Positions 1-48,418 of a DNA stretch of 48,418 nucleotides are shown piece by piece. Both the position numbers and the translations under genes were made by a program. Positions within the stretch are counted from its first letter, which is position 1; each line of letters begins with the position of its first letter. Origin of the DNA: Pleurocapsales cyanobacterium LEGE 06147 (GTDB lineage: Bacteria; Cyanobacteriota; Cyanobacteriia; Cyanobacteriales; Xenococcaceae); contig JADEWQ010000038.1 in assembly GCA_015207585.1 (NCBI GenBank), positions 1-48,418 on the forward strand, written 5' to 3'. Under the pieces are notes generated by a model. That model was not told the DNA's origin and did no database searches. It saw nothing but the letters and a program-made list of their open reading frames with translations.

Positions 1-153
1 TTCCGGGCTGAGTTGACTTGGCCGTCCTGTTTTTTGTTTTGGTTGGCTGGGCGAGCGCACTACCTCGAGCATTTGGTTAAAAGTATCCGGACGTACGCCA
101 CATAAGCGTTTAAAGTCTTCTGGCTTCGGACTTTTTACCTGTTCGTAGGTCAT
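1..153 (-). CDS. IS5 family transposase, N-terminal 51 residues (partial)
   Basis: The reading frame opens with ATG at 153 and stays open for 51 codons to the window edge. The protein begins MTYEQVKSPKPEDFKRLCGV and continues through a TFNQMLEVV segment to a GRPSQLS motif. This is the N-terminal helix-turn-helix region typical of cyanobacterial IS5-type transposases, which read YEQIKKLKPEEFKRLCGV and then GRPPKLS. The DDE catalytic domain lies outside the window, so whether the copy is intact cannot be judged. Confidence 0.75.
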   Translation of the reverse strand, partial: MTYEQVKSPKPEDFKRLCGVRPDTFNQMLEVVRSPSQPKQKTGRPSQLSPE

Positions 154-211
154 AGATGCTACTCAACTCTAACTTACTTGTCCCACACATCTAGAACTTT
201 TGCCAGAGGTC
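1..211 (-). mobile_element. IS5-type insertion sequence, truncated by the window edge
   Basis: This is the end of an insertion sequence that runs off the left edge. The transposase start codon lies at 153. Beyond it, on the outer side, is a terminal-repeat-like sequence (AGACCTCTGGCAAAAGTTC read on the minus strand, about 194-212) that resembles IS5-group ends. A TNA-type target duplication (TAA) would put the boundary near 211. The boundary is inferred; the other end is outside the window. Confidence 0.5.
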
Positions 212-362
212 TAATAATCAGTAGTCCGAAGCTGAGCCTGAAGTTGAGAACAGGCGTTAGGCGAGCATACTTACAAAAATCGAATAGAAGCCTACATCCT
301 TTTAGCGTTAGTCGCAGCCATGAGTTCCTCAGCCTGGAGGATAAAGTAGGAGTGGTAAGGTT

Positions 363-392
363 CCCCGTAAAGTAACGGGGATTTTATATTTT
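363..392 (+). terminator. Rho-independent-type hairpin
   Basis: CCCCGT (363-368), loop AAAGTA, ACGGGG (375-380), followed by ATTTTATATTTT. It has the form of an intrinsic terminator, but no convincing gene ends just before it on the plus strand. It may belong to a mobile-element remnant between the IS end and the DUF2267 gene. Confidence 0.45.
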
Positions 393-412
393 ATGGCGAT
401 CGCTTTAGCAAG

Positions 413-793
413 TTATGCGCCCTGTAAAACAGATGCCCAATCGGAGGGTAAGTGAGATTGAATTTCGTTGACTGTTTCATTACCAACGGCATCTTTAGTA
501 AGATGAAAAACTCGGTTAGCCAATGTTCGAGCTTGCTCCACACTCAGCTTAAATTGAGTACTAATTTCCTCAAAAAATTGGTCGACCGAAATATTAATAA
601 TTCGTTGTTGATGGCTGCGAAGCTTCTCTAGGGTTAATGGTTCTGGCAGTTGTTCGGTAAGTTTCTGAGCGTCAGATTCTTCCATGCGACTGGCTAAAAT
701 GCCGAGAACTGCTTTAACTGCTGCATCAGCCGTATCTCGCTCGGAAATAAAGTCTAGATTTTCAACTTCTTGGGTAAATTGTTGGTATTCCAT
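413..793 (-). CDS. DUF2267 domain protein
   Basis: A 126-residue soluble, mostly helical protein. It opens with MEYQQFTQEVENL and contains the A..AV.AVLGILASRM...DA..L..QLPEPL pattern characteristic of DUF2267, followed by a second half built on the same helical plan (FEEISTQFKLSVEQARTLANRVFHLTKDAVG). The domain fills the whole protein. In bacteria this family is often found next to stress genes; its biochemical role is unknown. The start is preceded on the minus strand by GGAGGTTTTCT, a good ribosome binding site. It stands alone, with AT-rich spacer upstream. Confidence 0.85.
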   Translation of the reverse strand: MEYQQFTQEVENLDFISERDTADAAVKAVLGILASRMEESDAQKLTEQLPEPLTLEKLRSHQQRIINISVDQFFEEISTQFKLSVEQARTLANRVFHLTKDAVGNETVNEIQSHLPSDWASVLQGA

Positions 794-1438
794 AGAAAAC
801 CTCCAAACAACTATTTCAAAATGATGACCTAGATGCGTGCGATCGTCTTATTCAAAGTGAGAAAAATTAGGCATAGATTTGCTATCTAGCGTAAGAACTT
901 CCTGTATATTTGCGTTGTCTTGCATCTGTCAAAACTGAGTTGTATTAAGTTTGTTGTAATCAGCTTTACCTTATTTAAGCTTTACCATTTAGCTTGGATT
1001 GATTCAAATCAGCACTATACAATAAATTTGCTCTATCAAGTCAACACAATATATATTGAGCATATATTAAGTCGACACTTGACAAATCAACATCTTCAAC
1101 TAAAAATTTTAACGAGCGAAACTGAGTTAGTTTCTCTATCAAAAGGTTTATTTTATTAAAATACAAAGTCAAGTCACTACAATGAAGTTGAAAGATGCGC
1201 TCGATACTTCGATGAGTCAAGCCTGAATATTCTCAAAAGGAATGAGGTTGCGTTCGGGCATAATTTCTTCGCCAGGTTCGGCTCTAGCGTGAGCGATCAC
1301 ATAAATTTTATACATTTATAGCGAAGAATTTGAAGACATGGACAATGAAGAAATTGTAAATAAAACAGTTTATGTAGATAGGCACGCGATCGCCAAGCTA
1401 GATAGATACTTTTAATCTTTTTTAGACATCCTAAATCT
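794..1438. other. AT-rich spacer with no convincing gene
   Basis: This 645-base stretch holds only weak, low-complexity reading frames, including a 79-codon plus-strand frame at 920-1159 whose composition looks non-coding. The one item with protein-like composition is a 32-residue frame on the minus strand (1217-1315), MYKIYVIAHARAEPGEEIMP followed by ERNLIPFENIQA. It might be a remnant of a larger gene; I do not recognise it. Confidence 0.5.
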
Positions 1439-1669
1439 TTAATCGATCTCAGTAGGGTTTTGACGCTCCACTAACTTTTCTACAGAATCGGCCAATTTTT
1501 CCATTGCCTCAGTCTGTCGTTCTAGCTGCTCTGATTGCTTTTGTAGTTCTTGTTGTTGCTTTGTTTGAGAGAGCGCGTTACTTGTATTGGGAATAAAATA
1601 TTCACAGCCTGATAATAGAACGCATATTAGCATCCCAATAATAACAACATAATTTACAGCACGACGCAT
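1439..1669 (-). CDS. Small predicted lipoprotein with coiled coil
   Basis: 76 residues. The N-terminus has a positive start (MRR), a hydrophobic stretch and a lipobox LLSGC with Cys22, so the mature protein is probably lipid-anchored. Residues about 35-70 are rich in Gln, Glu, Leu and Lys with heptad spacing (QQELQKQSEQLERQTEAMEK), which predicts a coiled coil. The start is supported by AAGGAG about ten bases upstream on the minus strand. No enzymatic motif is visible. Size and shape resemble Lpp-like or other small envelope proteins, but no specific function can be named. Confidence 0.7.
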   Translation of the reverse strand: MRRAVNYVVIIGMLICVLLSGCEYFIPNTSNALSQTKQQQELQKQSEQLERQTEAMEKLADSVEKLVERQNPTEID

Positions 1670-2023
1670 AGTATATTTACTCCTTCAAACTAGTATCGAA
1701 TACCTAAACAAAATTAATTACACATTCTCTACCCTGTTTCCTTGCACTAAATCTAAATAAAGATGAGCCTATTGGCGATCGCGTACAGTTTAAGTCTAGA
1801 AATTTAGACAACCCCCTTACTTCTAGCTAAAGCAATGCAATACTAATTAGCTGCTTCTGTCTTGTGGATGATGTCAATTGTCAATCTATCGAATAGGGTT
1901 TTAAGCATCTAAAAAAAGCCAGAAAGCTGTTTCAAATAAATCTAATTTTTGAAAGATTTCTACCCCTTCAATTTTGGATAAACTGTGCCGAAAGAACCAT
2001 GTCGATTTCGAGGAGATAGCTTT
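1670..2023. other. Intergenic region upstream of the YdaT-like gene
   Basis: AT-rich spacer between the divergent lipoprotein gene and the DUF2188 gene. It contains one HIP1 octamer (about 1773) and a short imperfect hairpin, GTCTA-gaaatt-TAGAC. It presumably holds the promoters of both genes, but I could not assign -10/-35 elements with confidence. Nothing else seen. Confidence 0.4.
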
Positions 2024-2458
2024 ATGCCTTGGACTTATGATGATTATCCAACTTCTATGAAAAATTTAACTGCAGAGGTGCGGCGAAAAGCGATTGATAT
2101 TGCTAATGCTCTATTAGATGATGGTTATGAAGAAGGACGTGCCATCGCGATCGCTACTGCCCAGGCGAAAAAATGGGCAAAACGTCGGGATAAGCAAATT
2201 GCCAAAAAGAATACGGGTGGTTCTACAGGTCAAGCCGTTGCACCAGAGTCTGAAAAGGGCGACGGTGAATCCATTCACGTTGTTCCTGACCCTAAACGAG
2301 AAGGCTGGATTGCAACCCAAAAGCAGAAACGGATTGCTCAGGGGAAAGAAAAAGCAGATGTAATTAATAAAGCCCAAGAAAAAGCAAAGGCACAAAAGAC
2401 TGAGCTTTGCATCCACAATGAGCAAGGTAAAGTTATTGAGGAAAAAGATTATTCCTAA
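2024..2458 (+). CDS. YdaT/DUF2188 family protein
   Basis: 144 residues if started at ATG 2024, which has GAGGAG seven bases upstream; a GTG at 1985 would add 13 residues but lacks a site. The first half (MPWTYDDYPTSMKNLTAEVR then KAIDIANALLDDGYEEGRAIAIATAQA) matches the short YdaT-type domain found in phage-like and stress proteins. The C-terminal half (HVVPDPKREGWIA....KADVINKAQEKAKAQKTELCIHN..GKVIEEKDY) fits DUF2188. The middle is basic (KKWAKRRDKQIAKK). Function is unknown; the fold suggests a small stress-associated protein. Confidence 0.8.
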   Translation: MPWTYDDYPTSMKNLTAEVRRKAIDIANALLDDGYEEGRAIAIATAQAKKWAKRRDKQIAKKNTGGSTGQAVAPESEKGDGESIHVVPDPKREGWIATQKQKRIAQGKEKADVINKAQEKAKAQKTELCIHNEQGKVIEEKDYS

Positions 2459-2506
2459 TCAAGAAAAGTTGGAAAAATAAGTAATCTTGCTCTCTCGAGC
2501 GAGCCT

Positions 2507-3631
2507 CTACCGTTCCTCTAAATCTCGCCTACGCCGCAGCCAGCTAGCCACATCATTAGCAGTAATGATACCTACTAAATGACTATTTTGAGTGACCAAT
2601 ACGCGCCGCGCTCCCGATTCTTCCATTTTTTGTAAGACTTGAGTCATTTTCTCGTCGGGACGAACGATGACACTGTCCCGAGCAGGTTTCATGGTATTTT
2701 CTACCGTGCGTACTTTCCATTCCTCTCGTGGGGTTTCCTTAACCTGATTCAGGGTGATGATTCCTACCGGATGGTCATCTTGAATAACTGGAAAAGCTTG
2801 ATAGCGCCGTCGTAAGAAGTACTCATCAACTAGGGTTTGGAGACTCAAATCTGGTGGTACAGTTTCGGGGTGAGGCGTCATCAATTCACGCGCCCGTACC
2901 CCCTCTAAACTCGATTGGATCAAAAGCTGCTGGTAGCCCATCTCTGCGGCATTGTTCAAAAACCAGCCGATTAAAATCAACCACAAACCGCCTAAGAGAT
3001 TACCTCCAAACAACTGCACCACTCCGAAGGCAATAATCAGGTAACTCAGCAATTTTCCACCCCAAGAGGCAACCCGGGTCGCTTTTTTCAAGCTACCAGT
3101 CACTTTCCAAACTATAGAACGAAACAGGCGACCCCCATCGAGAGGAAAGCCAGGAAGCAAGTTGAAAATCGCTAACGCCAGGTTAATCGCTGCCAGATAT
3201 CTAACTACGCCAATTATAGCAACGGTCCACTCAGCAGTTCTGCCCCACCACCAAATCAAACCAAATAACGCAGCAAGTACTAAACTGACTAACGGACCAA
3301 TACCAGCAATCTGAAACTCATCGCCAGGGCTCTCAGCGTCCATACGAGTCTTGGATATTCCGCCAAAAACAAATAGCGTAATTCCCTCTACCGGAATTCC
3401 CTTAGCTCTTGCGACTAGAGAGTGAGAGAGTTCGTGAGCCACGAGTGAAGCAAAAAACAACAGCGTTCCCACCACTCCCATGGCAATATAGGTAGCAGTA
3501 GAAAGCCCCGGATAGTTTTCCGGGAAGAGACCGGCGGTTAAAGTCCACAGGATTAAAAAGAAGATAATAAACCAGGAAAGATCGACTCGAATCTCAAAGC
3601 CGAAGATTGAACCTAGTCGAAAACTTTGCAT
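2507..3631 (-). CDS. Site-2 protease family (M50) metalloprotease with CBS pair
   Basis: 374 residues from MQSFRLGSIFGF, the usual start in this family; an upstream in-frame ATG would add 14 residues. It is an intramembrane zinc protease. Transmembrane helices hold the HELSH motif (His66, Glu67, His70), and the third metal ligand lies in NLLPGFPLDGGR (Asp165). About five hydrophobic segments occupy residues 18-230. Residues about 245-365 form two CBS domains (ELMTPHPETVPPD.SL..L, then VIVRPDEKMTQVLQKMEESG), which usually bind adenine nucleotides and regulate activity. Such proteins cleave membrane-bound regulators; the substrate here is unknown. It is transcribed toward the YdaT-like gene. 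Confidence 0.88.
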   Translation of the reverse strand: MQSFRLGSIFGFEIRVDLSWFIIFFLILWTLTAGLFPENYPGLSTATYIAMGVVGTLLFFASLVAHELSHSLVARAKGIPVEGITLFVFGGISKTRMDAESPGDEFQIAGIGPLVSLVLAALFGLIWWWGRTAEWTVAIIGVVRYLAAINLALAIFNLLPGFPLDGGRLFRSIVWKVTGSLKKATRVASWGGKLLSYLIIAFGVVQLFGGNLLGGLWLILIGWFLNNAAEMGYQQLLIQSSLEGVRARELMTPHPETVPPDLSLQTLVDEYFLRRRYQAFPVIQDDHPVGIITLNQVKETPREEWKVRTVENTMKPARDSVIVRPDEKMTQVLQKMEESGARRVLVTQNSHLVGIITANDVASWLRRRRDLEER

Positions 3632-3819
3632 AGTCTTTAATTCAGCACGTTTGAGCAAGTGCATATCGCACATCAGGATTGTCTAGTTCGATCGAGGCGA
3701 TATCAACCATCTTTAGATAGAGATTTGCTTTTGTTTTGTGGCGATGGAGATAAATACCAATCCCTGACACCACTTTATTCCAACTTTTGAAACTGAAGTA
3801 GAGTTATAAAATCCCTACC

Positions 3820-4125
3820 ATGAATATTTTATTGACTCTGATTATTCACTTGTTGATTGGGGGTGCGATCGCTTATTTCATTAAACCCTGGCACGCCCTC
3901 ATCGCTGGTATCATTGGTGCAGTTGCAGGTATCTTTTTTACTTTCCTATTCAATATGGAATTACCTCAACCTCAACTCTCCAATTTATTAACTAGTGCGG
4001 GTATCGCTAGTTTTTATGCTGCTTTATGCGCCTTTTTAGCAGGTGTGAGCTCTGAGAAAAACCATCGGCGGAAAAGAGAAGCCAATCGAGTCAACTCAGA
4101 ACCTGAAAGGACTTTTCGGCGATGA
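3820..4125 (+). CDS. Small multispanning membrane protein
   Basis: 101 residues with three hydrophobic segments (about 3-21, 24-46 and 57-76), including Gly/Ala-rich helices such as ALIAGIIGAVAGIFF, and a highly basic cytoplasmic tail (KNHRRKREANRVNSEPERTFRR). The layout recalls small GlsB/YeaQ-type membrane proteins, but I cannot assign it to that family. It is divergent from the M50 protease gene with a 190-base spacer. Confidence 0.6.
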   Translation: MNILLTLIIHLLIGGAIAYFIKPWHALIAGIIGAVAGIFFTFLFNMELPQPQLSNLLTSAGIASFYAALCAFLAGVSSEKNHRRKREANRVNSEPERTFRR

Positions 4126-4221
4126 TGATATTTACAGCTTAGAAGGTGAGAATGTAGCGATCGCAATTGATTTTATTGATTTTGTTGAGGAATTTAAATA
4201 TTTTTTGAGCAAATTATATTT

Positions 4222-5295
4222 CTAGTTTATTTTGGCTAGTTCTTCTGTTGTTGTGTTCGTTTCCTCCGATTGTTCCTGAAGAATAGCTATTAAACTTTTA
4301 ATAAAACTGGCTACGGGAACGGCTACCAATAAACCCAAAAAACCGGCAATTTTCGCTCCTGTAAGTAAAGAAAGCAAAACCAAGACGGGATTGAGTCCGG
4401 TAAAACCTCCTAACAAACGAGGAGCGATCGCACTTTCGACTACCTGATCGATAATAGTCGCTACTACTAACACTCTTACCCCTAGCCAAATACTTTTGAG
4501 AGTAACTAAAGAACTGACGATCGCAATACTCAAAGCACCCCCAAAAGGGAAAAATGCCATTGCCCCTACTCCCAAACCAAACAGCAATCCAAAGGGAACT
4601 TGAATAATTACAAAAGCAACCGTCATTGCCAATCCCATCGTCGCTGCTACCGTTGCCTGACCGATAAAATAGTTATGAAAAGTTTGTCTAACTAACTGAC
4701 GTAGTTGTTCGCCTAGATTAGGTGGCAGCAGTTGATACAATCCATTCCATAATTCTGAACCGTGCAGCAGCATGTAGAAAGTTAACACAATTGTGAGAAT
4801 CAAATCGAGAACGCTACCGACTGCTGAAAATACACCACTAAGAATTTGTCCGCTTAACTGTTGTAGTTGACTGGACAAACGTCCGAGTAATTGCGTCGCT
4901 ACGGTACTTAGACTGAGTGGAAAATTGCGCTCATTGGTCCAGGTTTCCAAAGCTTTAATTTGCTGGCTACCAGAATCAATCCAACTGGGTAAGCGTTGCA
5001 GCAGTCCATTAAATTGATTAATTACTATGGGAAATAGCGTTACTCCCAGAATGCCTACTAACAACATACCTAGAAGCAAGACAATTAAAATAGCTAACGC
5101 CCGATTAAACTTCCATTTTTCTAACTGCCGAACCGGATAGTCAAAAATAAAAGACAACAAGCTGGCAGCAACAAAAATATTAATTAAAGAGCGAAAATAC
5201 TGAAAAACTACCAATAAAAGCCAGCCATTAAGCACGACTATCGGGATAACTAATCCCACAATTAACCACCGTGGTAATTTATTAGTTGATTTCAT
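4222..5295 (-). CDS. AI-2E family transporter (PerM/UPF0118)
   Basis: 357-residue inner-membrane protein. The order of features matches the AI-2E/PerM family: N-terminal paired helices (LIVGLVIPIVVLNGWLLLVV and the following segment), a soluble insert of about 80 residues (QFNGLLQRLPSWID...), then a C-terminal helix bundle with GLLFGLGVGAMAFFPFGGAL and the family signature VVESAIAPRLLGG..GLNPVLVLLSLL. Family members have been linked to export of signalling molecules or to sodium/proton exchange; the substrate here cannot be read. The C-terminal tail (QEQSEETNTTTEELAKIN) is acidic and cytoplasmic. Confidence 0.88.
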   Translation of the reverse strand: MKSTNKLPRWLIVGLVIPIVVLNGWLLLVVFQYFRSLINIFVAASLLSFIFDYPVRQLEKWKFNRALAILIVLLLGMLLVGILGVTLFPIVINQFNGLLQRLPSWIDSGSQQIKALETWTNERNFPLSLSTVATQLLGRLSSQLQQLSGQILSGVFSAVGSVLDLILTIVLTFYMLLHGSELWNGLYQLLPPNLGEQLRQLVRQTFHNYFIGQATVAATMGLAMTVAFVIIQVPFGLLFGLGVGAMAFFPFGGALSIAIVSSLVTLKSIWLGVRVLVVATIIDQVVESAIAPRLLGGFTGLNPVLVLLSLLTGAKIAGFLGLLVAVPVASFIKSLIAILQEQSEETNTTTEELAKIN

Positions 5296-5346
5296 TAATC
5301 GTTTGCTAAATCAAGCTTTATAGCCTGTATAATACCTGTACAAAAC

Positions 5347-5373
5347 CCTTTGCGTCCTTTGCGCCTTTGCGTG
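5347..5373. repeat. TTTGCG short tandem repeat
   Basis: Three near-tandem copies of CTTTGCG(T/C) lie in the spacer between the AI-2E transporter and rlmD. Repeats of this type are scattered widely in cyanobacterial genomes. No function can be assigned. Confidence 0.5.
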
Positions 5374-5391
5374 AGGCTAAATTAATTTTCA

Positions 5392-6783
5392 TTACGCGAA
5401 CTTGAACTGATCGAGCCTACTTAATACAGCAGCGCATTCGACATGAGTAGTTTGGGGAAAAAAATCAGCAGGTTGAACGAAATCGAGTTGATAATCACCA
5501 GATTTACATAAAAGTTTAAGGTCTCTAGCAAGGGTAGTGGGTTGACAACTTATATAGACAATACGAGATGGTTTAAAAGTTAGTAAAGCATCAATGACCG
5601 CAGGAGCGCATCCTTTGCGAGGAGGGTCGAGGAATACTATATCTGGATCTGGCTTAACTTTTAGTTGGTGCAAGATTTTCTCTACCGCTCCAGCCATAAA
5701 AGTTACATTGGCGATCGCATTAATTTCGGCATTGTGTTTGGCTTGAGCTACAGATGCCTGATATAGTTCGATCCCAATAGCCTGTCGAACTTTGCTAGCC
5801 AAAGGTAAGGTAAAAGTACCAATACCGCAGTAAGCATCAATTAAAACTTCATGTCCCTGTAAATCTAATTTTGCCTCAATAGTTTGCAAGAGCAATTCTG
5901 CCGCTTCGGTATTGATCTGAAAGAAAGTATCGGCACCAATGTGCAACTCCACTCCAGCAAAAATTTCTCGCAAGTAGGATCTTCCAGCAACGGTATGGGT
6001 TTCTCGACCAAAAATAACATTGGTACGAGCCCGATTATAATTGAGGCAAACTCCCACTAACTGAGGATACTGTTTTAACCAGGTTTGTGCTTGCTCTTTA
6101 AGATCGGGCAACTTCCACTCGGTACTAACAAGAGTTAGTAGCATTTCTCCAGTACGATTGCCGATTCGCAGGGACAGATGTCGTAATTGTCCTCGATGTT
6201 TTTTTTCATTGTAAATCGTCCAACCCCTTTGCTGGATATCTTTTTTAGTCTCGCTCAAAAGAGGATGCAAGCGAGCATCTTGTACGGGACACTGATTGAG
6301 ATTAACTAGTTGATGGCTACCTTTGCGGTAGTAACCGGCTTGGACTTTTCCTGTTGCCGAAATTCCTAACGGATAGGTTGATTTATTTCGATAATTGAGA
6401 GAATAAGCAGTAGACAAGATAGGAGCTACTTTAGGATGAGAAAAGCCGCCAATGCGCCTTAGAGCTTTAACTACTTGCTGGTGTTTTGCCTCAAGTTGAT
6501 ATTCCCAATCGATATGCTGCCACTGACAGCCACCGCATTTATCGGCAACTATACATCTAGAGCGAATGCGATGAGGAGAAGCTTCTAACAATTGAACGAG
6601 TTTGCCACGAGCATACTGAGATTTAACTTCTGTTAGACGCGCTACAATGCGATCGCCCGTAACCGTATCGGGAACAAAAATGACCTGTCCTCCGCATCTA
6701 CCGACTCCTTCACCGCTACTATTTAAGTCGGTAATCTCTAATTGGACTAACTTACCTTGCTGCCACTGCGACTGCTGTACCAT
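5392..6783 (-). CDS. rlmD: 23S rRNA (uracil-5-)-methyltransferase RlmD
   Basis: 463 residues from ATG at 6783; a GTG at 6801 would add six residues, but homologues start near MVQQSQWQQG. It methylates C5 of a uridine in 23S rRNA with S-adenosylmethionine. An N-terminal TRAM domain (about 8-68) is followed by the iron-sulfur cluster cysteines Cys77, Cys83, Cys86 (CIVADKCGGCQWQH) and Cys165. The SAM site is DAYCGIGTFTLPLA (316-329). LDPPRKGC and the catalytic YISCQPTTLARDL with Cys413 follow. A cyanobacterial genome often has one such enzyme, so the target could be U747 or U1939; RlmCD-type specificity is possible. Confidence 0.9.
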   Translation of the reverse strand: MVQQSQWQQGKLVQLEITDLNSSGEGVGRCGGQVIFVPDTVTGDRIVARLTEVKSQYARGKLVQLLEASPHRIRSRCIVADKCGGCQWQHIDWEYQLEAKHQQVVKALRRIGGFSHPKVAPILSTAYSLNYRNKSTYPLGISATGKVQAGYYRKGSHQLVNLNQCPVQDARLHPLLSETKKDIQQRGWTIYNEKKHRGQLRHLSLRIGNRTGEMLLTLVSTEWKLPDLKEQAQTWLKQYPQLVGVCLNYNRARTNVIFGRETHTVAGRSYLREIFAGVELHIGADTFFQINTEAAELLLQTIEAKLDLQGHEVLIDAYCGIGTFTLPLASKVRQAIGIELYQASVAQAKHNAEINAIANVTFMAGAVEKILHQLKVKPDPDIVFLDPPRKGCAPAVIDALLTFKPSRIVYISCQPTTLARDLKLLCKSGDYQLDFVQPADFFPQTTHVECAAVLSRLDQFKFA

Positions 6784-6811
6784 ACCATTTTGATATCTCA
6801 CCGCACAACCA

Positions 6812-6934
6812 CCTGGAACTCAATTTCCAGGCTCATATTATAAGTCTATTGAAATAGACTCCATTTGTGATTAAAAGTAGAGTTAAGTCCTCTTGAGAGG
6901 ACTTTTGCTATTAGCCAAGAAATTTATTTCTTGG
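6812..6934. repeat. Cluster of four short perfect hairpins
   Basis: Four inverted repeats lie one after another. They are CCTGGAA/TTCCAGG (6812-6831, 6-base loop), AGTCTATT/AATAGACT (6843-6860, 2-base loop), AAGTCCTCT/AGAGGACTT (6885-6904, 2-base loop) and CCAAGAAA/TTTCTTGG (6915-6934, 4-base loop). The third is followed by TTTTGCTATT. The density and perfection suggest a dispersed repeat element or a structured transcript rather than chance. Confidence 0.65.
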
Positions 6935-7298
6935 TGGTTTCAAAGATTTTTGAAGGCAGGTACGATCTAAATCAAAAGATTGATACGGAAAAAGCCAAAC
7001 AAGCTGCTTTAACTTTGATGATTTCTAAACATTAGAACTAGGATATTGCCTGTTCTAATGAAATTCAATTCTCAATGAGTAATCAGGTACGTTACCTATA
7101 GTAAGAATCGAGAGAGCTAGGGTTTTGCTTTTTGCTTTCATTTAATCTTACAATATTACGGCTTTAGGCAGTTCGATTTATTCAATTGTCGATTTTCCGT
7201 CAGCAATAATGACCGATCTCTTTTGTCACATTCGCTTGCACAAGGATGCGTTCCTTCGTATTTGCTCGGGACAAGGCTTGTGACTTTTATTTAACTTT
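6935..7298. other. Spacer with an unidentified short reading frame
   Basis: Between the hairpin cluster and the secreted-protein gene there is no full gene. A plus-strand frame ending at 7035 reads FEGRYDLNQKIDTEKAKQAA followed by LTLMISKH and a stop. Its composition is protein-like and it can be opened at a GTG at 6934, but there is no ribosome binding site. I do not recognise it; it may be a gene remnant. The rest is AT-rich with no visible structure. Confidence 0.35.
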
Positions 7299-7706
7299 TT
7301 ATTTTTGACTTCCCTCAACTTTTTGTCCTTCAACGTTTTTGAGAAAACCCTTTTTACTAGATGGCAAAGATTCATCTGGATTTGGTTTTTCTTTTACTTC
7401 ATTTGCCATATTTTTAAGTTTTTCACTAGCACTTTCTCTAGCTTTTTGTATTAATTCAGTACCGCTTTCTTCTTGACCAAATCCTTTATTAGTTTCTTCA
7501 ATATCTCGGTCTTCAAGTATTTTTTCAGAAGCTTTTTCAGCCTGTTGAGCGGTAGATTCAGAATTTAAAGATGCGGCAAATACTTTTTGATTGGATAAGC
7601 TAACCATAAAGACAAAGAGAATAATTGGTAGCACTAATATTTTAATAATTTGCCGTATTCTCTGGTTTTGAAAAAAAGGAATTGGCGATCGCATAAAATT
7701 ATTCAT
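7299..7706 (-). CDS. Secreted hydrophilic protein, unknown function
   Basis: 135 residues. The N-terminus carries a basic region (NQRIRQIIK), a hydrophobic core (ILVLPIILFVFMVSL) and a likely signal-peptidase site after VFAA. The mature part is charged, lacks cysteine and looks disordered or helical, with SEKLKNMANEVKEKPNPDES and several Lys/Glu-rich runs. It resembles small stress- or cold-induced secreted cyanobacterial proteins only in general shape; no family can be named. It lies just downstream, in the same direction, of the remnant M48 protease. Confidence 0.6.
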   Translation of the reverse strand: MNNFMRSPIPFFQNQRIRQIIKILVLPIILFVFMVSLSNQKVFAASLNSESTAQQAEKASEKILEDRDIEETNKGFGQEESGTELIQKARESASEKLKNMANEVKEKPNPDESLPSSKKGFLKNVEGQKVEGSQK

Positions 7707-7733
7707 TAGATTACTAATATTAATTTTGACTTT

Positions 7734-7931
7734 CTAAGCAGCTACAGAAGTTTTTTGTTGTGCTGCTAGTTCCCGTAACCGTCTGATGTGCTCTTCAGTG
7801 GGCGGATGAGTACGGAACAATGATTGTAAACCCTCGGTAGAAAGTGGATTAGCAATTAGTAGAGGTGAGAAGGCTCGATTGCCATTCATCGGGATTTGAC
7901 GACCTACGTTTCTAACTTTTCTAAGGCATTG
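7734..7931 (-). pseudogene. M48 family (HtpX-like) metallopeptidase, 3' fragment
   Basis: The minus-strand frame from 7931 down to the TAG at 7734 encodes LRKVRNVGRQIPMNGNRAFS, then PLLIANPLSTEGLQSLFRTH, PPTEEHIRRLRELAAQ. This matches the C-terminal end of HtpX-type zinc proteases, which have LRKLE..GR.IPM..NPA...L.I.NPL......LFSTHPPTEERI.RL. An in-frame TGA precedes it (7932-7934), and no HEXXH-containing part is found upstream. The remainder of the gene (about 220 residues) is missing, so this is a decayed copy left after a deletion. Confidence 0.8.
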
Positions 7932-8038
7932 TCATATAACAAACATAGCTTTACTCAACGAGGTCATTTTTTTTATTTAGTTATAGATTCTCAAATTCTC
8001 TGACTCTTATCCTCTATCCCACGAGTGAGCTTTATCAA

Positions 8039-8097
8039 AAAGCTATTAGCCTTTTTTCCCGATCGCTAAAAGCTAACAGCTAAAGGCTAATAGCTTT
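8039..8097. repeat. 16-bp inverted repeat upstream of the histidine kinase
   Basis: AAAGCTATTAGCCTTT (8039-8054) is repeated in perfect inverted orientation as AAAGGCTAATAGCTTT (8082-8097), separated by 27 bases that include a similar AAAAGCTAACAGCTAA stretch. It is probably one of the dispersed AGCTATTAGC-type repeats of cyanobacteria. It could fold in the leader of the histidine-kinase gene. Confidence 0.65.
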
Positions 8098-8219
8098 CAA
8101 TGTTCTCTTGGGAGTGTCGAGATCATATTTATTAAATTAATAAGTATTAAAAAAAATTGCAGCAGACATTGAGAGAAGATAATGATACATACACAACTTC
8201 TTTCGCCTAACCGACTGGT

Positions 8220-9734
8220 TTGCTAAGTTTTCTCAAGCGATTATTCTTACAAAGTCGCCTGCTAGCTCCCTTATATGTAAGTTTTTGTTTGCTGGTACTA
8301 CTGGCAATGGCACAAGGGACTCTTAGTGTCTTGCTCGAAATCTACTATCAGCAAACCGCCAGTTGGATGACTCATTCTTTACTTGTAGAACGGCAAACAG
8401 AACGTCTACTCAGTGCAGCACTCGACGAACAAACGAGTCTAAGGGGTTATTTACTCACAGAGGATAAAACTTTTTTAGAGCCTTATCGAATGAAGGCACA
8501 AACCAATTTTGACAACAGCTTTAATCAACTACAGAACTTGGTAAAGCATAATCCTACTCAACTTCAGAATCTAAAACAGCTCAAAGAAATTTACGATAAT
8601 TGGCAAAAGCAATTTGCCCAAAATGTACTGGCAGGCACTGCAAACAAAACAACTCTCCCTGGGAAAACTTTGTTCGATCCGATGCGTCCTATTATAGATG
8701 AGCTGTTGAAGAATGAAGAGAGAGTTTTTAATCAACGTAAGCAGGAGTTTCAACAACTAAGTCAACTAAAAACAGCTTTAGATATTTTCAGTTTGGGAAT
8801 TATTTTAGCTGGTGTCGGCTGGAATCTTTGGCTTTTACATCGTCGTGTCGAACTTCCTTTACTTCATTTAACTGAAGTCGGTCAAGCTTGGCGAAGAGGC
8901 AATTTAGAAGTTCGTTTGAACTATTCATCTCGTGATGAAATTGGTCGGCTGGCTGAAGTACTCGACACCATGGCAAGTGAAATTCGTTCTCGTCAAGAAC
9001 TGAATCAAAAGCGCAACCAACAGCTTGAAAGCTTAATTTCTGCTCTTTCCCACGATCTGCGGACTCCTCTGCTTGCTACTCGTACCACTCTGCGCCCCAT
9101 GCTTAATGGTGCATTTGGTTCTGTAAGTGACACCTGGCGAGAAGTGCTGGAAGAATACTATCAATCCAATGAAAATCTTCTCAAATTAGTAGAAACTCTC
9201 TTGGATGTTTCTCGCTACGAAGCTGGGGGCAGCAAAAATCTGAGCTATGAACCTCTTAACTGGGAGAAAATTGTTGCCCGAGTGAAAACTCAGATCGAGG
9301 CTAGTTATCAAAAGCAGTGTACTATTACTACAAATATTTCGCCATCTCTTCCTACTGTTTGTGGCGATCCGCTGGAGATTCAACGAGTGCTGCAGAATCT
9401 ATTGGATAATGCAGTACGAGTGAGCGAGCCAGATCGACCGATAATAATTGAGATAGTTCCGTTGGATACTAGCAGAGTAAAGGTTTCCGTGCGCGATCGC
9501 GGACCGGGAATTGCACCCTCCGACAGGGAGCGTCTCTTCCATCGTTTTATTCAGGGGCGAGGCAGGCGGGGAGGAGCAGGATTAGGTCTCTACTTATGTC
9601 GCCAGATTGTTGAGGCTCATGGTGGCACAATTAATGTAGAAAGCACTCTCGGCGAGGGTAGTGTTTTTTGGTTTACCCTTCCGGCAGCAACCAATAATTT
9701 TACACGCATGAATGACGCGGGGACGCGGAGATAA
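8220..9734 (+). CDS. Membrane sensor histidine kinase (CHASE3-like, HAMP, HisKA, HATPase)
   Basis: 504 residues from TTG 8220, the only upstream start; an internal start is possible because no clear ribosome binding site is seen. A first membrane helix (about 15-40), a helical periplasmic CHASE3-like domain (45-180, with QTSLRGYLLT..EDKTFLEPY), a second helix (187-206), HAMP (207-260), a dimerisation domain with phospho-acceptor His278 in ALSHDLRTPL, and an ATPase domain (LLDNAVRVSE, RDRGPGIAPS, GAGLGLYLC) follow in order. It autophosphorylates and should donate to the response regulator encoded next. Its final codons come from a GACGCGG repeat. Confidence 0.88.
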   Translation: MLSFLKRLFLQSRLLAPLYVSFCLLVLLAMAQGTLSVLLEIYYQQTASWMTHSLLVERQTERLLSAALDEQTSLRGYLLTEDKTFLEPYRMKAQTNFDNSFNQLQNLVKHNPTQLQNLKQLKEIYDNWQKQFAQNVLAGTANKTTLPGKTLFDPMRPIIDELLKNEERVFNQRKQEFQQLSQLKTALDIFSLGIILAGVGWNLWLLHRRVELPLLHLTEVGQAWRRGNLEVRLNYSSRDEIGRLAEVLDTMASEIRSRQELNQKRNQQLESLISALSHDLRTPLLATRTTLRPMLNGAFGSVSDTWREVLEEYYQSNENLLKLVETLLDVSRYEAGGSKNLSYEPLNWEKIVARVKTQIEASYQKQCTITTNISPSLPTVCGDPLEIQRVLQNLLDNAVRVSEPDRPIIIEIVPLDTSRVKVSVRDRGPGIAPSDRERLFHRFIQGRGRRGGAGLGLYLCRQIVEAHGGTINVESTLGEGSVFWFTLPAATNNFTRMNDAGTRR

Positions 9735-9774
9735 ATCTGTAGCAATGATTTTCGAAATTAAAGTAACAGCAGCA

Positions 9775-10452
9775 ATGACGGATAATAACGAGCAAGTTTC
9801 CGTAAAAATTCTCCTAGTTGAAGACCATGCCTTGATGCGACGGGGTTTGAAAGGACAGTTTGCCTTAGAATCAGGATTTACTGTAGTGGGAGAAGCGGCA
9901 GACGGTGCTAGGGCAGTTGAATTAGCAACTCAACTAAAGCCGGATGTCGTTCTAATGGATATCGATTTGCCAGTGATGGATGGCATTTCAGCAACACAAA
10001 GGATTAAAAGCGATCGCAGTGTGACTCGGATATTAGCTTTGAGCGCATTTGACAACGATATTCAGGTAATGGGAATGCTAGCAGCGGGTGCCGATGGATA
10101 TTGTCTCAAGAGCATCGAATGGGAGCAATTAATCGCAGTCATTCATTTGATTCAGGGAGGTGGAGCATATTTAGACCCTCAAGTTGCCCGTAAAGTTGCC
10201 CGAATGCTTAAACCCGCGACTATCGCTTCTGAAAATCCCGCACCGCAGGCAACTCCTAGTTCAATACTCAGCAACCGCGAACGGGAGGTTCTCAAACTAA
10301 TTGCTGACGGATGTTCCAACCAGGAGATTGCTGCAAAACTCTATCTCTCTCTGGGAACTGTCAAATCTTACGTGCGGATGATTCTTAACAAACTTAGCGT
10401 AGACGATCGGGTACAGGCAGCTGCTGTAGCCGTACGGGAAGGTTTGATTTAG
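9775..10452 (+). CDS. NarL/FixJ-type response regulator
   Basis: 225 residues from ATG 9775 (MTDNNEQVSVKILLVEDHAL); in-frame starts at 9745 and 9712 would lengthen it without a better binding site. The receiver domain (about 10-125) has the acidic pocket Glu16/Asp17, phospho-acceptor Asp62 in VVLMDIDLPVMDG, and Lys in GYCLKS. The LuxR-type helix-turn-helix (LSNREREVLKLIADGCSNQE.IAAKL..SLGTVKSYVRMILNKL) binds DNA. It starts about 40 bases after the kinase stop, so the two are a cognate pair. The target genes cannot be told from the sequence. Confidence 0.9.
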   Translation: MTDNNEQVSVKILLVEDHALMRRGLKGQFALESGFTVVGEAADGARAVELATQLKPDVVLMDIDLPVMDGISATQRIKSDRSVTRILALSAFDNDIQVMGMLAAGADGYCLKSIEWEQLIAVIHLIQGGGAYLDPQVARKVARMLKPATIASENPAPQATPSSILSNREREVLKLIADGCSNQEIAAKLYLSLGTVKSYVRMILNKLSVDDRVQAAAVAVREGLI

Positions 10453-10787
10453 CCTTGGAGAGCTTTAGATAAGCTGCTTTCCAAATCTCTACGAGTAGAA
10501 ACTAAGGGAAAATCCATTTTTATCTGCTGCTCCGACCATAAAATACAAGGAGGAGGCAGTTGTTGCCAAAAACATTCGGGTAGGGGTAGGCAGAGTACAA
10601 AAACTTCCGGAGCGAACACGCTTATCTCTTCAATACTAGGAATTCCGTAATAAGGAAAAACCTCTGCTCCCTGCGCTAGGCAATAACGACTGACACGCTG
10701 CACTGTTGCAACATTCTGTCCGATGACCATAACTCGATTTCCTGACATAAGAGCTAAAGTCCGACTATAGGATTGAACCATTGGCAT
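10449..10787 (-). CDS. Uncharacterised protein, possibly a degenerate receiver-like fold
   Basis: 112 residues; an internal start at MSGNRVMVIG (Met14) is also possible. The pattern of hydrophobic strands (RVMVIG, EVFPYY, VFVLCLPLP, CILWSE, DFPLVST) separated by helices looks like a Rossmann or receiver-type fold. The residue that would be phosphorylated after strand three is not Asp (VLCLPLP). The gene converges on the response regulator, and the stop codons overlap (TTAG, 10449-10452). I do not recognise the family. The receiver idea is a guess from the strand pattern. Confidence 0.5.
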   Translation of the reverse strand: MPMVQSYSRTLALMSGNRVMVIGQNVATVQRVSRYCLAQGAEVFPYYGIPSIEEISVFAPEVFVLCLPLPECFWQQLPPPCILWSEQQIKMDFPLVSTRRDLESSLSKALQG

Positions 10788-10955
10788 GGGAGACAGTGCA
10801 TCAACAACTTAGTAAACAAGTCTAGTATGTCGCTTTGCTTCTCTACCTAATACATCCAGGTGGATAGTCAGGTGGATAGTTTTTATTTTTAGCAGACATC
10901 CTCCGTTATGAAGGGTTAACTATCCATCAGGCAGTATTTCAAGTGTTCGTATTGA

Positions 10956-11309
10956 ATGATACTGATTGAGTATTTTGATATTTTGGAAATCCGCGCCGTG
11001 GATACAACCGAGCAAATTTATCGACTGATCGAGCAATGGTCTCGTGCCTTTGACTCTATTAAAGCTAGTGAAGCACTTCGTCAAATTGCTATTACTAGTG
11101 GTTGCATCCCACAATCAACAAAGCAATTGAGCGAACAAGAAAATCAACGAGTAATGCGGTGGTTACAGCAAAATTATCCCCATGCTTATTTGTGGGCAAT
11201 GAGTCAACGCTGGGTAGGACACCCAGCAATGGTTTGGGGTTCGGCAAGGGAACTGAAAAGTACTTCCGCGAACGCTTTTAGCGCGCCTTTGGAGAACGTG
11301 AGAAGATAA
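10956..11309 (+). CDS. Uncharacterised small soluble protein
   Basis: 117 residues from ATG 10956; a GTG at 10998 (MDTTEQIYRLIEQWSRAFDS) could be the true start. The sequence is helical, with Trp-rich segments (RVMRWLQQNYPHAYLWAMSQRW). No known family is recognised. The final 20 or so residues (STSANAFSAPLENVRR) are encoded by a GC-rich repeat (about 11260-11305) typical of interspersed cyanobacterial repeats, so the original protein was probably shorter. Confidence 0.45.
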   Translation: MILIEYFDILEIRAVDTTEQIYRLIEQWSRAFDSIKASEALRQIAITSGCIPQSTKQLSEQENQRVMRWLQQNYPHAYLWAMSQRWVGHPAMVWGSARELKSTSANAFSAPLENVRR

Positions 11310-11315
11310 ATCCTT

Positions 11316-11436
11316 CCCCGAACTAAAAAAATACGGGGTTCTACTGAGTGAAAATTCTCTAGATTTGCTTCCATTTATAGAGTTGAAACCATGGCATTGA
11401 CATCTCTCCACGCCTTTAGGCTGGAGAGGATGTCAA
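11316..11436. repeat. Hairpins resembling IS200/IS605-type ends
   Basis: A short stem CCCCG/CGGGG (about 11316-11338) is followed by a long 40-base hairpin at 11397-11436. The outer arms are TTGACAT and ATGTCAA, the middle arms CTCTCCA and TGGAGAG, and the inner arms GCC and GGC around a TTTA loop, with one bulged base on each side. TTGACATC with CTCTCC and GCCTTTAGGC is characteristic of subterminal hairpins of IS200/IS605-family elements. No tnpA or tnpB gene is nearby, so this is a remnant or a non-autonomous copy. Confidence 0.55.
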
Positions 11437-11610
11437 AAGAGAAATCTATTTTTTTTATTGGTAATTTAAGACTGGTTACACTATTTTTCTCATTGTCTAT
11501 TCAAATGCTATCGTGTAATAGCTTTCGCTATGCTGTAAGCATAATTTATATAGTTGGAGGATAGTTAGTAGCGATCGCCCTATCGCCTCAGTCTTATCAT
11601 AACCATCGCC

Positions 11611-14600
11611 ATGTCCAAAGGTCGTACCAAACTAGTATTTCGCATTGTTCTTATCTTACTAGGATTATGGCTAGCTTTCGAGCTAGTTTCTCGTGTAGCA
11701 GCAGAAATACTTTGGTTTCAGGAAGTTGATTATTTCTCCGTCTTAATTAAACGTTGGCAAACTCAGTTGTTTTTGTGGATATTTACCTGTGGTCTTTCTA
11801 GCCTTTTTTTACTGGGAAATTTATTTATAGCCAATCGTTTGGCGTGGCGATGGTTACCAGAAGTCGAAGGAAGCAAACAAGGTGTTGCTTATTTACCTAA
11901 AAGTAGAAGAAACAAAGAGATAAGACAACAAAATCAGTATCGCTCTTATTATCTATCCTCAATCGAGGCAGAGCGAGCTTCTACCTCTAATCTTGCTTCT
12001 CCTCCCATCAAATTGCCTCTGCTGTTACCTTTGGTAGTGGTATCCTGTCTTTTTATTGCTGTGAAGGCAGTATACTACACCAGGATAGCCTATTCTATTT
12101 GGCAGCCCGATTATAGGTTACCGAGAATTACCACGACTTTACCTTCTGCCTTTCCGATTTCCTCATTTCCACAATTGGTAGCCCGAATACAGGATTATTT
12201 TTCTCAGTATCTTTGGCAGTCAGTAATTGTAGGAATAATAGTAATAGTAACCTTTGTTTTTTTGTCCTTAATAGCTACCCTGTGGTTAGAAGCGATCGCT
12301 ATTTTTTATAGTTTAATTTTTGGCTCGATCGTAGCGGGAAATTGGACTGTTTATTTACAATATCTGCAACCTACATCTTTTAACATTCTCGATCCTCAAT
12401 TCAATAATGATATAAGTTTTTATATATTTATTTTTCCTGTATGGAAATGGCTTGATTTTTGGTTAATTGGATTATTTGCCGAGGGTCTTCTTGGTTGCTT
12501 TTTGGTGTATATTTTATCAGGTAATAGTCTTTCTGAAGGTAGATTTCCTGGTTTTTCTCGTCCTCAATTGCGGCATTTATCGTTTTTAGCTGCCGCACAA
12601 ATATTAGCTTTAGCGACTCAGCATTGGCTCAATCGCTATAATTTACTTTATTCCGAACGGGGCGTTACTTATGGTGCTAGTTATGCCGATGTACGCATTC
12701 AGTTGCCTTTAGAGACAATTTTATGTATAGTAGCCGGCACGATAGCTATTGGATTGGCAATTAAAGGATTTATTCATAAAAATCCAAAAATAAAAAAAAT
12801 TAAACTTAAAAAACGGTTCAAAATTTCATCTTTAGTATTGACTTTTGGAATTTATTTGTTACTTTTAATTGGTGGGAATTTAACAGCAGAAGCAGTACAG
12901 CGGTTAGTCGTTGAACCTAATGAATTAGAAAGAGAATTACCTTACTTAGAACGCAGTATCGGGCTGACGAGAAATGCATTTGGTTTAGAGGCAATTGACG
13001 CAAGAACTTTCGTGCCGCGAGACGAATTAACTGCAGCCGATCTTGAAAGAAACGATCTTACGATAGATAATATTCGTCTTTGGGATACTCGTCCCATTTT
13101 GCAAACTAATCGTCAACTGCAACAAATAAGACTCTATTACAAATTTCCTGATGCCGATATCGATCGCTATATTTTTGAACAAGCAGAAGTAGAAGAAAAC
13201 GATTCAGTTGCTGCCAATCGCCAACAAGTAATTATCGCTCCGAGAGAGTTAGACTATAGTGCCGTTCCGCAAAGAGCACAAACTTGGGTGAACGAACATT
13301 TAGTTTATACTCACGGTTACGGTTTTACTCTTTCGCCAGTAAATCAAGTAGGCACAGGGGGACTTCCTTTTTATTATGTCCAAGATATTGGCACTGGTCC
13401 TGAAGAAGAAGGAACTTTACGGACATCAAGTCAACTAGTTCGAGATAACATTCCCATAGGCAACCCGCGTATTTATTTTGGCGAACTAACCAATACCTAT
13501 ATCATGACTTCCACCAGAGTAGGAGAATTCGATTTTCCTAGTGGTGAGGAGAATGTTTACAACATTTATGATGGTACTGGAGGAATTAGCATTGGCAATT
13601 ATGGGAGACGGTTGCTGTTTGCTCAGTATCTCAAAGACTGGCAAATGTTATTTACCCGAAACTTTACTCCAGATACGAAATTGCTATTTCGTCGTAATAT
13701 TAACCGTCGCGTTTGGACTATTGCGCCTTTTCTCCGTTACGATCGCGATCCTTACTTAATAGCCGCCGATACGGGCAACCCAATAGATAAAAAAGTTGGG
13801 AACTATCTTTACTGGATTATTGATGCCTATACAACGAGCGATCGCTATCCTTACTCCGATCCGGGAAACAACAGGTTTAACTACATCCGCAACTCAGTCA
13901 AGGTAGTAGTCAATGTTTACAACGGTGACGTAGATTTTTATGTTGCCGATCCCAACGATCCGATTATTCAAACTTGGAGCAAAATTTTTCCCGAGTTATT
14001 CAAACCCCTAGAAGCAATGCCAGCCGATCTGCTCCGTCATATTCGCTATCCACAGGATTTATTCAATACTCAATCGGAACGGTTGTTAATTTATCATATG
14101 ACCGATCCCCAAGTATTTTACAACCGAGAAGACCAATGGCAAATTCCTCAAGAAATTTATGGAACGCAATCTCAAGCCATAGAACCTTATTACTTAATTA
14201 TGAGATTGCCCACAGCGAGCGCCGAAGAATTTATCCTGTTAAATCCTTTTACTCCCATCGCCCGTCCCAACTTAATTGCTTGGATGGCAGCTCGTTCTGA
14301 TGGCGAACAATACGGAAGGCTGCTGCTTTATCAATTTCCTAAACAAGAGTTAATTTATGGTCCCAATCAAATAGAAGCCTTAATTAATCAAGATCCAGTC
14401 ATTTCCCAACAAATTTCCTTGTGGAATCGAGAGGGTTCGCGAGCAATTCAGGGAAATTTATTGATTATTCCCATCGAACAGTCTCTATTGTATGTCGAAC
14501 CTTTATACCTTGAAGCAGAAAGAAATAGTTTACCTACACTGGCAAGAGTAATTGTGGTCTACCAAAATCAGATCGTCATGGCAGAGACTCTAGAAGAAGC

Positions 14601-14742
14601 ACTACAAGCAATCTTTGCTCCTGAGGAAAATGATAATGAAACAATTATACGTCCGCTAGATGAATTAGCTCCCTTCGTGCCAGAAGTGCCAGCAGAAGGG
14701 ACTGACAGAGAACAATCGCCTCCAACAGAGCTAGAACAGTAA
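11611..14742 (+). CDS. UPF0182 family large membrane protein
   Basis: 1043 residues, typical length for UPF0182. The N-terminal 430 residues hold about seven transmembrane helices (for example IVLILLGLWLAFELVS at 12-27, LPLLLPLVVVSCLFIAVKAV, SVIVGIIVIVTFVFLSLIAT, ISSLVLTFGIYLLLLIGGN). The rest is a large soluble domain with conserved blocks VEPNELERELPYLERSIGLT, NIRLWDTRPI....Q..Q.IRLYYKF.D.DIDRY, VNEHLVYTHGYGFTLSPVN, and a late R.NLIAWMAARSD segment. The soluble part should lie on the periplasmic side. The function is unknown. A ribosome binding site is weak; ATG 11611 is preceded by a HIP1 site. Confidence 0.92.
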   Translation: MSKGRTKLVFRIVLILLGLWLAFELVSRVAAEILWFQEVDYFSVLIKRWQTQLFLWIFTCGLSSLFLLGNLFIANRLAWRWLPEVEGSKQGVAYLPKSRRNKEIRQQNQYRSYYLSSIEAERASTSNLASPPIKLPLLLPLVVVSCLFIAVKAVYYTRIAYSIWQPDYRLPRITTTLPSAFPISSFPQLVARIQDYFSQYLWQSVIVGIIVIVTFVFLSLIATLWLEAIAIFYSLIFGSIVAGNWTVYLQYLQPTSFNILDPQFNNDISFYIFIFPVWKWLDFWLIGLFAEGLLGCFLVYILSGNSLSEGRFPGFSRPQLRHLSFLAAAQILALATQHWLNRYNLLYSERGVTYGASYADVRIQLPLETILCIVAGTIAIGLAIKGFIHKNPKIKKIKLKKRFKISSLVLTFGIYLLLLIGGNLTAEAVQRLVVEPNELERELPYLERSIGLTRNAFGLEAIDARTFVPRDELTAADLERNDLTIDNIRLWDTRPILQTNRQLQQIRLYYKFPDADIDRYIFEQAEVEENDSVAANRQQVIIAPRELDYSAVPQRAQTWVNEHLVYTHGYGFTLSPVNQVGTGGLPFYYVQDIGTGPEEEGTLRTSSQLVRDNIPIGNPRIYFGELTNTYIMTSTRVGEFDFPSGEENVYNIYDGTGGISIGNYGRRLLFAQYLKDWQMLFTRNFTPDTKLLFRRNINRRVWTIAPFLRYDRDPYLIAADTGNPIDKKVGNYLYWIIDAYTTSDRYPYSDPGNNRFNYIRNSVKVVVNVYNGDVDFYVADPNDPIIQTWSKIFPELFKPLEAMPADLLRHIRYPQDLFNTQSERLLIYHMTDPQVFYNREDQWQIPQEIYGTQSQAIEPYYLIMRLPTASAEEFILLNPFTPIARPNLIAWMAARSDGEQYGRLLLYQFPKQELIYGPNQIEALINQDPVISQQISLWNREGSRAIQGNLLIIPIEQSLLYVEPLYLEAERNSLPTLARVIVVYQNQIVMAETLEEALQAIFAPEENDNETIIRPLDELAPFVPEVPAEGTDREQSPPTELEQ

Positions 14743-14823
14743 ATTGGAGTTACTCTTTCCCTCAAAAAAAGATTGAGTCGCTTTGTCCTGTGTCCTTTGT
14801 AATATCAAATTGGGGATCCCACC

Positions 14824-14843
14824 GAGTCTCCTGCGGAGGACTG
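14824..14843. repeat. GAGTCTCCTGC hairpin repeat
   Basis: AGTCTCC and GGAGGACT form a hairpin around TGC in this spacer. The 11-mer GAGTCTCCTGC (14824-14834) recurs in inverted orientation at 48308-48318, inside another palindromic element. It looks like a dispersed repeat family of this genome. Confidence 0.5.
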
Positions 14844-14894
14844 GGGCGCGAATTCATTTGTAGTTTTTATATTTTTTATCAAGCAAAAAATAAC

Positions 14895-14996
14895 GTTACT
14901 GAACTAGGTAATAATAAAAAAGGTTAAAGGCATTGCTTTGCTTGCATTTTTGCCTTTACAACCCTAATTTTTTGCTTTACTACCCAATTCAGTAAC
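14895..14996. mobile_element. MITE-like element with 9-bp terminal inverted repeats
   Basis: The 102-base element begins with GTTACTGAA and ends with its exact complement TTCAGTAAC. The inverted match continues imperfectly inward (CTAGGTAATAA against TTTACTACCCAA) and converges on a centre of AAAGGCATTGC...GCATTTTTGCCTTT. There is no coding capacity. A nearly self-complementary, non-coding unit with defined ends fits a miniature inverted-repeat element. A target duplication is not evident. Confidence 0.6.
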
Positions 14997-15033
14997 CCTA
15001 AAAAAGTCTCGTTATAACTGAATTACATCGAGT

Positions 15034-15669
15034 TTATTTGTCAGGTTGAGGAGTCATTCGCAGGTAGGATTTAATTTCGGTAACTCCTTTAGGAAATTTT
15101 TGTTTCGCTTCTTCGGTTGGAATAGAAGGTGCAACCACGACATCTTCTCCGTCTTGCCAGTTGACGGGAGTAGCTACTTGATATTTGTCGGTTAATTGTA
15201 AAGAGTCAATTACCCGCAAAATTTCTTGGAAGTTACGACCGGTACTAGGTGGATAAGTAAGAGTCAGTCGTAATTTTTTCTCTGGATCGATAATAAAAAC
15301 AGTACGTACCGTTACTTTAGCGTTGGCATTGGGGTGAATCATGTCATAAAGGTCAGAAACCTTTTTGTCCGCATCTGCCAAAATAGGATAGTTAACAGTC
15401 GTGCTTTGAGTTTCGTTGATATCGTCAATCCAGCCTTGATGAGACTCGGTATCGTCAACACTAAGAGCAATTACTTTAACGTTGCGTTTGTCAAATTCAG
15501 ACTTAAGTTTAGCAACTTCCCCTAATTCAGTCGTGCAAACAGGGGTGTAATCTGCGGGGTGAGAAAAGAGAACCACCCAACTATCTCCCGCCCATTCATA
15601 GAAGGAGATATCTCCCATGTTAGAAGCCTGTGTAAAATCAGGCACCGTATCACCTAATCTAAGAGACAT
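15034..15669 (-). CDS. 1-Cys peroxiredoxin
   Basis: 211 residues from ATG 15669 (MSLRLGDTVPDF), which has AAGGAAAT upstream. It reduces hydrogen peroxide and organic peroxides. The peroxidatic Cys45 lies in HPADYTPVCTTELG, with the usual Arg in VTVRTVFIIDP and the long C-terminal arm of the Prx6 subgroup (YPPSTGRNFQEILRVIDSLQL, then P.NWQ.GEDVVV.PSI). No resolving cysteine is present, which defines the 1-Cys type. The gene diverges from psbU across a spacer that contains five regularly spaced repeats, a likely regulatory region. Confidence 0.93.
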   Translation of the reverse strand: MSLRLGDTVPDFTQASNMGDISFYEWAGDSWVVLFSHPADYTPVCTTELGEVAKLKSEFDKRNVKVIALSVDDTESHQGWIDDINETQSTTVNYPILADADKKVSDLYDMIHPNANAKVTVRTVFIIDPEKKLRLTLTYPPSTGRNFQEILRVIDSLQLTDKYQVATPVNWQDGEDVVVAPSIPTEEAKQKFPKGVTEIKSYLRMTPQPDK

Positions 15670-15751
15670 AATTTTTATTTCCTTAAGCAATCTCAAGACG
15701 CAATTTTTGATTTTCCCACAAAACTTCGTAGGTGAATCTTAATGTTCGTTG

Positions 15752-15852
15752 TTTATTACAATTCTAAATCTTTATTGCGATTATAGAATTTTTTTATTAC
15801 AATTCCAAAACTTCTTGATTGCAATTTTACAGTTTTATTGTAATTCTTAAAG
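15752..15852. promoter_or_regulatory. Five tandem imperfect repeats with ATTRYRAT core
   Basis: Five copies of a TTTATTRYRATT unit lie in a row, with cores ATTACAATT (15755), ATTGCGATT (15774), ATTACAATT (15796), ATTGCAATT (15818) and ATTGTAATT (15837). Starts are spaced 19, 22, 22 and 19 bases, close to two helical turns. Each eight-base core is palindromic or nearly so (ATTGCAAT). The array sits 85-185 bases upstream of the peroxiredoxin gene, on its promoter side, and about 140 bases from psbU. It looks like an array of transcription-factor sites; the factor is unknown. Confidence 0.6.
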
Positions 15853-15988
15853 AATTTTATCAGCAGTCTGGGGAAAAGTATTGCTGCTACTGCCATAAGA
15901 TGAAAAAATAGAAAACAAAAATTAATGTTATAGATAAATTACCATTTTGTCTGCGAGTAATCCATTTTAATCAGGAGGAATGAAATTG

Positions 15989-16405
15989 ATGAAAAGATTG
16001 GTAGGCATATTAGCCACCTTGTGCCTGATCCTAAGTTCTTGGGGATTTGTTAGCTTATCCCAAGCATGGGCAGTTGAGCTGAGCTATTTGACCTCAAACT
16101 CATCCCTAATTTTGGCAGTCCGTCGCAACGCCGCCGATGACAAGTTAAGCGAGGTAGGCAGAAAACTAGATCTTAATAACAGTGACGTACGAGACTTTCG
16201 TCAATTTCGGGGTTTTTATCCTACTTTAGCCACTAAAATTATTCAAAACTCTCCTTACGAAAAAGTAGAGGATGTGCTGGAAATTCCTGGATTGAGCGAA
16301 ACTCAAAAACAACGCCTGCAAGCTAACTTAGATAACTTTATCGTTACAGAAAAAGCCGATGTCTTTAATGCGGGCGACGATCGCATCAACCCTGGAGTTT
16401 ACTAA
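15989..16405 (+). CDS. psbU: Photosystem II extrinsic 12 kDa protein PsbU
   Basis: 138 residues from ATG 15989. AGGAGG ends ten bases upstream of it; the ATG at 15980 is one base from that site, too close to be used. A signal peptide (MKRLVGILATLCLILSSWGF to AWA) directs export to the thylakoid lumen. The mature protein carries the helix-hairpin-helix-like PsbU core: KLDLNNSDVRDFRQFRGFYP, YEKVEDVLEIPGLSETQK and the end DDRINPGVY. PsbU stabilises the manganese cluster environment of photosystem II together with PsbO and PsbV. It is followed by an intrinsic terminator and is a single-gene unit. Confidence 0.95.
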   Translation: MKRLVGILATLCLILSSWGFVSLSQAWAVELSYLTSNSSLILAVRRNAADDKLSEVGRKLDLNNSDVRDFRQFRGFYPTLATKIIQNSPYEKVEDVLEIPGLSETQKQRLQANLDNFIVTEKADVFNAGDDRINPGVY

Positions 16406-16530
16406 AGACAAAACTCAATTGTAAGTAAGTAATGGCGGTGGGGAAGTAAAAAAAGCAGGAAGAAATGAGAAAAATTTTTTGATTTATTTCTTTGTCTCCC
16501 TTGTTTTTTAATCTGTCCTCATTATTGATT

Positions 16531-16558
16531 CCCATCCTCCCTAAGGGTGGGTTTTTTG
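16531..16558 (+). terminator. Intrinsic terminator after psbU
   Basis: CCCATCCT and AGGGTGGG pair (one G-T) around a short loop, followed by TTTTTT. It sits 125 bases after psbU and 40 bases before nadB and separates the two units. Confidence 0.7.
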
Positions 16559-16595
16559 TTAATATTAATTAAATTTTTTCAGCAAGTGACTAAAG

Positions 16596-18260
16596 TTGAA
16601 GGCCTTCTCTTCCGACCCCTCTTTTCCGATTCCCTCTCAGTTCGATGTTATTATCGTAGGCTCTGGTGCTGCGGGACTATACACTGCTCTGTGTCTGCCG
16701 CAACACTATCGAGTTGCCTTGATTACTAAAGAAAAGCTTAAAACAGGGGCAAGTGACTGGGCACAAGGGGGAATCGCGGCGGCAATTGGTGCTGATGATT
16801 CGCCAAAATTACACTTAGAAGATACTTTAAAAGCTGGCGCGGGTTTGTGCGATCGCACCGCAGTACAATTTCTGGTAGATCATGCTTCCAGTTCGATTAA
16901 ATCTCTGCTAGAAATGGGGGTGGAATTCGATCGCAAGGACGAGCGGCTGGCTATGACCCTAGAAGCGGCTCATTCTCGTCCTCGCGTTCTTCACGCAGCC
17001 GATACAACCGGACGAGCTATAGTAGGCACCCTAACCAAACAAGTCTTACAACGCCCTAATATTAAAATTCTCTCTCAAGCTTTTGCTCTCAGTTTATGGC
17101 TCGACGAAACAACGGGTCGCTGTCAGGGGATTAGCGTACTTTATCAAGGATACGTTAGCCCGATAAAAGCAGCAGCCGTCATTCTCGCCACAGGAGGAGG
17201 AGGTCAAGTATTTGCTCAAACTACTAACCCCGCAGTTAGTACCGGAGATGGAGTGGCGATCGCCTGGCGCAGTGGCGCGATTGGGCGAGATCTAGAATTC
17301 GTTCAATTTCATCCCACCGCCTTAACTAAACCTGGTGCACCTCGTTTCCTAATTTCGGAAGCAGTACGAGGAGAAGGTGCTCATTTGGTAGATCGTGAGG
17401 GAAGACGTTTTGCTTTTGACTATCACCCAGCAGGAGAATTGGCTCCCAGAGATGTAGTCAGTCGTGCCATTTTTACTCACCTTCAAAAAACCGAAGCAAC
17501 AAATGTATATTTAGACTTGAGACCAATACCAGAGGCAAAGATTCGCTATCGCTTTCCCAATATTATTGGTGTATGTCAACAATGGGGAGTAGATCTGTTT
17601 AACGAACCAATTCCCGTCGCTCCCGCCGCTCATTACTGGATGGGTGGTATTGCCGTCGATACGATGAATCGTACTTCAATTCCAGGTTTGTACGCGGTAG
17701 GAGAAACTGCGAGTACGGGAGTTCACGGTGCTAATCGTTTGGCCAGTAATTCTCTGTTAGAATGTGTCGTTTATGCAGCACAATTATCCCAACTGGAAAT
17801 CGAACCGATTGAAGCTACAGATACATTTAAATTCTTAGAAATTACCGAAGCAAGTTGGAATAAAGAATTAGAAATTGTCACATTAATCAGAAAGGAATTA
17901 CCTCATTTAGTTTGGCAAAGTGCAGGAATTTGCCGCACCCAGGAAGTGATGACAGAGGCGATCGCTCGGATACAATCGTGGCGCGATCGATTAGCTTCTC
18001 TCTCTCTAGGTCAATACGTACTTAAGCTATCTCCTTCCTATAGAGTTAAACTCAATTCTTCCCATGCCGAACAACAATTGCGGCTATACGCCGAAACTCT
18101 CAACCTTGTCGATATCGCCTATTTAATTCTGAAAAGTGCTGCTTTTCGCACCGAAAGCCGAGGCGGACACTATCGCACCGACTATCCCCACACTTCACCT
18201 GATTGGCAAGTACATACGATGGTAAGGGAACATAGTTGGTATACAGCTCCATTAAACTAA
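16596..18260 (+). CDS. nadB: L-aspartate oxidase NadB
   Basis: 554 residues from TTG 16596; a stop codon lies just upstream and there is no in-frame ATG near the N-terminus. It oxidises L-aspartate to iminoaspartate with FAD, the first step of NAD synthesis. The FAD-binding motif GSGAAGLY lies at about 22-29, with DWAQGGIAAAIG, the active-site region HSRPRVLHAADTTGRAIVG and EFVQFHPTAL....RFLISEAVRGEGA, then AAHYWMGGI and HGANRLASNSLLECVVYA. The C-terminal helical domain ends with FRTESRGGHYRTDYP. Length is normal. Succinate-dehydrogenase flavoproteins are related, but the motifs and length favour NadB. Confidence 0.93.
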   Translation: MKAFSSDPSFPIPSQFDVIIVGSGAAGLYTALCLPQHYRVALITKEKLKTGASDWAQGGIAAAIGADDSPKLHLEDTLKAGAGLCDRTAVQFLVDHASSSIKSLLEMGVEFDRKDERLAMTLEAAHSRPRVLHAADTTGRAIVGTLTKQVLQRPNIKILSQAFALSLWLDETTGRCQGISVLYQGYVSPIKAAAVILATGGGGQVFAQTTNPAVSTGDGVAIAWRSGAIGRDLEFVQFHPTALTKPGAPRFLISEAVRGEGAHLVDREGRRFAFDYHPAGELAPRDVVSRAIFTHLQKTEATNVYLDLRPIPEAKIRYRFPNIIGVCQQWGVDLFNEPIPVAPAAHYWMGGIAVDTMNRTSIPGLYAVGETASTGVHGANRLASNSLLECVVYAAQLSQLEIEPIEATDTFKFLEITEASWNKELEIVTLIRKELPHLVWQSAGICRTQEVMTEAIARIQSWRDRLASLSLGQYVLKLSPSYRVKLNSSHAEQQLRLYAETLNLVDIAYLILKSAAFRTESRGGHYRTDYPHTSPDWQVHTMVREHSWYTAPLN

Positions 18261-18631
18261 TCAGGAGTCAGTGGAAGATTAGGGAAATAGGGAAATGGGG
18301 AGAAGAGGAGACTGGGAGACGGGGAGAGGGGGAGACGAGGTGCAATCCCCAAGTCCCCAATACCCGAAGAAAGTCAGGAGTTTGAATGGATGGAGTAAAA
18401 CTATTTTCTGTATGCTATAATAAATAGCTCTTCATTATTGCTAGAAATTAAGTCTCTCTAACAGAAAATTTTCATGTCGAAGTTACTCCACTGCCGACAC
18501 AGCATGGATATCTTGAGGTGGCGACGGGGAAGGCGCGGGAGCTTGCCTACTTTGACTTAGTCAAAGAGTACTTTTTTGAAATACTAGCGAGCGATGAAAA
18601 TCAAGATTAAGACTGGAAGTATCACCATATT
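18261..18631. other. Spacer with purine-rich low-complexity tract and a gene remnant
   Basis: 18267-18342 is an almost pure G/A strand (repeats of GGGGAGA and GGGAGAC), a kind of tract common in cyanobacterial spacers. Downstream, a plus-strand frame at 18452-18610 encodes VTPLPTQHGYLEVATGKARE and LAYFDLVKEYFFEILASDEN before a stop. It looks like real protein sequence but has no ATG start and no binding site. I do not recognise it; it may be the 3' remnant of a lost gene or a short gene using GTG 18521. Confidence 0.45.
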
Positions 18632-19393
18632 ATGGCAGAACAGATTTGTTTACTCTCTCGTCGAGAAATAGACAAGATGCGTCAGGCTGGACGCCTAGCC
18701 GCCCAATTGTTAGATCATCTCGCTACGATGGTTAAACCAGGAGTAAGTACCCTCGAAATTAATGATGAGGCGGAAAGATGGACGCAAGCTCATGGGGCAA
18801 AAAGTGCGCCTCTGGGCTATCATAACTTTCCCAAATCCATTTGTACTAGTATTAACGAAGTGATTTGTCACGGCATTCCCAACGCCAAACAAATTCTCAA
18901 AGAAGGAGATATTATTAATATTGACGTAACGCCAATTTTAGATGGTTATCACGGCGATACGTCCAAAACTTTTTTTGTTGGTAATCCCTCCCCTACTGCC
19001 AAAAAACTAGTAGAAGTAACCGAGGAATGCCTCAGACGAGGAATCGCAGCTGTCAAACCAGGAAATAGAATTGGCGATATTGGTGCAGCTATTCAAGAAT
19101 ATGCCGAAGCAAATGGTTTTTCCGTAGTTAGAGATTTTGTCGGACACGGAATCAGTCATATCTTTCATACTGCCCCACAAATTCCTCACTACGGTACTAA
19201 AGGAAAAGGAAAACGGCTTAAACCTGGCATGGTATTTACAATCGAGCCGATGATCAATGAGGGAACTTGGGAAGCAGTGGTTCTTGAAGATGGTTGGACA
19301 GCAGTAACTAAAGATGGCAAGCTTTCTGCTCAGTTCGAGCATACGATCGCCGTTACTAAAGATAGTGTTGAGATTTTAACCCTGCCAGATTAA
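18632..19393 (+). CDS. map: Methionine aminopeptidase, type I
   Basis: 253 residues. It removes the initiator methionine from new proteins. The five metal ligands are all present: Asp98 (INIDVTP), Asp109 (GDTSKT), His172 (FVGHGIS), Glu205 (FTIEPMI) and Glu236 (AQFEHT); the catalytic His80 lies in VICHGIP. The type I length and absence of an insert fit bacteria. Cyanobacteria have several paralogues; this one lacks an N-terminal extension. It converges with prmA with an 11-base gap, so transcripts from both sides may overlap. Confidence 0.95.
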   Translation: MAEQICLLSRREIDKMRQAGRLAAQLLDHLATMVKPGVSTLEINDEAERWTQAHGAKSAPLGYHNFPKSICTSINEVICHGIPNAKQILKEGDIINIDVTPILDGYHGDTSKTFFVGNPSPTAKKLVEVTEECLRRGIAAVKPGNRIGDIGAAIQEYAEANGFSVVRDFVGHGISHIFHTAPQIPHYGTKGKGKRLKPGMVFTIEPMINEGTWEAVVLEDGWTAVTKDGKLSAQFEHTIAVTKDSVEILTLPD

Positions 19394-19404
19394 GTTATTA
19401 GTGC

Positions 19405-20298
19405 TTAATATTCAGAACGACGAATATTAAAACAACACCAATCCTGTCGCTTCCACAAGGCGGCGACAGTCCAACCATTTTCCTCAACCACATTGGCGAT
19501 CGCTTGCGCTTGCTCCAATATAATGCCGCTTAATATTGCCCATCCTTTAGGTTTGGCGATCGCTCCCATGCTGGGAAAAAGCTCGATAATTATATCTGCC
19601 AGAATATTGCAGACAATACCGTCAAAGCCATCGTTAATTCCAATTAATTGCTCGACACTACCTTGACTGACAATGAGCGATTGTCCCTCTATTTGATTGA
19701 GTTGGCAATTTTGGCGACTGGCTTTGACTGCCAGGGGGTCAATGTCTACTCCATAAACTTGCTTTGCCCCTAATAAAATTGCGCCGATAGAAAGAATGCC
19801 CGAACCACAACCAATATCAGCAATAGTTTGGCTTTTGGCATTTTGAGACAAACGCATTTCCAAAGATTCGAGACAAAGTTGGGTGGTGGGATGAGTTCCC
19901 GTGCCAAAAGCCGTTCCCGGATCGAGACGCAAGATTAATCGGTCCGATCTTTCCGGCGGTTCGAGCCAGGCGGGGTAAATCAGGAAGCGATCGCCGATTT
20001 CTGTTGGTTGCCAATCTTGTTTCCAACTAGTAGCCCAATCTTCTTCATCAATTAAATGCCATTGAACTTGAGGTACTGACACTTCCATCAACATAGCATC
20101 CTGCTCCAGCCACAGGGATAAAGCTGCTAAATCGAGCAACTGCACCGCGGTTTCGGGGATATATGCCTTGATCGAAGCACCATCTTCTTTTACTTGGGTT
20201 GCAGTTCCGGAACAGCCAAATTTTTCCAGTCGCCAAAAAACTGATTCTTCCAAGACAGGTTCGCAGAAAATAACAATTTCCCACCAGCGATTAGACAT
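19405..20298 (-). CDS. prmA: Ribosomal protein L11 methyltransferase PrmA
   Basis: 297 residues. It trimethylates ribosomal protein L11 using S-adenosylmethionine. The N-terminal substrate-binding domain starts with [20 protein letters not shown] linker carries [11 protein letters not shown]. The catalytic domain has [20 protein letters not shown], the SAM motif [22 protein letters not shown], and the active-site block [13 protein letters not shown]. It follows serA by 35 bases on the same strand, so the two are probably co-transcribed; the same serA-prmA order is known from Synechocystis. Confidence 0.95.
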
Positions 20299-20333
20299 GG
20301 ATTTCTCCTAATTATGGGTTAGAGAAATACTTT

Positions 20334-21920
20334 CTAGGCAAGTTTAACCGTATAAGCATCTCTAATCCCCTCAATTTTGGTTACTTCGCCTAAAATTCCC
20401 TCTGGAAGTGGATCGTCTAAGCTGAGTACCATAACAGCCTCACCGCGAACAATTTTTCTCCCCACTTGCATACTGGCAATATTGACATTGTAACTACCCA
20501 ATAATGACCCAATTTTGCCGATAATGCCAGGCATGTCTCGGTGTAGAGTAAACAACATATATTCGCTGGGAGGAACGTTAATAGGAAATTCATCTAAATT
20601 CGTAATACGTATTTCTCCATCGCCCAGTAAAGCTCCAGTTACCGAATGTTTACCGTTAGCTCCTTCAGCCTCTAGATGCAGTGAACCACCAGAATAATCG
20701 CGAACCGAGGCATCCCTAGTTTCGATAACCCGAATACCTCGCTCTTTTGCCTCAATACTAGCATTTACATAGTTAACTCTTTCCCGCAGAGCTTGGGAAA
20801 GCAAACCTTTAAGAGCTCCTACAATTAGCGGCTGACTTTCGTTATTGGCTAATTCTCCTTGCAGACTAATATTTAAACGGTCAATTCTCCCTCCTGCTAA
20901 TTGACCGACCATATTACCCAAGATTTCTGCCAATTGCAGATAGGGTCTGAGTTTTTCCATTACCTCAGCATTTAGTCCAGGAATATTCACCGCCGAACGA
21001 GCGGGAAGTCCTAATAAAACGTCTCGAATTTGTTCGGCTACATCAATTGCTACATTGATTTGTGCTTCTGCTGTCGATGCTCCCAAGTGAGGGGTGAGAA
21101 TTACATTAGAGCCTAGTTTGATTAAAGGTGATTCTCCCAAAGGTTCGTTTTCAAAAACATCTAATGCTGCTCCTGCAATTTTTCCTGCTTTAATTGCTTC
21201 TACTATAGCCGCTTCGTCAACAATACCACCCCGGGCGCAATTAATGATGCGGACAGTAGGTTTCATTTTAGCTATGCTTTTGGCATCGATCAGATTAGTA
21301 GTTTCCGGTGTTTTGGGAAGGTGAAGACTAATGTAGTCGGCTTCTCGAAAAAGTAGATCGAGATCTACTAGACGACAGCCTAGCTGTTCGGCTCTTTCTG
21401 TTGAAATAAAGGGGTCGTAAGCAAGTAACTTCATGCCTAAAGCTCTTGCTACTGTTGCTACATGAGAACCTATTTTGCCTAAACCGACTACACCCAAAGT
21501 TTTTTTGTAAACTTCAGAGCCAACGAACTGCTTGCGCTCCCACTTCCCTTCTTTAACCGAGCGATTGGCATCGGGAATCTGACGCGAGAGAGATAGCATC
21601 ATGGCGAGGGCGTGTTCTGCTGCTGCTATGGTATTACCTTCGGGGGAGTTAACCACGACGATTCCCTGACGAGTAGCAGCAGGAACGTCGATATTATCTA
21701 CTCCTACTCCTGCACGCCCGATAATTTTTAATTGAGTCCCCGCTTCAATTACTTGTTGAGTTACTTTAGTACCAGAGCGAAGCATTAGAGCATCATAGTT
21801 GGGGATAATTTTTATTAATTCTTCCTGTGGTAACCCTGTCTTAACGTCTACCTGGGCAACCTGAGAGAGGATATCAATTCCAGCTTGATCGATTGGATCG
21901 GAAACGAGCACCTTTGCCAT
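20334..21920 (-). CDS. serA: D-3-phosphoglycerate dehydrogenase SerA
   Basis: 528 residues from MAKVLVSDPIDQAGIDILSQ; an ATG two codons upstream (21926) is also possible. It oxidises 3-phosphoglycerate with NAD+, the first step of serine synthesis. The N-terminal substrate domain has LMLRSGTKVT and RAGVGVDNID. The nucleotide domain has GLGKIGSHVA, and the catalytic Arg, Glu and His lie in NCARGGIVDE, FENEPL and LTPHLGAST. An intervening domain (about 320-450) and a C-terminal ACT domain (MLFTHRDMPGIIGKIGSLLG on) follow, the long form common in cyanobacteria. The ACT domain may sense serine. Confidence 0.95.
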   Translation of the reverse strand: MAKVLVSDPIDQAGIDILSQVAQVDVKTGLPQEELIKIIPNYDALMLRSGTKVTQQVIEAGTQLKIIGRAGVGVDNIDVPAATRQGIVVVNSPEGNTIAAAEHALAMMLSLSRQIPDANRSVKEGKWERKQFVGSEVYKKTLGVVGLGKIGSHVATVARALGMKLLAYDPFISTERAEQLGCRLVDLDLLFREADYISLHLPKTPETTNLIDAKSIAKMKPTVRIINCARGGIVDEAAIVEAIKAGKIAGAALDVFENEPLGESPLIKLGSNVILTPHLGASTAEAQINVAIDVAEQIRDVLLGLPARSAVNIPGLNAEVMEKLRPYLQLAEILGNMVGQLAGGRIDRLNISLQGELANNESQPLIVGALKGLLSQALRERVNYVNASIEAKERGIRVIETRDASVRDYSGGSLHLEAEGANGKHSVTGALLGDGEIRITNLDEFPINVPPSEYMLFTLHRDMPGIIGKIGSLLGSYNVNIASMQVGRKIVRGEAVMVLSLDDPLPEGILGEVTKIEGIRDAYTVKLA

Positions 21921-22263
21921 AGTCATAAGATCATAAGATAGTGTGTTTTATCTATAATTTTGAATTTTGGGAAAATTAATTAAGTATTTAGGCGCAACTA
22001 ACTCTTCATTGGCAGATTTGAAACACTGAGAATGTGAAAGTGTTTGACTCAGGTTTAGAATTTCTGACTAGGGTTAGTACTTCTAGTTATCGAAATGGCT
22101 CTCTGCACCTTCTAAAGAACTAAACATAACTAAATAAAATTATCATTTTTAGACACCTTGCCCATCGGTGACTGACAAGGATTTATGTTACTACTTTTAG
22201 TGTCTACTGACAAAGAAGGTTGATTCGTTCTTTGTCTTTTGTACTAATGAATACCGCTCGCTC
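21921..22263. other. Intergenic region upstream of serA
   Basis: AT-rich spacer between divergent serA and the glycine-rich membrane protein gene. It must contain the promoters of both units. I see no riboswitch fold, clear repeat or tRNA. Confidence 0.4.
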
Positions 22264-22851
22264 TTGATTTTAGTTATTCCTAATACACCAGAGACTGCTA
22301 CGCTAAAAAATGTAATCGCGATCTCGATCTTAGTTTTTATGAGCTATCTTATTGCCGTACTCGGCGATCGTCTGAAAGCAGAAGAAGGATATACTGCCCT
22401 AGAAAAGGCAAATATTCCCAAATCGCAAATTACTATTATCGGTAAAGGCTATCGAACTGTCGATGAAATTGACTCGCTCGCTCCGGCTCAACAAGCTAAG
22501 AAAAGAGCAATTATGATGGCTTATTGGTTAGTTCCTTTTGGTTTTGCGGCTGGCTTTACTTTTAATCTCATCACTGGCTTAGATACTTTTGATTGGGCAG
22601 GAGAACCAGGAAATCATATTCTTGGTGGAGTGCTCGGCGCTATTGCCGGTGCTATGGGTAGTATTTTTGTCGGTGGTGGTGTAGGCTTAGCTTCAGGTAG
22701 TGGAGATGCTTTATCCTATCGCAATCTTCTCGATACAGGTAAATATTTAATCGTGGTTAAGGGTTCGGATACTCTTAAGCAGAAAGCAACTCAAATCCTA
22801 CGTCAATTTGAACCAGACAATATTCAAAACTATAGCAATTCTGAATTTTAA
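22264..22851 (+). CDS. Glycine-rich membrane protein, unknown function
   Basis: 195 residues from TTG 22264, the only upstream start before a stop; the true start could be ATG 22339 (MSYLIAVLGD). The middle part has two membrane segments, AYWLVPFGFAAGFTFNLI and the Gly-rich ILGGVLGAIAGAMGSIFVGGGVGLASG, a glycine-zipper pattern. The C-terminus (YLIVVKGSDTLKQKATQILR) looks like a small alpha/beta domain as in general stress proteins of the DUF1269/YflT kind. It ends 13 bases before the S4-domain gene and is probably in one operon with it. Confidence 0.65.
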   Translation: MILVIPNTPETATLKNVIAISILVFMSYLIAVLGDRLKAEEGYTALEKANIPKSQITIIGKGYRTVDEIDSLAPAQQAKKRAIMMAYWLVPFGFAAGFTFNLITGLDTFDWAGEPGNHILGGVLGAIAGAMGSIFVGGGVGLASGSGDALSYRNLLDTGKYLIVVKGSDTLKQKATQILRQFEPDNIQNYSNSEF

Positions 22852-22864
22852 ATTTGTGTAATCA

Positions 22865-23644
22865 ATGTTGCCGAGAGAAGAATTATTAAAAGGGGTCGAA
22901 CACCGAGAAGAAGTTGCTCGCGTTATCGATCTAGCAGAACAAGCAATTAGAACTTGGGAAGTAGTTTTAACAGATTTTCTCTCGCCGCCACTACTGGCAG
23001 AGGCACGGGAGATATTTACTCAGCTAACCGAAATAAAAATATTGGCTTGGGGTGGTTATCCCCAAGCAGAAAGACAAAGACTGGGTATTTCTCGTGCAGA
23101 AATTGGCTTAGAGCAAACACAAATCGCTCTAGCTGCTCTAGATATTGCGGGAAATTTTCTCTTCGATCCCGCTACTCATCGAGACTTTTTGGGTGCGATT
23201 TTGGGGACGGGAATAGTACGAGACAAAATTGGCGACATTATTGTTTTGGGGGAGAGGGGAGCGCAGGTAATAGTCGTTCCCGAGATGGTCGATTTTTTAC
23301 AAACATCGCTGACACAAGTGCGTTCTGTAACTGTCAAAACCCAGCCAATCGAGCTGAGCGAGCTAAAAGTACGCCCGCCACAAAAAAAAGAAATGACTAC
23401 GGTGGAAGCTTCTCTGCGATTAGATGCGATCGCTTCTGCAGGTTTTGGTATCTCGCGCAGTAAGATGGCAGATGCTATTTCCGCAGGGGATGTCCGCGTC
23501 AATTGGAAAGAAATTACCCAAGCCAGTCACTCAGTTAAACCAGGGGATCTGATTTCCGTAAGCGGTAAGGGACGTTTGGAAGTTGGAGAAGTAGCCGTCA
23601 CTAAAAAACAACGCTATCGAATCCATCTAGTTAGATACAAGTAA
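22865..23644 (+). CDS. Photosystem II S4 domain protein (YlmH-like RNA-binding protein)
   Basis: 259 residues. The N-terminal two-thirds matches the YlmH-type domain (LPREELLKGVEHREEVARVI, DFLSPPLLAEA.EIF, AWGGYPQAERQRLG, DFLGAILGTGIVRDKIGDII). The C-terminal S4 RNA-binding domain spans about 183-250 (LRLDAIASAGFGISRSKMAD AIS.GDVRVNWK, KPGDLISVSGKGRLE). In cyanobacteria and plants this family is annotated as photosystem II S4 domain protein; in other bacteria YlmH acts on stalled ribosomes. Which role holds here cannot be read from sequence. Confidence 0.9.
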   Translation: MLPREELLKGVEHREEVARVIDLAEQAIRTWEVVLTDFLSPPLLAEAREIFTQLTEIKILAWGGYPQAERQRLGISRAEIGLEQTQIALAALDIAGNFLFDPATHRDFLGAILGTGIVRDKIGDIIVLGERGAQVIVVPEMVDFLQTSLTQVRSVTVKTQPIELSELKVRPPQKKEMTTVEASLRLDAIASAGFGISRSKMADAISAGDVRVNWKEITQASHSVKPGDLISVSGKGRLEVGEVAVTKKQRYRIHLVRYK

Positions 23645-23677
23645 GATAGTCTTTAATCAATTGAGTGCGCTTCCTGC

Positions 23678-23696
23678 GCGGGAAGCAAGTTCCCGC
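23678..23696. repeat. Short GC-rich hairpin repeat
   Basis: GCGGGAA (23678-23684), loop GCAAG, TTCCCGC (23690-23696), inside a GC-rich patch between the S4 gene and the convergent kinase gene. Without a T-run it is more likely an interspersed repeat than a terminator. Confidence 0.5.
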
Positions 23697-23803
23697 CCCC
23701 AGCGCAGTGTTTTCACAGAAAACAAACACTTACATTCTATTCATACCCTACAAGAGCGATCGCATCTCCCCAATCCCGTCTCTGTAGCTATAGCACTTTA
23801 TTA

Positions 23804-25219
23804 CTATTTGGTATTAGAAACAGCGGGTAGGATCACAGTAAAAGTCGTACCTCGATCGAGAATGCTATCAACGCTAATTTGTCCCTGGTGATTTTCGACG
23901 ATCGCTCGGGCGATCGCTAACCCCAATCCTGCCCCTGTAGTTATGGCAAGATCTTGTTTGTGACTGCGAGAAGGATCGGTGCGATAGAAGCGATCGAAAA
24001 TGTGGGGTAAGGCAGATTCGGGAATGCCAGTACCGGTGTCTTTAACTTTTACTTGAAGATAATAGTTCCGGTCTCTCGGTTTTTTCTTAATTTGTTGTAA
24101 TTCTACTTCTACCAAAGCTTCTTCTGAATTTTGAAGAGTTTCTCCCTCCCCTGCAGATACAACTCTGTTAGTATGCTCGATCGCATTGGCAATTAAATTA
24201 GTGAATAGACGGGCTAAGTGATCCCAATCTCCTCGGACGGTAAAAATATCTTCTGAGGAAATAATATTACTATTCTCTTGGCTATCAGTTGCCGTGTGAG
24301 GTTCGACAATACGCAAACAGAGATAAATATCTTTTTGTTGAGCGATCGTCCTTTGTTCTTCGATTACTTCGATCAACAACGCATCTAGAGGTACGGGTTG
24401 AAAATCCGTTTGAACCATTCCGCTATCGGAACGAGTAAGAAATAACAGATCGTTAACTAATCGTCCCAATCTTTGAGTTAACCTTTCAATTACCCGCAGC
24501 TGTCTTTGTTGGAGTTGGGGTTCGGCTTCGGGATAAGCTAACGCCATTTGTACATTAGTCTGAATCATAGCGATAGGATTGCGTAGTTCGTGAGAAGCAT
24601 CTGCGGTAAATTGTTTTAAACTTTGGTAAGAATCTTTTACTGGTTGGATAGCAATTCCCGAAAGTAACCAGCCAATTGCCCCTACGGAAACAATCATCAA
24701 ACTAATACCAATCGCTAAATCTCTCGTCAACTGACGAATCGGTTTGGTAACTTCAAACCAAGGGTGACTGACGCGCAAATAACCCAATACTTGCCCATCT
24801 ATTTCTACTCGTTCGGTTGCCTGCCGCAGCCAATAATTAGGAGATAAGTGAACCGTTTCGCCGCTTTTGTGAGGATGTAGGGGAAGATCTAGAGGTTCGG
24901 CAAAAGTAGACCAAAGTAACTCTCCTTCTGGACTAAACCATTCTAAATCGATGCGATCGTCTTCTACTGCATCGACATTGGAACGAAAGCTGGCTTCTAA
25001 ATTAACTCGATAACTTCCTTCTGTAGGGACAATCGGCTGAATGACCAAAGAACGGTCTATTACTTCAACAACATGCTTGAGAGTATCATCAATGCGCTCG
25101 ATGAGGGTATGGCGCACGTAAAGATAAAATCCAGTGGCAAACAGTAATAATAAAACAGCAGTGACAATAGTATACCAAAGAGCCAGACGACACCGAGTAG
25201 ACTGAAATAGGAGATTCAT
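23804..25219 (-). CDS. Sensor histidine kinase, RppB/NrsS-like
   Basis: 471 residues. A membrane helix (15-36), an extracytoplasmic domain of about 125 residues (YRVNLEASFRSNVDAVEDDR, WFSPEGELLWSTF), and a second helix (168-190) precede the kinase core. His210 in DASHELRNPIAMIQ is the phospho-acceptor. The ATPase domain holds NLIANAIEHTN, VKDTGTGIPESAL, FDRFYRTDPSRS and GAGLGLAIARAIVE. The periplasmic region resembles the cyanobacterial RppB/NrsS kinases, which sense redox state or nickel. No response regulator lies beside it, so the partner is elsewhere. An insert of variable sequence occurs between the N and G1 boxes. Confidence 0.85.
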   Translation of the reverse strand: MNLLFQSTRCRLALWYTIVTAVLLLLFATGFYLYVRHTLIERIDDTLKHVVEVIDRSLVIQPIVPTEGSYRVNLEASFRSNVDAVEDDRIDLEWFSPEGELLWSTFAEPLDLPLHPHKSGETVHLSPNYWLRQATERVEIDGQVLGYLRVSHPWFEVTKPIRQLTRDLAIGISLMIVSVGAIGWLLSGIAIQPVKDSYQSLKQFTADASHELRNPIAMIQTNVQMALAYPEAEPQLQQRQLRVIERLTQRLGRLVNDLLFLTRSDSGMVQTDFQPVPLDALLIEVIEEQRTIAQQKDIYLCLRIVEPHTATDSQENSNIISSEDIFTVRGDWDHLARLFTNLIANAIEHTNRVVSAGEGETLQNSEEALVEVELQQIKKKPRDRNYYLQVKVKDTGTGIPESALPHIFDRFYRTDPSRSHKQDLAITTGAGLGLAIARAIVENHQGQISVDSILDRGTTFTVILPAVSNTK

Positions 25220-25336
25220 AAAAATTAGGGCATCGGGAATGGGAAATAATATAAGATAAAGACTGCTAATGAGTTGAAAATATTAGCTGCACACTATTTA
25301 ATACAAAATAGACAGCATAAAACTTCCTGGAGAAAA

Positions 25337-25540
25337 ATGCGGGACTTTTTTGATAACGTTTCTCGTTACCCTCGTTATTTTATTACTATCATTTTGGGGA
25401 TTTTTTTTGCTCTGTTTGAGCGATTGCGACCTTTATTGAAAAATCCTTTAACGGCTACTGCCCTAATTGGTTTACTTTTGGGGTTATTTGCCTTCTTTTA
25501 TTTTACTTTGCGGGCAATGCTAGGTTTAAATCCGGTTTAA
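25337..25540 (+). CDS. ycf33: DUF751 / Ycf33 family small membrane protein
   Basis: 67 residues from ATG 25337 (MRDFFDNVSRYPRYFITIIL), which follows GGAGA by four bases; longer starts give an atypical N-terminus. Two membrane helices (about 13-31 and 44-63) are separated by a short LFERLRPLLKNPLTATAL loop. This matches the chloroplast and cyanobacterial Ycf33/DUF751 family, which is of unknown function and thought to be thylakoid-located. It precedes rbfA by 110 bases on the same strand. Confidence 0.82.
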   Translation: MRDFFDNVSRYPRYFITIILGIFFALFERLRPLLKNPLTATALIGLLLGLFAFFYFTLRAMLGLNPV

Positions 25541-25650
25541 ACTAGAAAAATATGGTTTTTACTCGGCTCTGTTTAAAAGTAGTTTTAAAAGCTAACAGTA
25601 AAGGAAAACTGAGTTAATTTCCATAGTCAGGAATTTAGGGGGCAAAAATT

Positions 25651-26076
25651 ATGGCTACGAACCGTCGTGTTTCGCGCGTGTCCTCGTTGATTAAGCGAGA
25701 AGTAAGCCAAATGTTGCTCAACGAGATCAAAGACGATCGCGTTGGTGCGGGTATGGTAAGCATAACCGATGTAGATGTCTCTGGCGATCTGCAACACGCC
25801 AAAATTTTTGTTAGCATCTACGGGACAGAGGAAGCCAGAGCCGAAACTATGGAAGGGTTGAAATCTTCTACTGCCTTTGTCCGACGGGAATTGGGCAATC
25901 GGATCAGACTGCGGCGCACGCCAGAAGTGGTATTCCTCGAAGATCGTTCCCTGGAACGAGGCGATCGCCTGTTACATTTACTCAAAGAAATCGGTCAAGA
26001 TCGCAAGGGACTGTCTTCGCCGTTCGACGGCGAAGCTCGTACGCCCCGCCAAGAAAAGGAAATAGACAACTCATAA
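25651..26076 (+). CDS. rbfA: Ribosome-binding factor A
   Basis: 141 residues. RbfA helps mature the 5' end of 16S rRNA in the 30S subunit. The single KH-like domain shows [45 protein letters not shown] and [19 protein letters not shown], then LLHLLKEI. The C-terminal tail after residue 120 is encoded by a perfect palindrome (26015-26035), an interspersed repeat, so the last 20 residues are likely a late addition. It lies in the middle of a ycf33-rbfA-GH3 unit; the GH3 gene starts 21 bases after its stop. Confidence 0.95.
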
Positions 26077-26097
26077 GGAAATGTTAATTAAACTCTC

Positions 26098-27735
26098 GTG
26101 TCCCAATTTCTAGTAGATTGGCAGGGCTTTACTCTCAAAGAACAAATCGGACAAATGGTTGTAGTTCGTGCCTCCGGCTATTTGTTCGATTGGCAAATAC
26201 GCTATCCTGCCTGGGAAGCTCCCGCTGCTAAATTAAAACAGTGGCTGGCACAATTGAACCTGGGCGGAGTAATTTTATTAGGAGGTAGTGCCCCAGAATT
26301 AGCTTGGCGATCGCAACAATTGCAGTCTTGGGCAAAAACTCCTTTACTAATCGCCGCAGACATTGAAGAAGGAGTCGGACATCGTTTTGCTGGTGCTACT
26401 TGGTTTCCTCCACCGATGGCACTGGGAGCTATAGCAGCTAAGAATTCCACTCTAGCTCAAGAATATGCTACCCGCATGGGTGCGGTCACGGCACGAGAAG
26501 CTCTAGCTATCGGTATTAATTGGCTCCTCGCTCCTGTGGTCGATGTCAATAACAATCGGGCCAATCCAGTTATTAATATACGTGCCTTTGGCGAGCGACC
26601 GGAAACCGTAAGTAACTTAACCGAAGCGTTTATTCGGGGCGCACAAGAATATCCTATCTTAACTACCGCCAAACATTTTCCCGGACACGGAGACACCGCT
26701 ACCGATTCCCACCTCGATTTACCCGTACTACCCCACTCTGATTCGCGCCTGATTGAGATAGAATTACCTTCTTTTGAAAAGGCGATCGCGGCTGGAGTAA
26801 ATAGTATCATGACTGCTCATCTATTGATTCCTGCCTGGGATGCCGAACGCCCCGCTACTCTTTCCCAACCGATTTTGACGGGTAAACTGCGGCAGGAATT
26901 GGGTTTTGAAGGTTTAATCGTCACTGATGCTTTAATTATGGGTGGCGTGACTAAATATGCTTCTCCCGAAGAAATAGCGATCGTGGCAGTTGAAGCAGGG
27001 GCAGATATTTTACTCATGCCTGGCGATCCCCTAGTAGCGATCGAGACTATCGAACGAGCGGTACAATTGGGACGTTTAAGTAAAGAAAGAATTCATCAGT
27101 CTCTAGAACGTATCTGGCAAGCAAAAAAAAAGGTAATTCAAACTTCCCCGCTTTCTCTATCTTTTCTAGATCGACTGGCTCAGCCTCAGGCAATGGCAAC
27201 TACCGAATCTATCCTGCGAGATTCGCTGCAAACAGGAGGGAAACTTCCGCTTCAACCCACTAAGGATAGGGAATTATGTAACTTAATTGTGGTAGATGAC
27301 ATTCTCAACTGCAATTTCCTCGCTCGCCATACTCCCGCAGTAACCATACCTCAAGAATTAGGCTATCAACTACACTTAGTTGACCAAAATACCTTAGCTC
27401 ATACTCCCTTTGACTTGAGACAAACCCTCCTACAAATATTTATTCGCGGCAATCCTTTTCGCGGTACGGCAGGATTAACCCCAAAAGCAAAAGAAATTTA
27501 CCAGCAACTAATACAAGCCAAACAAGTTCAAGGATTAATTATTTATGGCAGTCCTTACGTGTTAGAATGGTTTATTACGCAAATCCCTGAGAATTGCCCT
27601 TGGGTATTTACTTACGGGCAAATGGCAAATGCTCAGGCATTGGCAAACAATGTTTTATTTGGTCTACCTGTCGATTTTCCCTCGCTTTTAAAGACTGACA
27701 AACCCAATCGGGATAATTTAGATTTCGGTTTTTAA
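26098..27735 (+). CDS. Glycoside hydrolase family 3 (beta-N-acetylhexosaminidase, NagZ-like)
   Basis: 545 residues from GTG 26098. The N-terminal (beta/alpha)8 barrel of about 340 residues has the NagZ signature KHFPGHGDTATDSH (192-205), with the His/Asp catalytic pair, and a nucleophile Asp277 in IVTDALIMGG. LLIAADIEEGVGHRF and APVVDVNNNRANPVINIRAF are further conserved blocks. It should remove N-acetylglucosamine from peptidoglycan fragments during cell-wall recycling. The extra C-terminal domain (about 350-545) is typical of cyanobacterial forms and makes the protein longer than proteobacterial NagZ. No signal peptide is seen, so it is cytoplasmic. Confidence 0.88.
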   Translation: MSQFLVDWQGFTLKEQIGQMVVVRASGYLFDWQIRYPAWEAPAAKLKQWLAQLNLGGVILLGGSAPELAWRSQQLQSWAKTPLLIAADIEEGVGHRFAGATWFPPPMALGAIAAKNSTLAQEYATRMGAVTAREALAIGINWLLAPVVDVNNNRANPVINIRAFGERPETVSNLTEAFIRGAQEYPILTTAKHFPGHGDTATDSHLDLPVLPHSDSRLIEIELPSFEKAIAAGVNSIMTAHLLIPAWDAERPATLSQPILTGKLRQELGFEGLIVTDALIMGGVTKYASPEEIAIVAVEAGADILLMPGDPLVAIETIERAVQLGRLSKERIHQSLERIWQAKKKVIQTSPLSLSFLDRLAQPQAMATTESILRDSLQTGGKLPLQPTKDRELCNLIVVDDILNCNFLARHTPAVTIPQELGYQLHLVDQNTLAHTPFDLRQTLLQIFIRGNPFRGTAGLTPKAKEIYQQLIQAKQVQGLIIYGSPYVLEWFITQIPENCPWVFTYGQMANAQALANNVLFGLPVDFPSLLKTDKPNRDNLDFGF

Positions 27736-27759
27736 GATTTACAAAACAGTAATCAGTCG

Positions 27760-27791
27760 CCAGTCATCAGTTAAAAATAACTGGTAACTGG
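27760..27791. repeat. Imperfect hairpin repeat
   Basis: CCAGTCATCAGTTA (27760-27773) pairs with TAACTGGTAACTGG (27778-27791) with two mismatches around an AAAA loop. Related CAGTTATCAGTTATCA sequence forms the end of ndhD4 (about 36503-36520), so it belongs to a dispersed repeat family. Confidence 0.55.
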
Positions 27792-27966
27792 CAACTGGTG
27801 AATCGGCAAGGCTCCTGCTAAAGCGAAAGACAACTGTTTTCTCGAAATTTTTATTTTTTTTAGTATTTGTATTGATTGTTACAGCAAATATTTTGGTAAT
27901 TATATCCAGATACTGTTCTATATTGTAAAGTAGTAGTAATAGTTATTGATTTCTCTGGTGATACTC

Positions 27967-28209
27967 ATGAGCGTTGCGACCACACCTGCTGTATCTTATA
28001 CTAAGTACCCTATCGAATTAATTAAAGACGAAGCTCGTCAATTGGTAGAGAAAGGAATTGTTAGCCGACAACAGCCCATCTACGTGCTCTGTCAGTACAT
28101 CCCGGCTCGTGAGTGGGTGTGTGTTGAATGCGAATTAGAAAGATGCGATTACTTACTTCGCGATCGTATCGGTGAGTTAATTGCCGATGAAGAATGGGAT
28201 AACGATTGA
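27967..28209 (+). CDS. DUF4327 family protein
   Basis: 80 residues from ATG 27967 (MSVATTPAVSYTKYPIELIK); a TTG seven codons upstream is less likely. The protein matches the small cyanobacterial DUF4327 family throughout: DEARQLVEKGIVSRQQPIYV, LCQYIPAREWVCVECELE and LLRDRIGELIADEEWDND. Three cysteines (in VLCQY and VCVEC) might bind a metal, but this is only suggested by spacing. Function unknown. It is followed by a good intrinsic terminator and stands alone. Confidence 0.9.
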   Translation: MSVATTPAVSYTKYPIELIKDEARQLVEKGIVSRQQPIYVLCQYIPAREWVCVECELERCDYLLRDRIGELIADEEWDND

Positions 28210-28321
28210 TTTTTAAGATATTCGCTAAAAAAACTATAAACTGTTTAAGCTTTTCCTATATCGTTTACACTTTTCTAAGTATTAACTAGTTTTGATTACT
28301 GTTTATAGCATTTTCGTTAAC

Positions 28322-28345
28322 AAGCCTGGTATTTCAGGCTTTTTT
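28322..28345 (+). terminator. Intrinsic terminator after DUF4327
   Basis: AAGCCTG (28322-28328), loop GTATTT, CAGGCTT (28335-28341), then a T-run to 28345. Arms pair perfectly. It ends the DUF4327 transcript and faces the next, convergent gene. Confidence 0.85.
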
Positions 28346-28397
28346 GATACCGCTTCTTCTTTTAGAGAAAATCCTACAGTAGTCTCTAAACAAAAAA

Positions 28398-28781
28398 TTA
28401 TTGAGTATTTTTTGACTTACGCAATTGTTCTAATTCGGTTCGCAAAGCAATAATCTGTTCGGTCAGTTCTTGCAGATCCGATTCAACATTTTCTGAGGTA
28501 GAGTAAGGGGTAAATTCCGTTTCACTGCTAGTTTTAGCAGTTTCTGAATTCCGCCAACCTCGTTGACGAAAAAGATTGTCAAGCATTCTTCTCGCTTCCT
28601 GCTCGGTAATCTCCCCTTTTTGCGCCCATTCTCGCGTTTTTTGACTCAATTCGGTCTGTAATTCCGATATGGTTTTAGCTCGTTTTTGGGGATCTTGGAT
28701 TGTTTCTAACAAAGAGGTTGTTGCCCCGACAGTAATGCGGAAGCCCTGCTGTACAATTTGAAAAAGACTATTGGCGTTCAT
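28398..28781 (-). CDS. Phasin-like small helical protein
   Basis: 127 residues from MNANSLFQIVQQGFRITVGA; an ATG 12 codons upstream gives an unlikely N-terminus. Residues 1-75 are amphipathic helices (TSLLETIQDPQKRAKTISEL, REWAQKGEITEQEARRMLDN LF), as in proteins annotated as phasin-like in cyanobacteria. The C-terminus is a coiled coil (LQELTEQIIALRTELEQLRK). Phasins coat polyhydroxyalkanoate granules, but the link is weak here and the protein could simply be a helical scaffold. It is followed on the same strand by nothing until the convergent terminator. Confidence 0.6.
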   Translation of the reverse strand: MNANSLFQIVQQGFRITVGATTSLLETIQDPQKRAKTISELQTELSQKTREWAQKGEITEQEARRMLDNLFRQRGWRNSETAKTSSETEFTPYSTSENVESDLQELTEQIIALRTELEQLRKSKNTQ

Positions 28782-28884
28782 CTTTGAGTGCTGAATGATA
28801 GGGCTTGCTAGATACAAATTAACACAAAGGTGATGTTTGTCTTGTCCAGACTAGAATAAACATCCATCCTGCTTGTTATTTAAT

Positions 28885-29232
28885 CTATCTTACTTGTTCT
28901 AAATATTGATTGAGATCTTCAATTAATCGCGTTAGTTCGGCTTCACTGGTAATGCGAATGCGGTCATCGCGGACAGTTAATAAAACTCTAGCCGCAAAAG
29001 GACTGGGATAAATATTAGGATTACAAAAAACTTCCAAGAAAACATCTCCCGTGTGACGATATTCCATTGAATTTTGGGGATTAGGTCTACTACCACCACT
29101 AGAAGTACGGCTAGCGATCGCTTTAAGACTTTGCAGCAATACGGATATTTCTTGCTGTAATTTTTGCGCCGCTTCAGCAGTAAAGTTAAAAGTTACAGAA
29201 CCTTGAATGAGATTGAGAGTGAGTTGCGACAT
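28885..29232 (-). CDS. Conserved small protein, unknown function
   Basis: 115 residues, no signal peptide or membrane segment. It starts MSQLTLNLIQGSVTFNFTAE, then has a helical part and a beta-rich part (YRHTGDVFLEVFCNPNIYPS, ARVLLTVRDDRIRITSEAEL) and ends in a helix (LTRLIEDLNQYLEQ). I do not recognise a named family. It is encoded in the same direction as the phasin-like gene, 100 bases upstream of it, and may be transcribed with it. Confidence 0.6.
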   Translation of the reverse strand: MSQLTLNLIQGSVTFNFTAEAAQKLQQEISVLLQSLKAIASRTSSGGSRPNPQNSMEYRHTGDVFLEVFCNPNIYPSPFAARVLLTVRDDRIRITSEAELTRLIEDLNQYLEQVR

Positions 29233-29453
29233 CAGTGTATAAAATTTTAATAATTTAAATTATTGCTAAAAGATATTATCCCGCTCACTGCCAAAATTTA
29301 CCAAAGAATGAAGCCTGGATTAACTATTTATTAAAAAAAGTCTCAATAATTCGGACTCGATCGGACAACTAAAGACAGGTGTAATCATTAGCAAATAAAG
29401 GTTTCAGCGACTTAAGACTATGATTGAATTGAGAACTTTCATAATTTCAAATC

Positions 29454-30446
29454 GTGATACAGGATCGTCGCACACAAGTCCGTAAAGTTCTTTTGCTGAC
29501 GCTATTACTAAATCTGTTTGTCGTCGGATTAAAAGCAGTAGTGGGATTTATCACTGGTTCTCTCAGCATACAAGCAGATGCTTTACATAGCGTGACAGAT
29601 AGTCTCAACAATATTTTGGGTTTAGTTGCTAATCGCTTTTCTTCTCCTCTACCAGATAGGGAGCATCCTTACGGACATCAAAAATTTGAAGCAGTAGCTG
29701 CTCTCGGAATTGCAGCTTTTCTCGGTATTGCTTGTTTTGAAATCTTAAAAGGAGCAGTCGAGCGAATTTTAGCGGGAACTAGCGTAATAGAAATATCTTC
29801 TAGAGAGTTGTGGTTATTGCTTATCGTTTTGGGAGTTAATATTTTTGTTGCTTTCTACGAGCGTAGTGTAGGCAAACGCATTGGTAGTCCAATTTTATTA
29901 GCCGATGCCAAACATACGATGAGCGATATTTGGACTACGATTCTTGTGCTGGCAGGATTAATCGGAGTTTGGCAAGCAAATGCCCTCAATCTACCTCAAC
30001 TACAATGGCTAGATGTAATTTTAGCCTTTCCCGTAGCTCTTTTGGTCTTTCGTAGTGGTTGGGAAGTACTGCGGGATAATTTACCCTGGTTGGTCGATGA
30101 AATAGCGATCGCTCCTGAAGCCATTTATCGCCTTGTCATGGAAGTCCCGGGGGTAATTAACTGTCACGATATAGCTTCCCGTGGTTTGTTAGGTAGACAA
30201 GTGTTCATCGAAATGCATTTAATTGTGGATGCTCCCGATGTGGCAACGGCTCATCAAATCACAGAAGCAGTGGAATCCCTTTTAGAAGAACGTTTCAGTC
30301 CCGTACGAGTATTAATTCATGTCGAACCACCAAATTATCAATCCGATCGCATTAGCTTTGGTTCTAGTACCGCTGCGCGGAAGGCAAAAGGCAAAAGGCA
30401 AAAAAATTGGTCAAAAATTGGTTTCTCTTTGGTTTCCAATAGCTAA
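29454..30446 (+). CDS. Cation diffusion facilitator (CDF) metal transporter
   Basis: 330 residues from GTG 29454. Six membrane helices occupy residues 12-200 and a cytoplasmic domain follows. The metal site is visible as Asp42/His45/Asp49 (ADALHSVTDSLNN) and Asp151/His154/Asp158 (ADAKHTMSDIWTT). PDREHPYGHQKFE is the loop motif of the family. The C-terminal domain (PGVINCHDIASRGLLGRQVF, HVEPPN) fits CDF. Family members export zinc, iron, manganese or cobalt; the metal cannot be assigned. The last residues (KAKGKRQKN) are encoded by an AAGGCAA repeat and are probably not part of the original domain. Confidence 0.9.
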   Translation: MIQDRRTQVRKVLLLTLLLNLFVVGLKAVVGFITGSLSIQADALHSVTDSLNNILGLVANRFSSPLPDREHPYGHQKFEAVAALGIAAFLGIACFEILKGAVERILAGTSVIEISSRELWLLLIVLGVNIFVAFYERSVGKRIGSPILLADAKHTMSDIWTTILVLAGLIGVWQANALNLPQLQWLDVILAFPVALLVFRSGWEVLRDNLPWLVDEIAIAPEAIYRLVMEVPGVINCHDIASRGLLGRQVFIEMHLIVDAPDVATAHQITEAVESLLEERFSPVRVLIHVEPPNYQSDRISFGSSTAARKAKGKRQKNWSKIGFSLVSNS

Positions 30447-30692
30447 TAGGTTAATTAATGGTAGCTTTATTTGGGTCGACTTGGACTAAAAGTAAAATTC
30501 AGAAACAGTAAATAATTCAAATCTCTCTACTTTTTCAAACAGAGAATTAAAGTTTTCCACAGAAAAGTTTATTTTTCCACAGATTTATTTTAGTTTTCCA
30601 CAAAATTTGCTGCCAAAATTAACACGAAATAAATAAAGATTATATAGAGACTAAGTTAACCTAAGTTTTAAATATTAACTGTTCCCTATTCC
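30447..30692. promoter_or_regulatory. Spacer with three exact DnaA boxes in phase; origin-like
   Basis: Three exact copies of TTTTCCACA, the cyanobacterial DnaA-box consensus, lie on the same strand at 30553-30561, 30573-30581 and 30594-30602. They are 20 and 21 bases apart, about two helical turns. An AT-rich stretch follows (30610-30690, e.g. GAAATAAATAAAGATTATAT), which could unwind. The site is in the spacer between the CDF and solute-binding genes. It may be a replication-origin element or a DnaA-regulated region. Neither dnaA nor dnaN is nearby. Confidence 0.55.
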
Positions 30693-31556
30693 CTATTTAC
30701 TGTCCACTATTGTCCGACATTCCTCTTCTGTTATTCTAGTGTCGGCAATAAGGGAGCCCAACCATCGAGACAATAACTTTTCCGATTCTTTGCTTTCAAT
30801 AACCGAATTAACAAAATTACGCCACTGCGGCTCATTAGCAGGTAGAATCATGCCGTAGCGATCGCAAGTTAGAGGTTGCTCTGGTATTAAAATATAGTTT
30901 TGCAGAGGTAAATTTTGTCTTTCTACTTCTGCTATTAATAAAATTCCATCACTAACAAAAGCATCAAGTCTACCTTGTTGAAGAGTTTGTACTCCTCTCA
31001 TTCTTGCTGCCGAACCTTGGAATTGTTGTTGCTCGGCTAGAGGATAGCGATCGCTAATATATTGCTCTGTAGTAGTATTGCGAATTACACCAATAGCAAT
31101 ATCTTGTAAGTTGCTGTCAAGATTAATTCTTTGTCGATTATCTCTTTGAATCAAAAATTGGGTACCGCTAATAAAAAAAGCGGTGGAAAATTCTATTTGA
31201 TTTGGTACTTGTATTTCAGTAGAAATAGTATTTGGTCCGCATTCGAGGTAAACTAGACCCTCAGCTACTAGTTGAAAACGATTACTAGCATTAGATTTTA
31301 GTAATCTAATTACTATAATATCTCTCTGTAAAAATTGGGTTAGCTTTCTTCTCAATAAAGCGAAAAAATCAAGGCAGTATCCTCGAATATTACCCCCTGC
31401 ATCTAAGTAACCAAAAGGAGCAGCATCTTCTCTAATTGCTACTCTTAATAAGCCCGTACGCTCAATAGTATCTAAAACTGTTTCGGCGGCAGTCGCTCTA
31501 GGCAATAAAATCGAACAGAAAATAGTGATGGTGATAGCTATTAATTTAGAACTCAT
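30693..31556 (-). CDS. Periplasmic solute-binding protein, family 3
   Basis: 287 residues. A signal peptide (MSSKLIAITITIFCSILLPR, cleavage near ATA-AET) directs export. The mature domain is a type-II periplasmic-binding fold of the amino-acid family (LRVAIREDAAPFGYLDAGGN, GYCLDFFALLRRKL, IAIGVIRNTTTEQYI, GRLDAFVSDGILLI, YGMILPANEPQWRNFVN). It resembles polar amino-acid receptors. No permease or ATPase gene is adjacent, so it is an orphan receptor or works with a transporter encoded elsewhere. A weak LPR-Ala boundary makes a lipoprotein unlikely. Confidence 0.85.
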   Translation of the reverse strand: MSSKLIAITITIFCSILLPRATAAETVLDTIERTGLLRVAIREDAAPFGYLDAGGNIRGYCLDFFALLRRKLTQFLQRDIIVIRLLKSNASNRFQLVAEGLVYLECGPNTISTEIQVPNQIEFSTAFFISGTQFLIQRDNRQRINLDSNLQDIAIGVIRNTTTEQYISDRYPLAEQQQFQGSAARMRGVQTLQQGRLDAFVSDGILLIAEVERQNLPLQNYILIPEQPLTCDRYGMILPANEPQWRNFVNSVIESKESEKLLSRWLGSLIADTRITEEECRTIVDSK

Positions 31557-31778
31557 TTTGAGATGGTCGATATCGAGTAACTTATATTATTTGACTGAAT
31601 AGCGATCGCTGTTTTAATAACACTGAAGATAGTTGAGGTTATTCTAAATACTTATCAAAACAGTTCAAACACTGACAATCCTTGATTTTGGTTGGCGATC
31701 GTCGAGTAAAATGAACGATTGGACTGATTAGAATTACATAGGCGTAGAAATTTAGTAACAGAAACTAAGAGAAAGAAC

Positions 31779-32309
31779 ATGAAGCAGCGTGGAGTTACGG
31801 TTTGGTTTACAGGACTCAGTGGTGCGGGAAAAACGACAATTTCCAAAGCATTAGCTGAAAAATTAAAAGCAGACGGCTATGCTATAGAAATTTTGGATGG
31901 CGACATAGTAAGGGAAAACTTAACTAAAGGTTTGGGCTTTTCTAAAGCAGATCGAGATGAAAACATTCGCCGCATTGGTTTTGTCTCTCATTTATTAACT
32001 CGTAATGGAGTAATAGTTTTGGTCTCTGCTATTTCTCCCTATCGCGAGATTAGGGAAGAAGTAAGAAAAAAAATTGGTGATTTTGTGGAAATTTTTGTTA
32101 ATGCCCCTCTAGCTATCTGTGAAGAACGCGATGTTAAAGGTTTGTATCAAAGAGCGAGAGCAGGAGAGATTAAACAATTTACGGGCATCGACGATCCTTA
32201 CGAACCGCCTCTCAATCCCGAAGTTGAATGTCGTACCGATAAAGAAGAGCTATCTGAAAGTCTAGCTAAAGTAATCGACAAACTACAAGAGTTAGGCTAT
32301 ATTTCTTGA
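31779..32309 (+). CDS. cysC: Adenylylsulfate kinase CysC
   Basis: 176 residues. It phosphorylates adenosine 5'-phosphosulfate to PAPS in sulfate assimilation. The P-loop is GLSGAGKTT (12-20). LDGDIVRENLTKGLGFSKAD binds the substrate, RDENIRRIGFVSHLL and VSAISPYREIREEVR follow, and FVNAPLAICEERDVKGLYQR, then FTGIDDPYEPPLNPEV, is the conserved lid region. Length and order match stand-alone CysC. It is a single gene; the weak hairpin GGTTA/TAACC with a T-run after the stop (32343-32372) may end its transcript. Confidence 0.95.
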   Translation: MKQRGVTVWFTGLSGAGKTTISKALAEKLKADGYAIEILDGDIVRENLTKGLGFSKADRDENIRRIGFVSHLLTRNGVIVLVSAISPYREIREEVRKKIGDFVEIFVNAPLAICEERDVKGLYQRARAGEIKQFTGIDDPYEPPLNPEVECRTDKEELSESLAKVIDKLQELGYIS

Positions 32310-32548
32310 ATTTATCTTTGGGGTTTGCTAGCAGTCTAAAAAGGTTATTTTTAGCGAAATTAACCCCTTTTTCTATTTATTTGCTTAGTTTTTAAAAGGC
32401 AAAAAAGACGATCCCAACTTTGTTAATAATTTAATTCCTGCTGAGATCGTCGATTGAGGTCTAGAAATATGAACTATTTTAGTCGATTTAGTCGTATTAG
32501 AGGGTAGCATTAGGGGAGAGCTTAACATAAGCTATTAATAATTTAATT

Positions 32549-32735
32549 TATTGGTGAGCTAACGCAGTCTTGGGCAGGGTTGACAAGCTCTCGAAACGTT
32601 CGGCTTAAACTGCGCAAATAAATTCTAAGAGCTTAATTCGGAGGTTTTCTCACTACACTTAATGGGCGGAAGTAGTTCCGCCTCCGTGCCTTCCGAATCA
32701 AGAAGCCCGCATAGCAGCCGCGACCTCATCAATTT
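32549..32735 (+). ncRNA. Structured RNA, candidate 6S RNA
   Basis: A stretch of about 185 bases with nested pairing. The ends pair as TTGGTGAG (32551-32558) with CTCATCAA (32725-32732). An arm TTCGGAGG (32637-32644) pairs with CCTTCCGAA (32689-32697). It encloses a hairpin GGCGGAA/TTCCGCC (32665-32682, loop GTAG). AAGCTCT (32585-32591) can pair with AGAGCTT (32628-32634). Long closing stem, open centre and terminal arm, with length near 185, are the hallmarks of 6S RNA, which binds RNA polymerase. A TATTAAT -10-like box lies upstream. The strand is inferred from that and the neighbouring genes. The family call comes from structure and recall, not a model search. Confidence 0.55.
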
Positions 32736-33052
32736 ATTTGTACTAATTACCAAATGACTAATGACGCGAAATCCGCCTGTACTAGGGTCTGGGGATGAGC
32801 TTAGTAGGTATTATTATTCTGCTTATCCATGCTTTCTTAGCGATCCCGCAAACGTTCCCGTAGGGTCCGTAGGGAGCGAACCTTTCGCTGTGCGCCTCGT
32901 GCTTGAGAGGAACCGCTTCTTCTTTAATACTAATTATTATAGATATAAATAAATAATATTTCTGAAATCATTGAATAAAGGTTATGATAATAAACAATAT
33001 TCATTTAAACCTTTCCACATTTATCTAAAATTTCGGTCTTAATTAGCAATTA
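32736..33052. other. Spacer before ndhF4
   Basis: A short plus-strand frame (32761-32952) here has repeat-like composition, including GTTCCCGTAGGGTCCGTAGG, a type of interspersed repeat, and is not considered a gene. AT-rich sequence near 32930-33050 should hold the operon promoter. One DnaA-box-like CTTTCCACA is seen at 33011-33019. Confidence 0.4.
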
Positions 33053-34918
33053 ATGATGCAACAGATGTTTAGTGAAACGATCTGGCTAGTACCTTTGTAT
33101 GCTTTAATTGGCGCAGTGCTAGCCCTACCATGGTCTCCAGGGATTATCCGTCAGACAGGACCGAGACCGGCAGGATATATCAATACTTTGATGACTCTGT
33201 TGGCTTTTGTCCATAGCCTGTTTGCTTTACGAGCTATTTGGCATCAACCACCTCAATACCTATCTATCAATTGGCTTCATGCTGCCAGTTTAAACATTAC
33301 TTTTGATATCGAAATTTCTTCCGTAACCGTTGGAGCGTTAATTTTGGTTACTGGGTTAAATTTACTCGCCCAAATTTACGCCATTGGTTATCTGGAGATG
33401 GATTGGGGTTGGGCGCGGTTTTATTCGCTACTGGCTTTGTTTGAGGCGGGAATGTGTACCTTAGTAATTTGTAATTCCCTCTTTTTCAGCTATGTAATTC
33501 TAGAAATACTCACCCTGGGAACTTACCTACTGATTGGTTTTTGGTTTAACCAGTCCCTGGTAGTAACGGGAGCGAGGGATGCCTTCCTAACCAAACGGGT
33601 AGGAGATTTAATTTTACTGATGGGAGTAGTTGCCCTTTTACCTTTGGCAGGAACTTGGAACTATAGGGAATTAGCCGAGTGGGCAACAACAGCTACGATT
33701 GACCCTAAGATAGCTACATTGTTGAGTTTAGCATTAATCGCCGGTCCTTTAGGTAAGTGCGCTCAATTTCCTTTGCATCTCTGGCTCGATGAGGCAATGG
33801 AAGGTCCCATGCCCGCTACTATCTTGCGGAACACGATTATAGTATCTACAGGTGCATGGGTATTAATCAAATTGCAACCAGTGCTTGCTTTATCTCCCGT
33901 AGCTTCTACAGTAATGATTGGCATTGGTGCGGTAACGGCAATTGGTGCTGGTTTAATTGCGATCGCCCAAATTGACATTAAACGTTCCCTTTCCTATTCC
34001 GTTAGTGCCTACATGGGTTTAGTTTTCATTGCGGTAGGGACACAACAAGATGAAACCGCTTTGAGATTGTTATTTACTTACGCGATCGCTATGGCTATTT
34101 TGGTGATGAGTATCGGCGGTATTGTTTGGAACAATATTACCCAAGATTTAACTCAATACGGTGGCTTATGGTCTCGTCGTCCTATATCTGGGATTTGTTA
34201 TCTTGTCGGTGCAGCTTCTTTAGTAGCTTTTCCTCCTTTGGGCTGTTTTTGGTCACTAACCGAAATGGCAGATAACTTATGGAATACTCATCCCTGGTTA
34301 GTAGGAGTATTGGTTGCCGTCAACGGTTTGACTGCTTTTAGCGTTACTCGCGAATTTAGTCTAATTTTTGGCGGAAAACCCAAACCGATGACTGTCCGTT
34401 CCCCAGAAGCTTTATGGTCATTAGTCTTACCGATGACAATTGCGATGGGATTTGCCTTACACGTACCGATTTTATTGCACCAATGGAATTTGTTACCCGA
34501 GTGGGAAAACCTTAATTTAACCGTTGCTACTCCCTTAGTTATTTCTACTTTAGTTGGTGCAGGTGGATCGGCATTTATTTATCTCAATGACAAAATTGCT
34601 AAACCGATTCAATTGAAACCAAAAGCGGTACAAGACTTTTTTGCCTACGACCTTTATACAGCCAAACTTTATCGAGTAACGATTATCTTTGTAGTTGGTT
34701 TAGTTTCTCAAATTATTTATTGGTTCGATCGTTATCTAGTTGACGGAATAATTAATTTAGTTGGATTAGTAACTATTTTTAGTGGCGAAAGTTTAAAGTA
34801 TAATGTTTCGGGGCAAACTCAATTTTATTTCTTGTCGATCTTACTGGGAGTATTTTTATTTGTTGGCGTAGTTTGTTTCCCCTTTTTATCTCAACTTCAT
34901 TTGATAATCTCTCCCTAA
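33053..34918 (+). CDS. ndhF4: NDH-1 CO2-uptake subunit NdhF4
   Basis: 621 residues with about 16 membrane helices. It is a homologue of the proton-pumping antiporter subunit F of NDH-1, in the CO2-uptake form. The core carries GLLAQIYAIGYLEMDWGWAR, FFSYVILEILTLGTYLLIGF, AGPLGKCAQFPLHLWLDEAM, EGPMPATILRNTIIVS and DIKRSLSYSVSAYMG. The N-terminus (LVPLYALIGAVLALPWSPG) and the following ndhD4 and cupB genes point to the constitutive, low-affinity NDH-1MS' complex; the inducible ndhF3 version is less likely because no cupS gene follows. It lies in the thylakoid membrane. The operon contains ndhF4, ndhD4, a possible peptide and cupB. Confidence 0.85.
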   Translation: MMQQMFSETIWLVPLYALIGAVLALPWSPGIIRQTGPRPAGYINTLMTLLAFVHSLFALRAIWHQPPQYLSINWLHAASLNITFDIEISSVTVGALILVTGLNLLAQIYAIGYLEMDWGWARFYSLLALFEAGMCTLVICNSLFFSYVILEILTLGTYLLIGFWFNQSLVVTGARDAFLTKRVGDLILLMGVVALLPLAGTWNYRELAEWATTATIDPKIATLLSLALIAGPLGKCAQFPLHLWLDEAMEGPMPATILRNTIIVSTGAWVLIKLQPVLALSPVASTVMIGIGAVTAIGAGLIAIAQIDIKRSLSYSVSAYMGLVFIAVGTQQDETALRLLFTYAIAMAILVMSIGGIVWNNITQDLTQYGGLWSRRPISGICYLVGAASLVAFPPLGCFWSLTEMADNLWNTHPWLVGVLVAVNGLTAFSVTREFSLIFGGKPKPMTVRSPEALWSLVLPMTIAMGFALHVPILLHQWNLLPEWENLNLTVATPLVISTLVGAGGSAFIYLNDKIAKPIQLKPKAVQDFFAYDLYTAKLYRVTIIFVVGLVSQIIYWFDRYLVDGIINLVGLVTIFSGESLKYNVSGQTQFYFLSILLGVFLFVGVVCFPFLSQLHLIISP

Positions 34919-35038
34919 TTATTATTTACGGATAAACGCAGATTGACCCAAACATAATTGATGATTAATCTACTTTTTCACAAATTTTATCAACGGGATT
35001 TAGACAAAAAATAACAAAAAAAAGACAAAGGATCAAAA

Positions 35039-36559
35039 ATGCTTAGTTTTTTACTATGGTTACCTGTTCTTGGAGCTAGTATCATTGGTTTTTTCCCAGG
35101 AAAAATTGAATCTGCACGTTTGCGCCAAATTACAACAATTTTTGCCGTAATTATTTTAGGTTGGACAATCTGGTTATTAACTCAATTCAATTTGAGTAAT
35201 TCTGGATGGCAATTTTCCGAATATTTACCTTGGGCTGAACCAATTGGCTTGAGTTATAGTCTGGCAGTTGATGGTTTATCTTTGCCTCTGGTGGCTTTGA
35301 ATGGTTTACTTACCATGATTGCTATTTATAGCATTGGTGAAAATGTCGAACGTCCCCGTCTTTATTACTCTTTAATCTTGTTAATTAATGCAGGGATAAC
35401 AGGGGCTTTAGTTGCTCAAAATTTATTATTATTCGTAATTTTCTACGAACTAGAATTAATTCCTTTTTATTTAATGATTGCCATCTGGGGAGGAGAAAAA
35501 AGAGGCTATGCTTCCATTAAATTTCTTCTCTACACAGCAGTATCGGGATTATTAATTTTAGCAGCCTTTTTAGGTATTAGTTTTCTCAATGGTGCTACCA
35601 GTTTTGATTACAATATTATCACAACTCAAAGATTATCTTTAAATACGCAACTTATTTTACTAACTGTTTTATTAATTGGATTTGGAATCAAAATTCCTTT
35701 AGTTCCTCTTCATACTTGGTTACCCGATGCTTATACCGAAGCTTCTTCTGCTGTTGCCATTCTTCTAGGCGGAATCTTGGCGAAATTGGGAACTTATGGT
35801 TTAATTCGCTTTGGTTTACAACTATTTCCTGAAGCTTGGTCAATTGTTGCCCCTGGATTAGCAGTTATTGGTACAGTTAGTGTACTTTATGGGGCATTAA
35901 GTGCGATCGCCCAAAAAGATATTAAGCGCATGGTGGCTTATAGTTCGATCGGTCACATGGGTTATATTTTAGTGGCTACTGCTGCTGGTACTCAATTAAG
36001 TATTTTGGGTGCAGTGACACAAATGATCGCTCATGGTTTGATTCTGGCTTTATTGTTCCATTTAGTTGGTATTGTGGAACGCAAAGTTGGAACTCGCGAT
36101 TTAGATGTTCTCAATGGTTTAATGAACCCTATTCGCGGTTTACCTCTTACCAGTGCGTTATTGATTATGGCGGGTATGGCTAGTGCTGGTATACCTGGTT
36201 TGGTAGGATTTGTAGCTGAATTTATGATTTTTCAGGGCAGTTTTAGCACTTTTCCAATTCCTACTTTACTTTGCATCATTGCTTCTGGTTTAACGGCAGT
36301 TTACTTTGTAATACTGCTCAATCGCACTTGTTTCGGCAAATTAGACAATAAATTGGCATATTACCCGACTGTATTGCGTTCTGAAAGCATTCCTGCTTTT
36401 GTTCTGACCGGAATTATTCTTTTCTTGGGAATTCAACCCAACTGGTTATTACGCTGGATTGAACCAACGACAGATTTATTAGCAGTAAACAGCGAACGGT
36501 CATCAGTTATCAGTTATCAATTAACAAATAAAAGTCTAACTTTACTATCGGGAAAATAA
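35039..36559 (+). CDS. ndhD4: NDH-1 CO2-uptake subunit NdhD4
   Basis: 506 residues with about 14 membrane helices. It is the subunit-4 (NuoM-like) antiporter-type subunit. Conserved are LIFYELELIPFYLMIAIWGG, KFLLYTAVSGLLILAAFLGI, GFGIKIPLVPLHTWLPDAYT EASSAVAILLGGILAKLGTYG, IAQKDIKRMVAYSSIGHMGY and QMIAHGLILALLFHLVG. It pumps protons in the CO2-uptake complex with NdhF4 and CupB. The last 12 or so residues (SSVISYQLTNKSLT) are encoded by a CAGTTATCA repeat. The gap to ndhF4 is 120 bases; one transcript is likely. Confidence 0.85.
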   Translation: MLSFLLWLPVLGASIIGFFPGKIESARLRQITTIFAVIILGWTIWLLTQFNLSNSGWQFSEYLPWAEPIGLSYSLAVDGLSLPLVALNGLLTMIAIYSIGENVERPRLYYSLILLINAGITGALVAQNLLLFVIFYELELIPFYLMIAIWGGEKRGYASIKFLLYTAVSGLLILAAFLGISFLNGATSFDYNIITTQRLSLNTQLILLTVLLIGFGIKIPLVPLHTWLPDAYTEASSAVAILLGGILAKLGTYGLIRFGLQLFPEAWSIVAPGLAVIGTVSVLYGALSAIAQKDIKRMVAYSSIGHMGYILVATAAGTQLSILGAVTQMIAHGLILALLFHLVGIVERKVGTRDLDVLNGLMNPIRGLPLTSALLIMAGMASAGIPGLVGFVAEFMIFQGSFSTFPIPTLLCIIASGLTAVYFVILLNRTCFGKLDNKLAYYPTVLRSESIPAFVLTGIILFLGIQPNWLLRWIEPTTDLLAVNSERSSVISYQLTNKSLTLLSGK

Positions 36560-36562
36560 ATC

Positions 36563-36646
36563 ATGAAGTTAAATGTGTGTTTATCTCTCATCTTATCGGT
36601 TATTTCACTACTATTGATACCAACAACAGATAGAGACAAAAAATAG
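36563..36646 (+). CDS. Possible 27-residue membrane peptide in the CO2-uptake operon
   Basis: Between ndhD4 and cupB an ATG frame encodes MKLNVCLSLILSVISLLLIP followed by TTDRDKK and a stop. The peptide has one hydrophobic helix with a basic tail, and GGAAAATAAATC precedes the start, a weak binding site. Several NDH-1 subunits (NdhP, NdhQ) are short single-span peptides, so a small membrane subunit is conceivable. It may also be chance; only conservation can decide. Confidence 0.35.
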   Translation: MKLNVCLSLILSVISLLLIPTTDRDKK

Positions 36647-36676
36647 AAATATAAGAAAATAAGCAATTAACAAACT

Positions 36677-37981
36677 ATGGTACAAACACCAATTAAGCAA
36701 CCTACAGCCAAACTTCCACCTTCTACTCATCAATTTGCGGATGTCATCCATCGCCTCGAAGCGGGTAGATCGATGTTACCCGATACACCAGAAAACCTAA
36801 TGCAGATTATCGGTATTTATAAAGCCTATGCAGTACCGATGGATTTTTACTGGCGCGACTTACTTTATATTGCCGAACGAGTATTTTTAGAACCACTTCC
36901 CTTCTTTAAATATTTTCTTCCGAAAGAATACTTAGACTTACACAATCACTATGCAGGCGATGATGCCGACTTAAGAATTTGGCGAGGAGAAGCAACCGCC
37001 CATCCCGAATTACTGGAATTTATGCAAAAGGGTAAAACCTTCAAAATGCCCAAACTTCTCCATCACCTATGGCACGATCGCATCAACATGGAATTTGCCG
37101 AAGCCTGTATGCAGGCTATGTTATGGCACGGAAGAGATATGGGCTGGGGTAAATTTGATGCCTATCTCGATAGCGACGAATATAAAGCTAATGCCGACAG
37201 GGCAATTAAAGCTTACTTTAAATACAATCCCGTAATGCTGGGGCTTTATAAAATCTTCCCAGATATGTTTCTCGAACAGGTACGACAACTTTCCTACTAC
37301 TCTAATCTGGGCTTATTTTGGGAAGTAATGGCACCAGTATTCTTCGAGATGTCCGATATCTACGATGAAGGCGGCTTTAAAGGTGTCCCCGATGCGATGA
37401 ATTTTCTAGTTAATGGCATCTTTGCTGTTGCCGGTCGTCCCATTTACCATCATGTCTATATTCGAGGCGAGTGCTACGAAATCATCCCTAAATCTAAAGG
37501 TTTTATGTGGCTTTATGAAGCTGCCTTACCCTATGTCGAAGCCGTCTTTTATCGCACTGCACCTTTCCGAGGTACAAAATCTTACAACGCCCAAGCTAGG
37601 GAAGTTCCCAACAATCAAAAAGACTTCCACTATGGCATTTTATATGCAGATGTTTTCCCTGTCGGTACGGCTGGCATTCCTCCGACATTATTAATGGATG
37701 ATATGTATCATTTTCTGCCCGATTATCTTAAGGATTATTATCGACAACACTGTCGGGGTGAAGACGATATGCTCATCCAACTAGGAATTACTTTCCAGCG
37801 ATCGATGTACAATGTCACTTCTGCGGTAATTCAAGCATTGAGACAGGCATTACTTTATCCTCTAGACGATCCCAATCCAGAACACTTGATGGCAAATCGT
37901 CAGTTTTTTGAAGCACAAATGGATCGCTTTAAACGTCCCGAAGCTCGTTTAAGAGATATTCAAAATCAAGATTACCGCTAA
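36677..37981 (+). CDS. cupB: CO2 hydration protein CupB (ChpX)
   Basis: 434 residues, no signal peptide or membrane helix. It attaches to the NDH-1MS' complex and converts CO2 to bicarbonate, using energy from electron transfer. The family blocks are DTPENLMQIIGIYKAYAVPM, FFKYFLPKEYLDLHNHY, KLLHHLWHDRINMEFAEACM, AMLWHGRDMGWG, DAYLDSDEYKANADRAIKAY and IIPKSKGFMWLYEAALPYVE, YNAQAREVPNNQKDFHYG. Several His and Cys residues could hold a zinc ion, as seen in CupA. CupA and CupB are similar; the operon context without cupS favours CupB. It is the last gene of the operon. Confidence 0.82.
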   Translation: MVQTPIKQPTAKLPPSTHQFADVIHRLEAGRSMLPDTPENLMQIIGIYKAYAVPMDFYWRDLLYIAERVFLEPLPFFKYFLPKEYLDLHNHYAGDDADLRIWRGEATAHPELLEFMQKGKTFKMPKLLHHLWHDRINMEFAEACMQAMLWHGRDMGWGKFDAYLDSDEYKANADRAIKAYFKYNPVMLGLYKIFPDMFLEQVRQLSYYSNLGLFWEVMAPVFFEMSDIYDEGGFKGVPDAMNFLVNGIFAVAGRPIYHHVYIRGECYEIIPKSKGFMWLYEAALPYVEAVFYRTAPFRGTKSYNAQAREVPNNQKDFHYGILYADVFPVGTAGIPPTLLMDDMYHFLPDYLKDYYRQHCRGEDDMLIQLGITFQRSMYNVTSAVIQALRQALLYPLDDPNPEHLMANRQFFEAQMDRFKRPEARLRDIQNQDYR

Positions 37982-38030
37982 ACAAGGCGTAAGAAATCTG
38001 GGATGGCTTTTGTTTTAAATCTAAGTACGT

Positions 38031-39272
38031 TTAAGTCGTGTACTCGGCATTAATTTCGACGTACTTATAAGTTAGATCGCAACCCCAAGCCGTACCAGTA
38101 CCAGAACCATTGCCGAGGCAGACAGAAATTAAGACAGTATCTTCTTGTAAATAAGCTCCCTCGGCAGCCCGTTTGAGATAGTTGCTGGCTGCCTCGCGGT
38201 CAAACTGAAGGGGTTGACCATTTTCCATTAAGCTAAAACCACCTAATTGAATATTTAATTCATCTTGGTGAAACTGAACTCCTGCCCTACCTGCTGCTGC
38301 TGCGATTCTACCCCAGTTAGGATCGCGTCCGAAAATGGCTGATTTGACTAGGGAGGAACTGGCAATGGTTCTGGCTACTTGACAAGCAGACTGATTATCT
38401 GGTGCGCCCGAGACTCGTACTTCAATTAAACAAGTTGCTCCTTCTCCATCGCGAGCGATCGCTTTAGCTAAATGCTGACATACTGCTGTAAGCATTTCCT
38501 CTAATTTCTGGGCAGGTTTGCCCATTTCGGTAATAGCTGTAGTGCGCGATTGACCGTTAGCCAGAGCAATTACTGTATCGTTGGTGCTAGTATCTCCATC
38601 TACGGTAATTTGATTGAAACTCCTATCTACAGCACGCTTTAACATTTCTTGCCACAGATGAGTAGCTACTGCCCCATCGCAGGTAATAAAGGCTAACAGA
38701 GTTGCCATATTCGGGTGAATCATGCCCGAACCCTTAGCAATGCCGCCAATCCGCACGGGACGGTCTTCAATCGTAGTTTCTAAGGCGATCGACTTGGTAA
38801 CTAAATCGGTAGTAATAATTGCTTTGGCAGCATCTTCGCCTCCATCGACGGAAGCAGCAGCCACTAACTTGGGAATTCCTTCCCGCAAGGCATCCATTTT
38901 GATTCTTTGTCCAATTACCCCAGTAGAAGCGAGGAAAATTGAATCGGGAGAAATATTTAGTTCTTTACCAAGCAGTTGCGCGCTTTCTAAGGCATCTTGC
39001 CACCCCTGTTCTCCCGTGGCAGCATTAGCTTGCCCTGCATTACACAATATTGCCCTGGCACTGGCTTTGGCTTGCAGACGCTGACGGCAGTAATCAACGC
39101 AAGCAGCACGTACTTGGGAGGTAGTAAAAACTCCAGCAGCGATCGCTTCTGTTTCTGACAAAATTAATGCTAAATCCGGTGCTTTTGAAGGTTTTAATCC
39201 TGCAGTAATTCCTGCTGCTCTATATCCCTTGGGTGCTGTTATGCCGCCTTTGATTACCTGCCAATCTGTCAT
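38031..39272 (-). CDS. argJ: Glutamate N-acetyltransferase / amino-acid acetyltransferase ArgJ
   Basis: 413 residues. ArgJ moves the acetyl group from N-acetylornithine to glutamate in arginine synthesis and may also use acetyl-CoA. The autocleavage nucleophile is Thr191 in KGSGMIHPNMATLLAFITCD; cleavage gives the alpha and beta chains. Other blocks are AILCNAGQANAATGEQGW, LASTGVIGQ and VDGDTSTNDTVIALANG. FGRDPNWGRIAAAAGRAGV is near the substrate site. It is intact, a single gene, and converges with cupB with a 50-base gap. Confidence 0.95.
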   Translation of the reverse strand: MTDWQVIKGGITAPKGYRAAGITAGLKPSKAPDLALILSETEAIAAGVFTTSQVRAACVDYCRQRLQAKASARAILCNAGQANAATGEQGWQDALESAQLLGKELNISPDSIFLASTGVIGQRIKMDALREGIPKLVAAASVDGGEDAAKAIITTDLVTKSIALETTIEDRPVRIGGIAKGSGMIHPNMATLLAFITCDGAVATHLWQEMLKRAVDRSFNQITVDGDTSTNDTVIALANGQSRTTAITEMGKPAQKLEEMLTAVCQHLAKAIARDGEGATCLIEVRVSGAPDNQSACQVARTIASSSLVKSAIFGRDPNWGRIAAAAGRAGVQFHQDELNIQLGGFSLMENGQPLQFDREAASNYLKRAAEGAYLQEDTVLISVCLGNGSGTGTAWGCDLTYKYVEINAEYTT

Positions 39273-39456
39273 CGATTTCTACCATTGCCTTAAGTTTAAA
39301 GCTGATTATACCAATGCCACGAGTTCTTAAAATAAATATCAATTGGGAAAAAGAAAAGCATATTGTCCTTAACCAATAAAGAAAGCTGGATTTCTACTTA
39401 TTTCTCAGCAAAAATGTCAAAATAAGTCAACCAAATAACAAAACAATTGTGAATAT

Positions 39457-39482
39457 TATCTAGAATTAGTATCTAGAATCAG
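39457..39482. promoter_or_regulatory. Tandem 13-bp repeat upstream of cop23
   Basis: TATCTAGAATTAG (39457-39469) is followed directly by TATCTAGAATCAG (39470-39482), one mismatch, about 60 bases ahead of the cop23 start. TCTAGA is palindromic, so each unit may be a protein-binding half. Position and repetition fit an operator. Confidence 0.45.
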
Positions 39483-39541
39483 TTCTGTTATTTATTTTTT
39501 AAGTAATATTTCCCAAGCAAACCCTATTGCTCTAGACAACT

Positions 39542-40075
39542 ATGAAACTTAAATCTTTAGCCGGAATGCTCGCGGGATTAGCTTTGACATTTGGTGCAAC
39601 AGCTACTTTCTCCGAGCCAAGCCAAGCCAATTCCAATACTTACTATTGTGCTCAACTTAACGGTATCTGGAATACCTTTGTAAATACTCCAAGAGGAAGA
39701 ATTACGCTGATTAACTGGGTAAGGGATTATTCCGAGGACTGGACTCCTCAAAGACGTTGTCTGGAAGTCTCCAAGAGATTTCAGAAATTTTTAGAAGACG
39801 GTACTCTTAAATATATCCGTACTGGTACGGTCAATCGCCAGCCGGTTATCTGTGTGGCGAACGAGCGCGGAGGTACTTGTCCCGATCGAAACGTCTTGGT
39901 TACCTTTAAGCCGGGAACCGATCCAGAAGAAGTGCTCATTCAATTAGTAGATTTTCGTCGAAGTGTTAGCGGTCAAACCATCGTTCTTAGCGAAGATGAC
40001 TCTGGTTTTTACGCCGATGGCGAATTTTATGTCGATCTCGCTAAATTTTTGGACACGGTTCCCGTAAGCAATTAA
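39542..40075 (+). CDS. COP23 domain protein
   Basis: 177 residues. A signal peptide (MKLKSLAGMLAGLALTFGAT, cleavage near SQA-NSN) marks a secreted protein. The mature part matches the COP23 family, named for a circadian-oscillating cyanobacterial membrane protein: YYCAQLNGIWNT, INWVRDYSEDWTPQRRCLEV SKRFQKF, KYIRTGTVNRQPVICVANER GGTCPDRNVLVTFKPGTDPE. Four cysteines could form two disulfides outside the cytoplasm. It begins a three-gene group with two secreted trypsin-like proteases; the next gene starts 11 bases after its stop. Confidence 0.85.
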   Translation: MKLKSLAGMLAGLALTFGATATFSEPSQANSNTYYCAQLNGIWNTFVNTPRGRITLINWVRDYSEDWTPQRRCLEVSKRFQKFLEDGTLKYIRTGTVNRQPVICVANERGGTCPDRNVLVTFKPGTDPEEVLIQLVDFRRSVSGQTIVLSEDDSGFYADGEFYVDLAKFLDTVPVSN

Positions 40076-40086
40076 ATAACTAATGA

Positions 40087-41115
40087 ATGAAGTTGTGGCA
40101 CCTTTGGAGAAAATCTAAGCCCCTTAACTTCTATGACTCAGCCAAGAGGTACTCTTTCAACTTGAAATCTCAGATTGTTAAGCTGGTAATTTGTCTAGCT
40201 AGTATAACTCTAGTCATGCCAGGAGATGTTTCTCGTTTTAAAACTAAAACTCTGGCATCGTCATCCCCGCAGTTACTCATCACCGAAATCGATCGAATTG
40301 CCGCTGATATTACAGTCGAAATTTTAGGAATTGAATCCTTGGGTTCGGGAATTATTCTGAACCGACAGGGAGACACTTATACTGTGGTCACCAATCAGCA
40401 CGTACTCCGAACGGCAAAATCTCCCTATCGAATTAAAACTTCTGATGGGTCGATCCATCCAGCTATAGTTGTCCCAACTGTTATCTCAACTAAATACGAC
40501 CTAGCTTTGCTGCAGTTTTACCAGCCTGATAAAAGTTATCAAGCAGCCACAATCGGTAGATCCTCTTCTTTAATGGTAGGAGAATCAATCTTTGCTGCTG
40601 GCTTTCCTTCTCAGGAAAAAGAAGACAATGTCTCTAAGGGCGATCGCCGAAACAAAAATAGAGAAAAACCAGTCCTCAAAACTGGTCGGGTTACCGTAAT
40701 CTTAGACCAAGCTTTAGAAGAAGGTTATCAAATTGGTTACACTAATGATGTCAAGAAGGGTATGAGTGGTGGTCCTTTACTCAATATTCGGGGGGAGGTA
40801 ATAGGAATTAATGGCAAACATGCTTATCCTTTATGGGATGCTCCAGACTTTTATGAGGATGGCTCCCAACCCTGTCCCCCTCTACAAGAACTGATTACTC
40901 GCTCTAGTTTGGCTATTCCCATTGAAAAGATAGTAGAGCTAACGCCAAAATTAGTTTTTTCTCCCCGAGCGATCGATGACAATCGGTCGGTGATAAGGCT
41001 AGACTCAGACAGAAAGAGTGGTACTGCCGAATTAATTGACAAAATGCAAGTAGAAGTAGAAGCGCGCAAAAATTGTGAAGAGGTACCAAACGAGTCACAG
41101 TTAATTCGTCCTTAA
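40087..41115 (+). CDS. Secreted trypsin-like serine protease
   Basis: 342 residues. The N-terminus is basic with a hydrophobic stretch (IVKLVICLASITLVMPG at 30-46), acting as a signal peptide or a membrane anchor. The S1-type protease domain spans about 70-300, with catalytic His105 (VVTNQHVL), Asp138 (KYDLALL) and Ser227 (KKGMSGGPL). LGSGIILNRQGDTYTVVTN is the barrel start shared with the next gene's protease domain. There is no PDZ domain as in HtrA proteins. It is translationally close to COP23 (11-base gap), which suggests that the two are co-expressed. Confidence 0.88.
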   Translation: MKLWHLWRKSKPLNFYDSAKRYSFNLKSQIVKLVICLASITLVMPGDVSRFKTKTLASSSPQLLITEIDRIAADITVEILGIESLGSGIILNRQGDTYTVVTNQHVLRTAKSPYRIKTSDGSIHPAIVVPTVISTKYDLALLQFYQPDKSYQAATIGRSSSLMVGESIFAAGFPSQEKEDNVSKGDRRNKNREKPVLKTGRVTVILDQALEEGYQIGYTNDVKKGMSGGPLLNIRGEVIGINGKHAYPLWDAPDFYEDGSQPCPPLQELITRSSLAIPIEKIVELTPKLVFSPRAIDDNRSVIRLDSDRKSGTAELIDKMQVEVEARKNCEEVPNESQLIRP

Positions 41116-41231
41116 AGGGCGGGGCAGTTTTGAAGGGGCACAAAGTTAGTGTTTATGTGCTGCCTGCTTAGACTTCCTAAGGGGCTGAACCCTGGTTCGT
41201 ACGCTCCGTCAGGCTCATCGGAGGCAATAGA

Positions 41232-43037
41232 ATGAATTTTTCCCGCACAGCAACTGGAGTTTTAGTAGGAATAATTTTTGCCGCAGCCGGACAACCAAGT
41301 CTGACTATGGCACGAGAACAACAAATAGCTCAGGCTTTAGCTCCCGAACAAATTAACCTTCGTGCCAAACAAATTACGGTACGCATAGATGGTGACGGTA
41401 CTGGCTCTGGAGTAATTGTAGGGCAGTCGGGCAATAGTTACACCGTAATTACCAACTGGCACATAGTTAAAAATCCAGGACAATATTCAGTACAAACAAC
41501 TGATGGGAGAGAACATCCGGTCGAATATGCGACAGTAAGACAGTTGGCTGGATTAGATTTAGCAGTGCTGCAATTTGCTAGCAATCAAAATTATCAATTG
41601 GCAGAAATAGGTAACTCTAATGGTTTAATTGAAGGTCAAAATGTTTACTTTGCAGGCTACCCGGGCGAGTTACGACAAGAAGATAATCGCTATTATCGTT
41701 TTTTTTCTGCTAACTTGGTAGGTATTTTGCCTCAAGCTACAGAAAACGGTTATGCACTCATCTACAATGGAGAAGCCTTTCCCGGAATGAGTGGGGGACC
41801 AGTATTCGATCGTAATGGTCGCTTAATCGGTATTCATGGCGAAGCTAATATCCATGCCCGTACTGGGGCAACATCCAACTACGCTATTGCGATCGAGAAA
41901 TATCAGCAAGCGATCGCCTCCAATCCAGAACCAGCAAGTGGTACTAATGAAGCTCCATCGGAACCCACACCGACAGCCACCAACGAACAAACTCCCCCCG
42001 AAGTTAGTGAAGCTCCATCGAAACCCGCACCGACAGCTACTAACCCCGATGAACCAGTAACTGAACCTCAACCCTCATCTACTCCATCTGAGCCTACACC
42101 GACAGCTACCAACGAGCAAACTCCCCCCGAAGTTACGGTTGATACTGGAGCAGCTCCTAACCCCAATCAAGCAGAAACTACACCTCAAACTGCTGCAGAT
42201 CCTTCAGTCGAGCAAACATCGACACCTTTAGCAGATAATATCGAGCAGAATCCCTCGCTAATTGAATCAGAAGGAAATATAAACTCGTCACCGATTGGGT
42301 CGGTACCTACCTTTACACCTTCTAACTCTTCTGTTGCTCCCAGTCCTGTCGAGTCCAATCCTGTTACTCCCCGTCCTACTGTTTCTCCACCATCCTCCAC
42401 TCCTAATCCTGCTGTTTCCCAACCATCCTCTCTAATTTCTGCTCAAACGGGAATAGATTATACTCCACTGCGTAACTTGTTAGCCGAAGGTAAATGGGAA
42501 GAAGCAGACCGCCAAACTTACGATCTAATCGAGCAAATTATTAAAACTGCTAAAAGACGCAATCCTCACACTTTTATTGAGTTAAGAACAATCGCGGAAT
42601 TTTCTTGTCCTGATGTGGCAACTATCGATCGCTTATGGAGGAAACATAGTGGCGGACGATACGGCTTCAGTCCACAACAGCAAATATGGCAAACTGTTAA
42701 TCAAAATGGAGATTTTTCTACAGAAACCTGGCGGAGTTTCGCTACGCAAGTAGGCTGGAAGCACGGAGATATTGCCAGTAGCACTGGCTATCTTTTATAC
42801 GAACAATTGATTTTTAATCCAGAAACAGCTCCTATGGGTCACCTTCCTTGGTGGTTTGCCTTACCTGAAGAATCACAGAATGTAATCAAACACATCTTTT
42901 CTCGTTGTAACCTCAATGAGGTTAAACAAAATAATCTTAACCAGGTTAGGCAAGAAAACGAAGTTAGACCAGTATCGACTCCTAAGAAAGAGTCAGTAGG
43001 GGCGAATGGCCATTCGCCCGTACGGGAGTCAGAATAA
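41232..43037 (+). CDS. Secreted protease-GUN4 fusion protein
   Basis: 601 residues. A signal peptide (1-27, MNFSRTATGVLVGIIFAAAG.. SLTMA) leads into a trypsin-like domain (about 40-225) with His77 (TNWHIV), Asp109 (LDLAVL) and Ser187 (GMSGGPV). A Pro/Thr/Ser-rich linker (230-405) contains three copies of EAPSEPTPTATNEQTPPEV. Residues 409-541 form a GUN4 domain: YTPLRNLLAEGKWEEADRQT, CPDVATIDRLWRKHSGGRYG FSPQQQIW, VGWK and APMGHLPWW. GUN4 normally binds tetrapyrroles in the cytoplasm; here it would sit outside. The last residues come from a palindrome repeat. It follows the other protease by 116 bases. Confidence 0.9.
   Translation: MNFSRTATGVLVGIIFAAAGQPSLTMAREQQIAQALAPEQINLRAKQITVRIDGDGTGSGVIVGQSGNSYTVITNWHIVKNPGQYSVQTTDGREHPVEYATVRQLAGLDLAVLQFASNQNYQLAEIGNSNGLIEGQNVYFAGYPGELRQEDNRYYRFFSANLVGILPQATENGYALIYNGEAFPGMSGGPVFDRNGRLIGIHGEANIHARTGATSNYAIAIEKYQQAIASNPEPASGTNEAPSEPTPTATNEQTPPEVSEAPSKPAPTATNPDEPVTEPQPSSTPSEPTPTATNEQTPPEVTVDTGAAPNPNQAETTPQTAADPSVEQTSTPLADNIEQNPSLIESEGNINSSPIGSVPTFTPSNSSVAPSPVESNPVTPRPTVSPPSSTPNPAVSQPSSLISAQTGIDYTPLRNLLAEGKWEEADRQTYDLIEQIIKTAKRRNPHTFIELRTIAEFSCPDVATIDRLWRKHSGGRYGFSPQQQIWQTVNQNGDFSTETWRSFATQVGWKHGDIASSTGYLLYEQLIFNPETAPMGHLPWWFALPEESQNVIKHIFSRCNLNEVKQNNLNQVRQENEVRPVSTPKKESVGANGHSPVRESE
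41949..42134. repeat. In-frame tandem repeats in the linker of the protease-GUN4 gene
   Basis: Three imperfect copies of a 54-60-base unit encode APSEPTPTATNEQTPPEV, then APSKPAPTATN, then TPSEPTPTATNEQTPPEV. They lie in the Pro/Thr linker between the protease and GUN4 domains. The copies keep the reading frame, so the linker length could vary between strains. Confidence 0.8.
43000..43019. repeat. 20-bp perfect palindrome inside a coding end
   Basis: GGGCGAATGGCCATTCGCCC is its own complement. It is part of a widespread cyanobacterial repeat of the GTAGGGGCGAATGGCC type and lies inside the last codons of the protease-GUN4 gene, encoding GANGHSP. Confidence 0.85.
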
Positions 43038-43097
43038 TGAAAAGGACGACAAGAGGACAAGGGAGCTTTTTTATCGGTATCAGTATCAGTATTACAG

Positions 43098-43838
43098 ATG
43101 AATAATAATCAACCCAGATCGATATTTCCTGGAGAGGTATTTGCCCGCACGGCAGATTTTGACAAAGGCATTCGTCAATTAATTCCCAAATATGACGAAA
43201 TGCTAGATACAGTTGTTGTCTGTTTACCTGCCCGAGTCGAGCGCATTTTGGAGTTAGGTTGCGGTACGGGAGAACTTAGTTTAAAACTACTCGAGCGTTT
43301 TTCGACAGCAGAGATTTTGGCTGTTGATTATTCTCCTCGCATGATTGAGTGGGCTGAGTCAAAAATAAAATCTGCTGGCTATGGCGATCGCTGGAAAAGT
43401 AGCGAGCTAGATTTCGGTGATTGGGCAAATAACCGAGAGGTAGATCCCGTTGGCAAAGGTTATGATGCTTGTGTTTCATCTCTGGCGATTCATCACCTCA
43501 GCAATGAGATGAAAGAGAAGTTATTTAAGAAAATTAAAAATAGTTTAAAGCCAGAAGGAGTTTTTTGGAATGCAGACCCAATTGCGCTCGAATCTCCTCA
43601 ATTAACAGAAATTTATCAAACCGTACGGGAAGATTGGACAACTAAACAGGGAGCTACTTTAGCTCAAGTAAGAGCAAAAATAGGGACGAGTAATGATTAC
43701 GGTTATTCTAGCCACGACCAATTGGCAACTATGGAAGAGCATCTGCAAATGCTACAAACTGCCGGGTTTGTCTCTGTTGCAGTACCTTGGAAATATTACG
43801 GCTTGGCAGTCATTGGTGGCTGGATCGATCGCAGTTGA
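43098..43838 (+). CDS. Class I SAM-dependent methyltransferase
   Basis: 246 residues. The SAM-binding motif I is ILELGCGTGELSLKLL (about 50-65), followed by ILAVDYSPRMIEWAESKI (motif II), a LDFGDW acidic position and YDACVSSLAIHHLSNEMKEK (motifs III/IV). The C-terminal part (SSHDQLATMEEHLQMLQTAG FVSVAVPWKYYGLAVIGG) is the usual lid and end strands. The acceptor substrate is unknown; small-molecule methylation is likely. It starts 60 bases after the protease-GUN4 stop and could be in the same unit. Confidence 0.85.
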   Translation: MNNNQPRSIFPGEVFARTADFDKGIRQLIPKYDEMLDTVVVCLPARVERILELGCGTGELSLKLLERFSTAEILAVDYSPRMIEWAESKIKSAGYGDRWKSSELDFGDWANNREVDPVGKGYDACVSSLAIHHLSNEMKEKLFKKIKNSLKPEGVFWNADPIALESPQLTEIYQTVREDWTTKQGATLAQVRAKIGTSNDYGYSSHDQLATMEEHLQMLQTAGFVSVAVPWKYYGLAVIGGWIDRS

Positions 43839-43848
43839 AGCTTGTAGA

Positions 43849-43866
43849 GACGTAGCATGCTACGTC
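43849..43866. repeat. Perfect palindrome repeat after the methyltransferase
   Basis: GACGTAGCATGCTACGTC is a perfect 18-base palindrome flanked by GTAGA and CCTAC. It belongs to the GTAGGGACGTAGCATGC type of dispersed repeats of cyanobacteria. Confidence 0.8.
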
Positions 43867-43952
43867 CCTACGTCGTTCAAAATGCCTTGTTCGCTGTAAG
43901 AAAATATCGATGTTCTAATCTACAGTTCCCTTGATATAAAAGAAAATCTCTC

Positions 43953-43999
43953 AGGCGATCGCTAGTCGGTAATAGCAACAAAACAGCGATCGCCTTTTG
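43953..43999. terminator. Hairpin made of two HIP1-bearing arms between convergent genes
   Basis: AGGCGATCGCT (43953-43963) and AGCGATCGCCT (43985-43995) form an 11-base stem with a 21-base loop, followed by TTTTGTT on the plus strand. Each arm contains the octamer GCGATCGC. It lies where the plus-strand methyltransferase and the minus-strand DUF2470 gene meet, so it may end the plus-strand transcript. Confidence 0.6.
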
Positions 44000-44008
44000 T
44001 TAAGAAAA

Positions 44009-44293
44009 TTATGCTTGTAATTTTCTAGCCTGTTTGACCATCTCGCTCAAAGTATAATGAGCATCTTCTGCGTCTTTGAGAGTATGATCGAATTCGATCC
44101 TGACAGAAACAGTTTCGCCGTCAATAGTGGCAGCTAAATTTAGCCCTTGGGGATCGATCGAAATCATTTTGGCTGCTTCTGTCTGGGGAGAATTCCCAAA
44201 CGCTTTGGCGTATAAAACCAATGCATCGGCGTGATCTTCATTCATGTGTTTGCAGATGCGATCGCTAATTGCGGGAGTAATTGTTTCAGACAT
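44009..44293 (-). CDS. DUF2470 domain protein
   Basis: 94 residues, a single DUF2470 domain: ISDRICKHMNEDHADALVLY AKAFG, a MISIDPQGLNLAATI strand and VRIEFDHTLKDAEDAHYTLS EMVKQARKL. The HMNEDHADAL motif is the one found at the C-terminus of heme-related HugZ-type proteins and pyridoxamine-oxidase-like proteins. Stand-alone copies are common in cyanobacteria. Its start overlaps the end of cobK by eight bases, so translation is probably coupled and the function may concern tetrapyrroles. Confidence 0.9.
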   Translation of the reverse strand: MSETITPAISDRICKHMNEDHADALVLYAKAFGNSPQTEAAKMISIDPQGLNLAATIDGETVSVRIEFDHTLKDAEDAHYTLSEMVKQARKLQA

Positions 44294-45068
44294 ATTTAAA
44301 ATAATGCTCGCGACAAAAAACCATAATTTCGTTTATACATGAAGTTTGTTGCGGATAAACAACTTTTGGTCGGGTAATGACAATTAGTCCAATACCTAAC
44401 TCTTTTGCCACCGCACGTTTAATATCCTCTCCTCCAGGTTTACCAGAAGCTTTCGTTACCACTAGCGAAATCTGCCATTGTCGCCACAAAGCCTTTTCTA
44501 ATTCTGCGCCGATGGGAGGACGGAGGGCAATAATTTTCTCTGATGTAAAGCCGGCAGCAAGAGCAACTTCTACTGATTCTAACTTAGGCAGAATCCGTGC
44601 AAATAGAGTCGAACGATGGTGCCAGGACTTAAACAAAGGTAAAGCCTGACAACCAACAGTTAATAATACCCTTTCTCCTTGCAGATAATTGCCTTCGATC
44701 AGACTTTCAAAGCTATCCAACTCAACAACAGATTCGGTATTTTTAATCGATAACTGGTGTACTAAAGGGCGTTCGTAGCGGAGATAGGGAATCCCAATGG
44801 CTGTAGCAGTAGCGATCGCATTTTGGGATACTTCAACTGCGTAGGGATGAGAAGCATCTACTATTGCAGCAATATTTCCTTGTCTACAAAAATGGCTCAT
44901 GGCTGCCCTATCCATGCGTCCTACCCATACCTCACAATCGGGAGGATAAAGAGATCGTGCTGCGCTCGTTGCAACAGCGATCGCCAAAGGTAATCTAGTT
45001 GTAGCGATCGCTTTAGCAATAGTAACACTTTCTTTAGTGCCGCCAATCAACCAGATTTTTCTCTCCAT
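44286..45068 (-). CDS. cobK: Precorrin-6A reductase CobK/CbiJ
   Basis: 260 residues from ATG 45068, which follows GGAGAAC; a TTG three codons earlier is less likely. It reduces precorrin-6A with NADPH in cobalamin synthesis. The N-terminal motif is IWLIGGTKESVTIAKAIA. ASHPYAVEVSQNAIA holds the conserved His-Pro, followed by IPYLRYERP, VLLTVGCQALPLF and LFARILPK. The end carries VVTKASGKPGGEDIKRAVAK and IVITRPKV. It is co-directional with and overlapping the DUF2470 gene. No other cobalamin gene is in the window. Confidence 0.92.
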   Translation of the reverse strand: MERKIWLIGGTKESVTIAKAIATTRLPLAIAVATSAARSLYPPDCEVWVGRMDRAAMSHFCRQGNIAAIVDASHPYAVEVSQNAIATATAIGIPYLRYERPLVHQLSIKNTESVVELDSFESLIEGNYLQGERVLLTVGCQALPLFKSWHHRSTLFARILPKLESVEVALAAGFTSEKIIALRPPIGAELEKALWRQWQISLVVTKASGKPGGEDIKRAVAKELGIGLIVITRPKVVYPQQTSCINEIMVFCREHYFKYV

Positions 45069-45135
45069 GTTCTCCAAAAGTTATTAATTTTAATCCCGAG
45101 CGAGCTTTTACTGGTAACTGGCGATTAAAAACTAT

Positions 45136-45327
45136 CTATCCTTTAAGAGCCTTCTGAAAGTTTTTACGATAAGATTTGTTAGCAACGAGAAACGCAGGCC
45201 ACAAAAGGGACAAGATGAGTTTATTGGGTAAATTAGGATTAAAGTTAGTTTTTCTAAATCCCGTCCAAAACTTCCATATTCCACCAAAATAAACAATTAT
45301 CAGGACAAAACCTAGTAATTGAGCCAT
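45136..45327 (-). CDS. Small cyanobacterial membrane protein
   Basis: 63 residues. One hydrophobic helix at the N-terminus (MAQLLGFVLIIVYFGGIWKF W) is followed by a soluble part (TGFRKTNFNPNLPNKLILSL) and a second hydrophobic stretch (LLWPAFLVANKSYRKNFQKA). The FGGIWKFW.GFR.TNF pattern looks conserved from memory of cyanobacterial genomes, but no family name is known to me. A binding site GGGAG lies about 11 bases upstream on the minus strand. Possible thylakoid location is only a guess. Confidence 0.7.
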   Translation of the reverse strand: MAQLLGFVLIIVYFGGIWKFWTGFRKTNFNPNLPNKLILSLLWPAFLVANKSYRKNFQKALKG

Positions 45328-45761
45328 GATTTTATCAGTCTCCCAGCAATAATTGACCTAATGCTACTTATAAGTTTGTATAAATAGCTTTTACAATCAA
45401 TTTTAAGCCAATCTTTCTCCAGAGGCTGCTTTGGTTTCTTTTCAGATTAAGTTTTGTCTACAATGACAAAATGATCGACCATTCAGTCTTGAATAGAGAT
45501 TTGCTTTCTCAATTCTCCAGTGCTTTATTAAAAACAGCATTCAAAGAGAAAGAGAAAAAAAGGTGCTTCCATTTTTTTCAGTTGCTTCTTTCATTTTCTT
45601 GCCTATCCTTAAAGGAATTTTACTGAAATATAAAATGCAGTTATTGAAAAAAACTTCTGAAATGATAGTAACTGTCAGAAAGTACGAGAATATAAAGAAA
45701 ATATAAGCCGGAAAATCAAGTTTAACTATCCCGAAATTTAACTGAAAAGCAAGGAGGAACT
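45328..45761. other. Long AT-rich spacer before the nucleotidyltransferase gene
   Basis: 434 bases. A 51-codon frame at 45471-45626 has low-complexity composition and no binding site. AGGAGG at 45750-45757 serves the next gene. A weak inverted pair, ACTTCTGA and TCAGAAAGT (45651-45682), lies about 90 bases upstream of it and might be a regulatory site. Nothing else is seen. Confidence 0.4.
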
Positions 45762-48290
45762 ATGCGTGCAGTGCTGATGGCTGGAGGTTCTGGAACTAGA
45801 CTGAGACCTCTAACCTGCGATCTGCCCAAACCGATGGTACCGATACTCAATCGTCCGATTGCAGAACACATCATCAATTTACTCAAGCGAAATAACATCA
45901 AAGAAGTTATTGCTACTTTGCATTATCTACCAGACGTAATGCGAGACTACTTCCAAGATGGAAGTAATTTTGGCATTGAGATGACTTATTCGGTGGAAGA
46001 AGACCAACCACTAGGTACTGCTGGCTGTGTCAAAAATATTCAACAATGGTTGGACGATACCTTTTTAGTTATTAGCGGTGACGGGATTACTGATTTCGAT
46101 CTGCAAGCTGCTATCGAATTTCATAGACAAAAGCAATCCAAAGCAACTATAGTACTAACTCGCGTACCCAATCCAGTCGAGTTCGGAGTTGTGATTACGG
46201 ATGAACAAGGACATATTCGTCGTTTCTTGGAAAAACCGTCTACCAGCGAAATTTTCTCCGATACGGTAAATACAGGAACCTATATCCTCGAACCAGAGGT
46301 ATTAGATTATCTACCTGAAAAGGAAGAATCTGATTTTTCTAAAGATTTATTTCCCCTTTTATTAGAAAAAGGAGAACCAATCTACGGCTATATTGCTGAA
46401 GGTTACTGGTGCGATGTCGGTCATTTAGAAGCTTATCGGGAGGCACAATACGATGCCTTAGAAAGAAAAGTTAAGATAAATTTTGCCTATCAAGAGAAGT
46501 CCCCCGGACTTTGGCTAGGTGCAAATACTTATATCGATTCGACAGTAAAAATCGAAACCCCTGTCTTGATTGGCAGCAATTGCCGCATCGGTCCGCGAGT
46601 AAATATTGAAGCAGGTACGGTAATTGGAAATAATGTGACTATTGGTAGCGATGCCGATTTAAAACGTCCAATTATCTGGAACGGGGTAACTATTGGCGAA
46701 GAGGCGCACTTAAGAGCTTGTACCATCGCGCGCGGGACTCGGATAGATCGGCGGGCACAAATCTTAGAGGGAGCAGTAGTCGGTCCCTTATGCTATGTAG
46801 GAGAAGAATCACAAATTGCCCCTGGCGTTCGCGTCTGGCCAAACAAAAGAATTGAATCCGGTGCTATTTTGAACATAAACCTGATCTGGGGTAATACCGC
46901 ACAGCGCAATCTTTTTGGTCAACGAGGCGTTTCCGGACTAGCTAATATCGATATTACTCCAGAATTTGCCGTTAAATTAGGTGCTTCCTACGGTTCGACC
47001 CTCAAACTCGGTTCGTCAGTTTTGGTTTCTCGAGACCAGCGCAGCGTCTCTCGAATGGTTACCCGTTCCCTAGTGGCTGGACTGATGTCGGCGGGAATAG
47101 ATGTACAAAATTTAGAAGCAACGGCTATTCCCATCTCCCGTACCATGACTACTACTCTAGGAGTAGTTGGCGGAATTCACGTCCGCTTAGAACCAGACCG
47201 CCCCGATCATATTTTGATCGAATTTTTTGACAAGCACGGTATTAACATTTCTAAATCCCGAGAAAAGAAAATAGAAGGAGCCTATTTTAAAGAAGACCTC
47301 CGTCGCGTACCTATCGAAGAAATCGGTAATGTTACTTATCCCCACCAAGTCATTGAAACTTATAACCTTAGCTTTGAAAAACATTTAAACATCGAAGCAA
47401 TTCGTCACAGTGGAGCGAAAATTGTTATTGACTATGGTTATGCTGTTTCTGGCGCAGTATTACCCCTATTACTGACTAAATTTAGTTGTGATGCGGTCGT
47501 TCTCAATGCCAGTCTAAAACAAACAGCCCTCTCCGCAACGGAAAAAGAAACTTTACTCTATCAGCTTGGTCGAGTAGTAGAATCCCTGAAAGCTAATTTG
47601 GGAGTTCAGGTATCTGCCAATGGCGAACAATTTATTCTAGTCGATGAATCGGGTCTACCCATTCGGGGCGAGACTTTAACAGCATTAATGGTCAATACAA
47701 TTTTGACCGCTTACCCGCGTGGTAAGGTTGTAGTTCCCGTTCACGCTTCTAGTGCAGTAGAACAGATTGCTCATCGTCATGATGGCCAAGTAATCCGTAC
47801 TAAAGCTAATCCCACAGCTCTGATGGAAGCATCTCAGGCTAACGATCATGTGGTCTTAGGAGGAAGTGGGGATATGGGCTTTATTTTCCCCCAACTGCAT
47901 CCAGGTTTTGATGCTATGTTTGGCATTGCTAAACTTTTAGAGATGCTAACCATTCAAGAGCGATCGCTAGCTCAAATTCGTAGCGAACTTCCCCGCGTTT
48001 GTCACAAGTCTTATAGTATTCGCTGTCCTTGGAAATTTAAAGGCGCGCTAATGCGTCATTTAGTAGAAACTCATCCGGCAGAAAACTTAGAGTTAATTGA
48101 TGGAGTCAAAATAATTAATCCTCGCAATGATAATTGGGTATTAATTCTACCCGATGCAGGAGACCCCTTAGTTCATATTTTTGCCAACAGCGAAGACCGC
48201 GATTGGGTTGATGAGTCTCTTGCCGAATATCGTCAAAAAGTCCAAGACTTTATCGAACAGGAGCAAGATTTGATGAGAGATAGTCTCTAA
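45762..48290 (+). CDS. Mannose-1-phosphate guanylyltransferase-like protein with degenerate phosphomannomutase domain
   Basis: 842 residues, with AGGAGG upstream. Residues 1-232 are a nucleotidyltransferase domain (MAGGSGTRLRPLT 6-18, LPKPMVPILNRP, VISGDGITDFD, EKPSTSEIFSDTVNTGTYIL, YWCDVGHLEAY). Residues 255-375 form a left-handed beta-helix (isoleucine-hexapeptide repeats). Residues 385-835 are a phosphohexomutase-like region. The expected serine loop TASHNP is absent (the position reads GGIHVRLEPDRPDHILIEFF), the metal loop DGDGDR is LVDESGLP, the sugar loop is GGSGDMGF, and the phosphate loop RxSGTEP is LPDAGDPL. The domain is therefore probably regulatory or structural. The product may be GDP-mannose or a related sugar for envelope polysaccharides. 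Confidence 0.85.
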   Translation: MRAVLMAGGSGTRLRPLTCDLPKPMVPILNRPIAEHIINLLKRNNIKEVIATLHYLPDVMRDYFQDGSNFGIEMTYSVEEDQPLGTAGCVKNIQQWLDDTFLVISGDGITDFDLQAAIEFHRQKQSKATIVLTRVPNPVEFGVVITDEQGHIRRFLEKPSTSEIFSDTVNTGTYILEPEVLDYLPEKEESDFSKDLFPLLLEKGEPIYGYIAEGYWCDVGHLEAYREAQYDALERKVKINFAYQEKSPGLWLGANTYIDSTVKIETPVLIGSNCRIGPRVNIEAGTVIGNNVTIGSDADLKRPIIWNGVTIGEEAHLRACTIARGTRIDRRAQILEGAVVGPLCYVGEESQIAPGVRVWPNKRIESGAILNINLIWGNTAQRNLFGQRGVSGLANIDITPEFAVKLGASYGSTLKLGSSVLVSRDQRSVSRMVTRSLVAGLMSAGIDVQNLEATAIPISRTMTTTLGVVGGIHVRLEPDRPDHILIEFFDKHGINISKSREKKIEGAYFKEDLRRVPIEEIGNVTYPHQVIETYNLSFEKHLNIEAIRHSGAKIVIDYGYAVSGAVLPLLLTKFSCDAVVLNASLKQTALSATEKETLLYQLGRVVESLKANLGVQVSANGEQFILVDESGLPIRGETLTALMVNTILTAYPRGKVVVPVHASSAVEQIAHRHDGQVIRTKANPTALMEASQANDHVVLGGSGDMGFIFPQLHPGFDAMFGIAKLLEMLTIQERSLAQIRSELPRVCHKSYSIRCPWKFKGALMRHLVETHPAENLELIDGVKIINPRNDNWVLILPDAGDPLVHIFANSEDRDWVDESLAEYRQKVQDFIEQEQDLMRDSL

Positions 48291-48303
48291 CTTCATCTAG
48301 TTT

Positions 48304-48360
48304 CTCGGCAGGAGACTCCCGCTATACCCGTCGAGGGTTAGCGGCGAGAGGAATGCCGAG
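48304..48360. repeat. Nested palindromic repeat at the right edge
   Basis: Outer arms CTCGGCA (48304-48310) and TGCCGAG (48354-48360) enclose a hairpin of CCGCTA-t-ACCC and GGGTTAGCGG (48319-48344, loop GTCGA). The 11-mer GCAGGAGACTC within it matches the repeat at 14824. It may end the nucleotidyltransferase transcript or be a mobile repeat. Confidence 0.6.
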
Positions 48361-48404
48361 TCCTCCATAATAATGTTTACAGATTTCGTGATAAAATGTA
48401 AGGC

Positions 48405-48418
48405 ATGACTGAACGGGC
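48405..48418 (+). CDS. Possible start of a gene cut by the window edge
   Basis: ATGACTGAACGG begins at 48405, four codons before the end, and follows TAAGG closely. The preceding DNA (about 48376-48397, TTTACA and TAAAAT) is promoter-like but the spacing is poor. The product cannot be named. Confidence 0.25.

Follow-up and report, generated by a model that had tools for sequence, protein, structure and literature searches.

Recurrent pairing of COP23 genes with genes for predicted exported trypsin-like proteases in cyanobacteria

The COP23 family (PF14218, circadian oscillating polypeptide) is described, in the consulted parts of its literature, in terms of expression and at most of a possible role in membrane function, with no word of a partner protease; its name goes back to a daily rhythm. 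According to the excerpts seen of three reports (PMC10153697, PMC11131595, PMC6315102), the most abundant transcripts of UCYN-A include those of COP23 genes, which are strongly diel there, and a COP23 homologue is the most expressed gene of diatom spheroid bodies, where it shows no diel change. Yet these sources give COP23 no established function; with a protease partner that is conserved and co-evolves with it, its role can be tested directly in culturable strains. Kaur et al. 2020 (PMC7159879) have already pointed out fusions of GUN4 and trypsin in a single polypeptide and, in the sections consulted, read GUN4 as a sensor of tetrapyrrole inside the cell in conflict systems. On the protease side, the locus described here resembles two known groups, HtrA/Deg (S1C) and the V8/glutamyl endopeptidases with the exfoliative toxins (S1B).

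The window, that is, the whole stretch of 48,418 nucleotides analysed here (contig JADEWQ010000038.1 of Pleurocapsales cyanobacterium LEGE 06147), carries three consecutive genes on its + strand. The COP23 gene (positions 39542..40075) encodes 177 amino acids with an N-terminal hydrophobic leader and four cysteines (C36, C73, C104 and C113), and matches PF14218 over the full profile (E 2.1e-38; 131.6 bits, gathering cut-off 27; profile positions 1–138 of 138). After a spacer of 11 bp (40076..40086) follows protease 1 (40087..41115, + strand, 342 amino acids), which is trypsin-like and predicted to be exported or membrane-anchored (PF13365, Trypsin_2, E 3.2e-23). Protease 2 (41232..43037, + strand, 601 amino acids), starting 116 bp beyond the end of protease 1, is a trypsin-GUN4 fusion with a leader, a PF13365 match at residues 58–201 (E 6.5e-24) and a PF05419 match at residues 405–544 (E 7.6e-31). 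The ORFs lie at exactly the coordinates stated in the first-pass annotation, and its 11-base gap, four cysteines and full H/D/S triads in both proteases are confirmed. A hydrophobic N-terminal stretch is present in all three proteins, as called by a Kyte-Doolittle script alone, and we consider the proteins probably exported. The 11-bp gap suggests that COP23 and protease 1 may be on one transcript. The 116-bp spacer is single copy in the genome by the repeat check, the promoter and terminator scan of the locus gave no signal clearly above shuffles, and the Rfam search of the locus gave no match reaching the gathering scores. In Arthrospira, consecutively tagged genes for COP23 (RS07465) and two serine proteases (RS07460 and RS07455) are jointly down-regulated (log2 -1.97, -2.08 and -2.10, respectively; PMC13114239 Table 1).

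COP23 genes stand directly ahead of genes for predicted exported trypsin-like proteases in many cyanobacteria. Among the matches listed, 127 COP23 loci were surveyed in 33 genomes, and 60 of them have a trypsin gene on the same strand no more than 300 bp away, against a background of one trypsin gene in 418,300 bases of flanking DNA. This count covers 127 of the 129 chosen loci (G011:C194 and G030:C102 were left out), and the 22 rows of six genomes (G017, G019 and G021–G024) from a single over-represented genus were also left out. The pairing is largely a matter of the short form of COP23 in this genome and its relatives, where such a protease is found in 58 of 89 loci, vs 1 of 33 for the long form (among the matches listed). 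The protease is downstream of COP23 at 55 loci and upstream at 7; the downstream same-strand gaps, present at 55 loci out of 127, run from 1 to 278 bp, again among the matches listed. In the phylum-wide search, 20 of the 29 best-scoring new COP23 loci had a trypsin gene on the same strand at a distance of 300 bp or less; these loci are the top scorers, not a random draw, and L208, with no callable COP23 ORF, was scored as a miss. Moreover, a protease lies beside COP23 in seven of the eight COP23-bearing plasmid records. The neighbourhood count proposed in the first-pass annotation reveals a recurrent arrangement; a neighbourhood unique to this genome, which the annotation had named as speaking against its own idea, is not what is seen. 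The same genome even has a second COP23-protease-protease cluster on another contig, and while 7 of its 12 Trypsin_2 genes have a PDZ_2 match, four of the remaining five are inside the two COP23 clusters.

COP23 also exists without trypsin, because 31 of the 89 short forms and nearly all long forms are unpaired; 23 of these 31 have none within 1 kb (among the matches listed), and in genomes G005 and G011 a close COP23 relative (L077 and L075, respectively) has no adjoining trypsin gene. The GUN4 fusion is located away from COP23 in 7 of the 14 relatives possessing it, and is therefore a looser member than the pair of COP23 and protease 1. Such solitary COP23 genes and displaced fusions are what would be seen if COP23 and the proteases were merely neighbours through a common promoter or a mobile history, each working alone. 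We regard this as very unlikely in view of the recurrence across families, the co-evolution beyond within-genome shuffles and the natural fusions. In the genome co-occurrence search, in which three candidates were scored per genome, COP23 was present in 77 of 83 genomes matching the fusion query vs 44 of 303 without a match, shared ancestry being ignored in this comparison, and six genomes had a protease-query match and no COP23. The distances of COP23 correlate with those of protease 1 (0.69, 40 pairs) and of protease 2 (0.90, 27 sets), values reached by 0 of 2000 shuffles in each case and, for protease 1, also by 0 of 2000 within-genome shuffles. By this measure, COP23 and its neighbouring proteases co-evolve, though correlated distances do not prove contact.

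Furthermore, four natural trypsin-COP23 fusions were found, all four with the T/H pocket, in which COP23 is placed behind the protease in the position used elsewhere by TPR or GUN4. This position bears on the possibility that COP23 is the main substrate, or a pro-protein matured or degraded by the neighbouring proteases, for example at a set time of day. Adjacency and co-evolution are compatible with an enzyme-substrate pair, and a top-transcribed protein, strongly diel in UCYN-A according to the excerpts cited above, might well be one that is turned over. However, a substrate placed behind its protease in one polypeptide, where TPR or GUN4 sits in others, would be odd, and in those same excerpts the homologue of the spheroid bodies does not vary over the day. 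We consider this explanation unlikely. The circadian link of the window COP23 itself is by family name only.

The window proteases share with HtrA/Deg a chymotrypsin-fold domain, their best curated match being TIGR02037 (E 1e-20 and 7e-17). Among PDB chains, those of HtrA/Do are the nearest to protease 1, which carries Asn at Ser+15. The two window proteases differ from this group in being encoded with COP23; no PDZ family was found in either at E 0.01, and their scores against the curated HtrA models (74.1 and 61.4 bits) are far below the 416.2 cut-off of the best model. For protease 2, the protease domain gave a match to exfoliative toxin A (E 5e-8). Ser+15 and Ser-5 are presumably the Glu-binding places of V8, and here the aligned two-protease sets are divided: the first proteases have Asn at Ser+15 in 21 of 27, while the second have His at Ser+15 in 27 of 27 and Thr at Ser-5 in 19 of 27, so that both are present in 19 of 27. 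His occurs in both pockets in five of the 27 sets. In the window, protease 1 has V at Ser-5 and N at Ser+15, and protease 2 has A at Ser-5 and H at Ser+15, which is half of the V8-like signature. Where two proteases follow COP23, their predicted S1 pockets differ, and protease 2 may be Glu-specific. Unlike S1B enzymes, the second proteases linked to COP23 add a C-terminal TPR, GUN4 or COP23. The triad is present in all 27 aligned first proteases, window protease 1 included, and the fusion triad (H77/D109/S187) is invariant in 59 long proteases; the Ser column is absent in 2 of 31 single proteases, one a 127-residue fragment and one with two trypsin domains.

What was observed here, from the recurrent neighbourhood and the co-evolution to the natural fusions, the differing pockets and the intact triads, agrees with an exported proteolytic module in which COP23 is the dedicated non-catalytic partner of one or two trypsin-like proteases, a proposal to which we give about even chances. 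In such a module, COP23 would serve as adaptor, activator or inhibitor; its action would bear most directly on the second, V8-like protease, which it would tune by contact. Protease 1, with an HtrA-like S1 pocket, and protease 2, with a His (usually plus Thr) pocket as in glutamyl endopeptidases, could form a two-protease cascade outside the cytoplasm, the targets being decided by their differing specificities and by an exchangeable recognition module at the C-terminus of protease 2, be it TPR, GUN4 or a second COP23. A bolder version appears quite unlikely to us: COP23, as an orphan clock-output protein, would act as regulatory subunit in an exported two-protease cascade that is widespread, in which the HtrA-pocket protease activates the Glu-specific V8-like one, the C-terminal TPR, GUN4 or COP23 picks the targets, and timed COP23 synthesis gates extracytoplasmic proteolysis daily. 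From the exported processing or sensing module suggested earlier, a conserved and probably exported processing module is retained and tetrapyrroles as its theme are not; as suggested there too, no paper on a COP23-protease system was found in the open-licence literature. Such a partnership would mean that cyanobacteria run extracytoplasmic proteolysis through a system dedicated to it and carried in part on plasmids.

In an alignment of 31 COP23 proteins with a trypsin neighbour, C36, W59, R72, C73, G95, C104 and C113 are invariant, and the cysteines may form disulfides. The predicted COP23 model is of middling quality (pLDDT 73.7); with it, a Foldseek search had no hit reaching E 0.001, the best VIA-align hit had a Z of 4.3 across 52 residues, and these results speak neither for nor against an inhibitor fold. 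Four of the eight COP23 plasmid records are typed as conjugative and three as mobilizable. Toxin-antitoxin genes are close to COP23 on some of the plasmid records. COP23 is small, predicted to be exported and has conserved cysteines, and its gene mostly precedes that of the protease; it could be a cognate inhibitor guarding the cell from the Glu-specific protease which the cell itself would secrete, the set being a conflict or scavenging weapon partly spread by such plasmids. This is rather improbable in our opinion, since PADLOC gave no match to COP23 and its protease matches (LmuA and RT-Protease_XI, with PD-T4-6 across the GUN4 part) fit shared domains. A defence system was rejected on the same ground, and the window COP23 had no match in phage records.

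The GUN4 domain of protease 2 (42444..42863, + strand) is the C-terminal module in the window, with 107.6 bits against a gathering score of 29.2. The window protein differs from the Kaur fusions in having a leader, in following COP23 and in the residue discussed below; and vWA, MoxR and VMAP genes, which belong to the conflict systems, are absent among the five neighbouring genes that were scanned (ChpXY, ArgJ, a methyltransferase, DUF2470 and CbiJ). The predicted structure of the fusion (mean pLDDT 43.7) was not used. In Synechocystis, Arg214 of GUN4 contributes to porphyrin binding, according to the part consulted of PMC8967248. The place that we equate with it, the sixth residue after GHLP as deduced from a printed match range, lacks Arg in nine of nine fusions and is Pro in the window. 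Among the C-terminal modules of the 59 long proteases, GUN4 is found in 8 and TPR in 35. Tetrapyrrole sensing as a general theme was accordingly rejected, and the link to tetrapyrroles drawn in the first-pass annotation is weak; the fusion GUN4 domain may bind another ligand. The canonical GUN4 paralogue on contig C3 has Arg at this place, but other GUN4 paralogues of the genome, like the fusions, lack it there.

The first-pass annotation placed COP23 and the two proteases exactly. Three consecutive genes on the plus strand of the window, which is contig 12 of a cyanobacterial genome of 6.23 Mb, encode COP23 (39542-40075, 177 aa; PF14218, E 2.1e-38), a trypsin-like protease 11 bp further on (protease 1, 40087-41115, 342 aa; PF13365, E 3.2e-23) and, after a spacer of 116 bp, a trypsin-like protease with a C-terminal GUN4 domain (protease 2, 41232-43037, 601 aa; trypsin E 6.5e-24, GUN4 E 7.6e-31). 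Each component belongs to a known family. All three proteins have a hydrophobic N-terminal stretch, and a leader-like hydrophobic start is also found in the related clusters (COP23 59/59, first proteases 26/27, second proteases 27/27), where a hydrophobic stretch past residue 70 occurs in 3/59, 7/27 and 4/27, respectively. From these N-terminal stretches alone, we infer that COP23 and both proteases are probably exported. The five flanking genes scanned, for ChpXY, ArgJ, a methyltransferase, DUF2470 and CbiJ, gave no link to the COP23 group. The DUF2470 and precorrin-6x reductase (CbiJ) genes overlap by 8 bases on the minus strand (44009-45077); CbiJ is a tetrapyrrole gene near the group, outside it and on the opposite strand. 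In addition, a perfect 20-base palindrome, GGGCGAATGGCCATTCGCCC, lies within the final codons of the trypsin-GUN4 gene (43000-43019) and recurs unchanged at one other place in the genome; this reading frame may have been lengthened by such a repeat.

The COP23-protease neighbourhood is real, recurs across families and is co-evolving. COP23 is present in at least 39 of 40 genomes of the relative set, the source genome included, and the surroundings were read for 127 of 129 chosen matches from 33 genomes. A trypsin gene stands on the same strand within 300 bp at 60 of these 127 loci, downstream at 55 and upstream at 7 (some loci have both), and on the opposite strand at 3; in the 418,300 bases of background DNA, all over 3 kb away from a COP23 gene, there is one trypsin gene. 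Counted in this way across these cyanobacterial genomes, as the first-pass annotation had proposed, the adjacency is recurrent, and the idea that it is unique to the source genome is false. In 25 of the 33 genomes, one or more of the COP23 matches read are linked or fused, and a second trypsin gene follows the first protease in 28 of 59 cases. The linkage is found in 58 of 89 short COP23 (<245 aa) versus 1 of 33 in the long class (245-340 aa); the remaining five entries are fused or larger proteins. The long form, for example on contig 16 (L011, 8388-9236) and in its relatives, looks like a separate class and may have a function of its own. Tandem adjoining COP23 genes were seen at four loci (L203, L205, L050 and L051).

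Pairwise distances of COP23 and protease 1 (taken at 200-450 aa) are correlated with r = 0.69 (40 pairs), a value reached in 0 of 2000 shuffles (0.00 ± 0.04) and in 0 of 2000 in which partners were shuffled within the genome (0.17 ± 0.09), which preserves species history. For protease 2, r is 0.90 (27 sets; 0 of 2000 free shuffles as high). The pocket residues, read from the protease-domain alignment, suggest that the two proteases differ in specificity. At Ser+15, counted from the catalytic Ser, the first proteases (n = 27) have Asn in 21, His in 5 and Ser in 1, and the second have His in 27/27; at Ser-5, the first have Ile/Val in 22 and Thr in 5, and the second have Thr in 19, the other 8 being GUN4 fusions with Ala or Pro. 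The Glu-binding residues of V8-type glutamyl endopeptidases occupy these two offsets. Single proteases are mostly first-like (Asn at Ser+15 in 23/31). In sequence searches, HtrA was nearest to protease 1 of the window, and exfoliative toxins and HtrA to protease 2. Moreover, four proteases carry a C-terminal COP23 (L124, L160, L161 and L166), all four with the second-type pocket, and the 59 trypsin ORFs of at least 400 aa in the fetched loci include 35 with a TPR match and 8 with a GUN4 match. We class the set as a putative operon of exported proteases in which COP23 would be the dedicated non-catalytic partner.

A match to trypsin-GUN4 reaching the GUN4 part was found in 14 of 18 family genomes searched. 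In seven of them the fusion lies behind COP23 and protease 1, as in the window, and in the other seven it lies away from COP23, either about 0.9-1.1 Mb off on the same contig (G013, G015 and G020) or on a different contig of the draft (four). The fusion also directly follows COP23 outside the family (L211), and a GUN4-trypsin fusion was already mentioned by Kaur et al. 2020 (PMC7159879). Arg214 of Synechocystis contributes to porphyrin binding (PMC8967248); we set its place six residues past GHLP through the 1Y6I match range and the canonical paralogue. The canonical GUN4 of the source genome has Arg there, its other GUN4 paralogues lack it, and so do 9/9 fusions. Because of this absence from the fusions, a porphyrin role for their GUN4 part is doubtful; a different ligand is possible. 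The tetrapyrrole link suggested for the gene set is weak. Of the proposed exported processing module, then, the conserved and recurrent protease group stands, export is suggested by the hydrophobic starts, and the tetrapyrrole theme is not supported.

The source genome has 5 COP23 and 12 Trypsin_2 genes, 7 of the latter with a PDZ_2 match; of the five without it, four belong to the two COP23 clusters. The second cluster, on contig 111, repeats the gene order of the window, with a 231-aa COP23, a 298-aa protease after a gap of 10 bp and a TPR-bearing protease of 646 aa. On contig 106 (L014, 4538-8738), COP23 precedes a 329-aa protein that matches no Pfam family and an 802-aa one bearing a CHAT domain; pairing of COP23 with peptidases of other folds is therefore possible too.

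A 2026 study of Arthrospira and microplastic (PMC13114239; one species, one condition) lists 21 changed genes, among them COP23 (RS07465, log2 -1.97) and two named serine protease (RS07460, -2.08; RS07455, -2.10). The three tags follow one another at intervals of five, which suggests adjacent genes; the word COP23 occurs once in that text, and the trio is therefore not discussed there. Passages on COP23 in three papers deal with its expression (PMC6315102, PMC11131595 and PMC10153697). Among open-licence papers, where absence is not proof, no account of a COP23-protease system was found, the words GUN4 and COP23 do not appear in a 2008 serine protease survey, nor trypsin in a 2023 GUN4 paper.

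In the phylum-wide draw, COP23 occurs in 121 of 386 genomes, and the 29 top-scoring new loci include 20 with a same-strand trypsin within 300 bp. COP23 is present in 77 of 83 genomes matching the trypsin-GUN4 query (E 1e-25) versus 44 of 303 without a match, as scored on three candidates per genome, with some matches covering the GUN4 part only and no correction for shared ancestry. Close COP23 alignments in named genomes gave 19 loci, partly overlapping the genomes of the relative and phylum sets, from genera including Pleurocapsa, Myxosarcina, Waterburya, Hyella, Xenococcus, Komarekiella and Nostoc; 16 have a same-strand downstream trypsin, 15 within 300 bp. Furthermore, COP23 is found in eight plasmid records (4 typed conjugative, 3 mobilizable and 1 non-mobilizable), adjoined by an annotated serine protease or Trypsin_2 gene in seven; in the eighth it is close to the record start. 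In the Cylindrospermopsis curvispora plasmid (L218, 128-5654), COP23 and a serine protease gene are flanked by two separate GUN4-domain genes and by one for a Ser/Thr kinase. In that of Stanieria sp. NIES-3757 (L253, 1850-3966), two short serine protease genes flank transposase genes upstream of COP23, and a single gene occupies their place in the Stanieria PCC 7437 plasmid.
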